Shown: piece by piece, positions 1-64,000 of the stretch
How the letters are laid out: every line of letters begins with the position of its first letter
Position numbering within the stretch: the stretch's first letter is position 1
Assembly (NCBI GenBank): GCA_019096065.1
Contig: JAGUCH010000002.1
Span: 9,126,501-9,190,500 of the forward strand
Direction of reading: 5' to 3'
DNA from: Paracyclopina nana
Taxonomy: Eukaryota > Arthropoda > Copepoda > Cyclopoida > Cyclopettidae
DNA: 64,000 nt
Notes under the pieces: model-generated
What the model was told of the DNA's origin: nothing
Database searches by the model: none
What the model saw: the letters and a program-made list of their open reading frames with translations, nothing else
Made by a program: the position numbers and the translations under genes

Positions 1-107
1 TTTTCGCGACTGTTTGATTATTTACTTTTTTTGTTTATTTGAAATGATTTCGTCAGCGTTCCCAGAAGTTAAAAAATAGACAAAAACGCCGTTTATGGAG
101 CAACGTG
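1..107. other. 3' flank of PRMT6-like gene
   Basis: This AT-rich stretch lies downstream of the PRMT6-like stop codon. I see no gene in it. Confidence 0.5.
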
Positions 108-1252
108 TTAAGGTGATGAATCTGCCATTGCTTGCTCCTCTTTTTCCATCAAGGCAGCAATAAGGGCACATTTTGCTTGTTGACATTGGCAAGGCACGGG
201 ATGCTCATTGGTGGACGGGTCTAGAACTTCCACTTGGATAGCATAGTGACGAGAGGCTATGTTTCTTCCATCATCAACCTTCCTCAAGCAAAGCTCCCAG
301 CCAACAATTTCATCCTCTTCCAAGGCTTCGTGGTCGCTTTCAAAAAGAGGTATGACAGTCTGCTTCCAATGTGTGGGCAAGCAATCTGGAGCAGTGCTTA
401 ACTCAACCGACGACCAGCCTTCTTCATCGTAGCAATCAAATACGCATGTAAACCACAGAGCTAGGCCTTGCAAACGTCCTGGCTTAATGACAGAGACGAA
501 TTTTCGCGATTCAATACATAGCAGCTCTTCCGAGGTGACATATTTGAGATCAAATTCGACAAGCTGCTCCGGCTTGGCCAGTAACTGATTGGGTGATAAC
601 ACATCAATTTCAGGCTTTGTGCGTTTCATAGCTTCTTTGGCAAGTGGACTCATGTCAAAGCCGTAGACATTATTCCAATAATCGATGGTTGAACCTTTTA
701 GCTCTTCTAGCTGGCACGGAGCAGCCATCAGAGTGGCCTTAGAAGGCATCATGATGCCATCCTCTTTTAAATGCTTATCCCTGGCCGCAAGTACAGATTC
801 GAGCATGGACTCATGCACTAAGTAAAATCCCATCCACTCGCTGATCAATACGTCTACTTTTTCCGACAACTCCACATCCTCCACTCGTTTGTGGATAACT
901 TCAATTACATGGTCAGCTTTGTTTGCAGCCACAACAGATTTCAAATGAGTTGCCATTGGGCTGGCCTCAATTGCGTACACTTTTCTGGCTCCTGCTTTCA
1001 TGCAAAATAGCGACAAAATGCCACTTCCAGCTCCGACATCTAAAATTAGTAATGCTGGCAAAGGTCACTCCTATACTTAGGCTGAAACTCACCCATCACA
1101 ACCTTTCCCTTGAGGAACGCCGAGTTTTTCAAAACGGCATCGCGGTACGCTTCAGTCCTCGGAGCATCAGATAACATTAAGCGGTGAACCTCTAGGTCAT
1201 CATAGGAGTTGAAATACTCCTCAGAGTCTGCCTTGTCTTCTACGTTCGGCAT
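108..1252 (-). CDS. PRMT6: Protein arginine N-methyltransferase 6-like (type I PRMT)
   Basis: Type I PRMTs transfer methyl groups from S-adenosylmethionine to arginines of histones and other proteins; PRMT6 is mainly nuclear. Two exons, 1252..1093 and 1039..108, join across a 53-bp GT..AG intron (1040..1092) into 363 codons. The junction falls inside the AdoMet-binding loop and gives DVGAGSGILS, which shows the splice is right. Other family marks are the N-terminal YFNSYDDLEVHRLML helix, the double-E loop SEWMGFYLVHESML and the THW loop (THWKQ). The stretch LSPNQLLAKPEQLVEFDL fits PRMT6 better than PRMT1 or PRMT8. Length matches the family (human PRMT6 is 375 aa). The start codon at 1252 is the only good one upstream of the conserved region. 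It lies 128 bp downstream of the NDUFC2-like gene on the same strand. Confidence 0.88.
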
Positions 1253-1380
1253 GGTCCCTAAAAAGAATGCGGATCTAAATCAGACGCTTTTTTTTTTTGA
1301 AAAAAAGGCAATTTGAAGAAATCCAAATTTATTGGCGTTTGACAGTTACAGGTTATCTACATACGCGAAAAATTGCTAAA

Positions 1381-1809
1381 CTACGAGTAGCGGGTAGGCG
1401 CCCATGTATGGAACATTCTTTTGTCTCCAAACTTGATCAACTCGGGTTCAGGGAATTTCTCGGGGTGCATCATAAGGTAGTGTTTGTATATGGCCATTTC
1501 TTCACCGCGCTTCTTCTTGTTATGACGATAAATGGACTCGCCAGCCAATGCTCCAATGCCAGTCATTGCAACATATCCAACAAGGTTAAAATAGACAGGC
1601 CTTCGACTCAAGCGGTTGTAGGTGAAGACTCCCAAAAACCCAGAAATTCCTCCAAGCACAGGTGACATGAAGCGGTTAAATAGGCTCTCCGTTTCACCCT
1701 CTGGCTCAAGAATGTCAAGAGCCCATTTTACTCGGGGATCAGGATTTTCCCAGACTCTTCCCTCGGGGGAAGTGGTTTCTACTATGTGATCTTGGTAGAG
1801 CCTTACCAT
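1381..1809 (-). CDS. NDUFC2: NADH dehydrogenase 1 subunit C2-like (complex I B14.5b)
   Basis: NDUFC2 is an accessory subunit of the membrane arm of mitochondrial complex I in the inner membrane. This single-exon ORF encodes 142 aa. The best evidence is the C-terminus, where MAIYKHYLMMHPEKFPEPE matches the family pattern of a basic helix followed by the motif MxLHPEDFPE. Upstream are two moderately hydrophobic stretches (about residues 48-62 and 73-88) that fit the two membrane helices of the family. It is about 20 residues longer than the vertebrate protein, mostly at the N-terminus. The ATG is followed at once by GTAAGG, a possible splice donor, so the first exon could differ. The call rests on short similarity recalled from the family. 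Confidence 0.62.
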   Translation of the reverse strand: MVRLYQDHIVETTSPEGRVWENPDPRVKWALDILEPEGETESLFNRFMSPVLGGISGFLGVFTYNRLSRRPVYFNLVGYVAMTGIGALAGESIYRHNKKKRGEEMAIYKHYLMMHPEKFPEPELIKFGDKRMFHTWAPTRYS

Positions 1810-2276
1810 CTCGTCAACAGTTTTAGTACTTAGTAGACGAAAATGGCGAAGTTTGTTTTGATGCGTGATTGTACAATAGCACCAGCCGGCAATCTTAACT
1901 TAAAATGTTTCGAAAAGTGGCCCAAATCGTTGGTTAATTCATAAACATCGCTTCAATGATGCTACTTCTACTTTCAATTCAGAATGTAAAATCTAGAAAG
2001 ATTAACTGCTCATAAAATTCGAGTCAAAGCAAATCTTTATGCCTAACTTTATGCTCCTCGCTTGTGGCCATCCACGCAGCTGAAAAGTTACCCTCCCTCT
2101 CATTTCCCAAAAGAAACTCAACTTTTTTTGGCTTTTTCATGCAATATTTCCTCCCGAATCGAAAGAAGTAGTATGTTCACAGCGTAACAGCGAGCAAATT
2201 CTTCCCATTGAAGTAAAAGTGTGTGGTTTGTCAAACAGTTTTATCTCGCTGTAACCTACCGGGTGGGTGTTGGGTT
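1810..2276. promoter_or_regulatory. Divergent promoter region, NDUFC2-like / TMEM115
   Basis: This 467-bp stretch separates two divergently oriented genes and must hold both 5' leaders. I see no named motif in it and no further gene. Confidence 0.4.
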
Positions 2277-3515
2277 ATGGTCCAGCCTTCTGCCCCTGGA
2301 AAGAACGGCCCAGCCATGCGAAATCCACTTTTACAAGCATTTGTCGCTCTCGTGGCGAACGCTTCGATTGGCGTCAAAGTTGTGTCTGTGTCAGTTTTGG
2401 TTTCATATTGCCTGTCGTACTCGGAATCTGCCATTCTTGCGCTCAGTGTCACTCCTGGATACTTTTGGCCTCCACACTTTTGGCTATGGACAGCTGCTAC
2501 ACATTGTTTCTTGGAAATCCACTGGTGGGAAGTGATTGTTGATGTCATAACAATCGTTCTGGTATGCTTTCTTTTGCAGTACTTTTTCTAGCCATTTTAA
2601 TTTGTAAATTAACTTAGGTTGGGAAGCTACTAGAGCCCTTATGGGGAGCCATGGAGATGATAACCTTTTTTGTCATTGTCAATACTGGCGTAGCCATTGT
2701 CGCGGCAATATTTTACTACTTTCTATACATGTTGACTTTCAACACAGAGCTTCTGTTCAACGTTCACATCCATGGTAAGAATGAAGTTGATGAGCTATAT
2801 AAAAAGAGCAGAAGAATAGCAATTTCTCATTGCAGGCTTAGCCGGTTATCTTGCTGGTGTATCGGTAGCCGTGAAACAAGCTATGCCTGACCATGTTATC
2901 TACCGTACACCAATTGGTAAAATCACTAACAGTAACATTCCACTTGCCTGCTTTCTCCTGACTTTCATCATGTGGGCCATTGGTCTCGTCGAGGGATCGT
3001 ACTGTACGATGTTTGGCAGCGGTCTTATCATCAGTTGGGTGTACCTACGATTCTATCAATTGCATGCTAATGGAACCAGAGGGGATACAGCAGACAGCTT
3101 CTGCTTTGCCAGTTTCTTCCCCAATGTCCTACAGCCTCCCATCAATACCTGCTTTGCAATTCTAGTTCGCCTCAAAATTTGCAAGAAAAGAGTGAGAAGA
3201 TATGACATGGGGTCCAGCTCGGGCGGGCCGGCAATTTCAATATCATTACCCGGTGTAGACAACCATGACACGGAGAGAAGGCGACAAATTGCCCTCAAAG
3301 CTTTGAAGGACAGATTAAGCAAAACTGACCAATCGGCCGATGCTACAAAATGGCCTTCACTAGATGACGAGTCCGCAGCTTCGCCCCTAACAGCACCAAC
3401 GCACCAATCAAGCCATAGTAAAGACTTGAATGATTCCATCAAAAGTGAAGAACAAGACGACGGGGTAACCATTGACGTTGAGGCAGATGATGACAAGAAG
3501 CCACTGCTTCAATAA
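2277..3515 (+). CDS. TMEM115: Transmembrane protein 115
   Basis: TMEM115 is a Golgi multi-pass membrane protein of the rhomboid-like DUF1751 family, linked to Golgi-to-ER retrograde traffic. Three exons, 2277..2561, 2618..2774 and 2836..3515, join across introns of 56 and 61 bp into 373 codons. Diagnostic stretches are VTPGYFWPPHFWLWTAATH, VGKLLEPLWGA, SWVYLRFYQ, FFPNVLQPP and RYDMGSSSGGPAISISLPG, followed by DTERRRQIALKALKDRL. The tail is acidic and ends in KKPLLQ. Several hydrophobic segments lie before residue 230, as expected. An ATG at 2316 (MRNPLLQ) aligns better with the start of vertebrate TMEM115 and may be the true start; the upstream ATG at 2277 adds 13 residues. The gene converges on the zinc-finger gene downstream. 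Confidence 0.93.
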
Positions 3516-3870
3516 ATCAGCTGTGAATTGAATGGCTTCTTGTCTGCAGAAAAACAGCAATGTGATAATCTTTCCTTTTAGCTAACCAATTCTGAGGGCT
3601 TACAGTGTTCCAGTTTTATGTTCACGAGTGCTTTGTTTTTGCCAGCAATGCTACGCACACAGGGTTTATGATTCGTATAACTATCAGTTGTAATTTAGGT
3701 ATTTTGCTATGCATTATAATAAATAAAGGTAATTTTTATCCAGTCTTGAGTCTATTTCAATGCTGTCACAGATATTTGTGGACATTTCATCTGTTTCTAA
3801 AAGCCTATCCCAGCAAAATTGTGCAATACATGGATGAAAAACACAGCCAATGTCAATCATAGAACAGCTA
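3516..3870. other. Shared 3' region of convergent genes
   Basis: This interval lies between the TMEM115 stop and the zinc-finger stop. It contains an AATAAA-type signal near 3719 for the plus strand and no further gene. Confidence 0.4.
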
Positions 3871-5089
3871 CTATACATTTTGAGGAAAAACAGGGATGCC
3901 GGAGTGAGGATGTTGTATGTGCACCACAATTTGCTGAGATGATGGTGGAGCTTCTTGTTTGATACTGTAAAAGTCTTGATGGTGGACATTTTTCAAATGT
4001 GTCTTCAGATGAGACTTCTGTTTGAATTCCTTAGAGCAAATGTTACACTTAAAAACACTAGTGTTCTGCAAGAAGGTAAAATGAGTTGGACATTAGTATG
4101 TACAAACTACATTTCATTGCATTTTACCTTTTGATGCACACCAGCCATATGTCGATCCAGACTACCTTTTCGCTTAAACTGCTTTGCGCAAATGTGACAG
4201 TCAAATCGCACTCCATTGTGCTCAGCATGTACATGCATGTCCCTTCCCCCAGTGGACCTACAAAAATTTTTGAAGCCTTGCAGCTACGAATGAATTAGAT
4301 TGCAAACTGTTACCTAAACTCCTTTCCGCACCACTTGCAGGGAAAGGTCTTCGTCTTAGTGTGAATCGTCTCAATGTGCCTAGCGACGTTCGAGGGCCTT
4401 GAAAACGATTTCCCGCAAATATTGCACTTATGATCGGTATCCTGAAACCAAATCATTTAGTTGGGTTTAGTTAGAATAGGCTGTTGTCTATATATCAGAG
4501 ATACCTGATGATTAGTTTTGTTGTGAAATGCCAATCCAGACTGACTTTTGTAAGATTTGTGGCAGGTGTAGCACTGAAATGGATGTTCAGACAAGTCTTC
4601 CTCTTCAGTAGATTCTTTCAAGCTCGATTTCCCTCCAGCACAGGATATCACATGTTTCTTTAAGGTGTCTGCTGTAGCCAAGGTTTTCTGACACAATGGA
4701 CAAATTAGCATTGGAGACTTGTGCGATAAATCTATATGATCTTCCAGAGCACTTCGAGTCGTGTACACCTAATGGAAAATTTTAAATTGGATGCAAGTTT
4801 TAAGGGAAGGCATTGACCATGCACATGTGCAACTTACCCTATCACAGAACTGGCAACTAAAATTCTTGCCCAAATCTGGATGAACTCTGTCAATATGAGC
4901 TAGGAAGTTGAACTTTTGCAGGAAAAGCTTGTTGCAAACAAAACACTCAAATGTTTGTCTTTGATGTGCGGTGGCAAAATGTAGCTTCAGCTCAGTTGCA
5001 GACCCGTATGCAACATTGCACCTTCTGCACCCACAATTAAGTTCACCCAATTCGTTTGGGCCATACACAAAGTCATCTGTTGGATTCAT
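3871..5089 (-). CDS. C2H2 zinc-finger protein with nine fingers
   Basis: This is a probable nuclear DNA-binding protein; I cannot name an orthologue. Five exons (5089..4838, 4768..4505, 4441..4314, 4257..4128, 4065..3871) join in frame across introns of 56-70 bp into 322 codons. Almost the whole protein is zinc fingers: nine CxxC..H-x3-5-H/C units. The first is degenerate (CRRC..HFATAH) and the fourth ends in cysteine (LICPLCQKTL..HVISC). Spacers between fingers vary and few are TGEKP-like, which argues against a KRAB/Kruppel-type array. Only a short tail (QDFYSIKQEAPPSSQQ onward) follows finger nine. Exon borders cut through fingers. The frame is open upstream to 5188, but the ATG at 5089 (MNPTDDF) looks the better start because the upstream part is low in complexity and overlaps a GA-repeat. 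Confidence 0.85.
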
Positions 5090-5154
5090 GTTTTGAAAAT
5101 ACGCACACACACACTCTTTGATTCGAGCACAGCAATGGCGAATTTGACAAGGCA

Positions 5155-5175
5155 AAGAGAGAGAGAGAGAACGAG
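5155..5175. repeat. GA-rich microsatellite at the 5' end of the zinc-finger gene
   Basis: A short run of GA dinucleotides lies just upstream of the likely start codon. In insects such tracts can bind GAGA factor, but nothing here tests that. Confidence 0.6.
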
Positions 5176-5919
5176 GGAAGACGATCAACTTTTTTGGGGC
5201 AAGCGTTACAAATACAAGCTATGATTTCTGTATTATGTATGAACATCCAGAGGAAGAACAGGGACCAGCCATCACCAAAAAGCATTGAATTTTGTTAAAT
5301 GAGACTTATATACGCAAATTCCAGCAAAACGAGACCGCTTCGATGAAAAAGTCTACATCAAGGGATGCTCACTAACCGGCATCAAAAGTGCAACACACGA
5401 AACCAGAGTCTCTGCACGAAACCTTTCGCTGAATTAAAATAGGTGATTGCATAATGCTCTTCCCAAGCCAAAAGGAAGAATTATAACACAAAAATTAAAA
5501 AAATAAATAGAATCCCTGGGAACTATAGCAGTTTACACTAATGATACATAATGCACCTGCAACCTTAAGTATCTCAACTTAGGCTTGGTTCACCTGCATA
5601 TTATAGCTGATAATTAGGCAAAATATCAGAGAGAAATACTGAGAAACTGACAATTTAGATACTGTTGTAGAATTGCTTTTGGTACCAGAAGACCGAATCC
5701 GAAGGAAAAATCTAAATAATCAGTTTGGAAACACTAGATATCAGAATAATATCACGCAACGCTCATAACGTCACTTGTGAAGCAGACCTTAGCTTTAACA
5801 AAGTTTCTGCTAAAAGCAACAAATCAAAAGAAAATCATTCTCAATGCACTGCGCCTCATAAACCTATATAAGGATTATTCGACACTGCACTCTATAACAT
5901 TATATTAAGAAGATTCATT
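5176..5919. other. Intergenic, zinc-finger gene to U2 snRNA
   Basis: This holds the likely promoter of the zinc-finger gene and the 3' flank of the U2 gene. I see no ORF of note and no clear repeat. Confidence 0.4.
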
Positions 5920-6113
5920 GGGGAAGTGAGCCGATCCTAGCGGTACTGCAATGCTAAGCCAACTCATGAAGGATCCGAAGCAAGCTTCTGACGATCCCTC
6001 CCCTTTCAAAAATCAGTTTAATATCGAAGAGGACACATGGTCCTCGTATCAGATATTAAGCTGATAAGAACAGATACTACACTTTGATCTTAGCCAAAAG
6101 GCCGAGAAGCGAT
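5920..6113 (-). ncRNA. U2: U2 spliceosomal snRNA
   Basis: U2 pairs with the intron branch point in the major spliceosome. The minus strand begins ATCGCTTCTCGGCCTTTTGG at 6113, the conserved U2 5' end. It continues through the branch-point recognition sequence (GTGTAGTATC), stem-loop II (TAATATCTGATACGAGG), the Sm site (GATTTTTGA), stem-loop III, and stem-loop IV with its GCATTGCAGTACC loop. The length of about 194 nt fits animal U2. The 3' end is placed where similarity fades, after CTCACTTCCCC, so it may be off by a few bases. All key elements are intact, so it looks functional rather than a pseudogene. No second copy occurs in the window. No TATA is obvious upstream, as expected for a Pol II snRNA gene. 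Confidence 0.95.
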
Positions 6114-6783
6114 ACTGTAGAAAAGTTTTTAACAAACACATACAAAAACTGGCATCTGATGTTTGGTCGTTCTTGGATATTGATGCACAGCAATGCTTAC
6201 ATTGAATGTTTCGGAAAAATTAATCGAAATTGTTAACGATGGCGTTGACTTGCCAAGTCCCAAAATGACATTTAGTGAAAATAAAAGGCTAATTTATGAA
6301 TTTCATCCATTGTGTGAGTTCAAGCCGTAAGCCAAAGTGGCGCCATCACGCAGCTAGTTCTTACTAAAAGCTTCTAAACGTTTGTTATGACGCCAACTTC
6401 TGTAGTTCCCAAAACATTTGGTAGGAGGCGCATGCTTCTTCTCTATTATGCTACTTCTTTCATCATTAAGTGTTTTAAGGCTACGAAAAGGGTCTAAATT
6501 GCTTTAAAAATTGTTAAGGGCTTAACCTAAAATATTAACAAGTGATAACTATACCCAAAGTGATAGCAAAAAAGTGAAAACCTCTTAAAGTACTCTCTGA
6601 TTTGGCCAAAGCATTTTATAAAATATTTTTCAAGGGATAATGCAAACATACTCCACAAATAATAACTTAAGTCTTTCACTCAAACCGCATAAATCTTTCG
6701 CCTTTTACTAAAGATTTCCGTGTGTGAGAGACACCAATTAAGACTTTGTCTATTTCTAAAGGCTTCCTAGTGAAGCTACTTAC
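6114..6783. other. Intergenic, start of repeat island
   Basis: This includes the upstream region of U2, where a proximal sequence element is expected but cannot be named. The remainder is AT-rich with no gene. Confidence 0.4.
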
Positions 6784-7273
6784 TAGTGATGGAACGAGCC
6801 GGAAATTTTCAGCTTGATCAAGCTTCAAGCTTTTAGAAATGTGTTCGAGCGATCCCAAGCTTTTGAAAATTATTATCAAGCTTTTTCAAGCTCGAAATTT
6901 CACATTTCAAGCTTTTTTCAAGCTTTTCACTTTTTAGTATTTTGACATAAAATATGGTGATTAGTCACCAGATTTGACAAAATTGCCAATAAAGCGCAAA
7001 TAAAGACAGAAATAGCTTTAACTTTGAGTAAGTACTTCACTCCCTCAAGTATTTGCTAATTTTAAAATTTGGCCTTTTTTGTTTTTATATAAAATGGATA
7101 AAGTTTTGAAATTTTTTGGTGTCAAGCTTTTTCAAGCTTTGTATTTTTTAGGTTCAAGCTTTTTCAAGCTTTTCAAAATTTGGTTCGAGCTATCCCAAGC
7201 TTTTTGCTTATGTAGCTCAAGCTGGGTTTTAGCTTCAAGCTTTCAAGCCAAGCTGAAACTCGTTCCATCACTA
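6784..7273. mobile_element. hAT-like non-autonomous element with TAG..CTA ends
   Basis: The 490-bp element starts TAGTGATGGAACGAG and ends with the inverse, CTCGTTCCATCACTA. Both sides are flanked by the same 8 bp, CTACTTAC (6776..6783 and 7274..7281). An 8-bp duplication with TAG-type termini is the signature of the hAT superfamily; the end resembles the Ac terminus. The body is an array of repeated, partly palindromic CAAGCTTTTTCAAGCTT units facing inward from both ends. It has no transposase ORF, so it needs one in trans. Confidence 0.85.
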
Positions 7274-7379
7274 CTACTTACATTTTCTATACACGGTAAT
7301 AGTTTATAAGTAAAGAGGGTACGAAATGAACAAATGGGAATTTTAAGCGAGATGGATTAGACTCATACTAAGAAAGAAC

Positions 7380-7620
7380 TTTCGAGTTCGAGCTGAAAGA
7401 AAGTTCGAGTTGGTTAAAAATTCAAAATTCATTCGATTTTTTGGCGATTTAGTGGATTTACTTGGCGATAAATTTGCCAAACTTTTCCATTCCAGTAGAG
7501 CTGAAGAAAATTTTATCGAGTTCGCTGGAAATCTTTTTCGAGCGAGTTTGAGTTGGATGTTTCTGAAGTCCGAGCCAAATTTTGCTTTCGAGTTACCGAG
7601 TCGAGTTCGTTCCATCACTA
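7380..7620. mobile_element. Related element, one end only
   Basis: The right end CGTTCCATCACTA at 7608..7620 matches the right end of the element at 6784..7273. The body is rich in TTCGAG/CTCGAA iterations in place of the CAAGCTT units. I could not find a matching left end or target duplication, so this is probably a truncated relative. Confidence 0.55.
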
Positions 7621-7828
7621 AATGAATGTACATTAACTAGGAATCAGTTGGGGACTATCTTAATAATAGTAATAAAAAATGGGTAGGCGGTAGGCGCGCC
7701 GGTAGGATAAATATGGCATCGTTTACGGTTTCCTATAAGGTTAGGACTAACTTGTATCAAGATTTGACAATTTCCATTTCCACTTGCAGCACAGTATTAC
7801 AATGATAGAGGACACTGTTTAATATCTA

Positions 7829-8097
7829 TAGGCTTAGTGGAACAAGTTAAGTTGCGGTATTTTAGGACAGAGTGGCGCTTCAGTCGCTCATCGGGGTAGT
7901 CCGAAAAAAAATCTCTAAAACTCGGTTTACAATTAACTAAAATTGCCAAGCTCCCTTCGATGCGTCGAAATTTATCAAGTTAGCCTCAAAAGTCATTAAA
8001 AACCTTGAATTACGAAAATAATCTGCCCCGATGGAGCTCCCAGCGCCATTTCGCGTAGGAATTATCCCTACTCAAAACTGTTGTTCCACTAAGGCTA
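7829..8097. repeat. Inverted repeat with TAGSCTTAGTGGAACAA ends
   Basis: The left end TAGGCTTAGTGGAACAA and the inverse of the right end, TAGCCTTAGTGGAACAA, differ at one base. Both arms also share ATCGGGG further in. The total is 269 bp. It looks like a small transposon, but the flanking 8 bp do not match. Confidence 0.6.
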
Positions 8098-9288
8098 CTT
8101 GCAATTGGGATTGGCATCTCACATTTAAATTTGTTTAAGTAGAAGCAGGAGATTGACAAGTTAAAGGGATTAGCGCGAACGCAGATCCCCACTAACATAA
8201 ATTACGCGTTCGAGTTTCCCACATTTGGGGAAATCGCAGGGGTCAACCAGCTCGGTGGTGCAATGAGCCAGCCTCGCCCTGGAGGAACTGCCTTTGTGAT
8301 CACAGTTAACCTCCACGCCAGGTAAGTATGCTTGACTTCGGTTATTTGTGCTAGTCCTCCTCGAAGCAACTCAGAAGTTCCCTTTGTGAGAGTCTCACTA
8401 AAGCCTTACATTGACACATTCAAATCACATTAAACCAACGTGACATGTCTTACCCAATGGTTATGCTACAAATAATGCTGAGTTGCCTATGACTTTTAGA
8501 TAATTTTCAAGTACATTCAGCACTTTCATGCAGCGTTCATTTTCATCATATGCCACGCGCGCCATCTGACGCCATTTTTGGGAGGCTGATTGACAGACGC
8601 GACAGTGCGGGATTGTTGCATTGCAGTGATCGCACCCATAGCTGAACTTCAAGCAAAAATGACTATCTGGGAATACAAGCAATAACTACTGTGTCCTACA
8701 ACTTACAGGTATGTATGTACGATGGGTTTTTGAAACGCTCGTAATTTCGTTGATTTATCATAATTAAACAACAAAGAGGCAAAGAAACCCTTTTGTAAAA
8801 GAGAACAAAATATTAGCGATGGAAAACGGTAAAAGGATCTAAATTTAAGGGACAAATTGACGAGGCTGTTTTCAAGTCATGTGCTTTTGGATCTTGGGAG
8901 CTAAATACGAAAGTTTTCGGTAATAAGATTGAAAGATTTCGGTCCTCTGGATAATGGGGCAGAAATGAGATCTTGAGCATGAAACTACTTTGTAACTTTG
9001 GCATTTTTTCAAAGTTGACCTACAAACCATAACTTTGTAACTTTGGCATTTTTTCAAAGTTGACCTACAAACCATATCGAATAGCTATGAGCCAAAAAAT
9101 ATTATTTTTTAGCAAAGCAGGTTTAAAGGGAGGTTTACTGTTAATTTCAAACCTAGTGTTGTAAAACCCAGGGGTAATTTAAGTTCGATCTTAAAATTCA
9201 CTCTCAATAGCATCTTATTACCGGTGCACTTTCAAATGAAATAACTCAGGAAATTTCTTGAAACACTTTTTAAGTTGAGATGGGTATT
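8098..9288. other. Intergenic within repeat island
   Basis: No gene is supported. A 45-bp unit is duplicated in tandem at 8987..9076. An AGATGGCG motif occurs near 8565 on the minus strand. Confidence 0.4.
8987..9076. repeat. 45-bp tandem duplication
   Basis: The unit that begins ACTTTGTAACTTTGGC and ends ACCTACAAACCATA occurs twice in direct succession and is nearly identical. The high identity points to a recent event. Confidence 0.9.
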
Positions 9289-10144
9289 TAGCACAACTGA
9301 ATATCAGAGAGAGCGGCAATCTTGGCTAACTGAGATCAACGCGAGCCCTCCAAAATTTGCAAAGGTCGAACTTATTTACTTGGCGAGGTGGAGTGACAGA
9401 TTTCCTAAAAATGGCGCCACCTCACAGTGGGGTCATCTCTATGCGAAAAGTGGCGTTTGGCGGCAAAGTGAAATATTCTAATACTTAATGCCGTAGGCCT
9501 TTCAAACATAGATTTAAGGCCTAGTTTTCAAATTTTTTGGCTTGAATTGATGATTTTTCATAAAAAAGTGCATTGAAAACGGTTTTGTCAGCTATTTCTG
9601 AGTTTGTTATTGTTTTGAAAATTCAAAAAGGGCTGCTGAAGTCGGCAAAATGGGCTCAGTGAAAACTGAGATATCTCAAAATGGCGCCAAAATGCGCAAA
9701 TAAAACTTTGTCATAATGATTTCAGGTAATGAACTGATTGTTTCATGCAAAAAATGTTGAGAACTTTTGAGGGCTAACGAGCAAATTAATATTTGAAAAT
9801 GATCAAAAATAGCTTGACTTTCAGGATCCCCTTTTCGCGGAAAATTTGAGCGAATCGCAAATTTCCGTTAATAGTTATCATAATTAGTAATGTAACCAAC
9901 AATTATTTTTAGTGCCACAATCATGATTGAATTGTTTTCGGCCTCGAAATTTCCAATTTTAAACTGCCGTGTTTTGAGAGAGTTTGAATGATGCTGCCAT
10001 TTCGCGAGATTTCCGAACGCCACTTTTTGCAACGGGATGTCCCCACTGTGCACCTATGACTTCGACCAGAGTTTCGACCTTTGCAATCTGCTCAGCAATG
10101 TGCGTTGGATGATTGCCGCTCTCTCTTATAATAAAGTTGAACTA
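9289..10144. mobile_element. hAT-like element with long inverted arms, 8-bp TSD
   Basis: The 856-bp element begins TAGCACAACTGAATATC; the inverse of its right end begins TAGTTCAACTTTATTAT. The arms share GAGAGAGCGGCAATC, TTTGCAAAGGTCGAA, CAGTGGGG and AAAGTGGCGTT over roughly 190 bp. The flanks are the same 8 bp, TGGGTATT (9281..9288 and 10145..10152). Target size and TAG termini fit hAT. There is no coding potential. Confidence 0.85.
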
Positions 10145-10204
10145 TGGGTATTCATGACCGTTTGAAGCGGCTAGCGGGTAAATTCTCAGATGGCTGCTCG
10201 CACA

Positions 10205-11032
10205 GGGGGCGCGTACTTTGTCCTACAGTCAACCGATCGCACATAAAACTACAAAACAGTGCGCACGTCAGACTACAAAAGATTTTTGGCCTAGAATGTA
10301 AACAACCCCAACCGCACATGAATCTACATACAACTATTCGCACATGAACTACAAATTACGGAAACGCACACTAAACTACAAGCAAATCCATTATTGAAAT
10401 TGGCAACTGAAACCACAGTGCTAACTTTTGGCATTGTCCACTCTCTTATTTTATTAAGTTATTAGGAGAATCTGCTAATTTATTTTGTAATCTCTGATCA
10501 TTCTATAGCAGTCAATTAGATGGGTAAAATTCTGCTTTTTCAATCTATTAGTACATTTTGGATTATTTGGTCTTTTTGGACTTTTAGGCTTTTTTTGGAC
10601 TTTTTGGTCTTTTTACTATTTTTAGTTTTCAATCTTTTAGGACTTTTTGGTTTTTTGGACTTTTTGGCATTTTGACTATTCTTCATTTTCAAACTTTTAG
10701 GACTTTTTGGAATATTTGGACTTTTTGGAATAATTGTGTGTGCCAAATTGTGGGAATTGTGTGCCTTTTATGAGGTCCCTTTTTTCAAAATGTTTTTTCA
10801 AAAGTTCATTTAGTCAAATGTAGTTTCATGTGCAAATTATCTGTGTTCATTTTGCTAACAGCTTTTTATGTAGGTTCATGTGCGTATCTGCTAAATGTAG
10901 CTTGAGTTCGCTTGGTTCAGTGTAGGTCCATATGCGGTTGGTTTAGTAAAAAAAAGTTTTGTAGATCCATGTGCGCATCCGTTATTTGTAGTTTTGCGTG
11001 CGTTCTGTTTGTAGTTCCTGGTATAGGCATCC
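10205..11032. mobile_element. Inverted-repeat element built from CGCACATG..CTACA units, 8-bp TSD
   Basis: The 828-bp element is flanked by CTCGCACA on both sides (10197..10204 and 11033..11040). Its outer 170-250 bp on each side are arrays of an about 20-bp degenerate unit, CGCACATGAAACTACA, on the left, and its inverse on the right. The middle (about 10555..10735) is T-rich with iterated GGACTTTTTGG. The outermost bases are GGGGGCGCG on the left and GGATGCC as the inverse of the right end, so the ends themselves are imperfect. I see no ORF of meaning. The superfamily is not certain. Confidence 0.8.
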
Positions 11033-11067
11033 CTCGCACACGCTTCAGCCACCTCAGATGTTTAGCT

Positions 11068-11694
11068 GGGAGAAGTCACTAAGGCCTAAAATAGGGGTAG
11101 GTTTCAGGATCTAAAATCATAGTGGATTTAAAAGCCCACACTTTTTTGGCTCTGGGTCTTTTAAAGATCTAAAGGTTTGGATGCTAAAGGCTAATATATG
11201 GATGTTAACATCTAACCATATGGGTTTTCAGATCTACATTGAAAAAAACATCAAGTTTTTATTCCTATTTTTTAAAATCCAGTTGAAAGGTTTTTTAAGA
11301 TATTTTAGCTCTGAAAAGTGACTTTCAATAGAAAACTTGCAGGAACTTTGTATTTTAATTTATTTCGTAAGTATGTATTTTCTCTTCAAAATGTGAAGAG
11401 CCATTAATTAACATGTATTATGGTAAGCTTATAATATGTGCTTTCCAATAACAAAAATATGCTGTGAAAACTTCAATTTATTGTTACTGTCTAGTTTTGA
11501 AGCTGTGAGATCTAAAAATCTTGCTCTTTAGATCTTGAAACCCAGATACAACTCAAATCAATTTTTCAACTTAGATCTTAGTACCCAAATCCTAAAAAGT
11601 GTAGGTTTTAAAACCCATTTTTTAGGCCTTCAAACCCACCCGTATTTTAGATCTTAAAAAACCCACCACATTTTAGGCCTTAGTGACGGCACCC
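11068..11694. mobile_element. Inverted-repeat element with GTCACTAAGGCCTAAAA ends, 8-bp TSD
   Basis: The 627-bp element begins GGGAGAAGTCACTAAGGCC; the inverse of its right end begins GGGTGCCGTCACTAAGGCC. It is flanked by GTTTAGCT on both sides (11060..11067 and 11695..11702). Inside each end the motif GTGGGTTTNAAGATCTAAAA is iterated about every 25-30 bp, facing inward. It sits only 27 bp from the previous element's target duplication. There is no transposase. Confidence 0.85.
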
Positions 11695-11702
11695 GTTTAG
11701 CT

Positions 11703-13595
11703 GACCACCACCACTATTTTAAAGTTTGGAATGGAAAGGGGGATTTCTTTCGAGCTTGACTGTTGGATACCTTTAAAAAGTACAGTTTAAGTATAAGCCA
11801 TTGAAGGGACAAACTTTATCGCTAGATGGCGCTTTTAGGGCAAGTATATTTGGAAAAACTGTCGCGCGCGAAACTTGTCACGTGATCACAAGCGGCAATT
11901 TGATTGGCTGATCAGTGGAGCCAGGCTAGAAAAATTTTGTTTCAACAATGAAAGGCATGGAAAGTGTGAGTTGCATATGGTTTTATGGCTTGAAAGGGTG
12001 CCATTTTATCCGTAGATTATGTCATATTAATAAAGTTTTTGGAATTAGTGCACCAAAAGCCAAAAAATAGCCCATTTGTGATCGCCTATGTAGTGCAGCC
12101 ATGTCATATGTACTTGCTCAAGTTTCCATGCTAGATGGCGCTGCGAATCTAGCAATTTTACGCCTTTGGCTTATAGTCTTACTATTTTTCAAGGACTAGA
12201 TTGCTGTAATTTCAATTTTTCGCCCAATTTTACTGCTGGCTTCCGTGCCAAAATCTGCATCAATCAAGAAAAGCTTAGCAGCCAAAAGTGGCTCTTTTTT
12301 ATTTAAATTGCTCTTAAAGGCTTACTTTACCCTGAATCCAAAATGGCCGATGGAGTGATGGACCATCTGCGCTCACTCGATCTTAAAAGACCTCAAGCCA
12401 ACCGAATTTAACGCCATCTAGTGCATACACCTTTGCAATATGCTCACTTTTTTCAAATAGGTAATCCGAGTCGGTAAAGCACCGCTCAACCTCGCGGCCG
12501 CCTAGGACACCTAGCCAGGACTTCAATATAACTTTTTGGAGCACAGCTACGATCCAAATAAAATTTTGTAGCGTCCACTGGACCAATAAAAGCCAAATTA
12601 CCGGACACTGACCAGTAATGTAGCCTTTACAAACAATTTCGTATTATCTGACACAAAATGGCTGCACATATCAGATAAAGCGATAATAGTGAAAATGGCC
12701 GAAGTCAGAGGTCCTACTAGTATTTTTTAACCGGGTTTTGCTCAAGTTAGTCTTAAAATAGGTAAGTGGCTTACCTTTGTCTAAGTCTGCATCGCATACC
12801 CAAGAAGATTACAAAGCGCCGATTAGTCAAAACAATCCCAAGTCTTCTTAGATTGGCACAGCATTAAAAGGAAGCTGAATTTACAGGATCACTTCTCCTT
12901 CCTCATGCTTCCTTTCGCAACTAACTCCCCCCTACAAACTGAGACGGAAATGCTGGATTCAGCTACTTTCCGTTCAAAACCGAAACCTGCGAAAACTGAG
13001 CCAGGCGAGTCGCGATTTCCGCTCTAGCTATGCAAAACTGAGACGCAATCAAGCAAACTGGCGCTCCCTCGGGTCCTCGACAAATGGGCCAAGGCAGTTT
13101 AGGCAGAGTCGGATGTAAACTGAAAGTTGAGATTTATGAGGTGAACAAAGATGGCTGAGAGGTTTTCGAGTTTCCTGCCCGAACCGAAGTCAAGTGAACG
13201 AGCCAAGAGATGGCGCTGCGCCTGACGTCATCTCTCATTAACGTGAGCGCGTAAGCGTTGTTTTCAACAGCTGATTTAGATCAAGATGAGGCTTAGCCAG
13301 CCCGTAAGCGAGATGAAGTCGCTTCCATGTTAGCTGTCACAATCATAGGCACCAAGTGCTTCTGTACCGCAGACTACAGCAAATAAGTTTACTCTGCTTG
13401 CATCAGAAAAAGATTCGGTCAGCTCTGCTATTCAGTTACATAGGAAAAGTTTTCACTCAATTTTGGCATCGTCCAAAGCCAGACTGGCGCGACGACTTTT
13501 TTTGGCGTCTCAGTTTCCTCTCTGCTTTATCGTCATTCCAAAGGTCAATGCTCGTCGTTTATCTGTCAGGAGGAGGCGGAGTGGACTCGCAGAAA
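11703..13595. other. Intergenic, upstream of aspartylglucosaminidase
   Basis: No gene is supported. CTAGATGGCGCT occurs near 11822 and 12131, and its inverse-like form occurs near 12413. A block at about 13180..13250 (GAAGTCAAG, AGATGGCGCTG, TGACGTCAT) recurs near 23.1 kb. The 5' leader of the next gene probably lies after about 13.3 kb. Confidence 0.4.
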
Positions 13596-14927
13596 ATGGC
13601 AGCATCTTTGATCCCCTTGGTGATCCTCTACTTTGTCAGCTCTGCCTTTGCTACGTGGCCCGTGGTAATCACCACATGGGAGGTAACCAAATCCCCTTCA
13701 TTGAAAAGGTGCCATTATTAAATCAAACGGGATTCGCAGTTCAACAATGCCACCGAGGGGGCATGGAATGTGCTCAAGGATGGAGGCTCGGCGTTTGACG
13801 CCATTGAGCAAGGTTGTCGCGTGTGCGAGGATGAGCAGTGTGACACAACCGTGGGATATGGAGGAAGTCCGGATGAAAAGGGAGAAACCACACTTGATGC
13901 CATGATGATGGATGGGTAAGACATTAGAATGATTAAGTGACCTATTATTCGGGCAGTTACAGTCTCTATTTTGACAGCCACACGTTCAACGTTGGAGCTG
14001 TAGCCGGACTTCGAAGGATCAAGCCTGCCATATCTGTGGCAAGGAAAGTTCTTGAGCACACAAGTCACTCAGTACAGAATTCGATTTTCTATTTGTTGCA
14101 CCAGTCTTAACAGTTCTCATATAGCTGCTTGTGGGGGATTTGGCAACAGAGTTTGCTGTTCAAATGGGTTTTCAAGAAGAATCGCTGAGCACATCTGACA
14201 GCAAGCAAGTTTGGCTTGATTGGAGGAAGAACAATTGCCAGCCTAACTTCTGGGTTGATGTGAAGCCTGACGCCAACAGCCAATGCGGACCCTACCATCC
14301 TAGGCATCCCAATGACATTTCTGTCTTTGTTGAAGAGCAATTTAGTGGACAATTTAGCAGGGGCAGTGAAGGCAACCATGACACGATTGGTATGGTGGCA
14401 ATAGACGAGAAAGGTCAAATGGTAGCTGGAACGTCTACAAATGGACTTAAATTCAAGATTCCTGGGTATTCTCTCTGGCACATTTTGTAATTAATCATAA
14501 AACGATTCTATATGACTGTAGGAGAGTTGGTGACTCACCAATTCCAGGGGCTGGAGCATATGCGGACAGCAGCGTTGGCGGAGCTGCAGCCACTGGAGAT
14601 GGTGACATTATGGTGCGATTTTTGCCCAGCTACCAAGCTGTTGAGTCTATGAGACAGGGCCATCCTCCAGCAGAGGCTGCTAGACTTGCTGTGGAGAGGA
14701 TAATTCCTTATTATCCCAAATTTGAAGGAGCCGTGATAGCCATTAGTAAAGATGGCATGGTTGGTAAGGCAATGTCAGCTTTACAAATTATCCCCATAAC
14801 ATAGCGTTACACTAATATTTCAGGGGCTGCTTGCTATGGGCTAAAAACTGGAAGCTTTCCCTTTAACGTAGCCACCAAAGAGTTTGGAAAAGTGATCACC
14901 ATGAGCGTAGATTGTGTCAAGGTTTAA
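13596..14927 (+). CDS. AGA: N(4)-(beta-N-acetylglucosaminyl)-L-asparaginase (aspartylglucosaminidase)
   Basis: This lysosomal N-terminal nucleophile hydrolase cleaves the GlcNAc-Asn bond of N-glycoproteins. Six exons (13596..13682, 13740..13915, 13978..14071, 14125..14465, 14522..14763, 14824..14927) give 347 aa, almost the human length. A signal peptide ([19 protein letters not shown]) precedes the alpha chain. [26 protein letters not shown] and [12 protein letters not shown] are strongly conserved. The autocleavage site is HD|TIGMV, with the nucleophile Thr at residue 206, followed by GTSTNG and later [12 protein letters not shown]. The enzyme should therefore self-process into two chains and be active. 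An in-frame ATG lies upstream, but only the 13596 start puts the signal peptide at the N-terminus. Confidence 0.95.
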
Positions 14928-15049
14928 ATTATAATCGCTATGCATCGAAAATCCATTTGACCAATTTTCACGTGCTATTTGTAATGAAGTATATAACAAA
15001 CAAGAATAAAACTTTTTCTCTTATTATTAACATTGATTTAGTAAGAAAG

Positions 15050-16284
<1,235 letters not shown>

Positions 16285-17186
16285 TGCAAACCGATTTTGA
16301 TCTGTTTCACTTTCAAAAAGTTTGTAGCTGAGAATAAACAATTTTGCCGATTCACTTCAAGACTGCATCGAAAACTCTCTACTACTTAAATTCGGAAATT
16401 TTTTTGAAAGGAAAATAATTTTATATTTTGATCTACCTCACATGAACTCTCAATTGTGCTTCTATTATTAATTCAGCGAGTTATCCTTGTAAGTATCTTT
16501 GAAAAATGCCATACTTTCGGATGTACATGTTTTTCCTCTGATCAATCAGGCCTTAAAAAAGTTTTTCTTTTTTCTTCAGGATAAACAAACTTTGCGTCTC
16601 AATTTGTATTCATAACTGTTGTTCGTTCCAGTGAGCTAGTGCACTTGCATCATCTGATCATGGCAAATGCATGCGTCTGGCATGCGTAAGGAGTGACAGC
16701 CCGTCCGTAAGAACAAATAATCCGTATGTGACCGAGTTCAAGACTGGACGAGTGCTGCTGCTGTGTTGCCCGCGTCAATGTCGTTCCAGCAGCCATGAAC
16801 TGCGATATCTCTAAACGCCTCCTATAGTCTAGCAGTTGTTCCTTAAGGATTTTTTTCAACACGGAGCTGCCTGTTGCCTGTAAGTATCAAGTAAAAACAT
16901 ATGTGCTTTTCTACATCTGTAATTGATACGGGTCTTTTCCACTCCTCTACAACTATATTCAGCCGTTGACACACCGTTAATTATTCGTCTATCTACGGCG
17001 CCATAGACGTTTGTGACGCGATCAATATTGGCGGCAACCCTTATTTGCGCACAACTCGTCACTTTCACCTGGAGCACCACCGATCGGATCACAATAGCCT
17101 TTCAGTAACTGTCTAGCAGCTTAGTAGCATACAGTTGTGGCTGCTGTCCTGGAACCACAGTAGTAGTCGCGGCTGTTTGTTTGAAG
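16285..17186. promoter_or_regulatory. Divergent promoter region, PSMC6 / acid phosphatase
   Basis: This 902-bp gap separates two divergently transcribed genes. A GTAAGTATC near 16880 could be the donor of a non-coding first exon of the phosphatase, but this is speculation. I see no conserved ORF. Confidence 0.35.
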
Positions 17187-18651
17187 ATGCCATCGCCACT
17201 TTGTTTGATCTTCCTTCCTTGTCTGGTGCTAGTGAGTCTTTCCTCTGCTGCTACTACTACTGTGCGAGAAGATGGTCACGAGCTTTTGTCTGTAATCGTT
17301 GTTTTCCGTCATGGCGATCGAACTCCTATTGACATGTACCCTACGGATCCATACAAGGTAGCTAAATAAAATATTGGCAAAGTATATGCTCATCTCTTTC
17401 ATTTACCTACGTAATTTATTCCTCTTAGGATGTAAGTAATTGGCCGGTTGGATTTGGAGAGCTCACTCCCAGAGGAAAAATGATGCAGGTGTGTGAGAAA
17501 ATTCAATTTGAACTTAATGCGTGAATTGACCCCGACATTTCAGTTTCATTTGGGCCAATTCATACGCCAACGATACGTCAATTTCTTGAACGAAACTTAC
17601 AGGTGTGTGCGTTAGTAGTAGCATTTTTGAATGGCCCTTTTAATTTTATCCTCATTTTGTATGCAGCGAAAAAGAGCTATTTGTCCGCTCCTCGGATATG
17701 GATAGGACATTAATGTCAGCCATGAGTAATTTAGCCGGGTTGTTCCCTCCCAAGGGAAATCAAGTATGGAACCCAGACCTTCTGTGGCAACCCATTCCTG
17801 TTCACACCTTGCCAATTGAGGAAGATAATATCATATCTAATCACGCCAATTGCCCCAAGTTCGATGAGCTCATCGAAAAAGTAGCCAACGACCCTGTGAT
17901 AGTGAAGATTATTGACAAATATCAATGGGTTTTCGAATACCTCACTGAGCACACTGGAGCCAATGTGACTAACCTGTTTGACATTGATTACCTGTACGAC
18001 ACTTTCTTCATTGAGACGGTCTACAATAAGACCCTACCCGAATGGACGAAAAAAGTCTACCCTGACCACATGGAGGAGATGAAAGACTTGAGCTTCAAGC
18101 TGTCCACGTGGACCCATGAGCTGAAAAGACTGCGAGGTGGGCCAATTGTGCAAAGCATCATCGACCATTTCAGGGGCTTCATCGCCAGCGAGAACACATA
18201 TAAATTGGTCATGTATTCGGGTCACGACACCACAGTCTCAGCTCTTTTGAACACTCTCGGCTTATTTGACCCTCCCATCGGGCCTCCCTATGCTTCCATG
18301 GTTATCGCAGAACTCACCCGCTTCAACCAATCTTACTACGTCAACTTTGCATATCGCAACGACTCATCAAGGGACCCTCATCTACTTACCATACCTAGTT
18401 GTGGATCTCACCACTGTCCTCTTGAAAAGTTTGATTCCATCACAGAGGATCTTCGTCCTTACGACTGGGCCGGTGAGTGCGGCCTCAACGTTGATGCCAC
18501 CGTGAAGGCCGTGACCGTATTCTCCATTGGCGTCAGTCTTGTACTCGCTACGATTCTCATCGTTTCTGTGATCATCTCATGTATCAGACGCCTCAGTCGT
18601 ACCTCAGACATTGAAAAGCAGTATCAATATTTAGCCGTTGACTCAAGCTAG
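17187..18651 (+). CDS. ACP2: Histidine acid phosphatase, lysosomal/membrane-anchored type
   Basis: This family hydrolyses phosphomonoesters at acid pH through a phosphohistidine intermediate. Four exons (17187..17357, 17429..17488, 17544..17602, 17667..18651) give 424 aa. There is a signal peptide (residues 1-21). The catalytic RHGDRTP is at residues 41-47 with nucleophile His42, and the second catalytic pair is SGHDTT near residue 282. Several NxT/S glycosylation sites and conserved cysteines follow. A C-terminal membrane helix (VFSIGVSLVLATILIVSVII) and a short cytosolic tail (EKQYQYLAVDSS) match lysosomal ACP2, whose tail has a tyrosine sorting signal; YQYL would fit YxxPhi. The stop codon is only 59 bp from the stop of PEX13. 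Prostatic or testicular-type paralogs in arthropods are close, so the exact orthology is less sure than the family. Confidence 0.88.
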
Positions 18652-18710
18652 TATGTATTATAATTTTATGGACCACAATATAGTACATATTCCACCATAT
18701 AGTTTTAGAC

Positions 18711-19565
18711 CTACGAGGTTTTTCTTCCCAGGATTTTTATTCGATTTGCGGGTACCAGACCAGTCTGGCCTGCTTTTGAGCCAAGCAGCCAGCCTCTGCC
18801 ACTTGACTGCAACTCCTTAGGAGCCAAGTTCAGTGCGTCTCCAGCCTTGAAGCTAAGCTCATCTGGCAGGCAAGCATCGTAATCAAATTCAGCCCTTGCC
18901 ACGAAGTGATCTCCTTGCCCATTCTGCCATGATGCGCTTGGTAGTGCACTCTCATCAGAGTTGTTGCTTCCGTGAACAAGCTTCCACGTTAGGTAGGGTG
19001 CACCTACAAGAAAGGCCACGTAGAGCATCAAAGGCCACTGTGAAGGCTTCATTCTGCCGTCTTTGGGGTCGGACGAACTCTGAATATTGGTCCAGATCAG
19101 GTCTGGTGTCGCTTTGTAGCCAAGAACCCATGCAAAGTGTTCTCGTAGCCACCGGACCAATCTTGTGAATGCCAGGGCTGCGTACAACTGTCCCATTTGG
19201 CTTTTGGCTCTGGAAAGCTGCTCGCCAACCGCAATAACTGACCTCACAGATGCTACCAATGCGTTGTAGGTAGAGTCCAAAAGCATGCTAATGGAGCTGA
19301 CCGCATGCACCAAAGACTCGATCGTTTCGAAGGGTCCTCTGGCTCCCTCGGGAATAAAACTGGATAAAGTGTTGGAGTTGCTGTAGTAAGGACTGTTAAA
19401 GGAGGAGAAAGGATTGCTCGGGAAATATCCACCACTGGAATAGTTCTGGTATGGGGTCATGGTAGACCATGGGGAGCTCCCCATTCCCATCGAAGGGTAT
19501 CCGAAATGTGTAGAAGTCTGGGGATTGTTTCGCGGAGGGACTGGAGGTGGGACATCAGCAGCCAT
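18711..19565 (-). CDS. PEX13: Peroxin-13 (peroxisomal import docking protein)
   Basis: PEX13 is a peroxisomal membrane protein that, with PEX14, docks the PTS receptors. This intronless ORF encodes 284 aa. The N-terminus is proline-rich (VPPPVPPR) and then rich in Gly, Tyr and Ser (GGYFPSNPFSSFNSPYYS), as in known PEX13. A conserved helical region follows (GPFETIESLVHAVSSISMLLDSTYNAL), then a hydrophobic segment (WPLMLYVAFLVGAPYL). An SH3 domain occupies about residues 215-280 (ARAEFDYDACLPDELSFKAGD, GRGWLLGSKAGQTGLVPANRI). All parts are in the canonical order. It is shorter than the human protein (403 aa), mainly in the linkers. It converges on the acid phosphatase gene. Confidence 0.92.
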   Translation of the reverse strand: MAADVPPPVPPRNNPQTSTHFGYPSMGMGSSPWSTMTPYQNYSSGGYFPSNPFSSFNSPYYSNSNTLSSFIPEGARGPFETIESLVHAVSSISMLLDSTYNALVASVRSVIAVGEQLSRAKSQMGQLYAALAFTRLVRWLREHFAWVLGYKATPDLIWTNIQSSSDPKDGRMKPSQWPLMLYVAFLVGAPYLTWKLVHGSNNSDESALPSASWQNGQGDHFVARAEFDYDACLPDELSFKAGDALNLAPKELQSSGRGWLLGSKAGQTGLVPANRIKILGRKTS

Positions 19566-19784
19566 GTTGCATATAACGTTATCTGCTAAAATTATCTCCA
19601 GACCTGTTTGCAGCGTACGCGATTCACCTTATAACTGCATACGCATTGCTACATTCGCATAAAATATCAAACAAAAAATGCATAGTATATTATTTAGAAT
19701 TGCGACTACATACATATACACTATTGTAATCCATTATGGATTACAAAGAGAAATACATTTTTTAGTAAAAAGTGCGGCGAACTA

Positions 19785-21410
19785 TCACAAACCATAAAAT
19801 CCAGAGAGTAGGAATGAGATGAAGAGAACAAAGATCAACTGCACGCTCAAGTGAAGAAGGTAGCACGATTTGAGCTTCTTCTTCGAGGCTTCAATCGAAT
19901 CCGGCTTGTTCTTTAGAACAAAATGCCTTGTACCGAGCACGTAGTTATCAAAAAATTGCCTCCAGTCCAAGGACTTGATGTCAAAATCGAAGGAAGCGAG
20001 GCTATCCTCGCCAGCCGCTTCCAACTCACAATGCAGCTTGTCCAAATTGTCGGCAGTCCAGGTCCACTGTTTGGTGCTAAAATACTGAAGGACACTCATG
20101 ACTTTGGTCATTTTACATGCCAATCTGGTGGCAAAAACGGGCTTTCTCGTAATACGGAGGAAAATGTCCACCACAAGCGCAGGCAAGTAGAGAAACAAAC
20201 AGCGACAGAAGAGGTCATGCAATGTGTAACGCTTGAAGGCACCTCCAGGATACCAGACAATGGACTCCATGGGATATTTCATGATCGATTCCAAAGCCCA
20301 CACTTCAATGTTGCCCCATGTGATAGGGTTCACGGACCCCGAGGTGCAATTATAAATGGGAATGGGCATACCAATGGGGTCTTGACTTGTGCCCATCTTC
20401 CACGCGGAGACTATCATGACGTTGATGGCTACATCCACTGGTATGATATCAGCCACCTTTTCTCTGCTCACCATCATCGATCTGAGGATCCCCGTGCCAG
20501 CACCAGCAATTATTCCTTATAGTGTGAAATGAGAGCGAGTGTATATAGCAATTGGACATGAAACTTACCTGTGGGACCATTGTAGTTATCTATCCACCCT
20601 GGAATGGGCGATTTCCAGGCTGCCACCACGATGGAGGGCCTGAAAATCACCAAAGGCAAATCCGAGGCGTGCTGTTGCAGCAAGTGCTCCGTCACTGCCT
20701 TGGTGAAGGTGTAAGTGTTGGGATGCTTTCCAATCAACTTCTTGGTCTCCTCTGGACTGTTGAGCTTCTGCGCATCGCCTTTCTTGCACATGTCAATCAG
20801 TTCTGCAGCATCCATAGCTTCGTCATTGTAGAAGTGTTCTTTAATTAGCGGCCTGGTGCAATGAGCGTAGGCGGACGAAACGTGTACGAACGCCTTTAAA
20901 TGTAGCGTTTTCTGAGCAAGTTCAATGATCGACTGAGTGCCCTCAATGTTCATGAGCACAGACCTGCAATAATAGATCAATTTGAATGAGAAATGTTGCA
21001 ATAATTAAGAATTACTTGGTCAGGTCCTCGTCAAATCGAACTGTTGCAGCCGAGTGAAATATGACAGATACATTGTTCACTACTGTGGCGGTGTCTTGGC
21101 TGGAGAGCCCCAATCCTGGCAAAGTGATGTCTCCAGAGAAGGCCTGAATCTTGCCGAGAATACCCGAATTCTCTTCATTTTGCCACTCCTTGAAAATTGG
21201 AGCTTGGAGTAGGTCTTTGAACAGCCTTTCCTGCGGCTCCACTCCTCGTTTAGGCCTAATCAGAACGTAGACCTTGTCGATTTCTGGGCAAGAGTCCAAC
21301 AGCTTGTGCACCAGCACCTTGCCCATAAAGCCAGTGGCCCCAGTGATAAAAATGGACCTACCAGCGAAGAATTGGCTGACCTTGCCACGGTTATTGTTTC
21401 CATCAGCCAT
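19785..21410 (-). CDS. Fatty acyl-CoA reductase
   Basis: FARs reduce fatty acyl-CoA to fatty alcohol with NADPH, for waxes, ether lipids and, in arthropods, cuticle or tracheal lipids. Three exons (21410..21016, 20963..20569, 20515..19785) with introns of 52 and 53 bp give 506 aa. The Rossmann NADPH motif TGATGFMG is near residues 20-27. The catalytic YTFTK (YxxxK) follows IGKHPN, and the reductase core includes VFRPSIVVAAWKSPIPGWIDN. The FAR_C domain forms the C-terminal third (IEASKKKLKSCYLLH region), ending in a hydrophobic segment (LIFVLFISFLLSGFYGL) that suits ER or peroxisome anchoring. The start ATG at 21410 (MADGNNN) is preceded by an in-frame TTG that is not a likely start. FARs are a large family in arthropods, so no specific symbol is given. 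Confidence 0.92.
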
Positions 21411-21936
21411 ACTCAAGAAAAATCAAATAATGCTGCTAATTACTGATATGGTGCCACAATGAGCTCAGCATAAAAACGCAAGAGTTTCTCAATTTACAGC
21501 TAGCAATTAAGCTTGCGCGCGCGCTCCTGCTGATTTTTACCTCATAAGCAGCTAGGCTCCTCGGTTAAATAATGCAAGTTTCTCTTTTACTCCTTCCACT
21601 CGTATTTTTCCTCTTTGTCAAAAATAATTGCAAGGCCACTAACCTTTGTGGCATGAAATCGCCTGAGCCACTCAATATTTTATTGAGGCTTTGAGGGCTT
21701 AGAAAGCTTGCCTAACAACCACTGCAGCAAAACTCAGCCTTTATTTAATCAAGAGGAGAAATCTGGAGCGATCAATTAGCCCAATATATTCAATAATGAA
21801 AGACTGCAAATTAAGTATCGGAAACGAATTCTCACCAGAAAATAGATTTAGAATATAACGCATTTATAGTTATCAATGTAACATATATTGAGTAAAGAAT
21901 ACAAACCGCTATTTATCGTCATCTTATTTAGCAGAA
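21411..21936. other. Intergenic, FAR to AMDHD2
   Basis: This is the likely FAR promoter and the AMDHD2 3' flank. It is AT-rich and has no further gene. Confidence 0.4.
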
Positions 21937-24900
21937 CTACAGCTTTGAATAGACGCACGTTCCAGCAATCCACGTTGATGATAGCTCCAGGGTGTTTCTG
22001 TCAACCATGATGAAATCTGCATCTGCCCCATGATCAAGAGTCCCTTTGGTTTTTTCCAGCCCAAGGGCTTGTGCAGGGTGAAGTGTAGCAGCTTCGAGAG
22101 CCTCAACGGTTGTGCACTCTGCCATTGTTAGCAGGTTGCGCACGGCGTCATAGACGGTCGCGCTAGCTCCGCAAAGAGTCTCGGTTCCCGCAATAACAGC
22201 CCGGGGCCCTCTCACTTCAATTTCCATTTGCCCAAGGGAATACGTTCCATCTGATAGGCCCATGGCTCCAATGGCATCGCTCACAGCCACAAGACCAGCC
22301 ATATTAGTGCGGACTGCGATTCTCAGAGCAGTAGGGTGAGTATGGATACCATCAGCAATCTGCAATAATTGCAAAAATGCATTTTCGGCCACAACTTTTT
22401 ACAAACTAAAAAGGAGAATACCAATCCGTAGTAGACAGGTTTTCCATTCAACTTTTTTGATGTCAACAGTCCCATAATGCCAGGATCGCATCTATGGTGA
22501 AACACAGTCATTGCGTTGAACAAATGCGTGATGAGCTTGGCCCCAGCTCGGATGGCAGCTTCAGATTGCTTCAATGTTGCCACAGAGTGGCCAAGAGACA
22601 CTGTGACGCCACTCTGTACGCATTGCTCTATCACTGAACCCGTCGGGTCGAGCTCGGGTGCAATAGTTATGATGGAGACATCTTCCAATGAGCCATACAT
22701 TTGCAGCAAGTCGTGAAAGCCACCAGGTAGGTCCCTAATGAACTGAATTGGATGAGCTCCCTTTTTTTCGGGCGATATGAACGGCCCCTCCAAATGAAGG
22801 CCCAGAATATTGGCTCCGTGTGCTCCTCCTTGCTTTCTCTTGATGTAAGGAATCATTTGGTCGTAGGCATCTTTAGGAGAAGTCACCAATGTTGGGCAAA
22901 ATGAAGTGACGCCTGAAAAAAAACCACCATATTTCTTGCTTTCTTAGCCTATTCGAGGCAATCGACTTGTTTTGGCTTCTATGCGGACAAATAACAGCCA
23001 AAAGTGCTTTGAGAAATGAAACTCTGAAATGAAAAGTGTGCCTTACTCCCGGACACAATTGATATCAGTGGAAAGCAGCTTGGATCTTTTTTATTCACGG
23101 CTATAGGAACCCGAAGTCAAGCTGACTGCACTAGATGGCACTGAGTTCAGACGGCTTGACGTCATCAGTGCGCGCGCGTAGTTGACACGTTTAACAAATG
23201 AACTGCCAGATGTGAACTATATTAAAAAGTCAAAAAGAGCCAGCTCCCTCGTACAAAAACGCCACTTTAATATAATGGGTCAATCTGGATACACTTTTAA
23301 TTAGTGTTCTAGCTTGCCCGTAAGCCAGCCCAAAGGCCAGCCTGTAATTTGAGGAAAAGATGGAATTTCAGGAAAGATAGCTCTCTAAATATAGTGAGAT
23401 GTAAATATAATTGGTCAATTTGAATCTTAGACACTACTTAAGCTTGTAAAAATTATACCTTACGAAAAATAATCAAGAAAATAAGGCATTTTGCTCATTC
23501 AGACGGCGCAACGAAGTCAGCAATCAGCCGTCTGAAATCTTATGAGCTTGCCGGTAGGATAAATATGGTACGATTTACGGTTCCCTATTCTAAGAAGTAT
23601 TCATCATATTTTTGATTCAAAGCCCAAAATGAAAAGGCACTTTCTAAAACGGGTCTACTCATGTATACCACTTTATAGAAAAATATCAATATTTATGCAA
23701 ATAGAGTCGCATCGTAAAAAAGTTTTAGATACCACAGCCAAAGTTTTCAATCTTTCTATCGATATCCATGGCATACTTCTCAAATTCAATTTAACAAGTA
23801 ATTAGTGCGCAGTTTTCCTTAAAAACTATAAAACAGACTTTAGACGTTCATAGAGGATTCTTAATATCGAAGAACACAAAGATGAGCAAAGCTTTTTCCT
23901 GGCAATTCAAAAACATTGTTTTATGATCTTTAAAAACTTCAACTGTGTAATTCAGCGAATTAAAACATACCAATTATTTTTTCATATTCTTCAAATTTTT
24001 TCAGAGTACGCTTAGTAAAGAAAAAGCCACCTAAGCAACAAAGTGGCAGCTCATACCTCAACTAATTATTGATAAATATATTTGAGATAAAAATCAAGAG
24101 GGTCAAAAAGGTTGGGAGTCTTGACTTACATTTACATAAGAAATAAGGGCTCTCCACCTGGTATCCCAATCATTTTATCCATTTTGGCTAGAAAACCAGA
24201 TGTACACGTCCACATTGTGTACTGATTGGGGGCGAACGCACTTGGCGAATTGAAAATTACAATAAGAATCAATAAGTTGCCGAAAGCTTAGTTCACTAGA
24301 TGGCTGATTGTGGGAGCAACGGTTGCCAAAAAAAGCCGTTTTATCCAGAACATTTTAATCAATTTTAGTTATTTGCAGAATATATATATTTTTAATTAAT
24401 TATTGTCTTATTATTACTGATGGTACCAATTTTTTGGGGAAAAATGAATGTATTGTTAGTCACTGAAAAGTAGTTAAGTGGTTGGAGAAAAAGTATTCAG
24501 AAATGTGGTCAGAAAAGTGGCCTATAAAGTGTCCAAAGAAAGTGATAAGAGCAAGTACTTATAGAGAAATGGACAGAGAAAGTGAAAAAAGTGGTCAGAG
24601 AAAATGAAAAAAGTGGTCAGAGAAAATGAAAAAAGTGGTCAGAGAAAATGAAAAAAGGGGTCAGAGAAAATAAAAAAAGTGGTCAGAGAAAATGAAAAAA
24701 GGGGTCAGAGAAAATGAAAAAAGTGGTCAGCGAAAGAAGTCAGAGAAAAGTGTTCAGGAAAGTGGTATGAAAAAGTGTGAGAGAAAGTGATCAGAAAAGT
24801 GTCACAGAAAGTGGTCAAAAAAGCGTAAAGAAAAAATGGTCTGAAAAGTGGTCAAAAAAGTGGTCAACAAAGTGGTCAGAAAAAGTGGCCTGAAAAAGGA

Positions 24901-27100
24901 TTAAGCACTACTTTTTGTACTGTGGCTCAAGATGATCTATAGTATAAGGTGAGCTCTATGCGGCATGCGCAGCTTTACTATAGCACATCATCGGTACATA
25001 CTAAATACCGCACACAAACGCAACGCAACGCACACTACTAAATACCGCACACTACTAAAAACCGCACACTATTTTTAATATTATATTATATCAATGAACT
25101 TATCAAACTGGCTGAAGGAAAACACAAATTATTTTTTTTGTGACTAGAAACACGAGTAAGCATGAACACATAGGTATATTAATGTGTGTATCCTGAATTG
25201 ATTCAAGGAACAGATTGTGTACCGGTATTTAGTAATGTTTCATGAAAGTACCAAGGAATTTTGCAGTCATGAGTCACGTTCAAAATTGGATCCAGACCTG
25301 AGAATCTTAACTTTGTGTAACAAATTAAATAGAAATAAAGGACTTTGAAGTGATATTGTTGGAAAGATTGAGTTTTTTCCCATCTTTATTGTAAAAATAG
25401 AAAAAATCAATGTAAATGGGGAAAAGCCGAGAAAGTTCAATTTTCCCCTAGGCAACTCAGAAAATTTTCAAGAAAAAAAAACTGATGCATCATTTATTTT
25501 TTGCTGTCTCGCAGAAAATTTTTCATTTTGTCAGAAAACAAAAAAGATGTCCAAAGGTTTAAGCTTTCCAACGATGCAACAACAAAAAAGGAAATAGCCC
25601 GGTTCCATCGATGAAAATTAGATTATACGCCAAAACTAATGATTTAACTTGCAGTGTAAAGCACAAAGTGAAAACAATTATTTTAATTATGAGTGTATTA
25701 GAATAATTGTTGTCAAATTTTTTCGCAAGCTTTTCCATTTTTAATGCTGTGTGCGGTATTTTGTAGTGTGCGATATTTAGTAGTGTGTGGTATTTAGTAG
25801 TGTGTGTTGCGTTGCGTTTGTGTGCGGTATTTAGTATATACGCACATCATCAGACTGTCCTATGGAGTTAAAGTACATGGATTCAAAATTATCCCCAAGA
25901 TCACATAAAAACCGCCATAATTCTATGACGAGCTAAATTTGGAAAAAGGCTGGAAACACTTTCAGGCATGCTTTGCAAGCGCTCACTCTCACATTGGTTT
26001 ATCCAGTTCTTGAATTTGAATTTCGCGCTCTTTTTTATGTACTAGCACAACTGAAGCGCTCCCTAGTGGAGGACAAAATAACTACTATAGATTCGTGATT
26101 CCGAAGTAGAATTGTTCCGTCAGGATTGCTCAATAGAGACAGCCCTGCTGTGGCCCAATTTAAAACTTCTATACAGCCTGTTTCAGAGAATTCTACGCAC
26201 TTTGAAATCAAAAGTTTGTGTTACGGATTTGAGAAATGCGGTACAAAATGGATGTCATTGAAAAGCTTGAATCTTTTGCCATCTGTTTTGTAGCAGTGAA
26301 AATCACAAAATAAAAGTAAAAAAGATAAGAAAATTAAATTTTTCCGTGGCAACTTTTTTAGAGCAAAAGTGCAATTTTTCACCTACTGAATGCAGCTAAA
26401 ATCAAGTATTTTTTTTAATAATATCAAAATCACCGATGAACCATTAGTATTTTAATGCTAAGAAGAACAATTAATCCTTTATAGAAAAAAACAACGTCAA
26501 AATTCGCAATTTTGACCATTTTGAAATGTGTGCATTGCCATCAAAAAAATGGGTGCCATTTTTGAGTGCTTTCTTAATTTAGGCTTTTAATCCAAATCTT
26601 AATTAATTTTTATCAAAAGTGATATTAATAAAAAATGCATCGTCTCCAGATGAGCGACTGTAGGTAATAAAACGATGCTTGAAGGTATGAAAACGTAGGT
26701 CTAAAAACACTGTTAACCAAATTTGATGATGGGGGCGGTAATTTCAATCAGGGTTAAAGAGCCCATTGCATTGGTAGATTATATGTACCACAACTAAATT
26801 ATGTTCATTACCGTAAGACAAGAGGCCTCTTGCCACTTTGGATAAGCATTCATCGGCTGATTGAGCTGAACGGATATCATGGGAGAAGTCAATTCCAAAT
26901 CCTCCATTTATCTGAATGTCAATGAGGCCAGGGGCGATGAGCAAACCATTGCAATCAACCGCGTGATGCGGTTGGAGCTTTTCGTCAAAAAACAATGGCT
27001 CTGGGTTGATGAATTTACCATCACGAACCAGGATGTCCTCCCTCACAATGCAATGGTTTCTCAAGATGTAGCAATTGTAAAACTTTGTCACTGGTCCCAT
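21937..27100 (-). CDS. AMDHD2: N-acetylglucosamine-6-phosphate deacetylase
   Basis: This amidohydrolase converts GlcNAc-6-phosphate to glucosamine-6-phosphate and acetate, recycling aminosugars; in chitin-bearing animals this feeds UDP-GlcNAc turnover. Three exons (27100..26812, 22912..22422, 22359..21937) give 400 aa, close to human (409). Motifs in order are APGLIDIQINGGFGIDFS, GVTSFCPTLVTSP, LGLHLEGPFISPEKKGAHP (metal site), TVSLGHS, THLFNAMTVFHHRDPG-like with one inserted Cys (HHRCDPGIMGLL), IADGIHTHP, VSDAIGAMG, and GTLDHGADADFIMVD. The first intron is 3.9 kb, seventy times the usual size here, because it carries repeats: a 22-bp minisatellite and an 849-bp transposon-like element. The gene is divergent from the FKBP4 gene. 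Confidence 0.94.
24473..24898. repeat. Minisatellite, 22-bp unit
   Basis: The core at 24591..24730 is about six and a half direct copies of GTGGTCAGAGAAAATGAAAA plus AA. Degenerate AAAGTGGTCAG repeats extend on both sides. The plus strand is almost pure purine in each unit apart from the GTC. The array ends 30 bp before the copy of a repeat that hosts the 24993..25841 element. Confidence 0.9.
24928..24992. repeat. Dispersed repeat, interrupted copy
   Basis: The stretch CAAGATGATCTATAGTATAA, then GGTGAG and GCTTTACTATAGC, recurs at 32686..32750. This copy is split by the element at 24993..25841 and resumes at 25842 (CATCAGACTG). Confidence 0.75.
24993..25841. mobile_element. Non-autonomous inverted-repeat element, 10-bp TSD
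   Basis: The 849-bp element begins GGTACATACTAAATACCGCA; the inverse of its right end begins GTATATACTAAATACCGCA. Both ends carry ACAAACGCAACGCAAC followed by inward arrays of the 18-bp unit CGCACACTACTAAATAC, two to three on the left and about four on the right. Each side is flanked by GCACATCATC (24983..24992 and 25842..25851). A 10-bp duplication points to a Mutator-like element rather than hAT; the superfamily remains open. It has no transposase ORF. A shortened relative lies near 63678. Confidence 0.88.
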
Positions 27101-27861
27101 TTTTTAGCAGCCACTTTCACAATTCAATGGAGGGTAGAGCATGGTGGAAGGTCACCTGTCCACTAACAAAAAACCCGTTTGCAAATGAACGCATTTTTAT
27201 CGACAGGCAGCTAACGCTAAAAATGATATGAAAACAAAGTGAAACTGACAGTTCAACAGTGCAGTGCTGCGAAATGGGATCAGCTTTCCACAATTTTGCT
27301 AGGTAGGCGTCCAAGGCGCAGAAGCAATGCTTAACCGACATGGATAATTTGAGTCGGCATTCGTATTGTTCACTAGCTGGAGATTAGATGCAATTGGGCA
27401 TTTGAGGAGCGGAAAGTAGTATTCGCATTTTGGGGGGAAAGAATTGTATATCTATTACCAAGACTGTATGCGTAACGTAAGTAACGTAGTGCATGTGTAA
27501 TATAGAATTATCGCTCTTTAAAATTCGTTGATATCTTTGTCGTTCTTTACAAGCATCGATTATTGTTTTTCAAATTTTGAGCTTTGGCTAGGGAGCAGCT
27601 ACCATCTGGTCGATCAATTAGTGAAATTGCGTTCTAATCTCCGGGCTTGTGATCGATGGAGGGAGATTGCCAATAAAGCTGGCTCTGAGAGCAACAGCTC
27701 TTAATTCTGGTAACGCTGTAGAGAGGCTTCTAGAAACTTGTTTACATTTTCGCTCTCCCGTGAAAAGCCGACAACTGCAACTGATAGAGCTCCTAGCTCT
27801 TCTTCTCCTTAATCTGCAGCAGAGAGAGAATACTGAAGAAGGCAATTTATAGAGGCTGAAA
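27101..27861. promoter_or_regulatory. Divergent promoter region, AMDHD2 / FKBP4-type
   Basis: This 761-bp gap between divergent genes must hold both promoters and leaders. I see no specific motif and no other gene. Confidence 0.4.
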
Positions 27862-29312
27862 ATGGTTGAACAAATTGATGTTTCAATTGAGCAAGATGGT
27901 GGCATCCTCAAAGAGGTGAAAAGGCCTGGCGTTGACCCCAATGATAAACCCTGGAAGGGAGACAGGGTTTTTGTCCACTATGTTGGCACCCTTGAGGACG
28001 GCACAAAATTTGACTCAAGCCGAGATCGCCGGGAGAAGTTCAGTTTCAACCTGGGAAAAGGCGAGGTCATCAAGGGTTGGGACCAGGGTGTAGCCTCAAT
28101 GACCAAGGGTGAGCTTGCAGTGTTCACCATCAAGTCTGACTACGGGTATGGTGATGTGGGCTCACCTCCCAAAATCCCCGGGGGAGCCACGCTCATTTTT
28201 GAAGTGGAGCTTTTTGACTTTGAGGGTGAAGACATCTCCAAGGAAAAGGACAAGAGTCTTGTCAAGAGGGTCAAGAACAATGGGGAAGGCTACGATCACC
28301 CCAATGTAAGCAAAATATTTGTATGTTTTTTTGACACTTTTTTCACTGTTTTTAATTGAAGGATGGTGGAATTGTGACTGTGGAATTAACTGGGCGCTCA
28401 AATGAAGGTGGCATTTTTGACCAGAGAGAAGTCACCTTTACGCTTGGTGAAGGCCGGGAAAACAACATACCGAGAGGTGTTGAAATGGCCCTAGAGAAGA
28501 TGAAGAAAAATGAGGAAATCCAACTCAAGGTGAATGCAAGGCTTGCTTCCTCCCCCTGTCCAATTGGCGCTCCTGAGGGAGCTGAAACACTCATTTATGA
28601 TGTGCATCTCAAGTCATTTGAACGTGCTAAAGAGAGCTGGCAACTGGATGGTGAGCAAAAGCTGGAGCAAGCCATCATTTTCAAAGACAAGGGTACCAAC
28701 TTTTACAAGCAAGAAAAATATGACTTGGCTGCCAACAAGTACTCAAAAATCATTGAGTTCCTTGAGCATGAAATCTCCTTGAAGGGAGACAAGGAGGAGG
28801 AGCGTGTGGCCATTTTGCAGGCAGGTAGGCTCAACTTGGCCATGTGCATGATCAAGCTAAGTGATTGGATTGAGGCTAGAAACCTTTGCGACAAAGTCTT
28901 GGACGAAAACCCGAACAACGCAAAGGCTTTCTTTCGTCGTGGCGAGTCCCTGATGGCACTCAATGAGCATGAACTTGCTCGTAGAGACTTTGCCAAGGTA
29001 CTTGAGCTTGATCCTGAAAATAAGGCTGCCAAGAATAAGGTCACGATTTGCGTCCATCAAATGAAGATGATCAAGGAGAAGGAAAAGAAAACATTCGCCA
29101 ACATGTTTGATAAGGTTAGTTTAATGAATCTGTAATCCGAAAAACTAGGCATAATGCAATTTGCTCTACTCTAGTTTGCCATGATTGACGCTAAGAAGGA
29201 GAAGGATGCTAAAACCCGAGAAAAGCCTCTTGAAATCAATGAGTGGGATGATGCTGGTGAAGATAGTGAAAAGGGTAGCATGGAAACTGATGCTATGGAG
29301 AAGGCATCATGA
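27862..29312 (+). CDS. FKBP4: FKBP4/FKBP5-type peptidyl-prolyl isomerase (FKBP52-like co-chaperone)
   Basis: This is an Hsp90 co-chaperone with prolyl isomerase activity, acting in steroid or ecdysteroid receptor complexes and elsewhere. Three exons (27862..28305, 28362..29114, 29175..29312) with introns of 56 and 60 bp give 444 aa. The first FKBP domain (about residues 30-137) keeps the catalytic set: VHYVGTLEDGTKFDSSRDR, GEVIKGWDQG, and YGYGDVGSPPKIPGGATLIFEVEL. A second, diverged FKBP domain lies at about 148-253. A three-repeat TPR domain follows (about 265-395: KDKGTNFYKQEKYDLAANKY, AKAFFRRGESLMALNEHELA), for the Hsp90 C-terminal MEEVD. The tail is charged. AATAAA occurs at 29483, well placed for polyadenylation. 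Confidence 0.95.
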
Positions 29313-29537
29313 AGCTTTCTTCAACCAGCCCACCATTAATTGCATATCTAATCAGTCAACCACCCCTCACCAATGATTTTTTATATGTTTGCTATTTATC
29401 ATCAAGTCACCCTGAGTTTCAGAAAGAGTTCAAATATTGGCAAACATCGTTCATAAAAGTTGCATTTGTCATCTTGAGATGAAATAAAGTCAACTGGTTT
29501 TTAAGAGTAGTATGTTACCATATTTATTTTCATTATT

Positions 29538-30281
29538 TTACATTCTATACCAGGCTTGTGTAGACTTCATACGTTTGATCTTTTTCTGCAATTGGAGAAT
29601 GCCATACATAAGGGCTTCAGCTGTGGGTGGGCAACCTGGTACATAAATATCAACAGGGACAACACGATCGCAGCCTCGGACAACACTGTAGGAATAATGA
29701 TAGTAGCCACCTCCATTTGCGCAGCTACCCATGGAAATCACCCACCTGGGCTCAGGCATTTGATCATACACTTTGCGGAACGCAGGTGCCATCTAGAATC
29801 AAGAAACATGATGGTCAAGCTTGAGCAACCAACCTCCAATTTTTACCTTATTTGTCAAGGTGCCAGCTACAATGATGACATCCGCTTGCCTAGGTGACGC
29901 CCTAAAGACAACACCATATCGATCCATGTCATATCTGGGAGCAGCAATGTGCATCATTTCAACAGCACAACAAGCCAGGCCAAAGGTCAGTGGCCATAGG
30001 GAGTTTTTCCGGCCCCAATTGACAAGATCATCCACCCTGGCAAGAGCCCAGTCAACCTTGTTGGTTTTGAAGTTGACATCAAATGGGGAGTACTTGTGGT
30101 CCATGTCCCTGCTTCCTCCAACTGGGGTCTCAAATTGAAATGGCTTCTTTTCTACTTCACCACTCGCACTGGAGGATGAAGAGGATTGTAAGCAACGCTT
30201 GCTCATCACTTGAAGAACTGGCCGACTTTGCATTGAAACGGCCTCCATCCTGGCAAGCTGAGACAACAAGGTCAAAGCCAT
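29538..30281 (-). CDS. NDUFS7: NADH dehydrogenase iron-sulfur protein 7 (complex I PSST, 20 kDa)
   Basis: NDUFS7 carries cluster N2, the last Fe-S centre before ubiquinone in mitochondrial complex I. Two exons, 30281..29847 and 29792..29538, with a 54-bp intron give 229 aa. The first 40-50 residues are a Ser/Arg-rich mitochondrial presequence. The 4Fe-4S ligands are all present: the adjacent cysteine pair in [12 protein letters not shown], then [15 protein letters not shown] and [30 protein letters not shown] is near-invariant in the family. It converges on the FKBP4-type gene with 225 bp between the stop codons. Confidence 0.97.
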
Positions 30282-31804
30282 TTTGAAGAAATGTCAATTT
30301 CTTTGCGAACTTATGGCTGAAAGTTAGCTAAGTTGTTTCCATTTCATAACACATGGATCGAAAAAAACCTATCTGAAGTCTGCCATGTTGTTTTTGAAAA
30401 CAAATCTTTAATTTAGACTAAAAGGTTGCTTATGTTCATCAACTTTAATTTTCTCTAATCAATGCATAAGAGATAATGACATTTTCCTACCTAAAAATGG
30501 TTCTGGATGCAAAGGAGCTTATGCTTATTGTTACAATTTGCCTTAAATAAGCTGTTACTAACCTTTTGCGTTCAAATTGCGAGCGCGAAAAAAAAGATAC
30601 CTGATAATGTAAAACAGCTTTTCACAGAACTTTAAGAATCACAGATCATTACAAATTTTTTACCTAATTATGACGAAATCTGCAAAAACGATTCTTGTGG
30701 ACTTAATGGAAATACTTTGACATTATTCTGTGCGTAGTCATTGCTCCCGCCATAAATGGACCCCTTTTTGAGCTTCCTCCTACTTCGCTTTTCGACCCTT
30801 TTTATGTGAGATAAGGTAGAAGTGGACATTTAAAGTGAAATCTTCTTTCTTAAAGCCCCATGAGTAGCTTTTCATTTAAGCCTCGAGCGGTTTCAAAACC
30901 TTGAATAATTATAAAATACTTGAAAGTGAAGTAAATCAGACAAAAATAAGAATCACTGATTCAATACAGCATTGCTGCTCAGTCAATTGTTCGGCTTAAA
31001 GTACTTGCGTATCTTCAGAATGATTTTCAACTCAGTTACCTTTTGATGCATTAATTTTGGCCATAATTGCCAGGGCTTCATAAGTTATATTGTCCCAACC
31101 CGAATTTGCAAACCCACGCCTAGAATTCCTAAATCGTCTCATTTCTGAGCATTGTTCATTTTGCACAATTTTTGGAGAAGGTGCAGTAATCACCCTTTGG
31201 TTTTTAACGAGATGCAATCATCAATTTGATTAGGACTTGATAGCTAATAGGCTATTCATGCATGTGGGGTACATAAACTATGTATGCAATTTTCTAACCT
31301 GTCATGCAATTTAGGTTATCACTCTATTCCTTCATTAGTTATGCTTGATTGCCTTCAAAAGGTAGTGAGTGCAGCTAGTGGAGCTAAAAAAAGTGCATTT
31401 AATTGCATTTTGCCAATTTTTTGGTGTGAGCTTTTGGAATTTATGGCAAGTTTCCTGGTGCGCTAGCACTTGTGCGAATTGTAGCACTATATTGCTTTAT
31501 ACTAGAGCAAGTTGACTTTCTCCCTCCAGTGTGTACCGTACCATACGGAATTTTCGGAGGCCGACTCGGAGGCCGCCTCACCTCGTCGCGTGTGCACTGC
31601 ACAGAGAACAGCGCGAGAGTGAGAGAGCTCAAAGTACCGAAGTGGCGCGTCGATCGATGCTTCTTCTTGCAATTGGAGCCAAAAGAAGAAAGCGGTGGAG
31701 CTGAGGCCATCCAAGTCCAAGAAGATGCTGATGGCGCCTAAGCAAGCCGTTTTTTCGATGGAAGCAGTGCACTAACGGTCTCGCGACGGTCAACATGTGA
31801 AATC
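30282..31804. other. Intergenic, NDUFS7 to the His/Gln/Pro-rich gene
   Basis: No gene is supported. From about 31500 the sequence becomes GC-rich (around CGCGTGTGCACTGCACAGAG) and is probably promoter and 5' leader of the next gene. An ORF at 31472..31741 lies in the same frame as that gene but is closed by a stop 64 bp before its ATG. Confidence 0.4.
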
Positions 31805-32429
31805 ATGCACGTGGAAATCCTCAAGTCCGACAAAGGAGGCGGTATCGGTGGAGGCCACCACGACCTCTACGAGCCCACGCACAACGGGGCCACCATGCCC
31901 TCGTCGCACCCCCTGAGCTCGGCCAACCCGCCCGGCCTCCCGAGGCCCCCGCTGCATCCCATGCAGCAGCACAACCACGGCCACTCTCACTTGATCAGCC
32001 AGGGACCGACAATGCAGCAGCACATGAGCAACGGCAGCCCCATGCAGAGGCTGCAGCCCTCCCTGCCCCCGCACCATGGCAACCACGGGCCCGCGCCGCA
32101 GCCGCCGCAAAACCACATGGTCAATCACCCTCCCTCGTCAGCCAATTCGCACCCCATGTCCAACATGTCGTCCTCCTCGGCAGCGGCCTCCGTGCCACAG
32201 CAGCAGCAGCAGCCAGCACAAACGATGGTCAGCAATGGGGGCATCAATGGCCACACTCCCAATAACGCACATCAAGCAACGCAGCTCTACGGAGACACCG
32301 AAACGGACAACGAAAAGTGGTGGTGGTAAGATGCTACATATGCTGAGTACTGCGCACGTTCGCGCTCTATATTAATGCATGCGATGATTTAGGGTCTGCT
32401 GCCTCGAGTTTTGCTTTTGCCTCCTCTAA
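31805..32429 (+). CDS. Unrecognised His/Gln/Pro/Ser-rich protein with a Trp/Cys C-terminal tail
   Basis: I do not recognise this protein. The first exon (31805..32325) encodes 173 residues of low complexity, rich in His, Pro, Ser, Asn and Gln (HPMQQHNHGHSH, a run of five Gln), with no domain I can name. The exon would stop right after three Trp codons, but GTAAGA overlaps there. Splicing a 67-bp intron (32326..32392, ending TTTAG) gives a short second exon. The product then ends ETDNEKWWWVCCLEFCFCLL at 32429, for 185 aa in all. The intron has the normal size for this genome. The tail is hydrophobic with four cysteines, as in S-acylated membrane anchors. Alternative: the second exon lies elsewhere and the low-complexity part belongs to a larger regulator. 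Confidence 0.6.
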
Positions 32430-33353
32430 AACGTGGTGCTCACCCTCCTCCAAGGCGACCGATTGGAAAAACGTAAAGCTTGCCTTTATTCCACATCATA
32501 GACCCTTTCGCAGCCGAAGAAGCCGTCTCTCTAATAATTACGTCTGCCACGACGACACTCCATTTTATTAGCATACTCCATTTACAATTAGAAGAAGACG
32601 CCAAGAAAAAGCTACAGCTTTGTAGAGAAAAAAAAAGCTTTTTGACAGATAATAGTTTTTTCCAAATCATGTTCATCGCGCGAGCAAGATGATCTATACT
32701 AATAAGGTGAGTTCTTATCGCTGCTTTACTATAGCGCACAGTCTGACTGAGCTGTGGTAGGCTTCAAGACGAAATTTCAATAGAATTCTGTGGATTTCAC
32801 TTCCATAAATTTCCTTAATCCACCATAAATTAGCAAAATGTGCCTAAATCGCAACTTTTTTTTTATAAAAACAGAACTTATCTGGGAGCTCTGTTTAAAA
32901 AGCGAGATATTAGCCCGCTCGCTTCCATCACTGACGTCACTTGAGCTCACGCGCTATGTAGTAAGAACTACTAGCGCCACTGCAGCTAAGACGAACAGAT
33001 TTGGTGATTTTAGCATGCAAAACTTGCGTCAAGAACTCACTTACGAGACCCCCCTGCGCGCGAGAATGTTTTGTATATTCCAGATGCATACCACAGCAAC
33101 AACGCCACCATCATCACATTCTATAAATTGCTATATTGTATTGAAAAAAGAATAATTATGTGAACAACGCGCCACCTTCACGCAGAATTGCTCTCGCGCA
33201 CATTGTGTAGGCAACACATGCGCATGCAACGAGCTATTATTAATATCACATTATACAATAAGATATGCTGAATGTAGTAACCACGAGAAAATAGCGAAAA
33301 CAATTGATAAGAATGTCACACATTAGTGTCATGCATGCCCCCATTTCATCATC
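32430..33353. other. Intergenic, upstream of the HPS1-like gene
   Basis: It holds an uninterrupted copy of a dispersed repeat at 32686..32750 and a TGACGTCA site near 32933. No further gene is supported. Confidence 0.4.
32686..32750. repeat. Dispersed repeat, uninterrupted copy
   Basis: GCAAGATGATCTATACTAAT, then AAGGTGAG and CTGCTTTACTATAGC, matches 24928..24992. Here the sequence runs on into CAGTCTGAC without the 849-bp insertion, so it is an empty-site paralog. Confidence 0.75.
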
Positions 33354-34826
33354 ATGTTGCTGATCATAGAGAGTCTGAGTGCTCAAGTGCTTTTCCAATA
33401 CCCGCATCATGCCAAAGATGGCGAAAGCAACAAGGCCAAGGTCATGCAACTCGTCACTCCCATCGTGCTTGGTCAGAGGATTTTTCGGGAAGAGCTCCAT
33501 TTCGAGGTGACGGAAGTTAGAATTGGCGCAAGCACACTCCTAGTCAGCTCTCATTTGGATCGCTACACATTAGTCGTGAAAGGCCATTCAAGAGCAAGCA
33601 GCGAGCTCAAGGCCTTCCGAAAGGCCTCTTATGATCTCATCAATTTGTTATGCGGCCCCTGCTGGCTCCATTTGAAGACCAATAGCAGCTGCGCGGAGAG
33701 GCTTAGAAATTGCATCGACTCCATGCGAAAGTATCTCTTGGAGGAGCCGCATTTCGCTCTTGGAATGGCTTCGAGGCCAATTCAAGTGTTCAATGCTTCA
33801 GTAGGCAGCAATGCCTGCGATGACAATGTCTGGGTGTTGGTTCGCAAAGAGGCAAGTTTGACAAATCCCATCAACCGGAGGGACAAGTTACCCGTGTCCT
33901 TGAATCCGTCAGATTTGGTCATCCTTTCGTATGCTAATGTAAGCTCTATGAAAGGCCTACTACTATACGCTCGCGAGAGAGGAGCCCAGAGTTATGAACT
34001 ATTCACCATGAAAATCACTTCCCTCGACAGACCCACGGAGAGCCTAATAATCCTGGAAAAAATGCACAGCACACCCATAGAAGCCTTGCTCACAATTGGT
34101 CTCGCCGTCCTAGACATTGCCTTTCAGGCCTCAAAAAGATGCAATGAAAATACTGCTACTGCTGTAATGCCTCAAGCTTTATTGCGTCGCCTCGCTACCC
34201 TTAAAGAGGAAGCTTCACTGCATGGGAAAAGTTTGGCTGCGCACATTTTGCACTTTTTGCAAACTTTTGAGCACAATCAGAGCCCTTTGATTTTGCAACA
34301 CAAACTGCAGACATTGGCTAATTTGGTGCACCTTTCAATGATGAAGCTCACTCATCCCGACACAGCGGTCACATCTATACCCAACTCCACTATAAGATGG
34401 ATGCAGAGGAGGCTGTTGATGAATGAAGTTTTCATTAGATACAAAGAACCCGATGAACTGGCGAACAATAGGCTAGCCAACTACCTTCAACGCCATCCTT
34501 TCAGTTTGGCCTGGGTCTTGATAGAACCGAGCTCTAGATCTATTTGGAGAAGTAGCAACGCAACCACGGAGGCTGAGAAAACTTTCTTGTGGAGCCTGTA
34601 TCAGGAAATTTGGTCTCGCCCTCACCAACCCACCGAAAGGTCATGGAGTGTTAACCAAAATATTTCCATCTATAGGTACAAATGGTCAGTTTCACAAGAG
34701 GAAAGCTCTAAGGAAACGATCACTTGGTATAACAAGTTAATGAGTTCAATGCAGACGAGTCAAATTGACGATCACTGCAATTTTGTTCTCTACATTCTTT
34801 GCATGAGCGAAAACAATGAAAAATAG
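33354..34826 (+). CDS. HPS1: HPS1-like protein (BLOC-3 subunit)
   Basis: HPS1 with HPS4 forms BLOC-3, the exchange factor for Rab32/38 in lysosome-related organelle biogenesis. This intronless ORF encodes 490 aa. The start MLLIIESLSAQVLFQYP fits the first longin-type strand of the FUZ/MON1/HPS1 superfamily. PIVLGQRIFRE, then HLDRYTLVVKG, resembles HPS1 (PVIISSMTMLEK, then a first-domain strand). The C-terminal NSTIRWMQRRLLMNEVFIRY, then HPFSLAWVLIEPSSR, resembles the third HPS1 domain. It is about 200 residues shorter than human HPS1, mostly in the middle linker. Similarity is remote, so MON1 or FUZ relatives cannot be fully excluded. Its stop is 42 bp from that of NDUFS4. Confidence 0.6.
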   Translation: MLLIIESLSAQVLFQYPHHAKDGESNKAKVMQLVTPIVLGQRIFREELHFEVTEVRIGASTLLVSSHLDRYTLVVKGHSRASSELKAFRKASYDLINLLCGPCWLHLKTNSSCAERLRNCIDSMRKYLLEEPHFALGMASRPIQVFNASVGSNACDDNVWVLVRKEASLTNPINRRDKLPVSLNPSDLVILSYANVSSMKGLLLYARERGAQSYELFTMKITSLDRPTESLIILEKMHSTPIEALLTIGLAVLDIAFQASKRCNENTATAVMPQALLRRLATLKEEASLHGKSLAAHILHFLQTFEHNQSPLILQHKLQTLANLVHLSMMKLTHPDTAVTSIPNSTIRWMQRRLLMNEVFIRYKEPDELANNRLANYLQRHPFSLAWVLIEPSSRSIWRSSNATTEAEKTFLWSLYQEIWSRPHQPTERSWSVNQNISIYRYKWSVSQEESSKETITWYNKLMSSMQTSQIDDHCNFVLYILCMSENNEK

Positions 34827-34868
34827 TGCTAAATAATTGTTTTACTTGATTCTGAATGTAGTCCATGA

Positions 34869-35490
34869 TTACTTAGTAGATTTTCTAGTTCGCTTGTTCC
34901 AGGAGAAGTTAAGAGCGTAAGACTTCGTTTTAGGAGTTTTTTCGTTGGCCTCCTCGACGAAATAATTCCATCCGTTCTTCTCCACAAACGCTATAGCATC
35001 CTCTTTGTTAGTAAAGTCGACCAGGGTGTTAGACAAGGGATCTCCAGAAGAAGCCCAACCCATCAGGTTGTTCTCCCACCTTGATCTGGACTCGAACTCG
35101 ATCCTCCACTTTTTGATTCCGTGGGTGCCAGACTGCATGGCATTCTTGGCAGGCCTGTAAATCCGCACATATCTCTCCTTGATGTGCTCTTCAGGAACTC
35201 CCTAAAAAATGGTCAATGTGGTGTTTTTTCCAACGTGAAGAGTAGCTTTTTATTCTCATTACCGAGGTTGTCCCAACATCAACTGCACCATCAACTGTTA
35301 TGAGTCCAGCCAACTTGTTTCTCCTCTCAATTCCTGACGGCTCAAGATCAGAGGGATCGATGCTCTTGGTCATTTTAGAGGAAGCCAACCAATTTGTTCC
35401 CGAGGTCAAGGAACGAACATTTTTAGACGACTGCAGAAACGTTGATGACAAGCGAGAGGCCAAAAACCCAGTTCTGTTTAACGCTGCCAT
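34869..35490 (-). CDS. NDUFS4: NADH dehydrogenase iron-sulfur protein 4 (complex I 18 kDa, AQDQ)
   Basis: NDUFS4 is an accessory subunit of the N-module of mitochondrial complex I. Two exons, 35490..35263 and 35201..34869, with a 61-bp intron give 186 aa (human 175). The first 40 or so residues form a presequence. The family core is clear: [20 protein letters not shown], then [40 protein letters not shown] and [20 protein letters not shown], then [14 protein letters not shown]. The end RKSTK keeps the basic C-terminus with the Ser that in vertebrates is a proposed PKA site (RVST), though here the order is different. Confidence 0.97.
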
Positions 35491-35896
35491 GTTTGTTTTT
35501 AACTCAAGTGACTTTTCAGGCTACTGCAACGTTATTTGACTTTTTAGTGGTTAATTGTCGACTATTACCGGAAAAACGCCAAATTAATGCTAATCTGGTA
35601 AAAGCCATTAGAGTAACCAAAATATGTTAGAGAATTTTAAGGCCATGTGCTTCACGTTGATGAATTGCGAAATGGAAATTTTATCTCAAAAGTTGTGTTT
35701 AATGGCCTCAATTAGTTCTGAAAATATTTATTATTGGTTCATTTTTTATTTTTATAATGTAAATATACTTTTATGTCATCACTTTTTCTTTAGAGGACTC
35801 ATTTTCGTGTTTGAGTCGAAATCGATCTTTTAACCTTATTCAACTGATTTGATATTCGAGTATCCCGAAATTCTGAACTTGCAAACGTTCTGCGTC
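35491..35896. promoter_or_regulatory. Divergent promoter region, NDUFS4 / PRPF38B
   Basis: This AT-rich gap of 406 bp separates two divergent genes. No further gene or motif can be named. Confidence 0.4.
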
Positions 35897-37620
35897 ATGG
35901 AGGCTGCTTACTATGATCCATATCAGCTTATAGCTGCTCAAGCTGCTGCGGTAGAAACAGCCGAACCCGCGGTTGAAGAGGAGGAAGAAGAATGGGAGAT
36001 CGACTCCCGGGGTCAGCGGAAAAGCAACAATCTACCTTTTTGGGGTAGCCAGGCATCCATGAATTTAAATCCGCTCATCCTTACTAATATTCAAAATTCG
36101 CCCTATTTCAAGGTCAACCTCTTAGACTTGAAGGTTCGTAAGCATTCTTTCAATTCTAACAGGCATGCGTATCGAAGATGTATTTTCAGACGTACCATGA
36201 AGTTGTTGACGAGATTTATTACAAAGTTCAACATTTGGAGCCCTGGGAGAAAGGCTCCCGAAAGACTTCCGGACAGACTGGGATGTGCGGTGGAGTGAGA
36301 GGTGTTGGTGCAGGAGGTAAGTTTTAATTACAAATGTTGACTTCTAATATTAATTCAGATCATTTTTCAGGCATTGTTTCCTCTGCATTCTGCTTGCTGT
36401 ACAAGCTTTCTACTCTGAAGCTTACAAGAAAGCAGGTCATGGCTCTTATGAATCACGCCGATAGCCCTTACATTAGAGGTTTGGGCTTCATGTACGTTCG
36501 GTGAGTACTCTAATATTTCATATTTCCAAAATTGCTCAATTTTTGTTTTTATAGCTTCACTCAGCCACCAGCCGACTTTTTGGAATGGTACGAAGACTAC
36601 TTGGACGATGAAGAGGTAAGCTGTAATCCTTAGGTCATCACTTCTGGGCTTTTATCTCGCTGAGACACAGAGACATTGATGTACTTGGTTGTTACGCCTG
36701 TCAAATGCCTAGTAAGTACCTCTCCACGACGACTGTCTACATTACTGTCACCCAAAAGCAGGTTTAATGACCGTTTACTGATTCCCGCAGGTTTAGATGT
36801 GAGCTTGCCCTCAGCTAGTCCAGGATGGTCGTTCCGTTCTCTGTGTCTTGACGTCTTCGGCCCAGTACTTATGCAAGTACCTATGCTGTCCCCCCGTTGC
36901 TGATAAATAATTTGCCCGCCCTTTCTCATCAATAGATAGATGCTGTCATCGATTTTCATGCTTCTGATTTTTCTCCTAGGTTATCGATGTAAAAGCAGGT
37001 GGTGGCAAAGAAATGACAATGGGGGAGATGATCCAGCAATTTTTAACCAAGCTCGAGTGGTTTGATACGCGATTTCCACGCATTCCTGTCAACGTTCAAA
37101 AGGAGATAACTGACTACTTTGAGCAGCGGAAAAAGTACATGATTGACTATGAAGATACGACAGGCAACAACTATCAATACAACAACTCTGACCGAGCCGA
37201 TCACTCCAGGCACACAAGCCGCGACCGCAAGAGTCATGAGAAGGACGCAAGAGTTAGTAAGGATAGGGATAGGCGTGATCGAGATCATAGCGACAGAGAT
37301 CGTAAAAGAGGACACTCTGGTGATAGGAAGAGACGCAGGTCCCGAAGCCGGTCGCGTGATCGGCATCACAGAGGAGGAGACAAAAAATCCAGCCACAAAA
37401 GACGGTCACGGTCAAGGGATAGAGGAGACCACCGCAGGCACGGCCGAGATAACGATTATCAAAGTGAACTGAAAAAGTATTCTGACCATAGGAAAAAGGA
37501 GAAAAAGCACAAGTGAGCTCACTTCACATCTTTTGCTAGCGTATGACTCTTTTTACAAAAGTTTCTTTTTTCAGGCGGTCAAGGAGTCGCAGTCGGGATC
37601 GAGATCGCAGACATCATTGA
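35897..37620 (+). CDS. PRPF38B: Pre-mRNA-splicing factor 38B
   Basis: PRP38-family proteins join the spliceosomal B complex in the nucleus. Six exons (35897..36133, 36190..36316, 36371..36500, 36555..36615, 36980..37512, 37575..37620) give 377 aa. After an acidic N-terminus (EEEEEEWEID) comes the PRP38 domain: LPFWGSQASMNLNPLILTNI, then SPYFKVNLLDLKTYHEVVDE, EPWEKGSRKTSGQTGMCGGV, FCLLYKLSTLKLTRKQVM, SPYIRGLGFMYVRFTQPP and LTKLEWFDTRFPRIPVNVQK. The C-terminal third is an RS-like domain rich in Arg, Ser, Asp and His. The last donor (AA|GTGAGC) overlaps a TGA, so intron retention would end the protein at 37516 without the final RSRSRSRDRDRRHH. The mammalian protein has a much longer RS tail. Confidence 0.93.
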
Positions 37621-37797
37621 GGATAAACCAGCTCATAAAGTACGTGTAATTTTTTTCATCAAGGATAATATACACTTTTCGAGTATGTTTTCTGGACAAC
37701 TTGGTAGTAAATTTAATTCAACACGAAAATGAGATAAGATGATCAAATAGCGATATACTTTACCACTTTCACTCACTACTTTTATAATAAGTTCTTG

Positions 37798-40700
37798 TTA
37801 GCAATCATTCTCTAAGCAACGATCACTGCTCTTCGGACAGAAGTCTGGTAGAGAGTCCTTTATTGATTGTACGTTATTCGACTCCTCTCTCATGTATTCC
37901 AATTCACGATCCAAATCACGCATTTGCTCCGTCTGAAACGTAGGCATTTCAATTAAAATTGGGCATTCATTGCCAGTTTATCGGTCCTTAACCACCATAA
38001 TTGGTTAACTACCACCACCAAAAAAGAGATGAACCCCTAAATTATAATTACTTATGGCTCCAATCTGATCGTGTTCCAGCACTTGTTGGGGAGCGATCTT
38101 GCAATGTCTGAGATACTGCTATGCTCTGATGTTAAGAAATTAACCTCTTCGATGTATTGGCGTAGCGTTACAGCCTTGTAATAGGATAATAAGGTCAATT
38201 ACTCGCCGTCGTGTATAATACTCTTTTGTATCTATCCGATCACATATATGCAAATGGCTCAGGGAAAAAGGATTGTATAGGAGGCATAGCCTACTTTTAT
38301 CCTTAAACGGATTTGACAAGGGGGTAATGTGATGGGAGAAAATATGGCATTTGCGAAAAAATCCAATTTTTACCTGTCTTCTTCTGGCAGCATCAAATTC
38401 TTTCAGGCGATCGTCCAGCTCGGCAGCTTTGAACTTCTGCTCTGCAGACTCCACTCGCCTCCTGAGCTCTTCCAATAGGCCTGGTTCTGTAAGACAAAAT
38501 CGGATTCCGATCCTAGAGCCCCTTTCATCAAAGTAAGATGTTACCTGGCTCTTGGACAGTTGACAAAATTGTTGAGATTTCCTCAAGCTCTTTTTTGGCT
38601 CGTTCGACCTTTTGCGCTGCTTCGCTCGCTTTGCTTTGAGCCTGGTTTGCCTTTTCCAGCGCATCCAATGCGGACTTGCTGTCTGCAGCCGCGATTTCCT
38701 CCTTTGTCTGCAGAATGGTCTGAGTGTCCTCCAACTTCACAGTGAGTGAGGCTGTTGCTGCAGACAATTCGGTCGCAGATTGACGACTCTCCTCAGCCTT
38801 CTCCTTAATGATGCGGGCTTTATCTGAGGCATCCTTAGCAATTCGCTCAGCATCTTGAGCCACAGTAAGGGCAAGGTTGGCCGATGTGTCAGCTCCATTC
38901 ATGGCCTCTTTGGCCTCTCTAGTTAGATCGGCAGCTTGCTGAATCATATCTTCGATTTTCCCAACCTCCAATAAAGCTTGTGTGGCAGCCTCGCGGTTTG
39001 CGTTGACGGTATTCTCAAAGTCTTAAAAGGAGACATCGTCTTTAAATTCATGCATGCATTATAGGGCAAATTACCATTTAATGTTCGCAGGGTTCTTTCG
39101 GCATCTGCCAACACTGCATTTCCTTTAGCCACGGCATCAATGGCCATTGCTCTGTGCTGATCCATGTCTGCTAGCTGAGCATCCAATTCTTGTTGCTGTC
39201 CCTCTGCTCTGGCCAAAAGGTCTTCCAATTGAACCCTCCTGTCTTGCGTTTCTTGCAGTAATTGGGAGTTGCTTTGAATCAATCGTGTGGCCTCCTCTTT
39301 GATTCGCTTTGCCTCCTCTGACACTCGGCTGGCCTGCTTTTCGATATTCTCGCTATCAACGGTGGGCAATTCCAAGTTTTGGGCCTGCTGGTAAATGTTG
39401 ATGGCAGCATTGTACGCCTCACTGGCATCCCTGTACGTTTGACCAGCCAAGCTCTGAACGGTCCTCAACTTGTCGCCCATACTGTTCACTTGGGATTCAA
39501 GGACTTGAATTTGATTACCGGTGGCATGCTGCTGGTCCATCGCTTCTCTAGCCAGTGCGTAAGCGTCCCTCGACGTATCGAAAGCCTGCTTGGCAATAGA
39601 CTCGATTTCGCTCGCGTCCTCAACTTGCCTAAATTCAAGTTTAGACTACATGCTAAAGATTTGCAATCGTTGCCAACTTACTGTTCTGCCAATCTCCGAG
39701 CCTCTCTGGCGATGGCGGACATTTTTTCACTCTCCTCTCCGAACTTTTTTGACCTTTCTTCGGCCTTCCGAAGGGCATCTAATCCTTGATTTTCGAGCAG
39801 TTTTTGCGCTTTCTGTAAAGCAATCACGATGACTGGTCATATTACAGCGCTAGCAAGGTATCAAGTTTGCGTGAGTGCAATTGCGGCAACAAAAGTTCCG
39901 AACAATATTTACAAAATAAACCGGATTCAACGCGTTTAGTTTCCGATTTCCGGCTGCAAGGTGCAAGGTGGAATGGAACGGGTCTTCTATTTCGGTTGAA
40001 GGTAAGTGCTTTCTGATTTTTATACCTTCAGTGATTCCCTTGCTTTGTTGATGACTTCTTTGCCGTTGTCCACGTCCCTCTTCGCGTTTTCGCTTTTCTG
40101 TTTGGCCTCTTCAATCTGAGCATTGGAGTCGATGACGAGTGTGATGACATCTTGCAGCTTCCCTCGCAAGTCTTCCAATCGGTCTCGTAGCGTTCCTCCG
40201 TCCTCGTTTTGCGAGCTGATTCGCGCATTGGCCAGAGTTGCTGTTACGCGAACTTGAAGTTGACGTAATTGGTATTCAAAGTCCTCGCCCACGGGCTCAG
40301 GATTCTCGGCTATCTGCTCAAGCAGCTTGTCCAAAGAGTCCAAATTTTTCCTATGCTCATTTGCAGCGTCCGCAACCAAATTGTAGCAGTCGTCGCAAGG
40401 TTCGCATATCTTTTCACCGAACCCTCCGGTGTCTTTCGTTCTCGTGTTCTCCATGCAGCGATCGCACCGACGGCCTTCAACCTTGTCACGGCAAGGACAT
40501 TGGCCCGTCACCAGGTCGCATTGCAAGTCAGTTGAGCCGGTGGGATCGCAATCGCACTCCTTGCATCCATCGCTGGAAAATCCGTAATGTTTGGGTAGGC
40601 AAGCCTCGCATTGCTGCCCAGTCACACCGGGGTTGCAAAAACCTAGGATTAGAGAGGACTTCAGCAACAGCTTCAGTTGCGAACAAATGCTATTACTCAC

Positions 40701-43700
40701 ATTGGCCTGTGACCACGTGGCATGTGGCATTGAGTGATCCTGTCGCGTCGCAATTGCAAGGTTCGCATCCTTGACCGCTGTCAATGTTGAAGTATCCATC
40801 CGCGCACTTATCACAGTCCCGACCGACGACGTGAGGTTTGCAGCTGCAATCCCCGGTGAACCCATTGCAGATTGGCAGATATGTTCCGTCGTCCAAATTC
40901 GTACCGATTGGATAGCATTGGCAAGGCTGGCAATTTGGAGGATCTCCTGGCTTCTTCAAAGCCAGGGCATCGCCGAAGAAGGACGCTTTGCAGCGTTCGC
41001 AGTTGAACCCGTCGGTATTGTCGATGCATCGGAGGCACTCTCCGGTGATGATATTGCAATTGCCAATAGCATTGGGATCCACGTTATTATTGCACTCGCA
41101 CTTCTTACAGGGACTTACGGTACCGGTCAGCTTACCAGCTGGGTCTCCGTAGAATCCATCCTCGCATTTCTCGCATCTTGAGCCCGTCCGTCCTGGAGGG
41201 CATTCTGTGCAAACTGGGCTTTCGTTATTTCCGGGGATTTCAATGCAAGCGCCACCATCGGGACAGGGACAAGGCTGGCAATCGTCGGGAGATCCTCCCA
41301 AAGCATTGCCGTAGAATCCCTTGGCACACATTTCACAATTATGTCCATCCGTGTTATGTTGGCAGGCACATTTTCCCGACTCTGCGTCGCAGATGTCGGC
41401 GTGACCGTTACAGCTGCAAGGTATGCACCTAGCAAAAGGTCCGCCATTGTTCTCATGGTGGTAGCCCGGAATGCACAGTTGGCAGAACTGGCCTTGGTAG
41501 CCTTGTGGGCATTGACAGCGTTCAACCCACGTGGCTTGTTCGCCCGAAGCTCCTCGGGCTGCAGACCCGAGCTTGACATCATCCAAGAAGCCAATACCTT
41601 GGGTGACATAGGTGCCCCTGATCCTGATGGCCGTGATGTTGGACAAAACTGCCATAAAGTCCTTCGAGCTGAGGCTGGGTGTCCATCCATACTTGGGGTT
41701 TTCGTGCAGTCGGAAAACGTAGGATTGCATCTGAAATGTAGAAAATGGAGTTGAACGTTCTTAAACTGTCGGCTTTTAGGGTTACTTCATATGAAGGAAT
41801 GCTGTTGTTTTGGGCAGTTATCGTTAGCGAGATCTTGATGGTTTTCGCCCCTCCGCCCAAGATGACAATATCGTCCTGCGTTGGTATGGGCCCTTGGTCA
41901 TTGATGCGTAGCTTGAACTTGAGATCTTGGTTGTAGCTGGCTCTTTGGTCGCCTAGAAATGCTACGGGAGCAAAGAAGAAGGCGCCTCCGCTGGGATTGG
42001 CAGCCCCTTGGTCAGGGTCCGATTGGATCCCAATGTACTTGTTGATGGCGTCATGCTTCACGGGCAGAAGTTTGTCGTCCTCAAAGGCCTTCCATCTCTC
42101 GTCGCTTCTTGAGAAATCGCTGCCCACAATTGCTACATTGAAAAATTGTAGCCTATTATGGAAAAAGACAAGTATTCAGTAGCATGCGTTTTATCATACT
42201 TTTTACGAATCCTCCGCTGAGCTCGCATTCTGACGTGTGGCCGTAGCAGAAGCACGGTGTGCATCCAAACTCGTTGTTTCTGTCGATGTGAAAGTGGCCG
42301 GCCTTGCACCGATCGCACTTTTGGCCTTCGACGTTCTGTTTACAGAAGCACTCCCCGTTGAGAGCATTGCACTGCGCGATGTTGTCGAGGCTGCCTTCCT
42401 CCTTGCAGCCGCAAGTCTCGCATCCTCTGGACCCGAAATTCCAATGATTGGCCTCGCACTGGTCGCACTTGGGGCCAGTCACTCCGAGTTTGCATTCGCA
42501 CTTGCCATCCGGAGCGCATTGGGGATTTTTCGATCCTGATAATGGCATTGTTTCAGTTCAACTGACTTGGGAAAATACACGTGATTCGTACCGGTAGGGT
42601 CGCAGTTGCAAGGCTCGCATGGTATGCGGCCCAATTCGTCTTTCTCTTGCGAGAAGTAATGATTTGGCAGGCAACGCTCGCAGTGCTGTCCATCCCTGAA
42701 TCCCTCGCAATCCATGCACTCTCCTCCTCTTCCAGTCTCTTGAAAGTACTGCTCGTTGAACCGACATCGCGTTGACCAGTTGTTGCACTCGCAGGCTGCA
42801 ATCAGTAAATAACTAGTATCATTAGTGCCATTTGGCTAGATAGAAAGCTTAGAGTACAGGATCCCGTGAACCAGGGCCCTTGCTCGGTCTGCTGCAAATA
42901 GTCGCGGCCGGAGCCTTTGGGCAGCCTCTGCGACGAGGCCGCAGCGATGGTGATGAAAATTAAGCCTATGAGTGGGCTCATGACATGATGTCAGGTGAAA
43001 CTACTTACGCTTGCACTCGTTGGCTTTTTGAGAGGTAGCTCTGCGCCAGGGCCGGTCCCAATGGTCGGGCAGACAGGTCTCGCAGTTCGGTCCGTCAGTT
43101 CCGTGTTGGCAGAGGCAAATCATCGTCGTTTCAGTACCATTGTTCGGGTCTGGTGTTGTCTTGCAATGGGTTGCATGACCGTGGCACTGACACCTAAAAC
43201 CAAACTTGGTTACGCAACAGTAACGCTAGGTTCACAGAGCTAACTTGAGCATAGCATATAGGAAATTCGCCATTTTCACTATCTTGCTTTGCCAAAAAAT
43301 AGGCACGTAGTTATGAACATTTGCTGCGTAACCTTTTGCTGCGAAATGTTTTGGTCAGCCAAAAAAGTCATGTGAAAAATTTTTTTTGTATGAAATGGCG
43401 CAAGTAATTTTGTGTCTGAAGAAGTATTGTACTGAATTTTCAATAGATGTCATTATTTTTTTTTGGAGATGAGCTTAAATGAAAGTTTTTTGTGAAAAGT
43501 GACCACATAAATTAAATTAATAGGATGTTCATCTATGCCTCGTTTTCTTAAAATCTTACGACAGCCTTAAACGTAATGCTTAAGTTTTCGTACTTCTGAT
43601 TAATCAAAACACTTCGAGCTCACATGACCAAAAGAGGTCGGAAAAGTGGTCTAATTGAAGCTATGAAAAATGAGTAAAAATGATCAGTTCTGAAGTAGGA

Positions 43701-46700
43701 GGCTTAAGAAAAACGCAATTTAACGGGAGGAAAAAATTTCCTTGGTAGGTGAACACAGAATTAAGTCTTTAATGTTTCAATTATATCTTGCTACTTTTAA
43801 AAAAAGCTTACTGAGAAAGCTAAAACTAATGTTAAATTGACCTATAAAAGAAATTTTTTCCTTCCGTAAAATTGCGTTTTACTTAAGCCTCATATTTCAG
43901 TACTGATAATTTTTACTCACTTTTGATAGCTGAGATGAGTTTGAAATGTTTTGATTAATCAGAAGTACGAAAACTTAGGCATTTATCTAAGGATTCCGTA
44001 AGATTATAAGGAAACGAGGCATAGGTGAACACCCTATTACAGATGGTAATGATTCTTAACAGTAGATTTTTTAATTCCTTATAGTTTTAGTGTAAAATAA
44101 TTTTCCTAAGTACGACAATGATGGAGTCTTGAAATCATATGTTTCATTATGGTAAGGAAAAAGGACATTAGATGAACACTAATTAAAATCAATGAAAAAT
44201 ACATAAAAAAGATCATTCACATTGACTACTCGAGCAATACATTTTTTTAATTTATCTCTGAAGGCACGTTCACATTTGGTGTAGTCCAACTCCTAAAATT
44301 GACCACCACTATTTTTTTTTTTTTTTTTGGAAAGCTTTGTTCCAAGTGTTCAACTGGAAATAATTTTAAAAACCTGCCTGGCGCTTCCTTAACATTTAAA
44401 AAAAAAAAAACTAGCAACTTTTTTAAAACTTTGATTGTACTATTAAAATTCCAGATCTAACTTTCATTATTTCATTGGCAAAGTCTCTGAAACGCTCAGA
44501 GAGGAAGATATTTAAAAGCTCAATCTCCTAATGAAAGCATGATTATAGTTATTTATTTCGAGCTGGGGCACGTAAAGTAGGGTCATTAAAAAACTGAGCG
44601 AGGATTTTAATAGCTCAGTGGTTAGAGCATTGGAATGCTTATCCAACTGTCTGAGGTTCGAATCTTGGATGATCCTCTCTTTTTTCCCAACTTCTTTGGA
44701 ATTTAGATTACTTCCACGGAATATGAGGGGCATTAAATTACTTAAAATCCCTCAAATTTGATTAAAGGGCTGTTAAGTATTTAATATCCCCCAAATTGCT
44801 TAGAAAGAACTGTGATATAAAAGAGCTGAGTCAGATCGGTAAACTGAATTATAACACGAGGAAATCGTATTACAGTTTATAAAATATTAAATTGACTGTA
44901 AGCTAACTTTTACTAGGGTGTATAACCTTTCCTGTCAAATCTAGCGATTTATTCATGTTATTATAAAAGCTTTTAATTATCGAAGGTGTCAGTTTTATTC
45001 ATAATGAAAAACCAACTAAAAATGAGCCACTCTTTTTTTTAATTTTTTTTGTTGAGGGAAGCGCCATTATTGGCCGGGATTTTAAAATTGCTGCCAGGTG
45101 AGCTCATTGGTCATGAGCTTTCAGGGAAAGAATGTTTTTTGGTGCGCATTTTCTAGCCCTCAGGTTGACGCGAAGGGCTGATTAGTGCAAAGTTTTGTAA
45201 TTCTGGCCCATCCTTAAGTACGAAAATGACGTAGTCGTGAAATCATGAGCTTTATAAGGATAGTTCACGTAGATGAACGTGATAGCAATTGAGTTTTTGC
45301 CACTATAAAAAAGAGTGCCAACTTTTCTTTTGGGTAAGTTGCTAGAAAGCCTTGGGGAAATTGGTCTTGGGTCTAGTTTTTAGTCAAGGAACTTAAAGTT
45401 GCGATTTTAATTAAAATTTAAAAGGTTTTAAAAATTAATTGCAGCATTTTGGAATCGTCACTTTAATTAGTTTAAAATCTACTGCTAATGAACAATTTGT
45501 ACGCTACTGAAACGATATTATCATTTTCAAAGCTGAAATAGGTTTCTGTTTATCCAAACTTGTTTTCATCAATATTTGGACTTCATTCTCTGTTGTAGAA
45601 GAACTATTAAAAGCAAGCTAGCTCATTGAAAACAAGCGGGGGATCGTTAGTAAAGTGTGCCAAAAGACAGCCTTGTTACTAGAGCAACATCATTTCATAA
45701 GCAATTGAATTGTCCTTTAGAAACTAGAAAATACGTTTGCTGTCGGATGCCGGTGCTGTACTTTCTCTCCAGCCTGATTTGTCCTTGAAAGCTTTATCAT
45801 CGTACTCACCGGCCTCCGACTGTGAAATCGGTGATGGCATAGTAGTAGGAGCGCAACACCTTGTGATCTCCAAACACCTCGTCACCGAAGGTGTTGAGCC
45901 TTCGCAATGAGACGCGAATGTCCGTGGCCGAGACCCAAGATTGCAGCTCAGGACTGTACTCGAAATTGTAGGCCGAGGGTCGTCCCTCAAGCGTGGAGAA
46001 GGCCACGTTTGCACCTGTTAAAGGGGTCATGTCGGAAAAGTCGGACGTGCAGAGCGCTCTGTCCTCGTTGATCTTCGTCTTGCCGTCGCGCGGCTGGATA
46101 ATCGAGGTCGAGTCCGGCTTCAGGTAGGTGTCCCTGCAAGTGGCCGAGTAGAACTGCCACGGGATCCAGTCCTCATCGGGGTAGGGGTCAGGCTCTGCGG
46201 GGTTCCGCCTGTTTTTCTTGTAAATGGCGAAGCTGGCTGGGCGCGGGGATTGGAACTTGAGCCTGACATACGTGATGTCGTATGCCTTTCCTGCAAATGA
46301 TAGCTGGCTTTAAGCAACTAGGACATGTTATTAGTTCATGGGCGCCAACCTAGGTTAACTGTAAGATTAGTTTCCATGGTGTGCACGTCCTCGAGCATGG
46401 TGACGGATTGCCACCACGTCTCGTCGTTGTCCCTGTGGATATCTGTGAGAAATTCCGGAGGGTGCTTTTTGTCCTCCTGCGTGGCGTCGCAAACGTCGCA
46501 TTCCCTGTAGATGCCGTGCGTTTGAATGCAGTACTCGTTGAGGCCCCTGAGGCCGCAAGTCATTTGGGCCGGGCTCACTGTCACCATCTTTTGTGCCACC
46601 ACATTCTCGAAGGGTGGCATGCATTTCTGAAAAAGACGGGATGGATGTTACACTCTTGGCGGAGTGACCTCCCAAGTTGCTCCAGCCACATCTGGCGAAC

Positions 46701-46997
46701 ACTTGCAGAGATCGAGCAAAGCGGGACAACTTGGAAATGATTCAGTGTTTAGATCTCGGAGGAAAACTGGATTTCTACACCAGCCTCGACCTCGTTTGCG
46801 TGAGCCAGCAACTCTACCTGAGGCTTGCTGAGGATCTCCACGCCGTCCTCGTCGGACGCGTAGCACGGAGAGCCGCTGCCCTCCTCGTTCAGCCTCGCGC
46901 CGAGGCCGCGGCCGGGAGAGGCCAACAAAACTGCGACCAACAGGGCTATTCTTGTCGACCCGAACATGCTCGAGGTGTGCGCAGACTTCTTCTTCAT
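37798..46997 (-). CDS. LAMC1: Laminin subunit gamma-1
   Basis: Laminin gamma-1 is a chain of basement-membrane laminin trimers. Fourteen exons close in frame to 1688 aa: 46997..46818, 46626..46350, 46290..45810, 43193..43009, 42795..42592, 42535..42200, 42132..41786, 41730..40701, 40642..40026, 39812..39682, 39628..39075, 39021..38545, 38486..38374, 37932..37798. The order is a signal peptide, then the LN domain (to about 313; [33 protein letters not shown]). Next come LE repeats, the L4 domain (about 556-730), more LE repeats with the nidogen-binding-like NVDPNAI, and a coiled coil from about 1100. The C-terminal Cys pattern (LPDFCP) fits disulfide pairing with a beta chain. It is gamma rather than beta because [15 protein letters not shown] and the domain order match LAMC1/LanB2. 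Intron 3 is 2.6 kb and full of repeats. The ATG at 46967 is an alternative start. Confidence 0.96.
43521..44036. mobile_element. Foldback-like element with arms of about 220 bp
   Basis: The left end TAGGATGTTCATCTATGCC and the inverse of the right end, TAGGGTGTTCACCTATGCC, start two arms that also share CTCGTTT, AATCTTACG, and AAGTTTTCGTACTTCTGATT followed by AATCAAAACA, TGAGTAAAAAT and AACGCAATTT. The loop is under 100 bp. The flanks are TTAA on the left and TTAC on the right, which would fit a TTAA-targeting element with one mutation. It has no coding potential. Confidence 0.8.
44600..44677 (+). other. tRNA-like sequence with Pol III boxes
   Basis: GAGGATT at the 5' end pairs with GATCCTC at the 3' end. 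An A box (TAGCTCAGTGG), a perfect D stem (GCTC/GAGC), and a perfect anticodon stem (TTGGA/TCCAA) around the loop ATGCTTA (anticodon GCT) follow. A B box (GGTTCGAATCT) then precedes a T run at 44681 that could end Pol III transcription. The T stem is poor, and six bases instead of two join the acceptor and D stems, so it is not a standard tRNA. Confidence 0.7.
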
Positions 46998-47681
46998 ATC
47001 AATGCAATGGCTTTCACGTGATCATTTTTTGCGGCATACTGTTAACACGAGCACTACTCAATCCCAACTAAAAGTGGCCGTGGGAGAGAGCGCGAGTTTG
47101 GCGAGCAACTACAATATGTATTGCCCAATGTGTCACACATCTTGGATCAATTTGCGCGCAAGACAGAACATCCGAAAACGACTGTGCGATGCGATGATGC
47201 TTGCCTATTATTCGATATACATTTATTCTCCTAGTTGCAACGGCGAACAAAATCAACAGTATTATCATATATATAGCATTTTGAGTAGTGAGTAGAAAGA
47301 GGACGTTAAAAAATTTCGGGGGTAAGCAGACTTGATCCCAATTGGTTGCTTTTGTCTAAATGGAATTGTTCATATACAGTAAATTGATTGACGCTAAAAA
47401 AAAGGAACGATATTCACGTGACGGCATTGGTGTTGGGAGGAACTCGTGCCTATAAAGACAATTGGTAGAAAGAAGGGCTAAAAATAGAGAATATCCTTAA
47501 GAATCATGCGTGGTTTACGTTTAGGAAGTGGCAGCTAGTAGCGTGCATGCAGGTATTCATTCGCCTTTATGGACACAATCAATCGGGGGAATTTATAACA
47601 TCATAACAAAGAAAAAATGCTCCTCCACAATCTTAGAAGGTAAAATTGACCAAGAAATACATACATCTTTCACACATCAGT
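46998..47681. other. Intergenic, upstream of laminin gamma-1
   Basis: This holds the probable laminin promoter and the 3' flank of the zinc-finger gene. No other gene is supported. Confidence 0.4.
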
Positions 47682-49559
47682 TTAACAAGTTTGCGCAAAG
47701 AGGTCGGCAGTGTAGAGTTCATCGGGGATCATATCTGAGCCAGAGTTGCAGCAGAAGTAGTTGGTGTCGGCGATCTCCGCCAGAGTCTCGCCCACCGTGT
47801 CCTCAACCGTGGGCGGGGGTGAAAAGGAGTAGTCCAAGGAGTGGCTGGCCGTGCTCCCAATGCTGCCAAGGTCGTCTACGTCGAGCCGAGGATCATCAGA
47901 GGCCGGTGGCTGCACCAGGCTCACGATAGCTTTTTCCGGGTGAGCCTTCAGCAAATGGTCTTGCAAGGTGATTTTGTTCTCAAACAAGGCCGAGCAGTGC
48001 ACGCATGACAAGTGCTTGGCTCGATGCCTCACGAGGCTCACCCGATTTTTGCAGGCCTTGCCGCACACCCTGCAGGTCAACAGGTCCCCCTTGGTGCTCG
48101 TGTGAGCCTTCACGTGTCTCGAAAGGTGGCTTCGCTGCGTGAAAGCCTTGCAGCAGTACTTACATAGGAACTTGCGCTCGCATGTTGAGTTGACGGCCTT
48201 TTTCCCCATGGTAGCATTGCTACCAGCCTTGTTCTGGTGCTTCTCTAGATGGCGCGCCATATTTTTGTTGGAGATGGCTTTATTGCACACTGGGCAATGC
48301 GACGTGGATGAAGGTGCAGTCGACGTAGTTTTGGCTGGGGCGTTCAAATCGCTCTTTGTCACTGTGATGGGCAAATCGGCCGGGACCAGCTTGATTTCCG
48401 AGCCGGTGTCAATGGCTCGGTAGGTTTGGATAATTTTCGCCGGTTCGTCCGAATTTCCCCCCGGTTGTCTACACTCGATGTTGATGATGCACTGTGTGCC
48501 TTCGGTCAAAAGTTGGCCTCCTATATGGGCCTGACTTCGAGTCGGGGTTGATGCGGGGTTGACCGACCGCTCCACTTTGACCACGTCAACGAAGCGCGGC
48601 TCTTGGGGAGCCTTGCTGTTGGCGGTAGCGTTGGCAAAGGCGGGAACAAAAAGCCTCGCTGGCAGCTTGTTGAGGACAGCCAAAGTCTTGGCGGGTAGCT
48701 TTCCCACCTTGGCCACCGAGGCCGGAGACTGCACCAGGCGGACTTGGCTGTCCTCACTTTTGAGCAATGAAGGTTGTTGGTCCAGGCTGATGATTCTTTG
48801 CGAAAACCGCTCAAATCCTAGGAGATCGGGGGCGGTAGCATTAGTGTCGCTGCCCGCGCTGAAAAGGCGGCTCGTGGCGGTGGACTCTAGCGCATGATGC
48901 GTCTCGCAGTCGGAGTCTGGCGGCGTGTCCAGCCTGAGATCGTGACTGAGGCAGGGACTCTCAAAGTCCTTCTCGATCTGGTCCAGTATGGAGGCCAGGT
49001 CGTTGTGGAAGTCGATCCGGTTCATTTCCATCTCGTAGGACATGATGTCCTCCTCCATGTCCGAGATCTCGGGTGTGCAGGGAGCCTCGGGTTTCTTCGG
49101 CCAAGCCGGAGGCTGCTCCCCCCTCGGCGGAGGGATAGGCTTGCAGGCGGCCAACTCGGCCATCACCAGGGGGTGATCAGAGGCCAGCTTTTGCGTAGTC
49201 TGCAGCCCGCTGATGAGCGCCTCGAGGTCCGGCTTGCCGTAGTCCTTGGCAGCCCTGGAAATGGGCAGCGGGGCCGAGGGCAGCAGGTTCTGAATGTTGG
49301 CCAAGGAGGCCGTTGACGCGGCCTCTAGCTTGACCTGGTTTTTGTTCACCTCCTCCTGTTGCGCCGGGCGCTGGTGGCCGCCGATCGAGGTCAGCTTGGG
49401 CCGCTTGACCTGACTCGTCGCTGCGCTCTGCTGCAGCTTCAGCTCCCTGCGGTTGGTCAGCTTGTCCTTGAGGTGCGCGCGTATGTGGGCGTTGAAGGCC
49501 ACTCTGTCCTCGTACTTGAGGCCGCAGATGGTGCACGTCGCAGCCTCCTTCTCCTCCAT
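47682..49559 (-). CDS. C2H2 zinc-finger protein, 625 aa, intronless
   Basis: This is a probable nuclear regulator; I cannot name an orthologue. One uninterrupted ORF starts MEEKEAATCTICGLKY with a lone N-terminal C2H2 finger (CTICGLKYEDRVAFNAHIRAH). A long region of about 400 residues follows with no recognised domain and an acidic patch (SDMEEDIMSYEMEMN). Next are a finger-like unit (CPVCNKAISNKNMARHLEKH) and a C-terminal cluster: FLCKYCCKAFTQRSHLSRHVK, trimmed here to its core CKYCCKAF..HLSRHVKAH, then CRVCGKACKNRVSLVRHRAK and CVHCSALFENKITLQDHLL. The tail is Ser/Asp-rich and ends in DLFAQTC. GC content is clearly higher than its surroundings, so codon use differs from neighbours such as NDUFS7. 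Upstream introns in the 5' leader cannot be excluded. Confidence 0.85.
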   Translation of the reverse strand: MEEKEAATCTICGLKYEDRVAFNAHIRAHLKDKLTNRRELKLQQSAATSQVKRPKLTSIGGHQRPAQQEEVNKNQVKLEAASTASLANIQNLLPSAPLPISRAAKDYGKPDLEALISGLQTTQKLASDHPLVMAELAACKPIPPPRGEQPPAWPKKPEAPCTPEISDMEEDIMSYEMEMNRIDFHNDLASILDQIEKDFESPCLSHDLRLDTPPDSDCETHHALESTATSRLFSAGSDTNATAPDLLGFERFSQRIISLDQQPSLLKSEDSQVRLVQSPASVAKVGKLPAKTLAVLNKLPARLFVPAFANATANSKAPQEPRFVDVVKVERSVNPASTPTRSQAHIGGQLLTEGTQCIINIECRQPGGNSDEPAKIIQTYRAIDTGSEIKLVPADLPITVTKSDLNAPAKTTSTAPSSTSHCPVCNKAISNKNMARHLEKHQNKAGSNATMGKKAVNSTCERKFLCKYCCKAFTQRSHLSRHVKAHTSTKGDLLTCRVCGKACKNRVSLVRHRAKHLSCVHCSALFENKITLQDHLLKAHPEKAIVSLVQPPASDDPRLDVDDLGSIGSTASHSLDYSFSPPPTVEDTVGETLAEIADTNYFCCNSGSDMIPDELYTADLFAQTC

Positions 49560-51487
49560 GGTGGGGGCGCGGCTCTACTTGGCGTGATTGGTGTCGGAAT
49601 GATGCGCGAATGTCGAGATCATAGTATTATATCTGCAAGCAGCAAGCGAAAGAGTGTAAGCATGCTTGAATGCATATGTCACCATTTGTTCCGAGGGCTT
49701 GATGACTAAGCCCAGCGCAGCAGAGTTGGCAGCGGGCCAAAATGACCTGCATGCAAGCCCCACCCGCCAGAGCTTTCACCCCGCCCTCATTGGCCAGAAA
49801 AGCGAGTCTGGAGCAAGGTTGTTGCTCGTAAAGGCCAAAAGTGTGAGTTTCACAAACATTTCTCTCGAGCGGAGACTTGTCACTCCTACTGGCGATTGCA
49901 CAGCGCGCTGCGCCTATTGTTCATTTTGACTTTTGGGTCTGCCAGCTCTCAATATGAATGATAATGCTTACTGCAACCAAAATGTTGACTTTTAAACTTC
50001 AAGCTCCTCCGTGCAAGCGATTACAATTATTGCCTGCACTTGTGCTAAGACAACAACTACTCTTGCGTGGATACTTGGCTTTCACTAGCAAACTGTCCAC
50101 AGGAAAAATTGTCAATTACTCTGGCCGAAAGAATTGCGCGAGCAACGAGCGCGCAATAGCCTAAATCTTCCGAGATATTCAATGCAAATCCTGGATTTTG
50201 CCGATGTACTGCAACTCATTCGTAAATCGCTAGAGCCAAAAATGTATTTGTGATGAGTCAGGCCAAATTTGCAAAAGTCTCATCTCTTCGCCCTCATAAA
50301 AAAGTCGGAAGCATTAGGGCCTGCTTTTTACTGCAGTCGCAGCGGAAAACTACTTTCGCCTTCCATCAAAACACGCGCGATGGATTCACTCACCTATTTA
50401 CAATGAATGATATGCGTAAATTAGCGTTTCCAGTAGCTTGCGGCGTTTAGGTGATGAGTGGCTGATGGCACTCGATTGTATGCTGTTCGATGTCACTGAT
50501 TGCAGGCAAAGGCGTAATGAGAGCCAATAAAGCTGTCGCAACTGCCCATAGTCATGCTCGCATGCAAATGCCGGTCGAATACAACTAATGCTCGCCGGCG
50601 AGCATTTTGTAGTACCGTGGCTTTCGTCGCTCCAACGCAACCACCGATTTGGAGTTGAAATCACCAACGGTTCACCGCAACGTGCTCGACGCAGCCTGCA
50701 AATGCCCGCTGGATTTCATTTGATTTTGGCCAAAAATTCACACTAAAATCACTGTACTCATGCAGCAGCCCTTGCGAAAGCTGTTTGTGTTATTGAGAAA
50801 AGGAAAGCTATCGAAAGACATTTCCCTCCTCTCCCCCTTTTTGCTTAGCGCGAGCGCGCACCTATATGTACACTTCTTATGCGCTGCCCCCTTGCTTGCG
50901 CGCGTCCACATAGGCAGCTATTAGCGCAAAATATCCGGGTCATCCCGCGACGAGCGCATACGAGAGCATTCGCGCTGGGCCATTGGGGAAAAATCTGTGC
51001 CACCTTTTTCGCCGTCAAGCCAAGCAAGCTCGAAAACTGCCTTACCCCAAAAGCCTCCGATGTCAAAAAAGGAGTTGCGAGCATGATGGAAATCTCGGAA
51101 ACCACGAAGATTATTTAATTTTTCTTGCTTCGAATGTCTCGCCGAAAGTGTAAAGGCCTCATCGATCAATGCCAGCTCTTTTAACGTCAACAAAATAAAA
51201 AACTTGCCGTTTTTTGCGTAACAATAAATCTGGCCTCAAGAAAAAATGTCATCCGATTGCTGAGATTGCTTCTTCCGCGAGAACTACCATTTAGCTTGGG
51301 ATCGGTTTTTCGAGCAATTTCTATGCCAGGCTTTTCCCCGTTTTGCCATGCAAGAATAGAAAGTCGGGCAAGAAAAGCAGAAAACGATGCACCTAGTTAG
51401 CTTGTTTGGGTGAAAATGAAAGCTATTATTTTTCTGAGAAAGGCGCATAGACTACACTATTATCATTTTTTGTCTCAAATGCATAAA
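49560..51487. other. Intergenic, zinc-finger gene to cathepsin Z gene
   Basis: This 1.9-kb stretch holds the zinc-finger promoter side and the cathepsin 3' flank. Several short ORFs are present, none with recognisable content. A GCGCGAGCGCGC-like patch lies near 50850. I see no repeat or RNA gene. Confidence 0.4.
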
Positions 51488-53635
51488 CTACTGCAGCTTC
51501 GGCACAGCCCATACGCACGACTCCTCGATGCCCAGGTTGTCACGATGCATCGCTATGCGGAAAAAGCCGTATTCGCCCCAATAGGTACCTGAAGAGTGGG
51601 GCATGTCAGTTTTCAGGGGAGATAAGCGAAAAATGTGCTATATCTTACCCCAGCTGTTGCGCCCGATCCAGAATTCTTTACCGGTAGCCTTGTCTACTCC
51701 CCAGCCCACGATGCTGATTTCGTGGTTGAGCTGAGGCGGCGTGTCGAGCTTTTCAGAGTAGATTCCTCCATCGTAGTGCTCAAACTTGAGGGTGACATCC
51801 ATTGTGCAAGCTGCAGAGAAGAAAGCAATTTTACGTTTCACGAGGGACAATCTTGCGAGCGCTCTCACCGATAGGACCCCTTTTGTAGATTTCTTTTTTC
51901 ATAGCTTTAGCTCCCGAAACGCGGCCGTACTCGGAAACAAAATACCGAGTGAAATTCGTTCTAGCCCAGCAATTTCCCACCTCATTGGGGCCCGGGGGTG
52001 GCCAACCGCAGTCACGGCAAACATTCAAATGAGGCTGCCGACAATCTGCAACGGGGTCATGGTCCTGTGCGTCATAAACCTGACATGTCATGTCCGGGAC
52101 CTGCATGTTTTTTTAAAGAGAGTGAGACGAGCTAAATACGAGTTTGCTAATAATGCTTACCCCAACGTCGTGCAAAAATTCGTAGACCTGCTCAGGCGCT
52201 CCGCCCTCGCAGCTTCCTCCTGCCCTGCAATTTACGATGACTTGCGGAGACAAGGCCAAATTGGCATATTTACGCCTATCGGCAATAATGAAGCGGTCCG
52301 CGATTGCAGACAGCGTAGCTTGAGCCCAGCAAGAACCGCAGTATTGAGGGATGTGCTGATTCACTGTCCATGACAGATAGTTGATGCCATCCACGTTTCG
52401 CCAGTCCCAGGCTCTGGGTAAGTCAAACGATCTGACTGAATATTTCGGCTCAACGCTTATTATCTTGGGGCCATTCTTGAAGCCCTTGCTGACGACGCAT
52501 GCGGACGTTTTCCTAGACAGCGTTTTTCCACGCGAGGATTGCACTCGCTTCGTCTTCGATACTTTGTCAATGAAGCTAAAAATGATGTGGAGAAGCTTGC
52601 TTCTGAATGCTTCCTTAGTCATAGATTGATTTCTTGGAGGCTTCGCTTCCTCAATATGCGTCTTTGGCTGAGGAGAAGCTGGTTGAAGGGCATTTTTGGA
52701 CCACGTGTTTTCGGGAGTTGCCCAAGTGCAAGTTCCGCTTTCGATGCCGATATTATTGACACCTTTTCTGAGGCGGAAATATCCGTTTTCTCCCTACATA
52801 ATTAATCGGCTCGTTTCAGGTAAATAGCAAGATATACATTTAGCATTTTTACCCAATAAGTTCCCCAAGAATTTCTGATGAGCCAATAGTCCCATCCAGT
52901 CTTCTCATCATGGCCGTAACCAACAACCGAGATGTCATGGTCTATATTCGAGTTGTTGGTGGTGTCATAAAAAATACCGCCCGTGTAATTTTTGTAGAGC
53001 TCATCGGTTACAGCGATGCCGCATGCAATTGGGCCTCTGTGGTAGATTTCAGCCATCATGTTGAACTCTTGCTCCTTGGGAGTCTTCCCTTCCACATCCC
53101 CATATTCCTGTACCCTATACTTGTGATACTTGGGTGGAGTGGAGCATTCGTCTGCATCCGGGTCGCATGTCTCGCAAACCTCGAGATTGGAGCACGGCAG
53201 ACCATTGTCATGGCCCCTTGCCCTATAGATCGAGCAAGTCTCGTCAGTGATTCCTGCCTTGGCCATGTACTCATTGGCACTTCCGCTATCGCCCCCATGG
53301 CAGCCATCATCAGGCCCACAGGAGATGATGACTTGGGGCGAAATGTTGAAATCCGGCCAGCTCGCATTCCTCATAATTTTGATACGGTCCGACAATGCAC
53401 TCGTGGCAGCCTGGGCCCAACACGAGCCGCAATATTGGGGAATATGTTGATTTTTTGTGATGGTCAAGTAGTTGATTCCTCCCACGTTGTCCCATCTCCA
53501 TTCCTTGGGTGGGGGACTCCTTGGCAAAGAGCTCTTGATCAGGCTTTTCCTGATGGGGTTCCTCTTGTGGCCGTGAAAAATACCTTCAACGCCATAGTTA
53601 AAAATAAGTAAAAGAAAGAAGCCTACAAGCTTCAT
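51488..53635 (-). CDS. CTSZ: Tandem double-domain cathepsin Z (cathepsin X) cysteine protease
   Basis: Cathepsin Z is a papain-family lysosomal carboxypeptidase. Five exons (53635..52853, 52793..52161, 52100..51869, 51810..51649, 51588..51488) give 636 aa holding two complete catalytic domains; human cathepsin Z has one (303 aa). There is a signal peptide (residues 1-18). Domain 1 has NQHIPQYCGSCWA with catalytic Cys72, IDHDISVVGYG with His233, and IRNSWG with Asn255. Exon 2 finishes domain 1 (GENGYFRLRKG), crosses a linker of roughly 80-100 residues and enters domain 2 at DLPRAWDWRNVDG. Domain 2 repeats NQHIPQYCGSCWA (Cys416), LNHEISIVGWG and GRNSWG. The HIP insert is the mark of cathepsin Z. 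Both triads look intact. Retaining the 59-bp first intron would end a one-domain form at 52802. Confidence 0.88.
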
Positions 53636-53814
53636 GGTGCATTACTGACTGCCTACTGACAAAAACCAGTTTTGCAGAAGCTCGCAGTTGCTTAGTGGTG
53701 AGAGAAATGTTGAACTCTCAGTGGAGAAAATTGGAGTCACGTGTTGGTAAAAAGCATACATTTCATAAGATCATATAACAAAAAGAGGTTGGTGGTGATG
53801 AAGACTTCCTTTGT

Positions 53815-54660
53815 TCACTTTTTGCTCGGTAGGGCAACAATGACAATTATCACAATTGTGAGCAGAACAATCGCGATCCAGTATCGACAAACGCCATCTC
53901 GCTGACTGACAGTTCTTACGTTTTGCGTCGTTGTTACGAGTCTATGCGTCGTTCGTTCAATGCCTTGATCTATATCGTCGATTATATCATTGTGAGCGAC
54001 GACTTCAGATTGAATATTCTGGGCTAGGTTCTTCTGCCTAATTATCACCTCGTGCAACGCATCTAGTCCACGATCTTGCTCATCCAGCACCTGGTCTCGC
54101 TTCGATTTGTAAGAGGTTAAAGCTTCTGCTCCTGATGATGCACCTTTCGTGGACGGTAAGAGAGCATCTTCTTCTTGGTTGCTCCAGTTGTCATCGACTG
54201 CTAATATGTCCACAATGCTTGAATCGAGCAACCTTCTCCGCTCATCATCTGCTTGTCGCCGTTTGCCAACATTCGCTAGTTGTTGCTGAAACGACAAGCG
54301 TAACTGCTTTTCGCGGCTCTCCAAACTTTCGACAATCGATTCACGCCTTCGCATTTCTCCGCCCGTAAGTTGGAAGGAATCTGTTGTCAGCCTTTTCCTC
54401 AGGCTCAACACAGCCGGGGTGAGCTTTGATAAAGAGGCCTGAGTTTTCTCTCTCCATTGAGTTTGCGATTGAATGGCTGTAGTCTGTCGCTGAGCAAGGC
54501 TGCTGGACACTTCATGGTCCAGCTTTTGACATGTTTCAAGTAACGTTTGCCAGGAATCCAACCCTCTGCTCGCCATGTTGACAATATCAAATTGTGATAA
54601 AATTTGACGTTTGTTGATTATTTGCGGAGGCGCCGGAGTAGTTGGGCCAAAAATAGACAT
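53815..54660 (-). CDS. STX8: Syntaxin-8 (Qc-SNARE of late endosomes)
   Basis: Syntaxin-8 joins syntaxin-7, Vti1b and VAMP8 in late-endosome and lysosome fusion. This intronless ORF encodes 281 aa. The N-terminal region is helical (DSWQTLLETCQKLDHEV fits the family's DPWxxxYDxTCQIAQEI). The SNARE helix runs DEQDRGLDALHEVIIRQKNL, then AQNIQSEVVAHNDIIDDIDQ, with Gln at the zero layer, and a C-terminal anchor follows (YWIAIVLLTIVIIVIVALP). An ATG at 54576 (MASRGLDSW) lines up better with the usual start and would give 253 aa; the longer form adds 28 residues. It is divergent from TBL2 with only 142 bp between start codons. Confidence 0.87.
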   Translation of the reverse strand: MSIFGPTTPAPPQIINKRQILSQFDIVNMASRGLDSWQTLLETCQKLDHEVSSSLAQRQTTAIQSQTQWREKTQASLSKLTPAVLSLRKRLTTDSFQLTGGEMRRRESIVESLESREKQLRLSFQQQLANVGKRRQADDERRRLLDSSIVDILAVDDNWSNQEEDALLPSTKGASSGAEALTSYKSKRDQVLDEQDRGLDALHEVIIRQKNLAQNIQSEVVAHNDIIDDIDQGIERTTHRLVTTTQNVRTVSQRDGVCRYWIAIVLLTIVIIVIVALPSKK

Positions 54661-54802
54661 TAGTTTTCAAAAAAAGCCAATAAAATGAAAAATAGATTAC
54701 CGGTAACTCGTACAACCCTGCTTTTATTTTGGTTGCTGACACTCGTTAAATGACCACGTAGCTTAGTTTACTTGTAGAGCAGCACTTTTCAGAAGACACA
54801 AG
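54661..54802. promoter_or_regulatory. Compact bidirectional promoter, STX8 / TBL2
   Basis: Only 142 bp separate the two divergent start codons, so both promoters and leaders must lie in or near this interval. No TATA box is evident. Confidence 0.55.
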
Positions 54803-56190
54803 ATGCCTGATTTACAATTGATTGTTTTCACTGCCGTCATTGGGCTCTTCGCGGGGGTCATCTTCTATGTCACTAAACTCTTTAGCAAAACTGTCGAGGA
54901 GAGGGAAGCGATAACAGAGGAGCAGCAACAGCCAGCAGAAAAATCTCGGAAGAAGAGTGAATCCGTAAGAGTTTGAAACAAGTTTTTGTGTAGTTGTTCA
55001 TAGAATTGTTTTAGGGACCTTCTGGCAAAAGAGCAGCCGGTGGAAACAAGCACCATACTAAAGAAAAACCCTATGAACATCCTTGGTTAGTGACCAGCCT
55101 CAAAGGACACAGTGACAAGGTTCTGTCCATTGACATGAGCCCAAATGATAAATTTTTGGCCAGCTCATGCATGGACCGATCCATGATTTTGTGGCCTTCC
55201 AAGCATTTTATGAGCAAAGACGTAAAATGCGTGAGAGGCAACGTTGCTTTCGATCATGGCTTACATGTGAAATGGAGTCCTGATGCAAAAGCGTTGATTG
55301 TTCACAAGGAAACGTCCCGCCAGATTGAAGTGTACAAAATAGCGAAGAAGGAAGGCACTGACGCTTACACCTTTACCCCTGCCGTTGAGTTTCCACTTTT
55401 GCACTCTGCTGACGATGATGTGATAGCTCTGGATATGGACTCCAAGGGCAAATTTATCATGACTTGCTCCACTAAGAAAAACGATCTAGCTCTCTTTGAC
55501 CTGAAAGGATCTCTCATCACTCGCTTTGACACTGTGCTCATGACTACTTATCATGCCAATGTGTCCCCTTGTGGAAATTTTATTGCTGCATCCGGCTTTA
55601 CACCTGAGGTTAAAGTATGGAACGCTAAGTTCAGCAAATCCGGAGCCTTTGAAAAAGTGATCAGGGCATATGAACTCACGGGACACTCATCTGGGGTTTA
55701 CCATTTTACGTGGCGCAACGATGCTACCATGGTTGCAACTGTGTCAAAAGATGGCACTTGGCGTGTCTACAATGTAGATATTGAGTTTAGTAGAGGTGAA
55801 GAGGCCAAGCTGATCGCCAGCGGAAAAGTTAATGCGTTGCCTACGTCTAAAGTGGCGCTATCACCTGACGGTAGGGTGGTGGCTATTTCTGTTGACAAGA
55901 GCATCAAGCTTTTTGCCCTCGGTGGATCAAAGTGGGCAAGGGAGCTAGACAATGTTCATGCGTCTGCAATCACTGGCCTTTTATTTGATGCCGAAGGCCG
56001 CTGGCTCATATCGTCTGGTGATAAGCATATAAGAGTTTTCCATAATGTGATGGGATATCAAATGTCATTGCTTGACTTTAAGGAAGCTTTTCTCAGTGCT
56101 GTGACCAGTGGGCACAAAGAAAGATTGCTTCAGCAAATTGAAGAGGTTAAGCATCGGCTGAAAAGTATTGGCGAAACACTTTGGAAATAA
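54803..56190 (+). CDS. TBL2: Transducin beta-like protein 2 (WD40, ER membrane)
   Basis: TBL2 is an ER-anchored WD40 protein linked to PERK signalling. Two exons (54803..54964, 55015..56190) with a 50-bp intron give 445 aa. An N-terminal membrane helix (about residues 7-26) and a basic linker come before seven WD-like blades, including LKGHSDKVLSIDMSPNDKF, VSPCGNFIAASGFTPEVKVW, ELTGHSSGVYHFTWRNDATM and VATVSKDGTWRVYNVD. GFTPEVKVW and SKDGTW, and the C-terminal helix (RLLQQIEEVKHRLKSIGETL), match TBL2 well. The length equals the human protein (447). AATAAA overlaps the end of the ORF at 56186. Confidence 0.9.
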
Positions 56191-56387
56191 AATACCAGTA
56201 AAATGTCGCTTCATTTGGCGTTTTCTTACTGTCGACATCAATCTTGTTGGTCATCTGTGTGAGATGTCTGGTAACTCTGCCGTAGCGTCTGTTTTTGATA
56301 TCCCGTACATTCAGCTGATGAATAGCGAGAAAAAATCGTCAAAGCAGTCAGCAGCTAGAGTGGGATAATTTTGAGACAATTCTCAAA

Positions 56388-57617
56388 ATGCAACAGACGA
56401 CTGACTTGTTTCGTTTCAGTCCTCCACCAGTCGGGGAGGATTCTGAAGACTCAAATCTTTCTTTTGAAGATGATGACTCGGATATGTCTGACAGAGAAAG
56501 CTCGCCTAGGCGACAGCATTCGGAATTCACTGAAATGAAGGAACAAATGTACCAAGACAAACTGGCAGATTTGAAGAAACAGCTTGCCAAACTCAACGAT
56601 TTCAGCTTGCCTGAGTACCAAAGAAAGCTCAAAAGGCTCGAGCAGAATTATCGTGAGAGGCTAAGGTTCAACGAAGTTGTCCGCGACTTGGAGGTTGAAA
56701 TGGTCGAAGAGGAATTCATTCGGGAAAAAAAATCTGCATTCAGAGAATTCGAAGATCAAAAAGTCTACCTTAAAGATCAGCTAATATCCGAATTGGAGGA
56801 AAAGCAAAAGCTCATCGAAACAGAAAGGCACAATATGGAGCTCACTGGAGATTCCATGGAAATGAAGCCGATTACAACACGAAAGCTAAGAAGAAGAGCA
56901 AACGAACCATCAGGTATCATTTATCTTCTGATTGTAAACTTTAACACATTGTCACTAAATCATTACTTTTTACTATTTTAAAGCCTCTAATGAGGGTAAG
57001 TAGAGTAACCCTACATTTTTTCTTGCTTGCTCAACCTTTCATCATGGCCTTCTGTGATTGATTTTGTATCTTTTATTTAGGGTCCGGTGGTTATGGAGGT
57101 AATGAAAAGAGGAGAAAACCCATGCAGTTATCCTCGCTCACATATCTGCTTGACGATTCAGATGTAATAGACGATCTTAAGATTATAAACAAGAACAAAG
57201 CATTTTCGGTAATGTCTCTTGCAATTTTCGTCTCTTAACCCAAAGCAATAATCAACCATTTTTTAGATGCACAAAATGCATGCTCAAAGTAGCGCCAGCT
57301 CAACAGGAGGCTCCTCGCCGAGCTACCATAAAGAAATTCGCATAGAAGAGGGAAAATTGTTCTACGATAAAAGGTGGTTCAGAAGGGGACAAGCAATTCA
57401 GGTGGAGCCCAAGACAGGAGAAAAGTTCCCCGCTCTTATATCTGCGATCGGTAAAAATGTTAATTCCATATTTTTCATTTCAATCTATCACCGTGCACAT
57501 TTCTTCCTAGGAACGGAAGCCATTTGGGTCAGGCGTACATCGGACTCAACAAAAATGCGCATCTATTTGACCCAACTTACCAAGGGAAAATTTGTGCTTA
57601 AGCGAAGGGCAGTGTAA
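56388..57617 (+). CDS. SUDS3: Sin3 histone deacetylase corepressor component SDS3
   Basis: SDS3 is a scaffold of the Sin3-HDAC complex in the nucleus. Exons 56388..56913, 56984..56995 (a 12-nt microexon), 57081..57208, 57267..57450 and 57511..57617 give 318 aa; skipping the microexon keeps the frame. The Sds3 core is a coiled coil with [20 protein letters not shown], then [20 protein letters not shown], and the very conserved [20 protein letters not shown]. After [15 protein letters not shown], the C-terminal [19 protein letters not shown] and [19 protein letters not shown] follow, ending KFVLKRRAV. These fit SUDS3 better than BRMS1 or BRMS1L, though these paralogs are close. The N-terminus is acidic ([17 protein letters not shown]). 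Confidence 0.92.
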
Positions 57618-57780
57618 CTTTTAAAAATTCGGAAAAATATATTGCTTCAATTTTTGAAAGTGAAAGCATGTCTGGCTACTCTGAATGTTTGCTGCTGCTT
57701 CGGCTTGCGCCAATAAGTTCTTATCACTTTCTTGATTTTGCTTAAATCCCGTCATAAGTGATTATATATCTCACAAAAGA

Positions 57781-60043
57781 ATGGCGCATGCAATAGTTGC
57801 GTTCCTTCTGATTGTCCTCCCAAGCATAATATATTCAATTCGTAAGTGAAAACATTCATCTTACATCAAAATTGACATTTTACATACAAAAACAATTTAG
57901 AGCTTCAAGACCGAAGCGAAGAATGTGGTGGTATGATCCGACAAGACGACATCGTCATTGGCAACACACTTTTGGAAATTGTCGGTACTGAAGTTGTGCT
58001 CCATCAAAAACGGCCTGACAATAGTAAAAATCCTTTTTCTGTTATAATAATGGCTTCTCACAACTACCATTTAAAAATAGGCATACTTCTTGAAGCGTAT
58101 TTAGGCCTCAAATTGCCTTCCATTCTCGGCGAACCCAGCGAGTGCTTCGACGGAGATGCATGCCGTGAATGGGGAACAATTGCAAAACTGACAGTCACGA
58201 AAGTTGACGAGTTTTGTACAGATATTTCATGGATGTCCAATATCCTACGGGAGTTTCAGGACTGCTTTCAAATTACAAAAGGCTCCACCAAATGGTTCGG
58301 TGGACCTGAGGAGTATTTTCAGCATTTTCCCATGAATGCAAGTGCTCACAGGGAGAGTGTGCCTTACTTGCCTGGAGATATGCTTCAGGACAAAAACAAA
58401 TACTTTGGGGGAGTAGCAGAGCCTTATTGGTTGAACTCTAAGGGAGCTGCAGTTTGGGTTCCTGAAGGAATTCCTCTTTTCTACAGCTGGAATTCAGCTT
58501 CCAATCCCGATCAAATGTGCTTCACTGCAAGAAACTCCCCTCCCTACGAAAGCAGCTCAGAGGTGGCTCTAAAATACAGAGTTTGTTCAGCTGAAAACGC
58601 CAAAGAGATGCACCTGCATTCTGTCAACACCTTCCTTGGCAAGCCCATGAGTATTCCTGATGAAAAAATGATGCGGGATCCTATTTGGTCCACATGGGCC
58701 CAATTTAAAGCCAACATTAATTCATCCACCGTGATGCAGTTTGCTCAACAAATCTATGAAAATGGATATAGAGTATCTCAGATTGAAATCGACGACAACT
58801 GGGAGAGCTGCTATGGGGATGCAGTGTTTGATGAGAACGATGACAAGTTTCCAGACCCCAAAAATTTGATATCCTCCATTAAAGACAAATTTGGATATAG
58901 GGTCACTCTGTGGATTCACCCGTTTGTGAACTTTGAGTGTAAGAGTTGGACTGAGGCAGCGTTGCCACCAAAAAGCTATTTCATAAGGGACAAAAAAGGG
59001 AAGGAAGGCATTGGAAACCTGCCTGGGGTCGTTTGGTGGTGGCAAGGCGTTTTGGCTAGTTATGTTGACTTCACCAATCCAGAAGCCGTGGATTGGTGGT
59101 CTTCGAGATTGGAGGCCATACGCAATGAACTAGGCATTGACTCGTTTAAATTCGATGCTGGAGAATCAAACTGGCTTCCTACATCTTTACTCTTGAACGA
59201 AACCATACCCAAGAGTAATTGGCCTGCTGCATTCACTCCCGCCTACGTTGACGCAGTATCAAAATTTGGGCCTATGATTGAAGTCAGAGTGGGCCTACGC
59301 ACGCAGAAGTATCCCATTTTTGTGAGAATGCTGGATAAGGATTCACACTGGGGCTATGACAATGGGGTCAAAACACTCATACCAACACTGTTGCAAATGT
59401 CCATTTCTGGTAAGCTTTCCTAATGTACCATACATGCTTTTGCAGATGTAGCGCCATATTCTGTGCATGATAGGATATCCTTTTGTTTTGCCCGATATGG
59501 TGGGAGGTAATGGATACGGAGATGATCCTTTGGAAGAGTCAAGTATTCCATCTGAAGAAATGTTTGTCAGGTGGCTCCAGGCAAATGTTTTCATGCCAGG
59601 AATACAATTTTCTTTCGTACCTTGGCTCTACAGCCAGGAGGTTATTGAACACACTAAGGAAATGATACAACTGAGGGAACGATATGCTGACCTAATTGTA
59701 GAGCTAGCGAATTTAGCCACTCTTACAGGACAGCCTATCAACAGACCCATCTGGTGGATAGACCCTCTAGATGAGACTGCTCACGACATTGATGATGGTG
59801 AGCAAACAAGAATAGGCTACAATGGAAATATAGACATTTTTTTCAGAATTTCTTTTGGGCGATGACCTTTTAGTGGCCCCCGTAGTGGAACAGGGGGCCG
59901 TGACCAGGGACATTTACCTTCCCAAAGGAACATGGCAAGATGGCAAGTATACGTACTACGGACCCACTTGGGTTCGAGATTACCCAGCCACCCTTTTCAC
60001 TCTACCTTATTTTACGAGGTTTGCTCTCGACAGTGACGAATAA
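57781..60043 (+). CDS. MYORG: GH31 glycosidase, MYORG-like
   Basis: MYORG is an ER/Golgi GH31 enzyme, reported as an alpha-galactosidase in mammals. Four exons (57781..57841, 57901..59409, 59474..59797, 59847..60043) give 696 aa (human 714). The N-terminus is a signal peptide or signal anchor (AIVAFLLIVLPSIIYSI). The nucleophile Asp lies in DSFKFDAGE near residue 439, and the acid/base Asp is expected in HWGYDNG near residue 504. GGPEEYFQHFP, IEIDDNWESCYGD, WIHPFVNFE and LPDMVGGNGYGDD are typical. The end DDLLVAPVVEQGAVTRDIYL, then PKGTW, is the usual GH31 beta domain. Several NxS/T sites fit a lumenal protein. The third intron acceptor (GATAG) was chosen because it restores GYPFVLPDM; a nearby TTTTGCAG would not. 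Confidence 0.9.
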
Positions 60044-60186
60044 AGTTCCCTTATCTCTGATTCATGCTACGTCTCAATCATTTGTAAACATTAAAGCTAA
60101 ATGTACCCGGTTTGTATCACACTTGATCTTACATAAACACGAAATCACGTTTCAAGTTTGAGCAAGGTGCAGGTAGTGCAAAGACA

Positions 60187-61758
60187 ATGTCCCTGAAGAT
60201 AACTTTATCAGGAAGTTTGGAGCCTAATGAGGATATTTGGGGCCTTGCACGAGAGGCCATAGATTCTGGGTCCAAAAGTGTTAGGATTTTGAAAAATGGA
60301 ACTATATTAGATGAAAGCCAGGAAATCACCATTCTATATGGGCCAGTTATCGGCAATGTTACCGCCACTTCCGCCATAATTCTGGTTGAAGCAGCTTCAA
60401 AGGATGGTGAAAATGGCCAACTCCTGCGGTACAAATTGCATGCAATTGACAGTGGGGATGGTGAGCCAATTGTCGAGGGCGAGGAAAGCTTCGAACGCAA
60501 AAGGCCCAAATCCATCATTTTAGAAGGGCTCACCCCAAGCACAAATTACATGATAACATTCACCAATGCATCAACTGAGGCTGGGGCATCGTTCAAAACC
60601 AAAATGGAAGAGGGTCTATCAAACTTTAAGCTTTTAGCATTAAGCTGTGACAGACCTTCAAGACTGCTGCTTGGCCAACTTAACCCATGGAAAGCCATTG
60701 AAAAAATTGTGAAAACTGGTCGCGTTGACTGCATCCTTCACATAGGAGATCAAATTTACCCGGACGACGAAAATATTCAGCACGCTGCAAAAATATTCGG
60801 AGACATTTACGACACTTTGCCACCAAGCAAGCAAGAGGAAATGATGAGCAGAGGGCGTGAGCTTTGGCGAGAAAAGTATAGAGCCAATTTTAACAAGCCT
60901 TACAAAAAGGAGGTGGTTGCTAATGTGTCCAACTTGATGATCTGGTCGGACAATGATGTAGCCAATGACTTCACTACACTAAAGAACGCCGGGGAGCAAG
61001 CCTACCATCCCAACTTTATTCTGTGCGGTATGCAAGTGTATCGCGAATATCAACGGCAGCTTTGGGACCCCGATTGTTCACCCTCGCAAGATGAAGATGA
61101 AGAAGTGCAAGAGTTCCATAGTCACCTTTATGGAGATGGTCAAATTGGAATCTTCCTCTTTGACCTCAGAGGCAACCGCATTTCTGCAGCAGGAGCCCAA
61201 AAAAGCAGCAATCCCTTAATTTCTGAAGGCCAATGGAATGCATTTGACGAATTCATATCCACCCCTAATCTGAGAGCGGCTATCCTTTGCTCTGAAACTC
61301 CCTTCATTGGTGAAGAGCCATCATCTTGCATTGAAAAAGTTAACGAGAATCCAAGCCTCAATTTCTTGAGAGACCATTGGTACTTCAACGAGCATGATTT
61401 GTTGAGACTGGTTGAAGCTTGTTTTAAATGGAAAAGTGAAGGAGATGGTCGACGAGATTTGATTTTAATATCCGGTGATATCCATTGTGGAGTGACTTCC
61501 GTTATCACCGACGAAGAGAGTGGACTCCAAATCAATCATTTCACTACTAGTCCAGTCACCAATCATGTTTGCGAATTTTTTCCGCCCCTAATGGGTTCAC
61601 TTAGCGAACGCTTCCATTTCCACCATCTGCCTTTGGGGGGAAAATTCCGCAACTTCCTCGATGTTGATATTCATATCGACGATGAGAATACTTCAATTCA
61701 AGCAAAACTTGTGCCAGTTTCAACGGATGTCTTTAAGAATTCTGATTGGCAAAATTGA
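60187..61758 (+). CDS. PhoD-like metallophosphatase (alkaline phosphatase D family)
   Basis: This is a predicted metal-dependent phosphohydrolase or phosphodiesterase; the substrate is unknown. The intronless ORF encodes 523 aa. An N-terminal fibronectin-like region (GPVIGNVTATSAIILVEAAS) is typical of PhoD proteins. Metal-site motifs follow: FKLLALSCDRPS, LHIGDQIYPDDENIQ, IWSDNDVANDF and LISGDIHCGVTS. There is no signal peptide, unlike bacterial PhoD, so it is probably cytosolic. Base composition is like the neighbours, so I see no sign of recent transfer, although this family is patchy in animals. It lies 143 bp after the MYORG stop on the same strand. AATAAA at 61770 follows the stop. Confidence 0.85.
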   Translation: MSLKITLSGSLEPNEDIWGLAREAIDSGSKSVRILKNGTILDESQEITILYGPVIGNVTATSAIILVEAASKDGENGQLLRYKLHAIDSGDGEPIVEGEESFERKRPKSIILEGLTPSTNYMITFTNASTEAGASFKTKMEEGLSNFKLLALSCDRPSRLLLGQLNPWKAIEKIVKTGRVDCILHIGDQIYPDDENIQHAAKIFGDIYDTLPPSKQEEMMSRGRELWREKYRANFNKPYKKEVVANVSNLMIWSDNDVANDFTTLKNAGEQAYHPNFILCGMQVYREYQRQLWDPDCSPSQDEDEEVQEFHSHLYGDGQIGIFLFDLRGNRISAAGAQKSSNPLISEGQWNAFDEFISTPNLRAAILCSETPFIGEEPSSCIEKVNENPSLNFLRDHWYFNEHDLLRLVEACFKWKSEGDGRRDLILISGDIHCGVTSVITDEESGLQINHFTTSPVTNHVCEFFPPLMGSLSERFHFHHLPLGGKFRNFLDVDIHIDDENTSIQAKLVPVSTDVFKNSDWQN

Positions 61759-64000
61759 GTCCTGAGAGCAAATAAATGAGTTAGGTCAGTGCCGTAAATA
61801 AAGAGGGTTTCGTGAACAGCTTACTCAGCTTTTGCTGAATATAAGGTTTTGCCGAAATATCAGTGCATTGCTGCCATTAGGTGTTTGGCCGGCCTGTGCT
61901 AGGAGGCAAGCTGCCAAGTACACTAGAAATTGCCAAAAACAAGCCCTTTAACTGAAACTATGTTGCTATTTTTGACTGGGGATTGCATTTTTTCACTAAT
62001 GCCTTCCTACAACTACCTTCCATGCAGTGAAAAAGTCTAGAGATTATAAATAAAATCATTGCTGGTTTTCATCCCACCCTCACCAATTCCTCACCCCCCT
62101 CTCAATTGCTTCAGTGTGACATGAGTCTCAAACAAAGTTTCAAAATGTGCCAGGTCTTAGGCTTGATTTTTTACAGAAATTGAGCTTCCCTGCATTACTT
62201 AAAGTAGTATTTTATTCTCTTTGTAATGACACCCTTTTAAGACATTTCTAACCTGTAATTTCTCTGTTTCAATCCAATTTTGCTAGAACTATTTGCAGAG
62301 AACCAAGACAGCTAGCCAGCATTCCATGCCATGCCAGTACAAAAACTGTAGCATGAGCAACAGCATTTCTTGACAGCAATGTTTTAGGGGAATATCTAAA
62401 TATATGGCTTTTTTATCAAAAAAGTGGCCAATTTAGAACCATAGTGTCCAAAGCTACAAGTTTGTTGTGAACTCTTGAGCTATCTGATCAACTAAATGTA
62501 AGGCAATTTTCATCATAATTCGATCTGTCATGCCAAAGACAGGTTTCTGGATATGAAGTGACTGAATGAAGCAAATTGCCTTGACTTTCATGAAAATTGA
62601 CCTAAAGTATGCCAAATGAATCCTAAAATAATTAGAAAAGCTACAAGCTTAGTCACAGCTCTTTTCTTGGCCAGTTGAATGAGGAAATTGGCAAAAAACA
62701 TTTGTTTACATTTCAAAAGTGATGTGATGACATCATGAATGGGTGGGCCAATGGTGTAAGAATTTGCCCTACTTTCATAATGGCTGCTGTGGTATGGGAT
62801 GGCAGTGTTTTAGACATATCCTTTTAGAGACAAATTTTACTGCAATTTTGGCACTTCTTGGAACAAAATAAGAATTTGTCACTAATAGTTCAGAGCTCCA
62901 CTTCATGCTAATTTGGCGGAAATTTTAAAAATCAAAGCAAATGCAAAAATGCAAATATTTCCTTGAGATTCAATCAGAACTCGACTTTAGTTAAATATTT
63001 ACGTACTTATTTCACAATTACTTAATTCCTTGACAATTTTTTCTTCATCAAAGTTGATTTTTGCCTTCTGTTGTAGTATTTTATTTTTCCATCACTGGCT
63101 TTTAGCTGCTCGGTTTGTTATACTCTAATATGTACAGCTCTGAGTTAGGTAAAAGATTCAATCAACTAACTCAGCCTCAGCAGAACAAATAGAGCTAGCA
63201 TAATTCGAGGCACAGTGGTTAAAAAAGCCGCTTTCACGCTCATCCCAAAAAAAGTCGCGAAATTGACGTAGCACCTATCTCTTATAGCCGTAAGCTAAAA
63301 ACAGGCTATCGCAGCTCCTAATTCCGCGATTTTCCGCGCCCAATTTTAATTGATTATCCTAAAATTGTGTCTCAGTTATTTTTTAGTCACAATATCTTGA
63401 TTACATTTGGTTGCTTACAAAGGCTATGGCTGCCTGAAAATAGCCAAAAATGGCTCTTCTACCATTTTTCCAAAAATAGACGAAAAAATACAAGATAAAT
63501 TGATTTCTATGGCAAATTGTCATCTTTATCTATCAGTGTACACTAATTTGGACACTTTTAATAGCCTAGAAGTCATTCAAATAAGAAGCTGAAAATTGGC
63601 TTTCAAACGAGAATTTGACAATTTGATGGAATTTGCTCTTGTGAGCGCAAAAACGTCGTTTTTGTCCACTGTGCGAGGGTACATACTAAATACCGCACAC
63701 AAACGCAATGCACACAACTTTTATATTATATTATCTCATTGAACTAAAGACCTGTATGTACGTGTTAGTCAGTGACGTCACTCACTGCCTAGAGAATAAG
63801 AACGGACGATCTCGGTTTTTGAGGAAGCGTGCGCTCAAAGTAGCTATGGTATAAGTGGAAACCATCTTTGTGCTTATATTTTTAAGGCTTTTAACAAAAG
63901 AATAACTTAAGAAAGTGACTTTACTTTTCACTTTACATTGAATTTTCTGTTATATTGCTAGTTCTAGAATGGCACTGCTCCATTGTTTTAGCTTTTACTC
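61759..64000. other. Intergenic, gene-free right end
   Basis: No gene is supported over 2.2 kb. The only structure I recognise is a shortened relative of the 24993..25841 element and a TGACGTCA near 63774. Confidence 0.4.
63678..63745. mobile_element. Shortened relative of the 25-kb inverted-repeat element
   Basis: GGTACATACTAAATACCGCA, then CACAAACGCAA, matches the left end at 24993. It then jumps to TTATATTATATTATCTCATT, which matches the interior near 25077. The iterated units between are missing, and no right end is found before the window ends. Confidence 0.8.

Follow-up and report, generated by a model that had tools for sequence, protein, structure and literature searches.

The cathepsin Z gene on the minus strand at 53635-51488 of the window (the whole 64,000-nucleotide stretch analysed, positions 9126501-9190500 of contig C2 in a genome of 91,952,342 bases and 10 contigs) is predicted to encode two cathepsin Z/X domains behind a single signal peptide. 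The gene model runs from an ATG at 53635 to a TAG ending at 51488 and, through five exons and four GT-AG introns of 59, 60, 58, and 60 bp, holds one frame of 636 amino acids (71.7 kDa). The reading best supported by the sequence is that both heads are made in a single chain, because splicing of intron 1 is required, domain 1 is not followed by a stop, and domain 2 lacks a good signal peptide of its own; transcription as one mRNA is very probable. The proposal in the initial annotation of a polyprotein or covalently paired protease is upheld in its anatomy and, on these same three grounds, favored in its one-chain reading, with the fate of the chain carrying the graded likelihoods given below. 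The features of the gene are as follows.

Exon 1, 52853..53635, minus strand: signal peptide (approximately residues 1-18), short pro-region without Cys (approximately 19-41), and domain 1 as far as TYW, the exon covering residues 1-261; PF00112 E 1.5e-40 with the frame read to 52802, and procathepsin X as the top PDB hit (E 8e-61)
Intron 1, 52794..52852, minus strand: 59 bp, GT-AG, phase 0; read-through meets a TAA
Exon 2, 52161..52793, minus strand: end of domain 1 (residues 262-288), linker (289-384), and start of domain 2 (to residue 472); domain 2 part PF00112 E 7.9e-17
Linker, 52425..52712, minus strand: residues 289-384
Intron 2, 52101..52160, minus strand: 60 bp, phase 0; the best join by one point only
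Exon 3, 51869..52100, minus strand: domain 2; without a Pfam match when taken alone
Intron 3, 51811..51868, minus strand: 58 bp, phase 1
Exon 4, 51649..51810, minus strand: domain 2, with catalytic His579 and Asn601; PF00112 E 4.6e-13
Intron 4, 51589..51648, minus strand: 60 bp, phase 1
Exon 5, 51488..51588, minus strand: domain 2 C-terminus, followed by the TAG

At the level of the gene model, Pfam finds two Peptidase_C1 stretches on the spliced frame, whereas cathepsin Z/X normally has one catalytic domain per chain. For each head the two top PDB entries are 1deu and then 1ef7, with matches to procathepsin X (1deu) of 209.1 bits for domain 1 and 218.4 bits for domain 2. As the initial annotation had claimed, the motif, the His, and the Asn are kept in both halves, with NQHIPQYCGSCWA starting at residues 62 and 406, His at 233 and 579, and Asn at 255 and 601; the catalytic set, including the oxyanion Gln, is Q63/C72/H233/N255 in head 1 and Q407/C416/H579/N601 in head 2, and the HIPQY mini-loop is present in both heads when aligned to 1deu. 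The mature parts contain 11 Cys each, in 11 alignment columns common to both heads, and the one Cys outside them, the 23rd, is the linker residue C360. The catalytic residues, the mini-loop, and the Cys pattern of human procathepsin X are common to both heads, the agreement of the 11 Cys with the human chain being judged by eye and the alignment of head 1 not reaching its last Cys. A MAFFT alignment gives 43% identity between the heads, and in a comparison of the mature parts 111 of 239 aligned residues are the same. Both are shorter near the C-terminus than human cathepsin X, head 2 having 8 residues fewer before the C-terminal NL(G/A)IE and head 1 the same length as head 2 there, although head 1 itself aligns to human cathepsin X only up to an earlier point. 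The RGD and ECD motifs, given as integrin motifs of human cathepsin X in PMC13257197, are absent from the predicted protein.

The joining of the two domains depends on intron 1, where the coordinates agree with those first proposed: the exon ending in TYW at 52853 joins over a 59-bp GT-AG intron (52852-52794) to the exon 52793-52161, which completes domain 1 and then runs without a stop across the linker and on into a second full domain. Read without splicing, the frame meets a TAA after ...TYWVKMLNVYLAIYLKRAD, leaving domain 1 in a frame of 279 amino acids, and retention would yield a protein without residues 262-288, the conserved end of domain 1. The spliced frame continues GENGYFR...GIESGTCTWATP, for which the counterpart in head 2 is GEYGFFR...GIEESCVWAVP. 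Because homology demands this conserved end, which is lost on retention, splicing of intron 1 is required. The length of the intron is normal for the genome, since six introns of other cathepsin genes, picked as gaps between exon matches and joined by the best-scoring GT-AG pair, measure 52, 52, 58, 64, 62, and 65 bp. Additionally, introns 1-4 were all recovered as best joins when only cathepsins other than Z served as references.

The two heads differ in their pro-regions. Human procathepsin X has a 38-residue propeptide in which C10P is bonded to the active-site C31, is incapable of self-processing, and can be processed in vitro by cathepsin L (PMC10650516, PMC13257197, PMC7863939); its latency is ascribed to this pro-Cys (PMC7863939). 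The pro-regions of both heads are short, like that of the human enzyme, but a candidate pro-Cys, placed much like the human one, stands before head 2 only. Here C360 lies 25 residues before D385, the residue aligned with that preceding the human mature start, and the corresponding distance for C10P is 28. Residues 19-41 of the domain 1 pro-region contain no Cys, so head 1, unlike human procathepsin X, lacks the pro-Cys that marks cathepsin Z/X. The asymmetry noted from the sequence at the outset, with a pro-Cys-like Cys in the linker and none in the first pro-region, is therefore present in the gene model. The linker itself (96 residues, 289-384) is 21% Lys and Arg and contains seven Pro, and KTKR at 341-344 is the only K/R-x-K/R-R site in the protein. 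A cut after KTKR344 would leave a 41-residue propeptide before head 2, though a site of this kind also arises in 4126 of 20,000 shuffled linkers.

A fused tandem duplicate, made as a double-headed secretory precursor and cut in the linker into two carboxypeptidases, is the account that we consider somewhat more probable than its alternatives combined, judged from the layout of the gene. A cathepsin Z gene would have been duplicated in tandem in this lineage, after which the upstream copy would have lost its stop and the former gap, together with the pro-region of the second copy, would have become a linker in one frame. The signal peptide of domain 1 would carry both heads into the endoplasmic reticulum, where disulfides would form in each. 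Head 2 would be held latent by a bond between C360 and the active-site C416, as in human procathepsin X, while head 1 would be free of such a thiol lock. The basic linker would then be cut in, or en route to, the endosome or lysosome, for example at KTKR344 or by cathepsin L, releasing two putative carboxymonopeptidases in a 1:1 ratio. Regarding the age of such a duplication, the C-terminal shortening shared by the two heads fits a duplication that followed the loss of those residues, in a comparison made among the two heads and the human enzyme only. Intron positions differ between the heads, the nearest pair being 11 bases apart in the alignment, so either the two copies did not arise recently or their introns have shifted.

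Alternatively, the chain may stay uncut, with the heads joined as a single-chain dimer and differing in specificity or pH range. This is the main rival, though a rather unlikely one. Human cathepsin X is described in a review as an active 55-kDa homodimer (PMC10650516), carboxypeptidase D, with two predicted-active domains per chain, provides a precedent for lasting attachment (PMC5683605), and the fact that only 111 of the 239 aligned residues are common to the heads leaves room for different roles. However, the long basic linker would suit lysosomal cleavage, and the kept pro-Cys suggests zymogen maturation of head 2, in which removal of the propeptide would normally separate the heads. A more specific arrangement, a single-chain heterodimer under asymmetric control, in which head 1 is unlocked and acts early, head 2 is redox-locked, and an animal with no other cathepsin Z channels all of this activity through the built-in pair and its two-step activation, is offered as a speculation that we regard as unlikely. 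A natural single-chain pair with one head unlocked would permit direct tests of the roles of the dimer and of the lock.

Improbable in turn are two ordinary tandem genes, for which domain 2 would have to start at Met319 or at an unseen first exon and the linker would be open by chance. A separate start for domain 2, together with transcripts that always end in or near the first intron, had been named in the initial annotation as what would reduce the pair to tandem genes, and a scan of 52870-52380 gives no clear signal peptide for one. Eight ATGs lie in this interval, among them an ATG at 52846 that opens a short hydrophobic peptide with a stop after 14 residues. Two of the eight are in the frame of domain 2, of which one stops at once and the other is Met319 (ATG at 52622), a weak start with T at -3. 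The moderately hydrophobic run after Met319 speaks for a second gene, but its best 11-residue hydropathy is 1.64, whereas three unambiguous signal peptides from this genome reach 2.58, 2.75, and 2.88. Even so, only 4 of 70 internal Met residues in 11 sequences score as well as Met319, so the stretch may be a relic or a working signal peptide. Because it forms several disulfides, a cathepsin domain requires the secretory pathway, and domain 2 would enter it by way of the signal peptide of domain 1 because that is the only clear entry. Neither AATAAA nor ATTAAA occurs between 53700 and 51200 as a possible end for a separate first transcript, and since this holds after domain 2 as well, the observation carries little weight.

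The linker gives the tandem-gene explanation some room. It is open in the frame that is set by domain 1, and the reading dictated by homology passes the end of domain 1 without meeting a stop, which argues against two genes. Yet chance leaves an equally long frame open in 3.4% of 20,000 sequences simulated with a Markov model of the linker, and the same is seen at 6.5% of 127,424 positions in the window, a count that covers both strands and includes coding positions. Under a codon-usage model based on 4663 codons from 13 sequences other than the cathepsin Z gene, exon 1, the end of domain 1, the domain 2 portion of exon 2, and exon 3 have in-frame scores of +0.146, +0.163, +0.141, and +0.105, respectively, whereas the linker has -0.033 in its own frame, +0.004 in the third frame, and -0.003 in an antisense frame. 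For residues 289-356, 370 of 2000 open Markov sequences reach the same codon score. The lack of a coding signal in the linker codons favors two genes, but the test is weak because residues 353-384, an undoubted part of the pro-region, score no better (-0.053).

Further, the same genome contains a tandem pair of cathepsin B genes, at 10288946-10292611 of contig C3, a precedent for neighboring duplicated cathepsin genes that remain separate. Each is one open frame (343 amino acids stop-to-stop); the first ends in a stop, the 120 bp that follow contain stops in each of the three frames, and the second begins with a signal peptide of its own. This pair is an ordinary tandem duplicate, like the cathepsin Z pair in the proximity of its members and unlike it in that each gene has its own signal peptide and stop; a 722-aa open frame on the same contig, considered as a second fusion, was rejected because it resolves into the two separate cathepsin B genes. 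Fusion by an assembly artefact, a base error or a lost stretch in what is a single assembly, is very improbable, as splice sites and frames are intact across 2.1 kb with both heads complete, heads 43% identical are too different for a collapsed repeat, and the one genome match of the linker is itself, a result by which a repeat or transposon origin of the linker was also rejected.

The two-domain gene appears to be the sole cathepsin Z of the genome. A search with the full protein listed 23 matches, five of them at the cathepsin Z locus, and the best of those listed outside it is a cathepsin B (82.3 bits, 35% identity). Among the best candidate loci (L001-L029), HIPQYCGSCW occurs only in loci that cover the cathepsin Z gene; 14 others have CGSCW without HIPQY, and the nine without CGSCW comprise a match to the SL1 leader, with the rest being single exon matches or divergent frames. 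These best candidates from the 92-Mb genome thus include no second cathepsin Z locus, though a very divergent copy may have escaped such lists. Prokaryote genome contigs yielded 16 loci at 22-42% identity, none of 67 pattern matches in viral contigs was confirmed as a relative, and NCBIfam profiles gave no match for the protein.

Proteases with several heads per chain are known from other families. Carboxypeptidase D, a membrane-bound metallocarboxypeptidase of the trans-Golgi network, likewise has more than one carboxypeptidase head per chain, but it is of the metallo type and membrane-bound, whereas the chain predicted here is of the papain type (PMC5683605). Polyserases 1-3 likewise carry tandem protease domains in one polypeptide, and processing of polyserase-1 can yield three independent domains (PMC1435904). 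Unlike the cathepsin Z heads, the polyserase domains are serine proteases. No description of a two-domain cathepsin of this layout was found in searches of the open-licence PMC literature; the 'two papain-like domains' in the relevant text of PMC10650516 were considered as a precedent and set aside, as the phrase there refers to both halves of the usual single fold. Within the papain family, the double-headed cathepsin Z would parallel carboxypeptidase D and the polyserases.

The genome appears to be that of an arthropod-like animal, as indicated by its 80 matches to the cuticle domain Chitin_bind_4. A SNARE gene on the same strand as the cathepsin Z gene ends approximately 180 bp upstream of it, and a neighboring WD40 gene lies on the opposite strand. 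A nematode operon with trans-splicing was rejected based on these Chitin_bind_4 matches, on a single genome match to the SL1 nematode leader that carries 2 mismatches, and on the absence of any genome match to the nematode cuticle collagen domain Col_cuticle_N, the last a weak test in that control genomes are equally silent. On the plus strand, open frames of 255 amino acids (52844-53611) and 198 amino acids (51777-52373) lie antisense to domain 1 and domain 2, respectively, and are probably shadows of the coding strand. Elsewhere in the window, a 499-aa open frame on the plus strand at 33327-34826 has no Pfam match at 1e-5, and the segment 24001-26000 combines a low GC content (0.346) with a GC skew of 0.180 and an AT skew of 0.148, both the highest in the 2-kb table.
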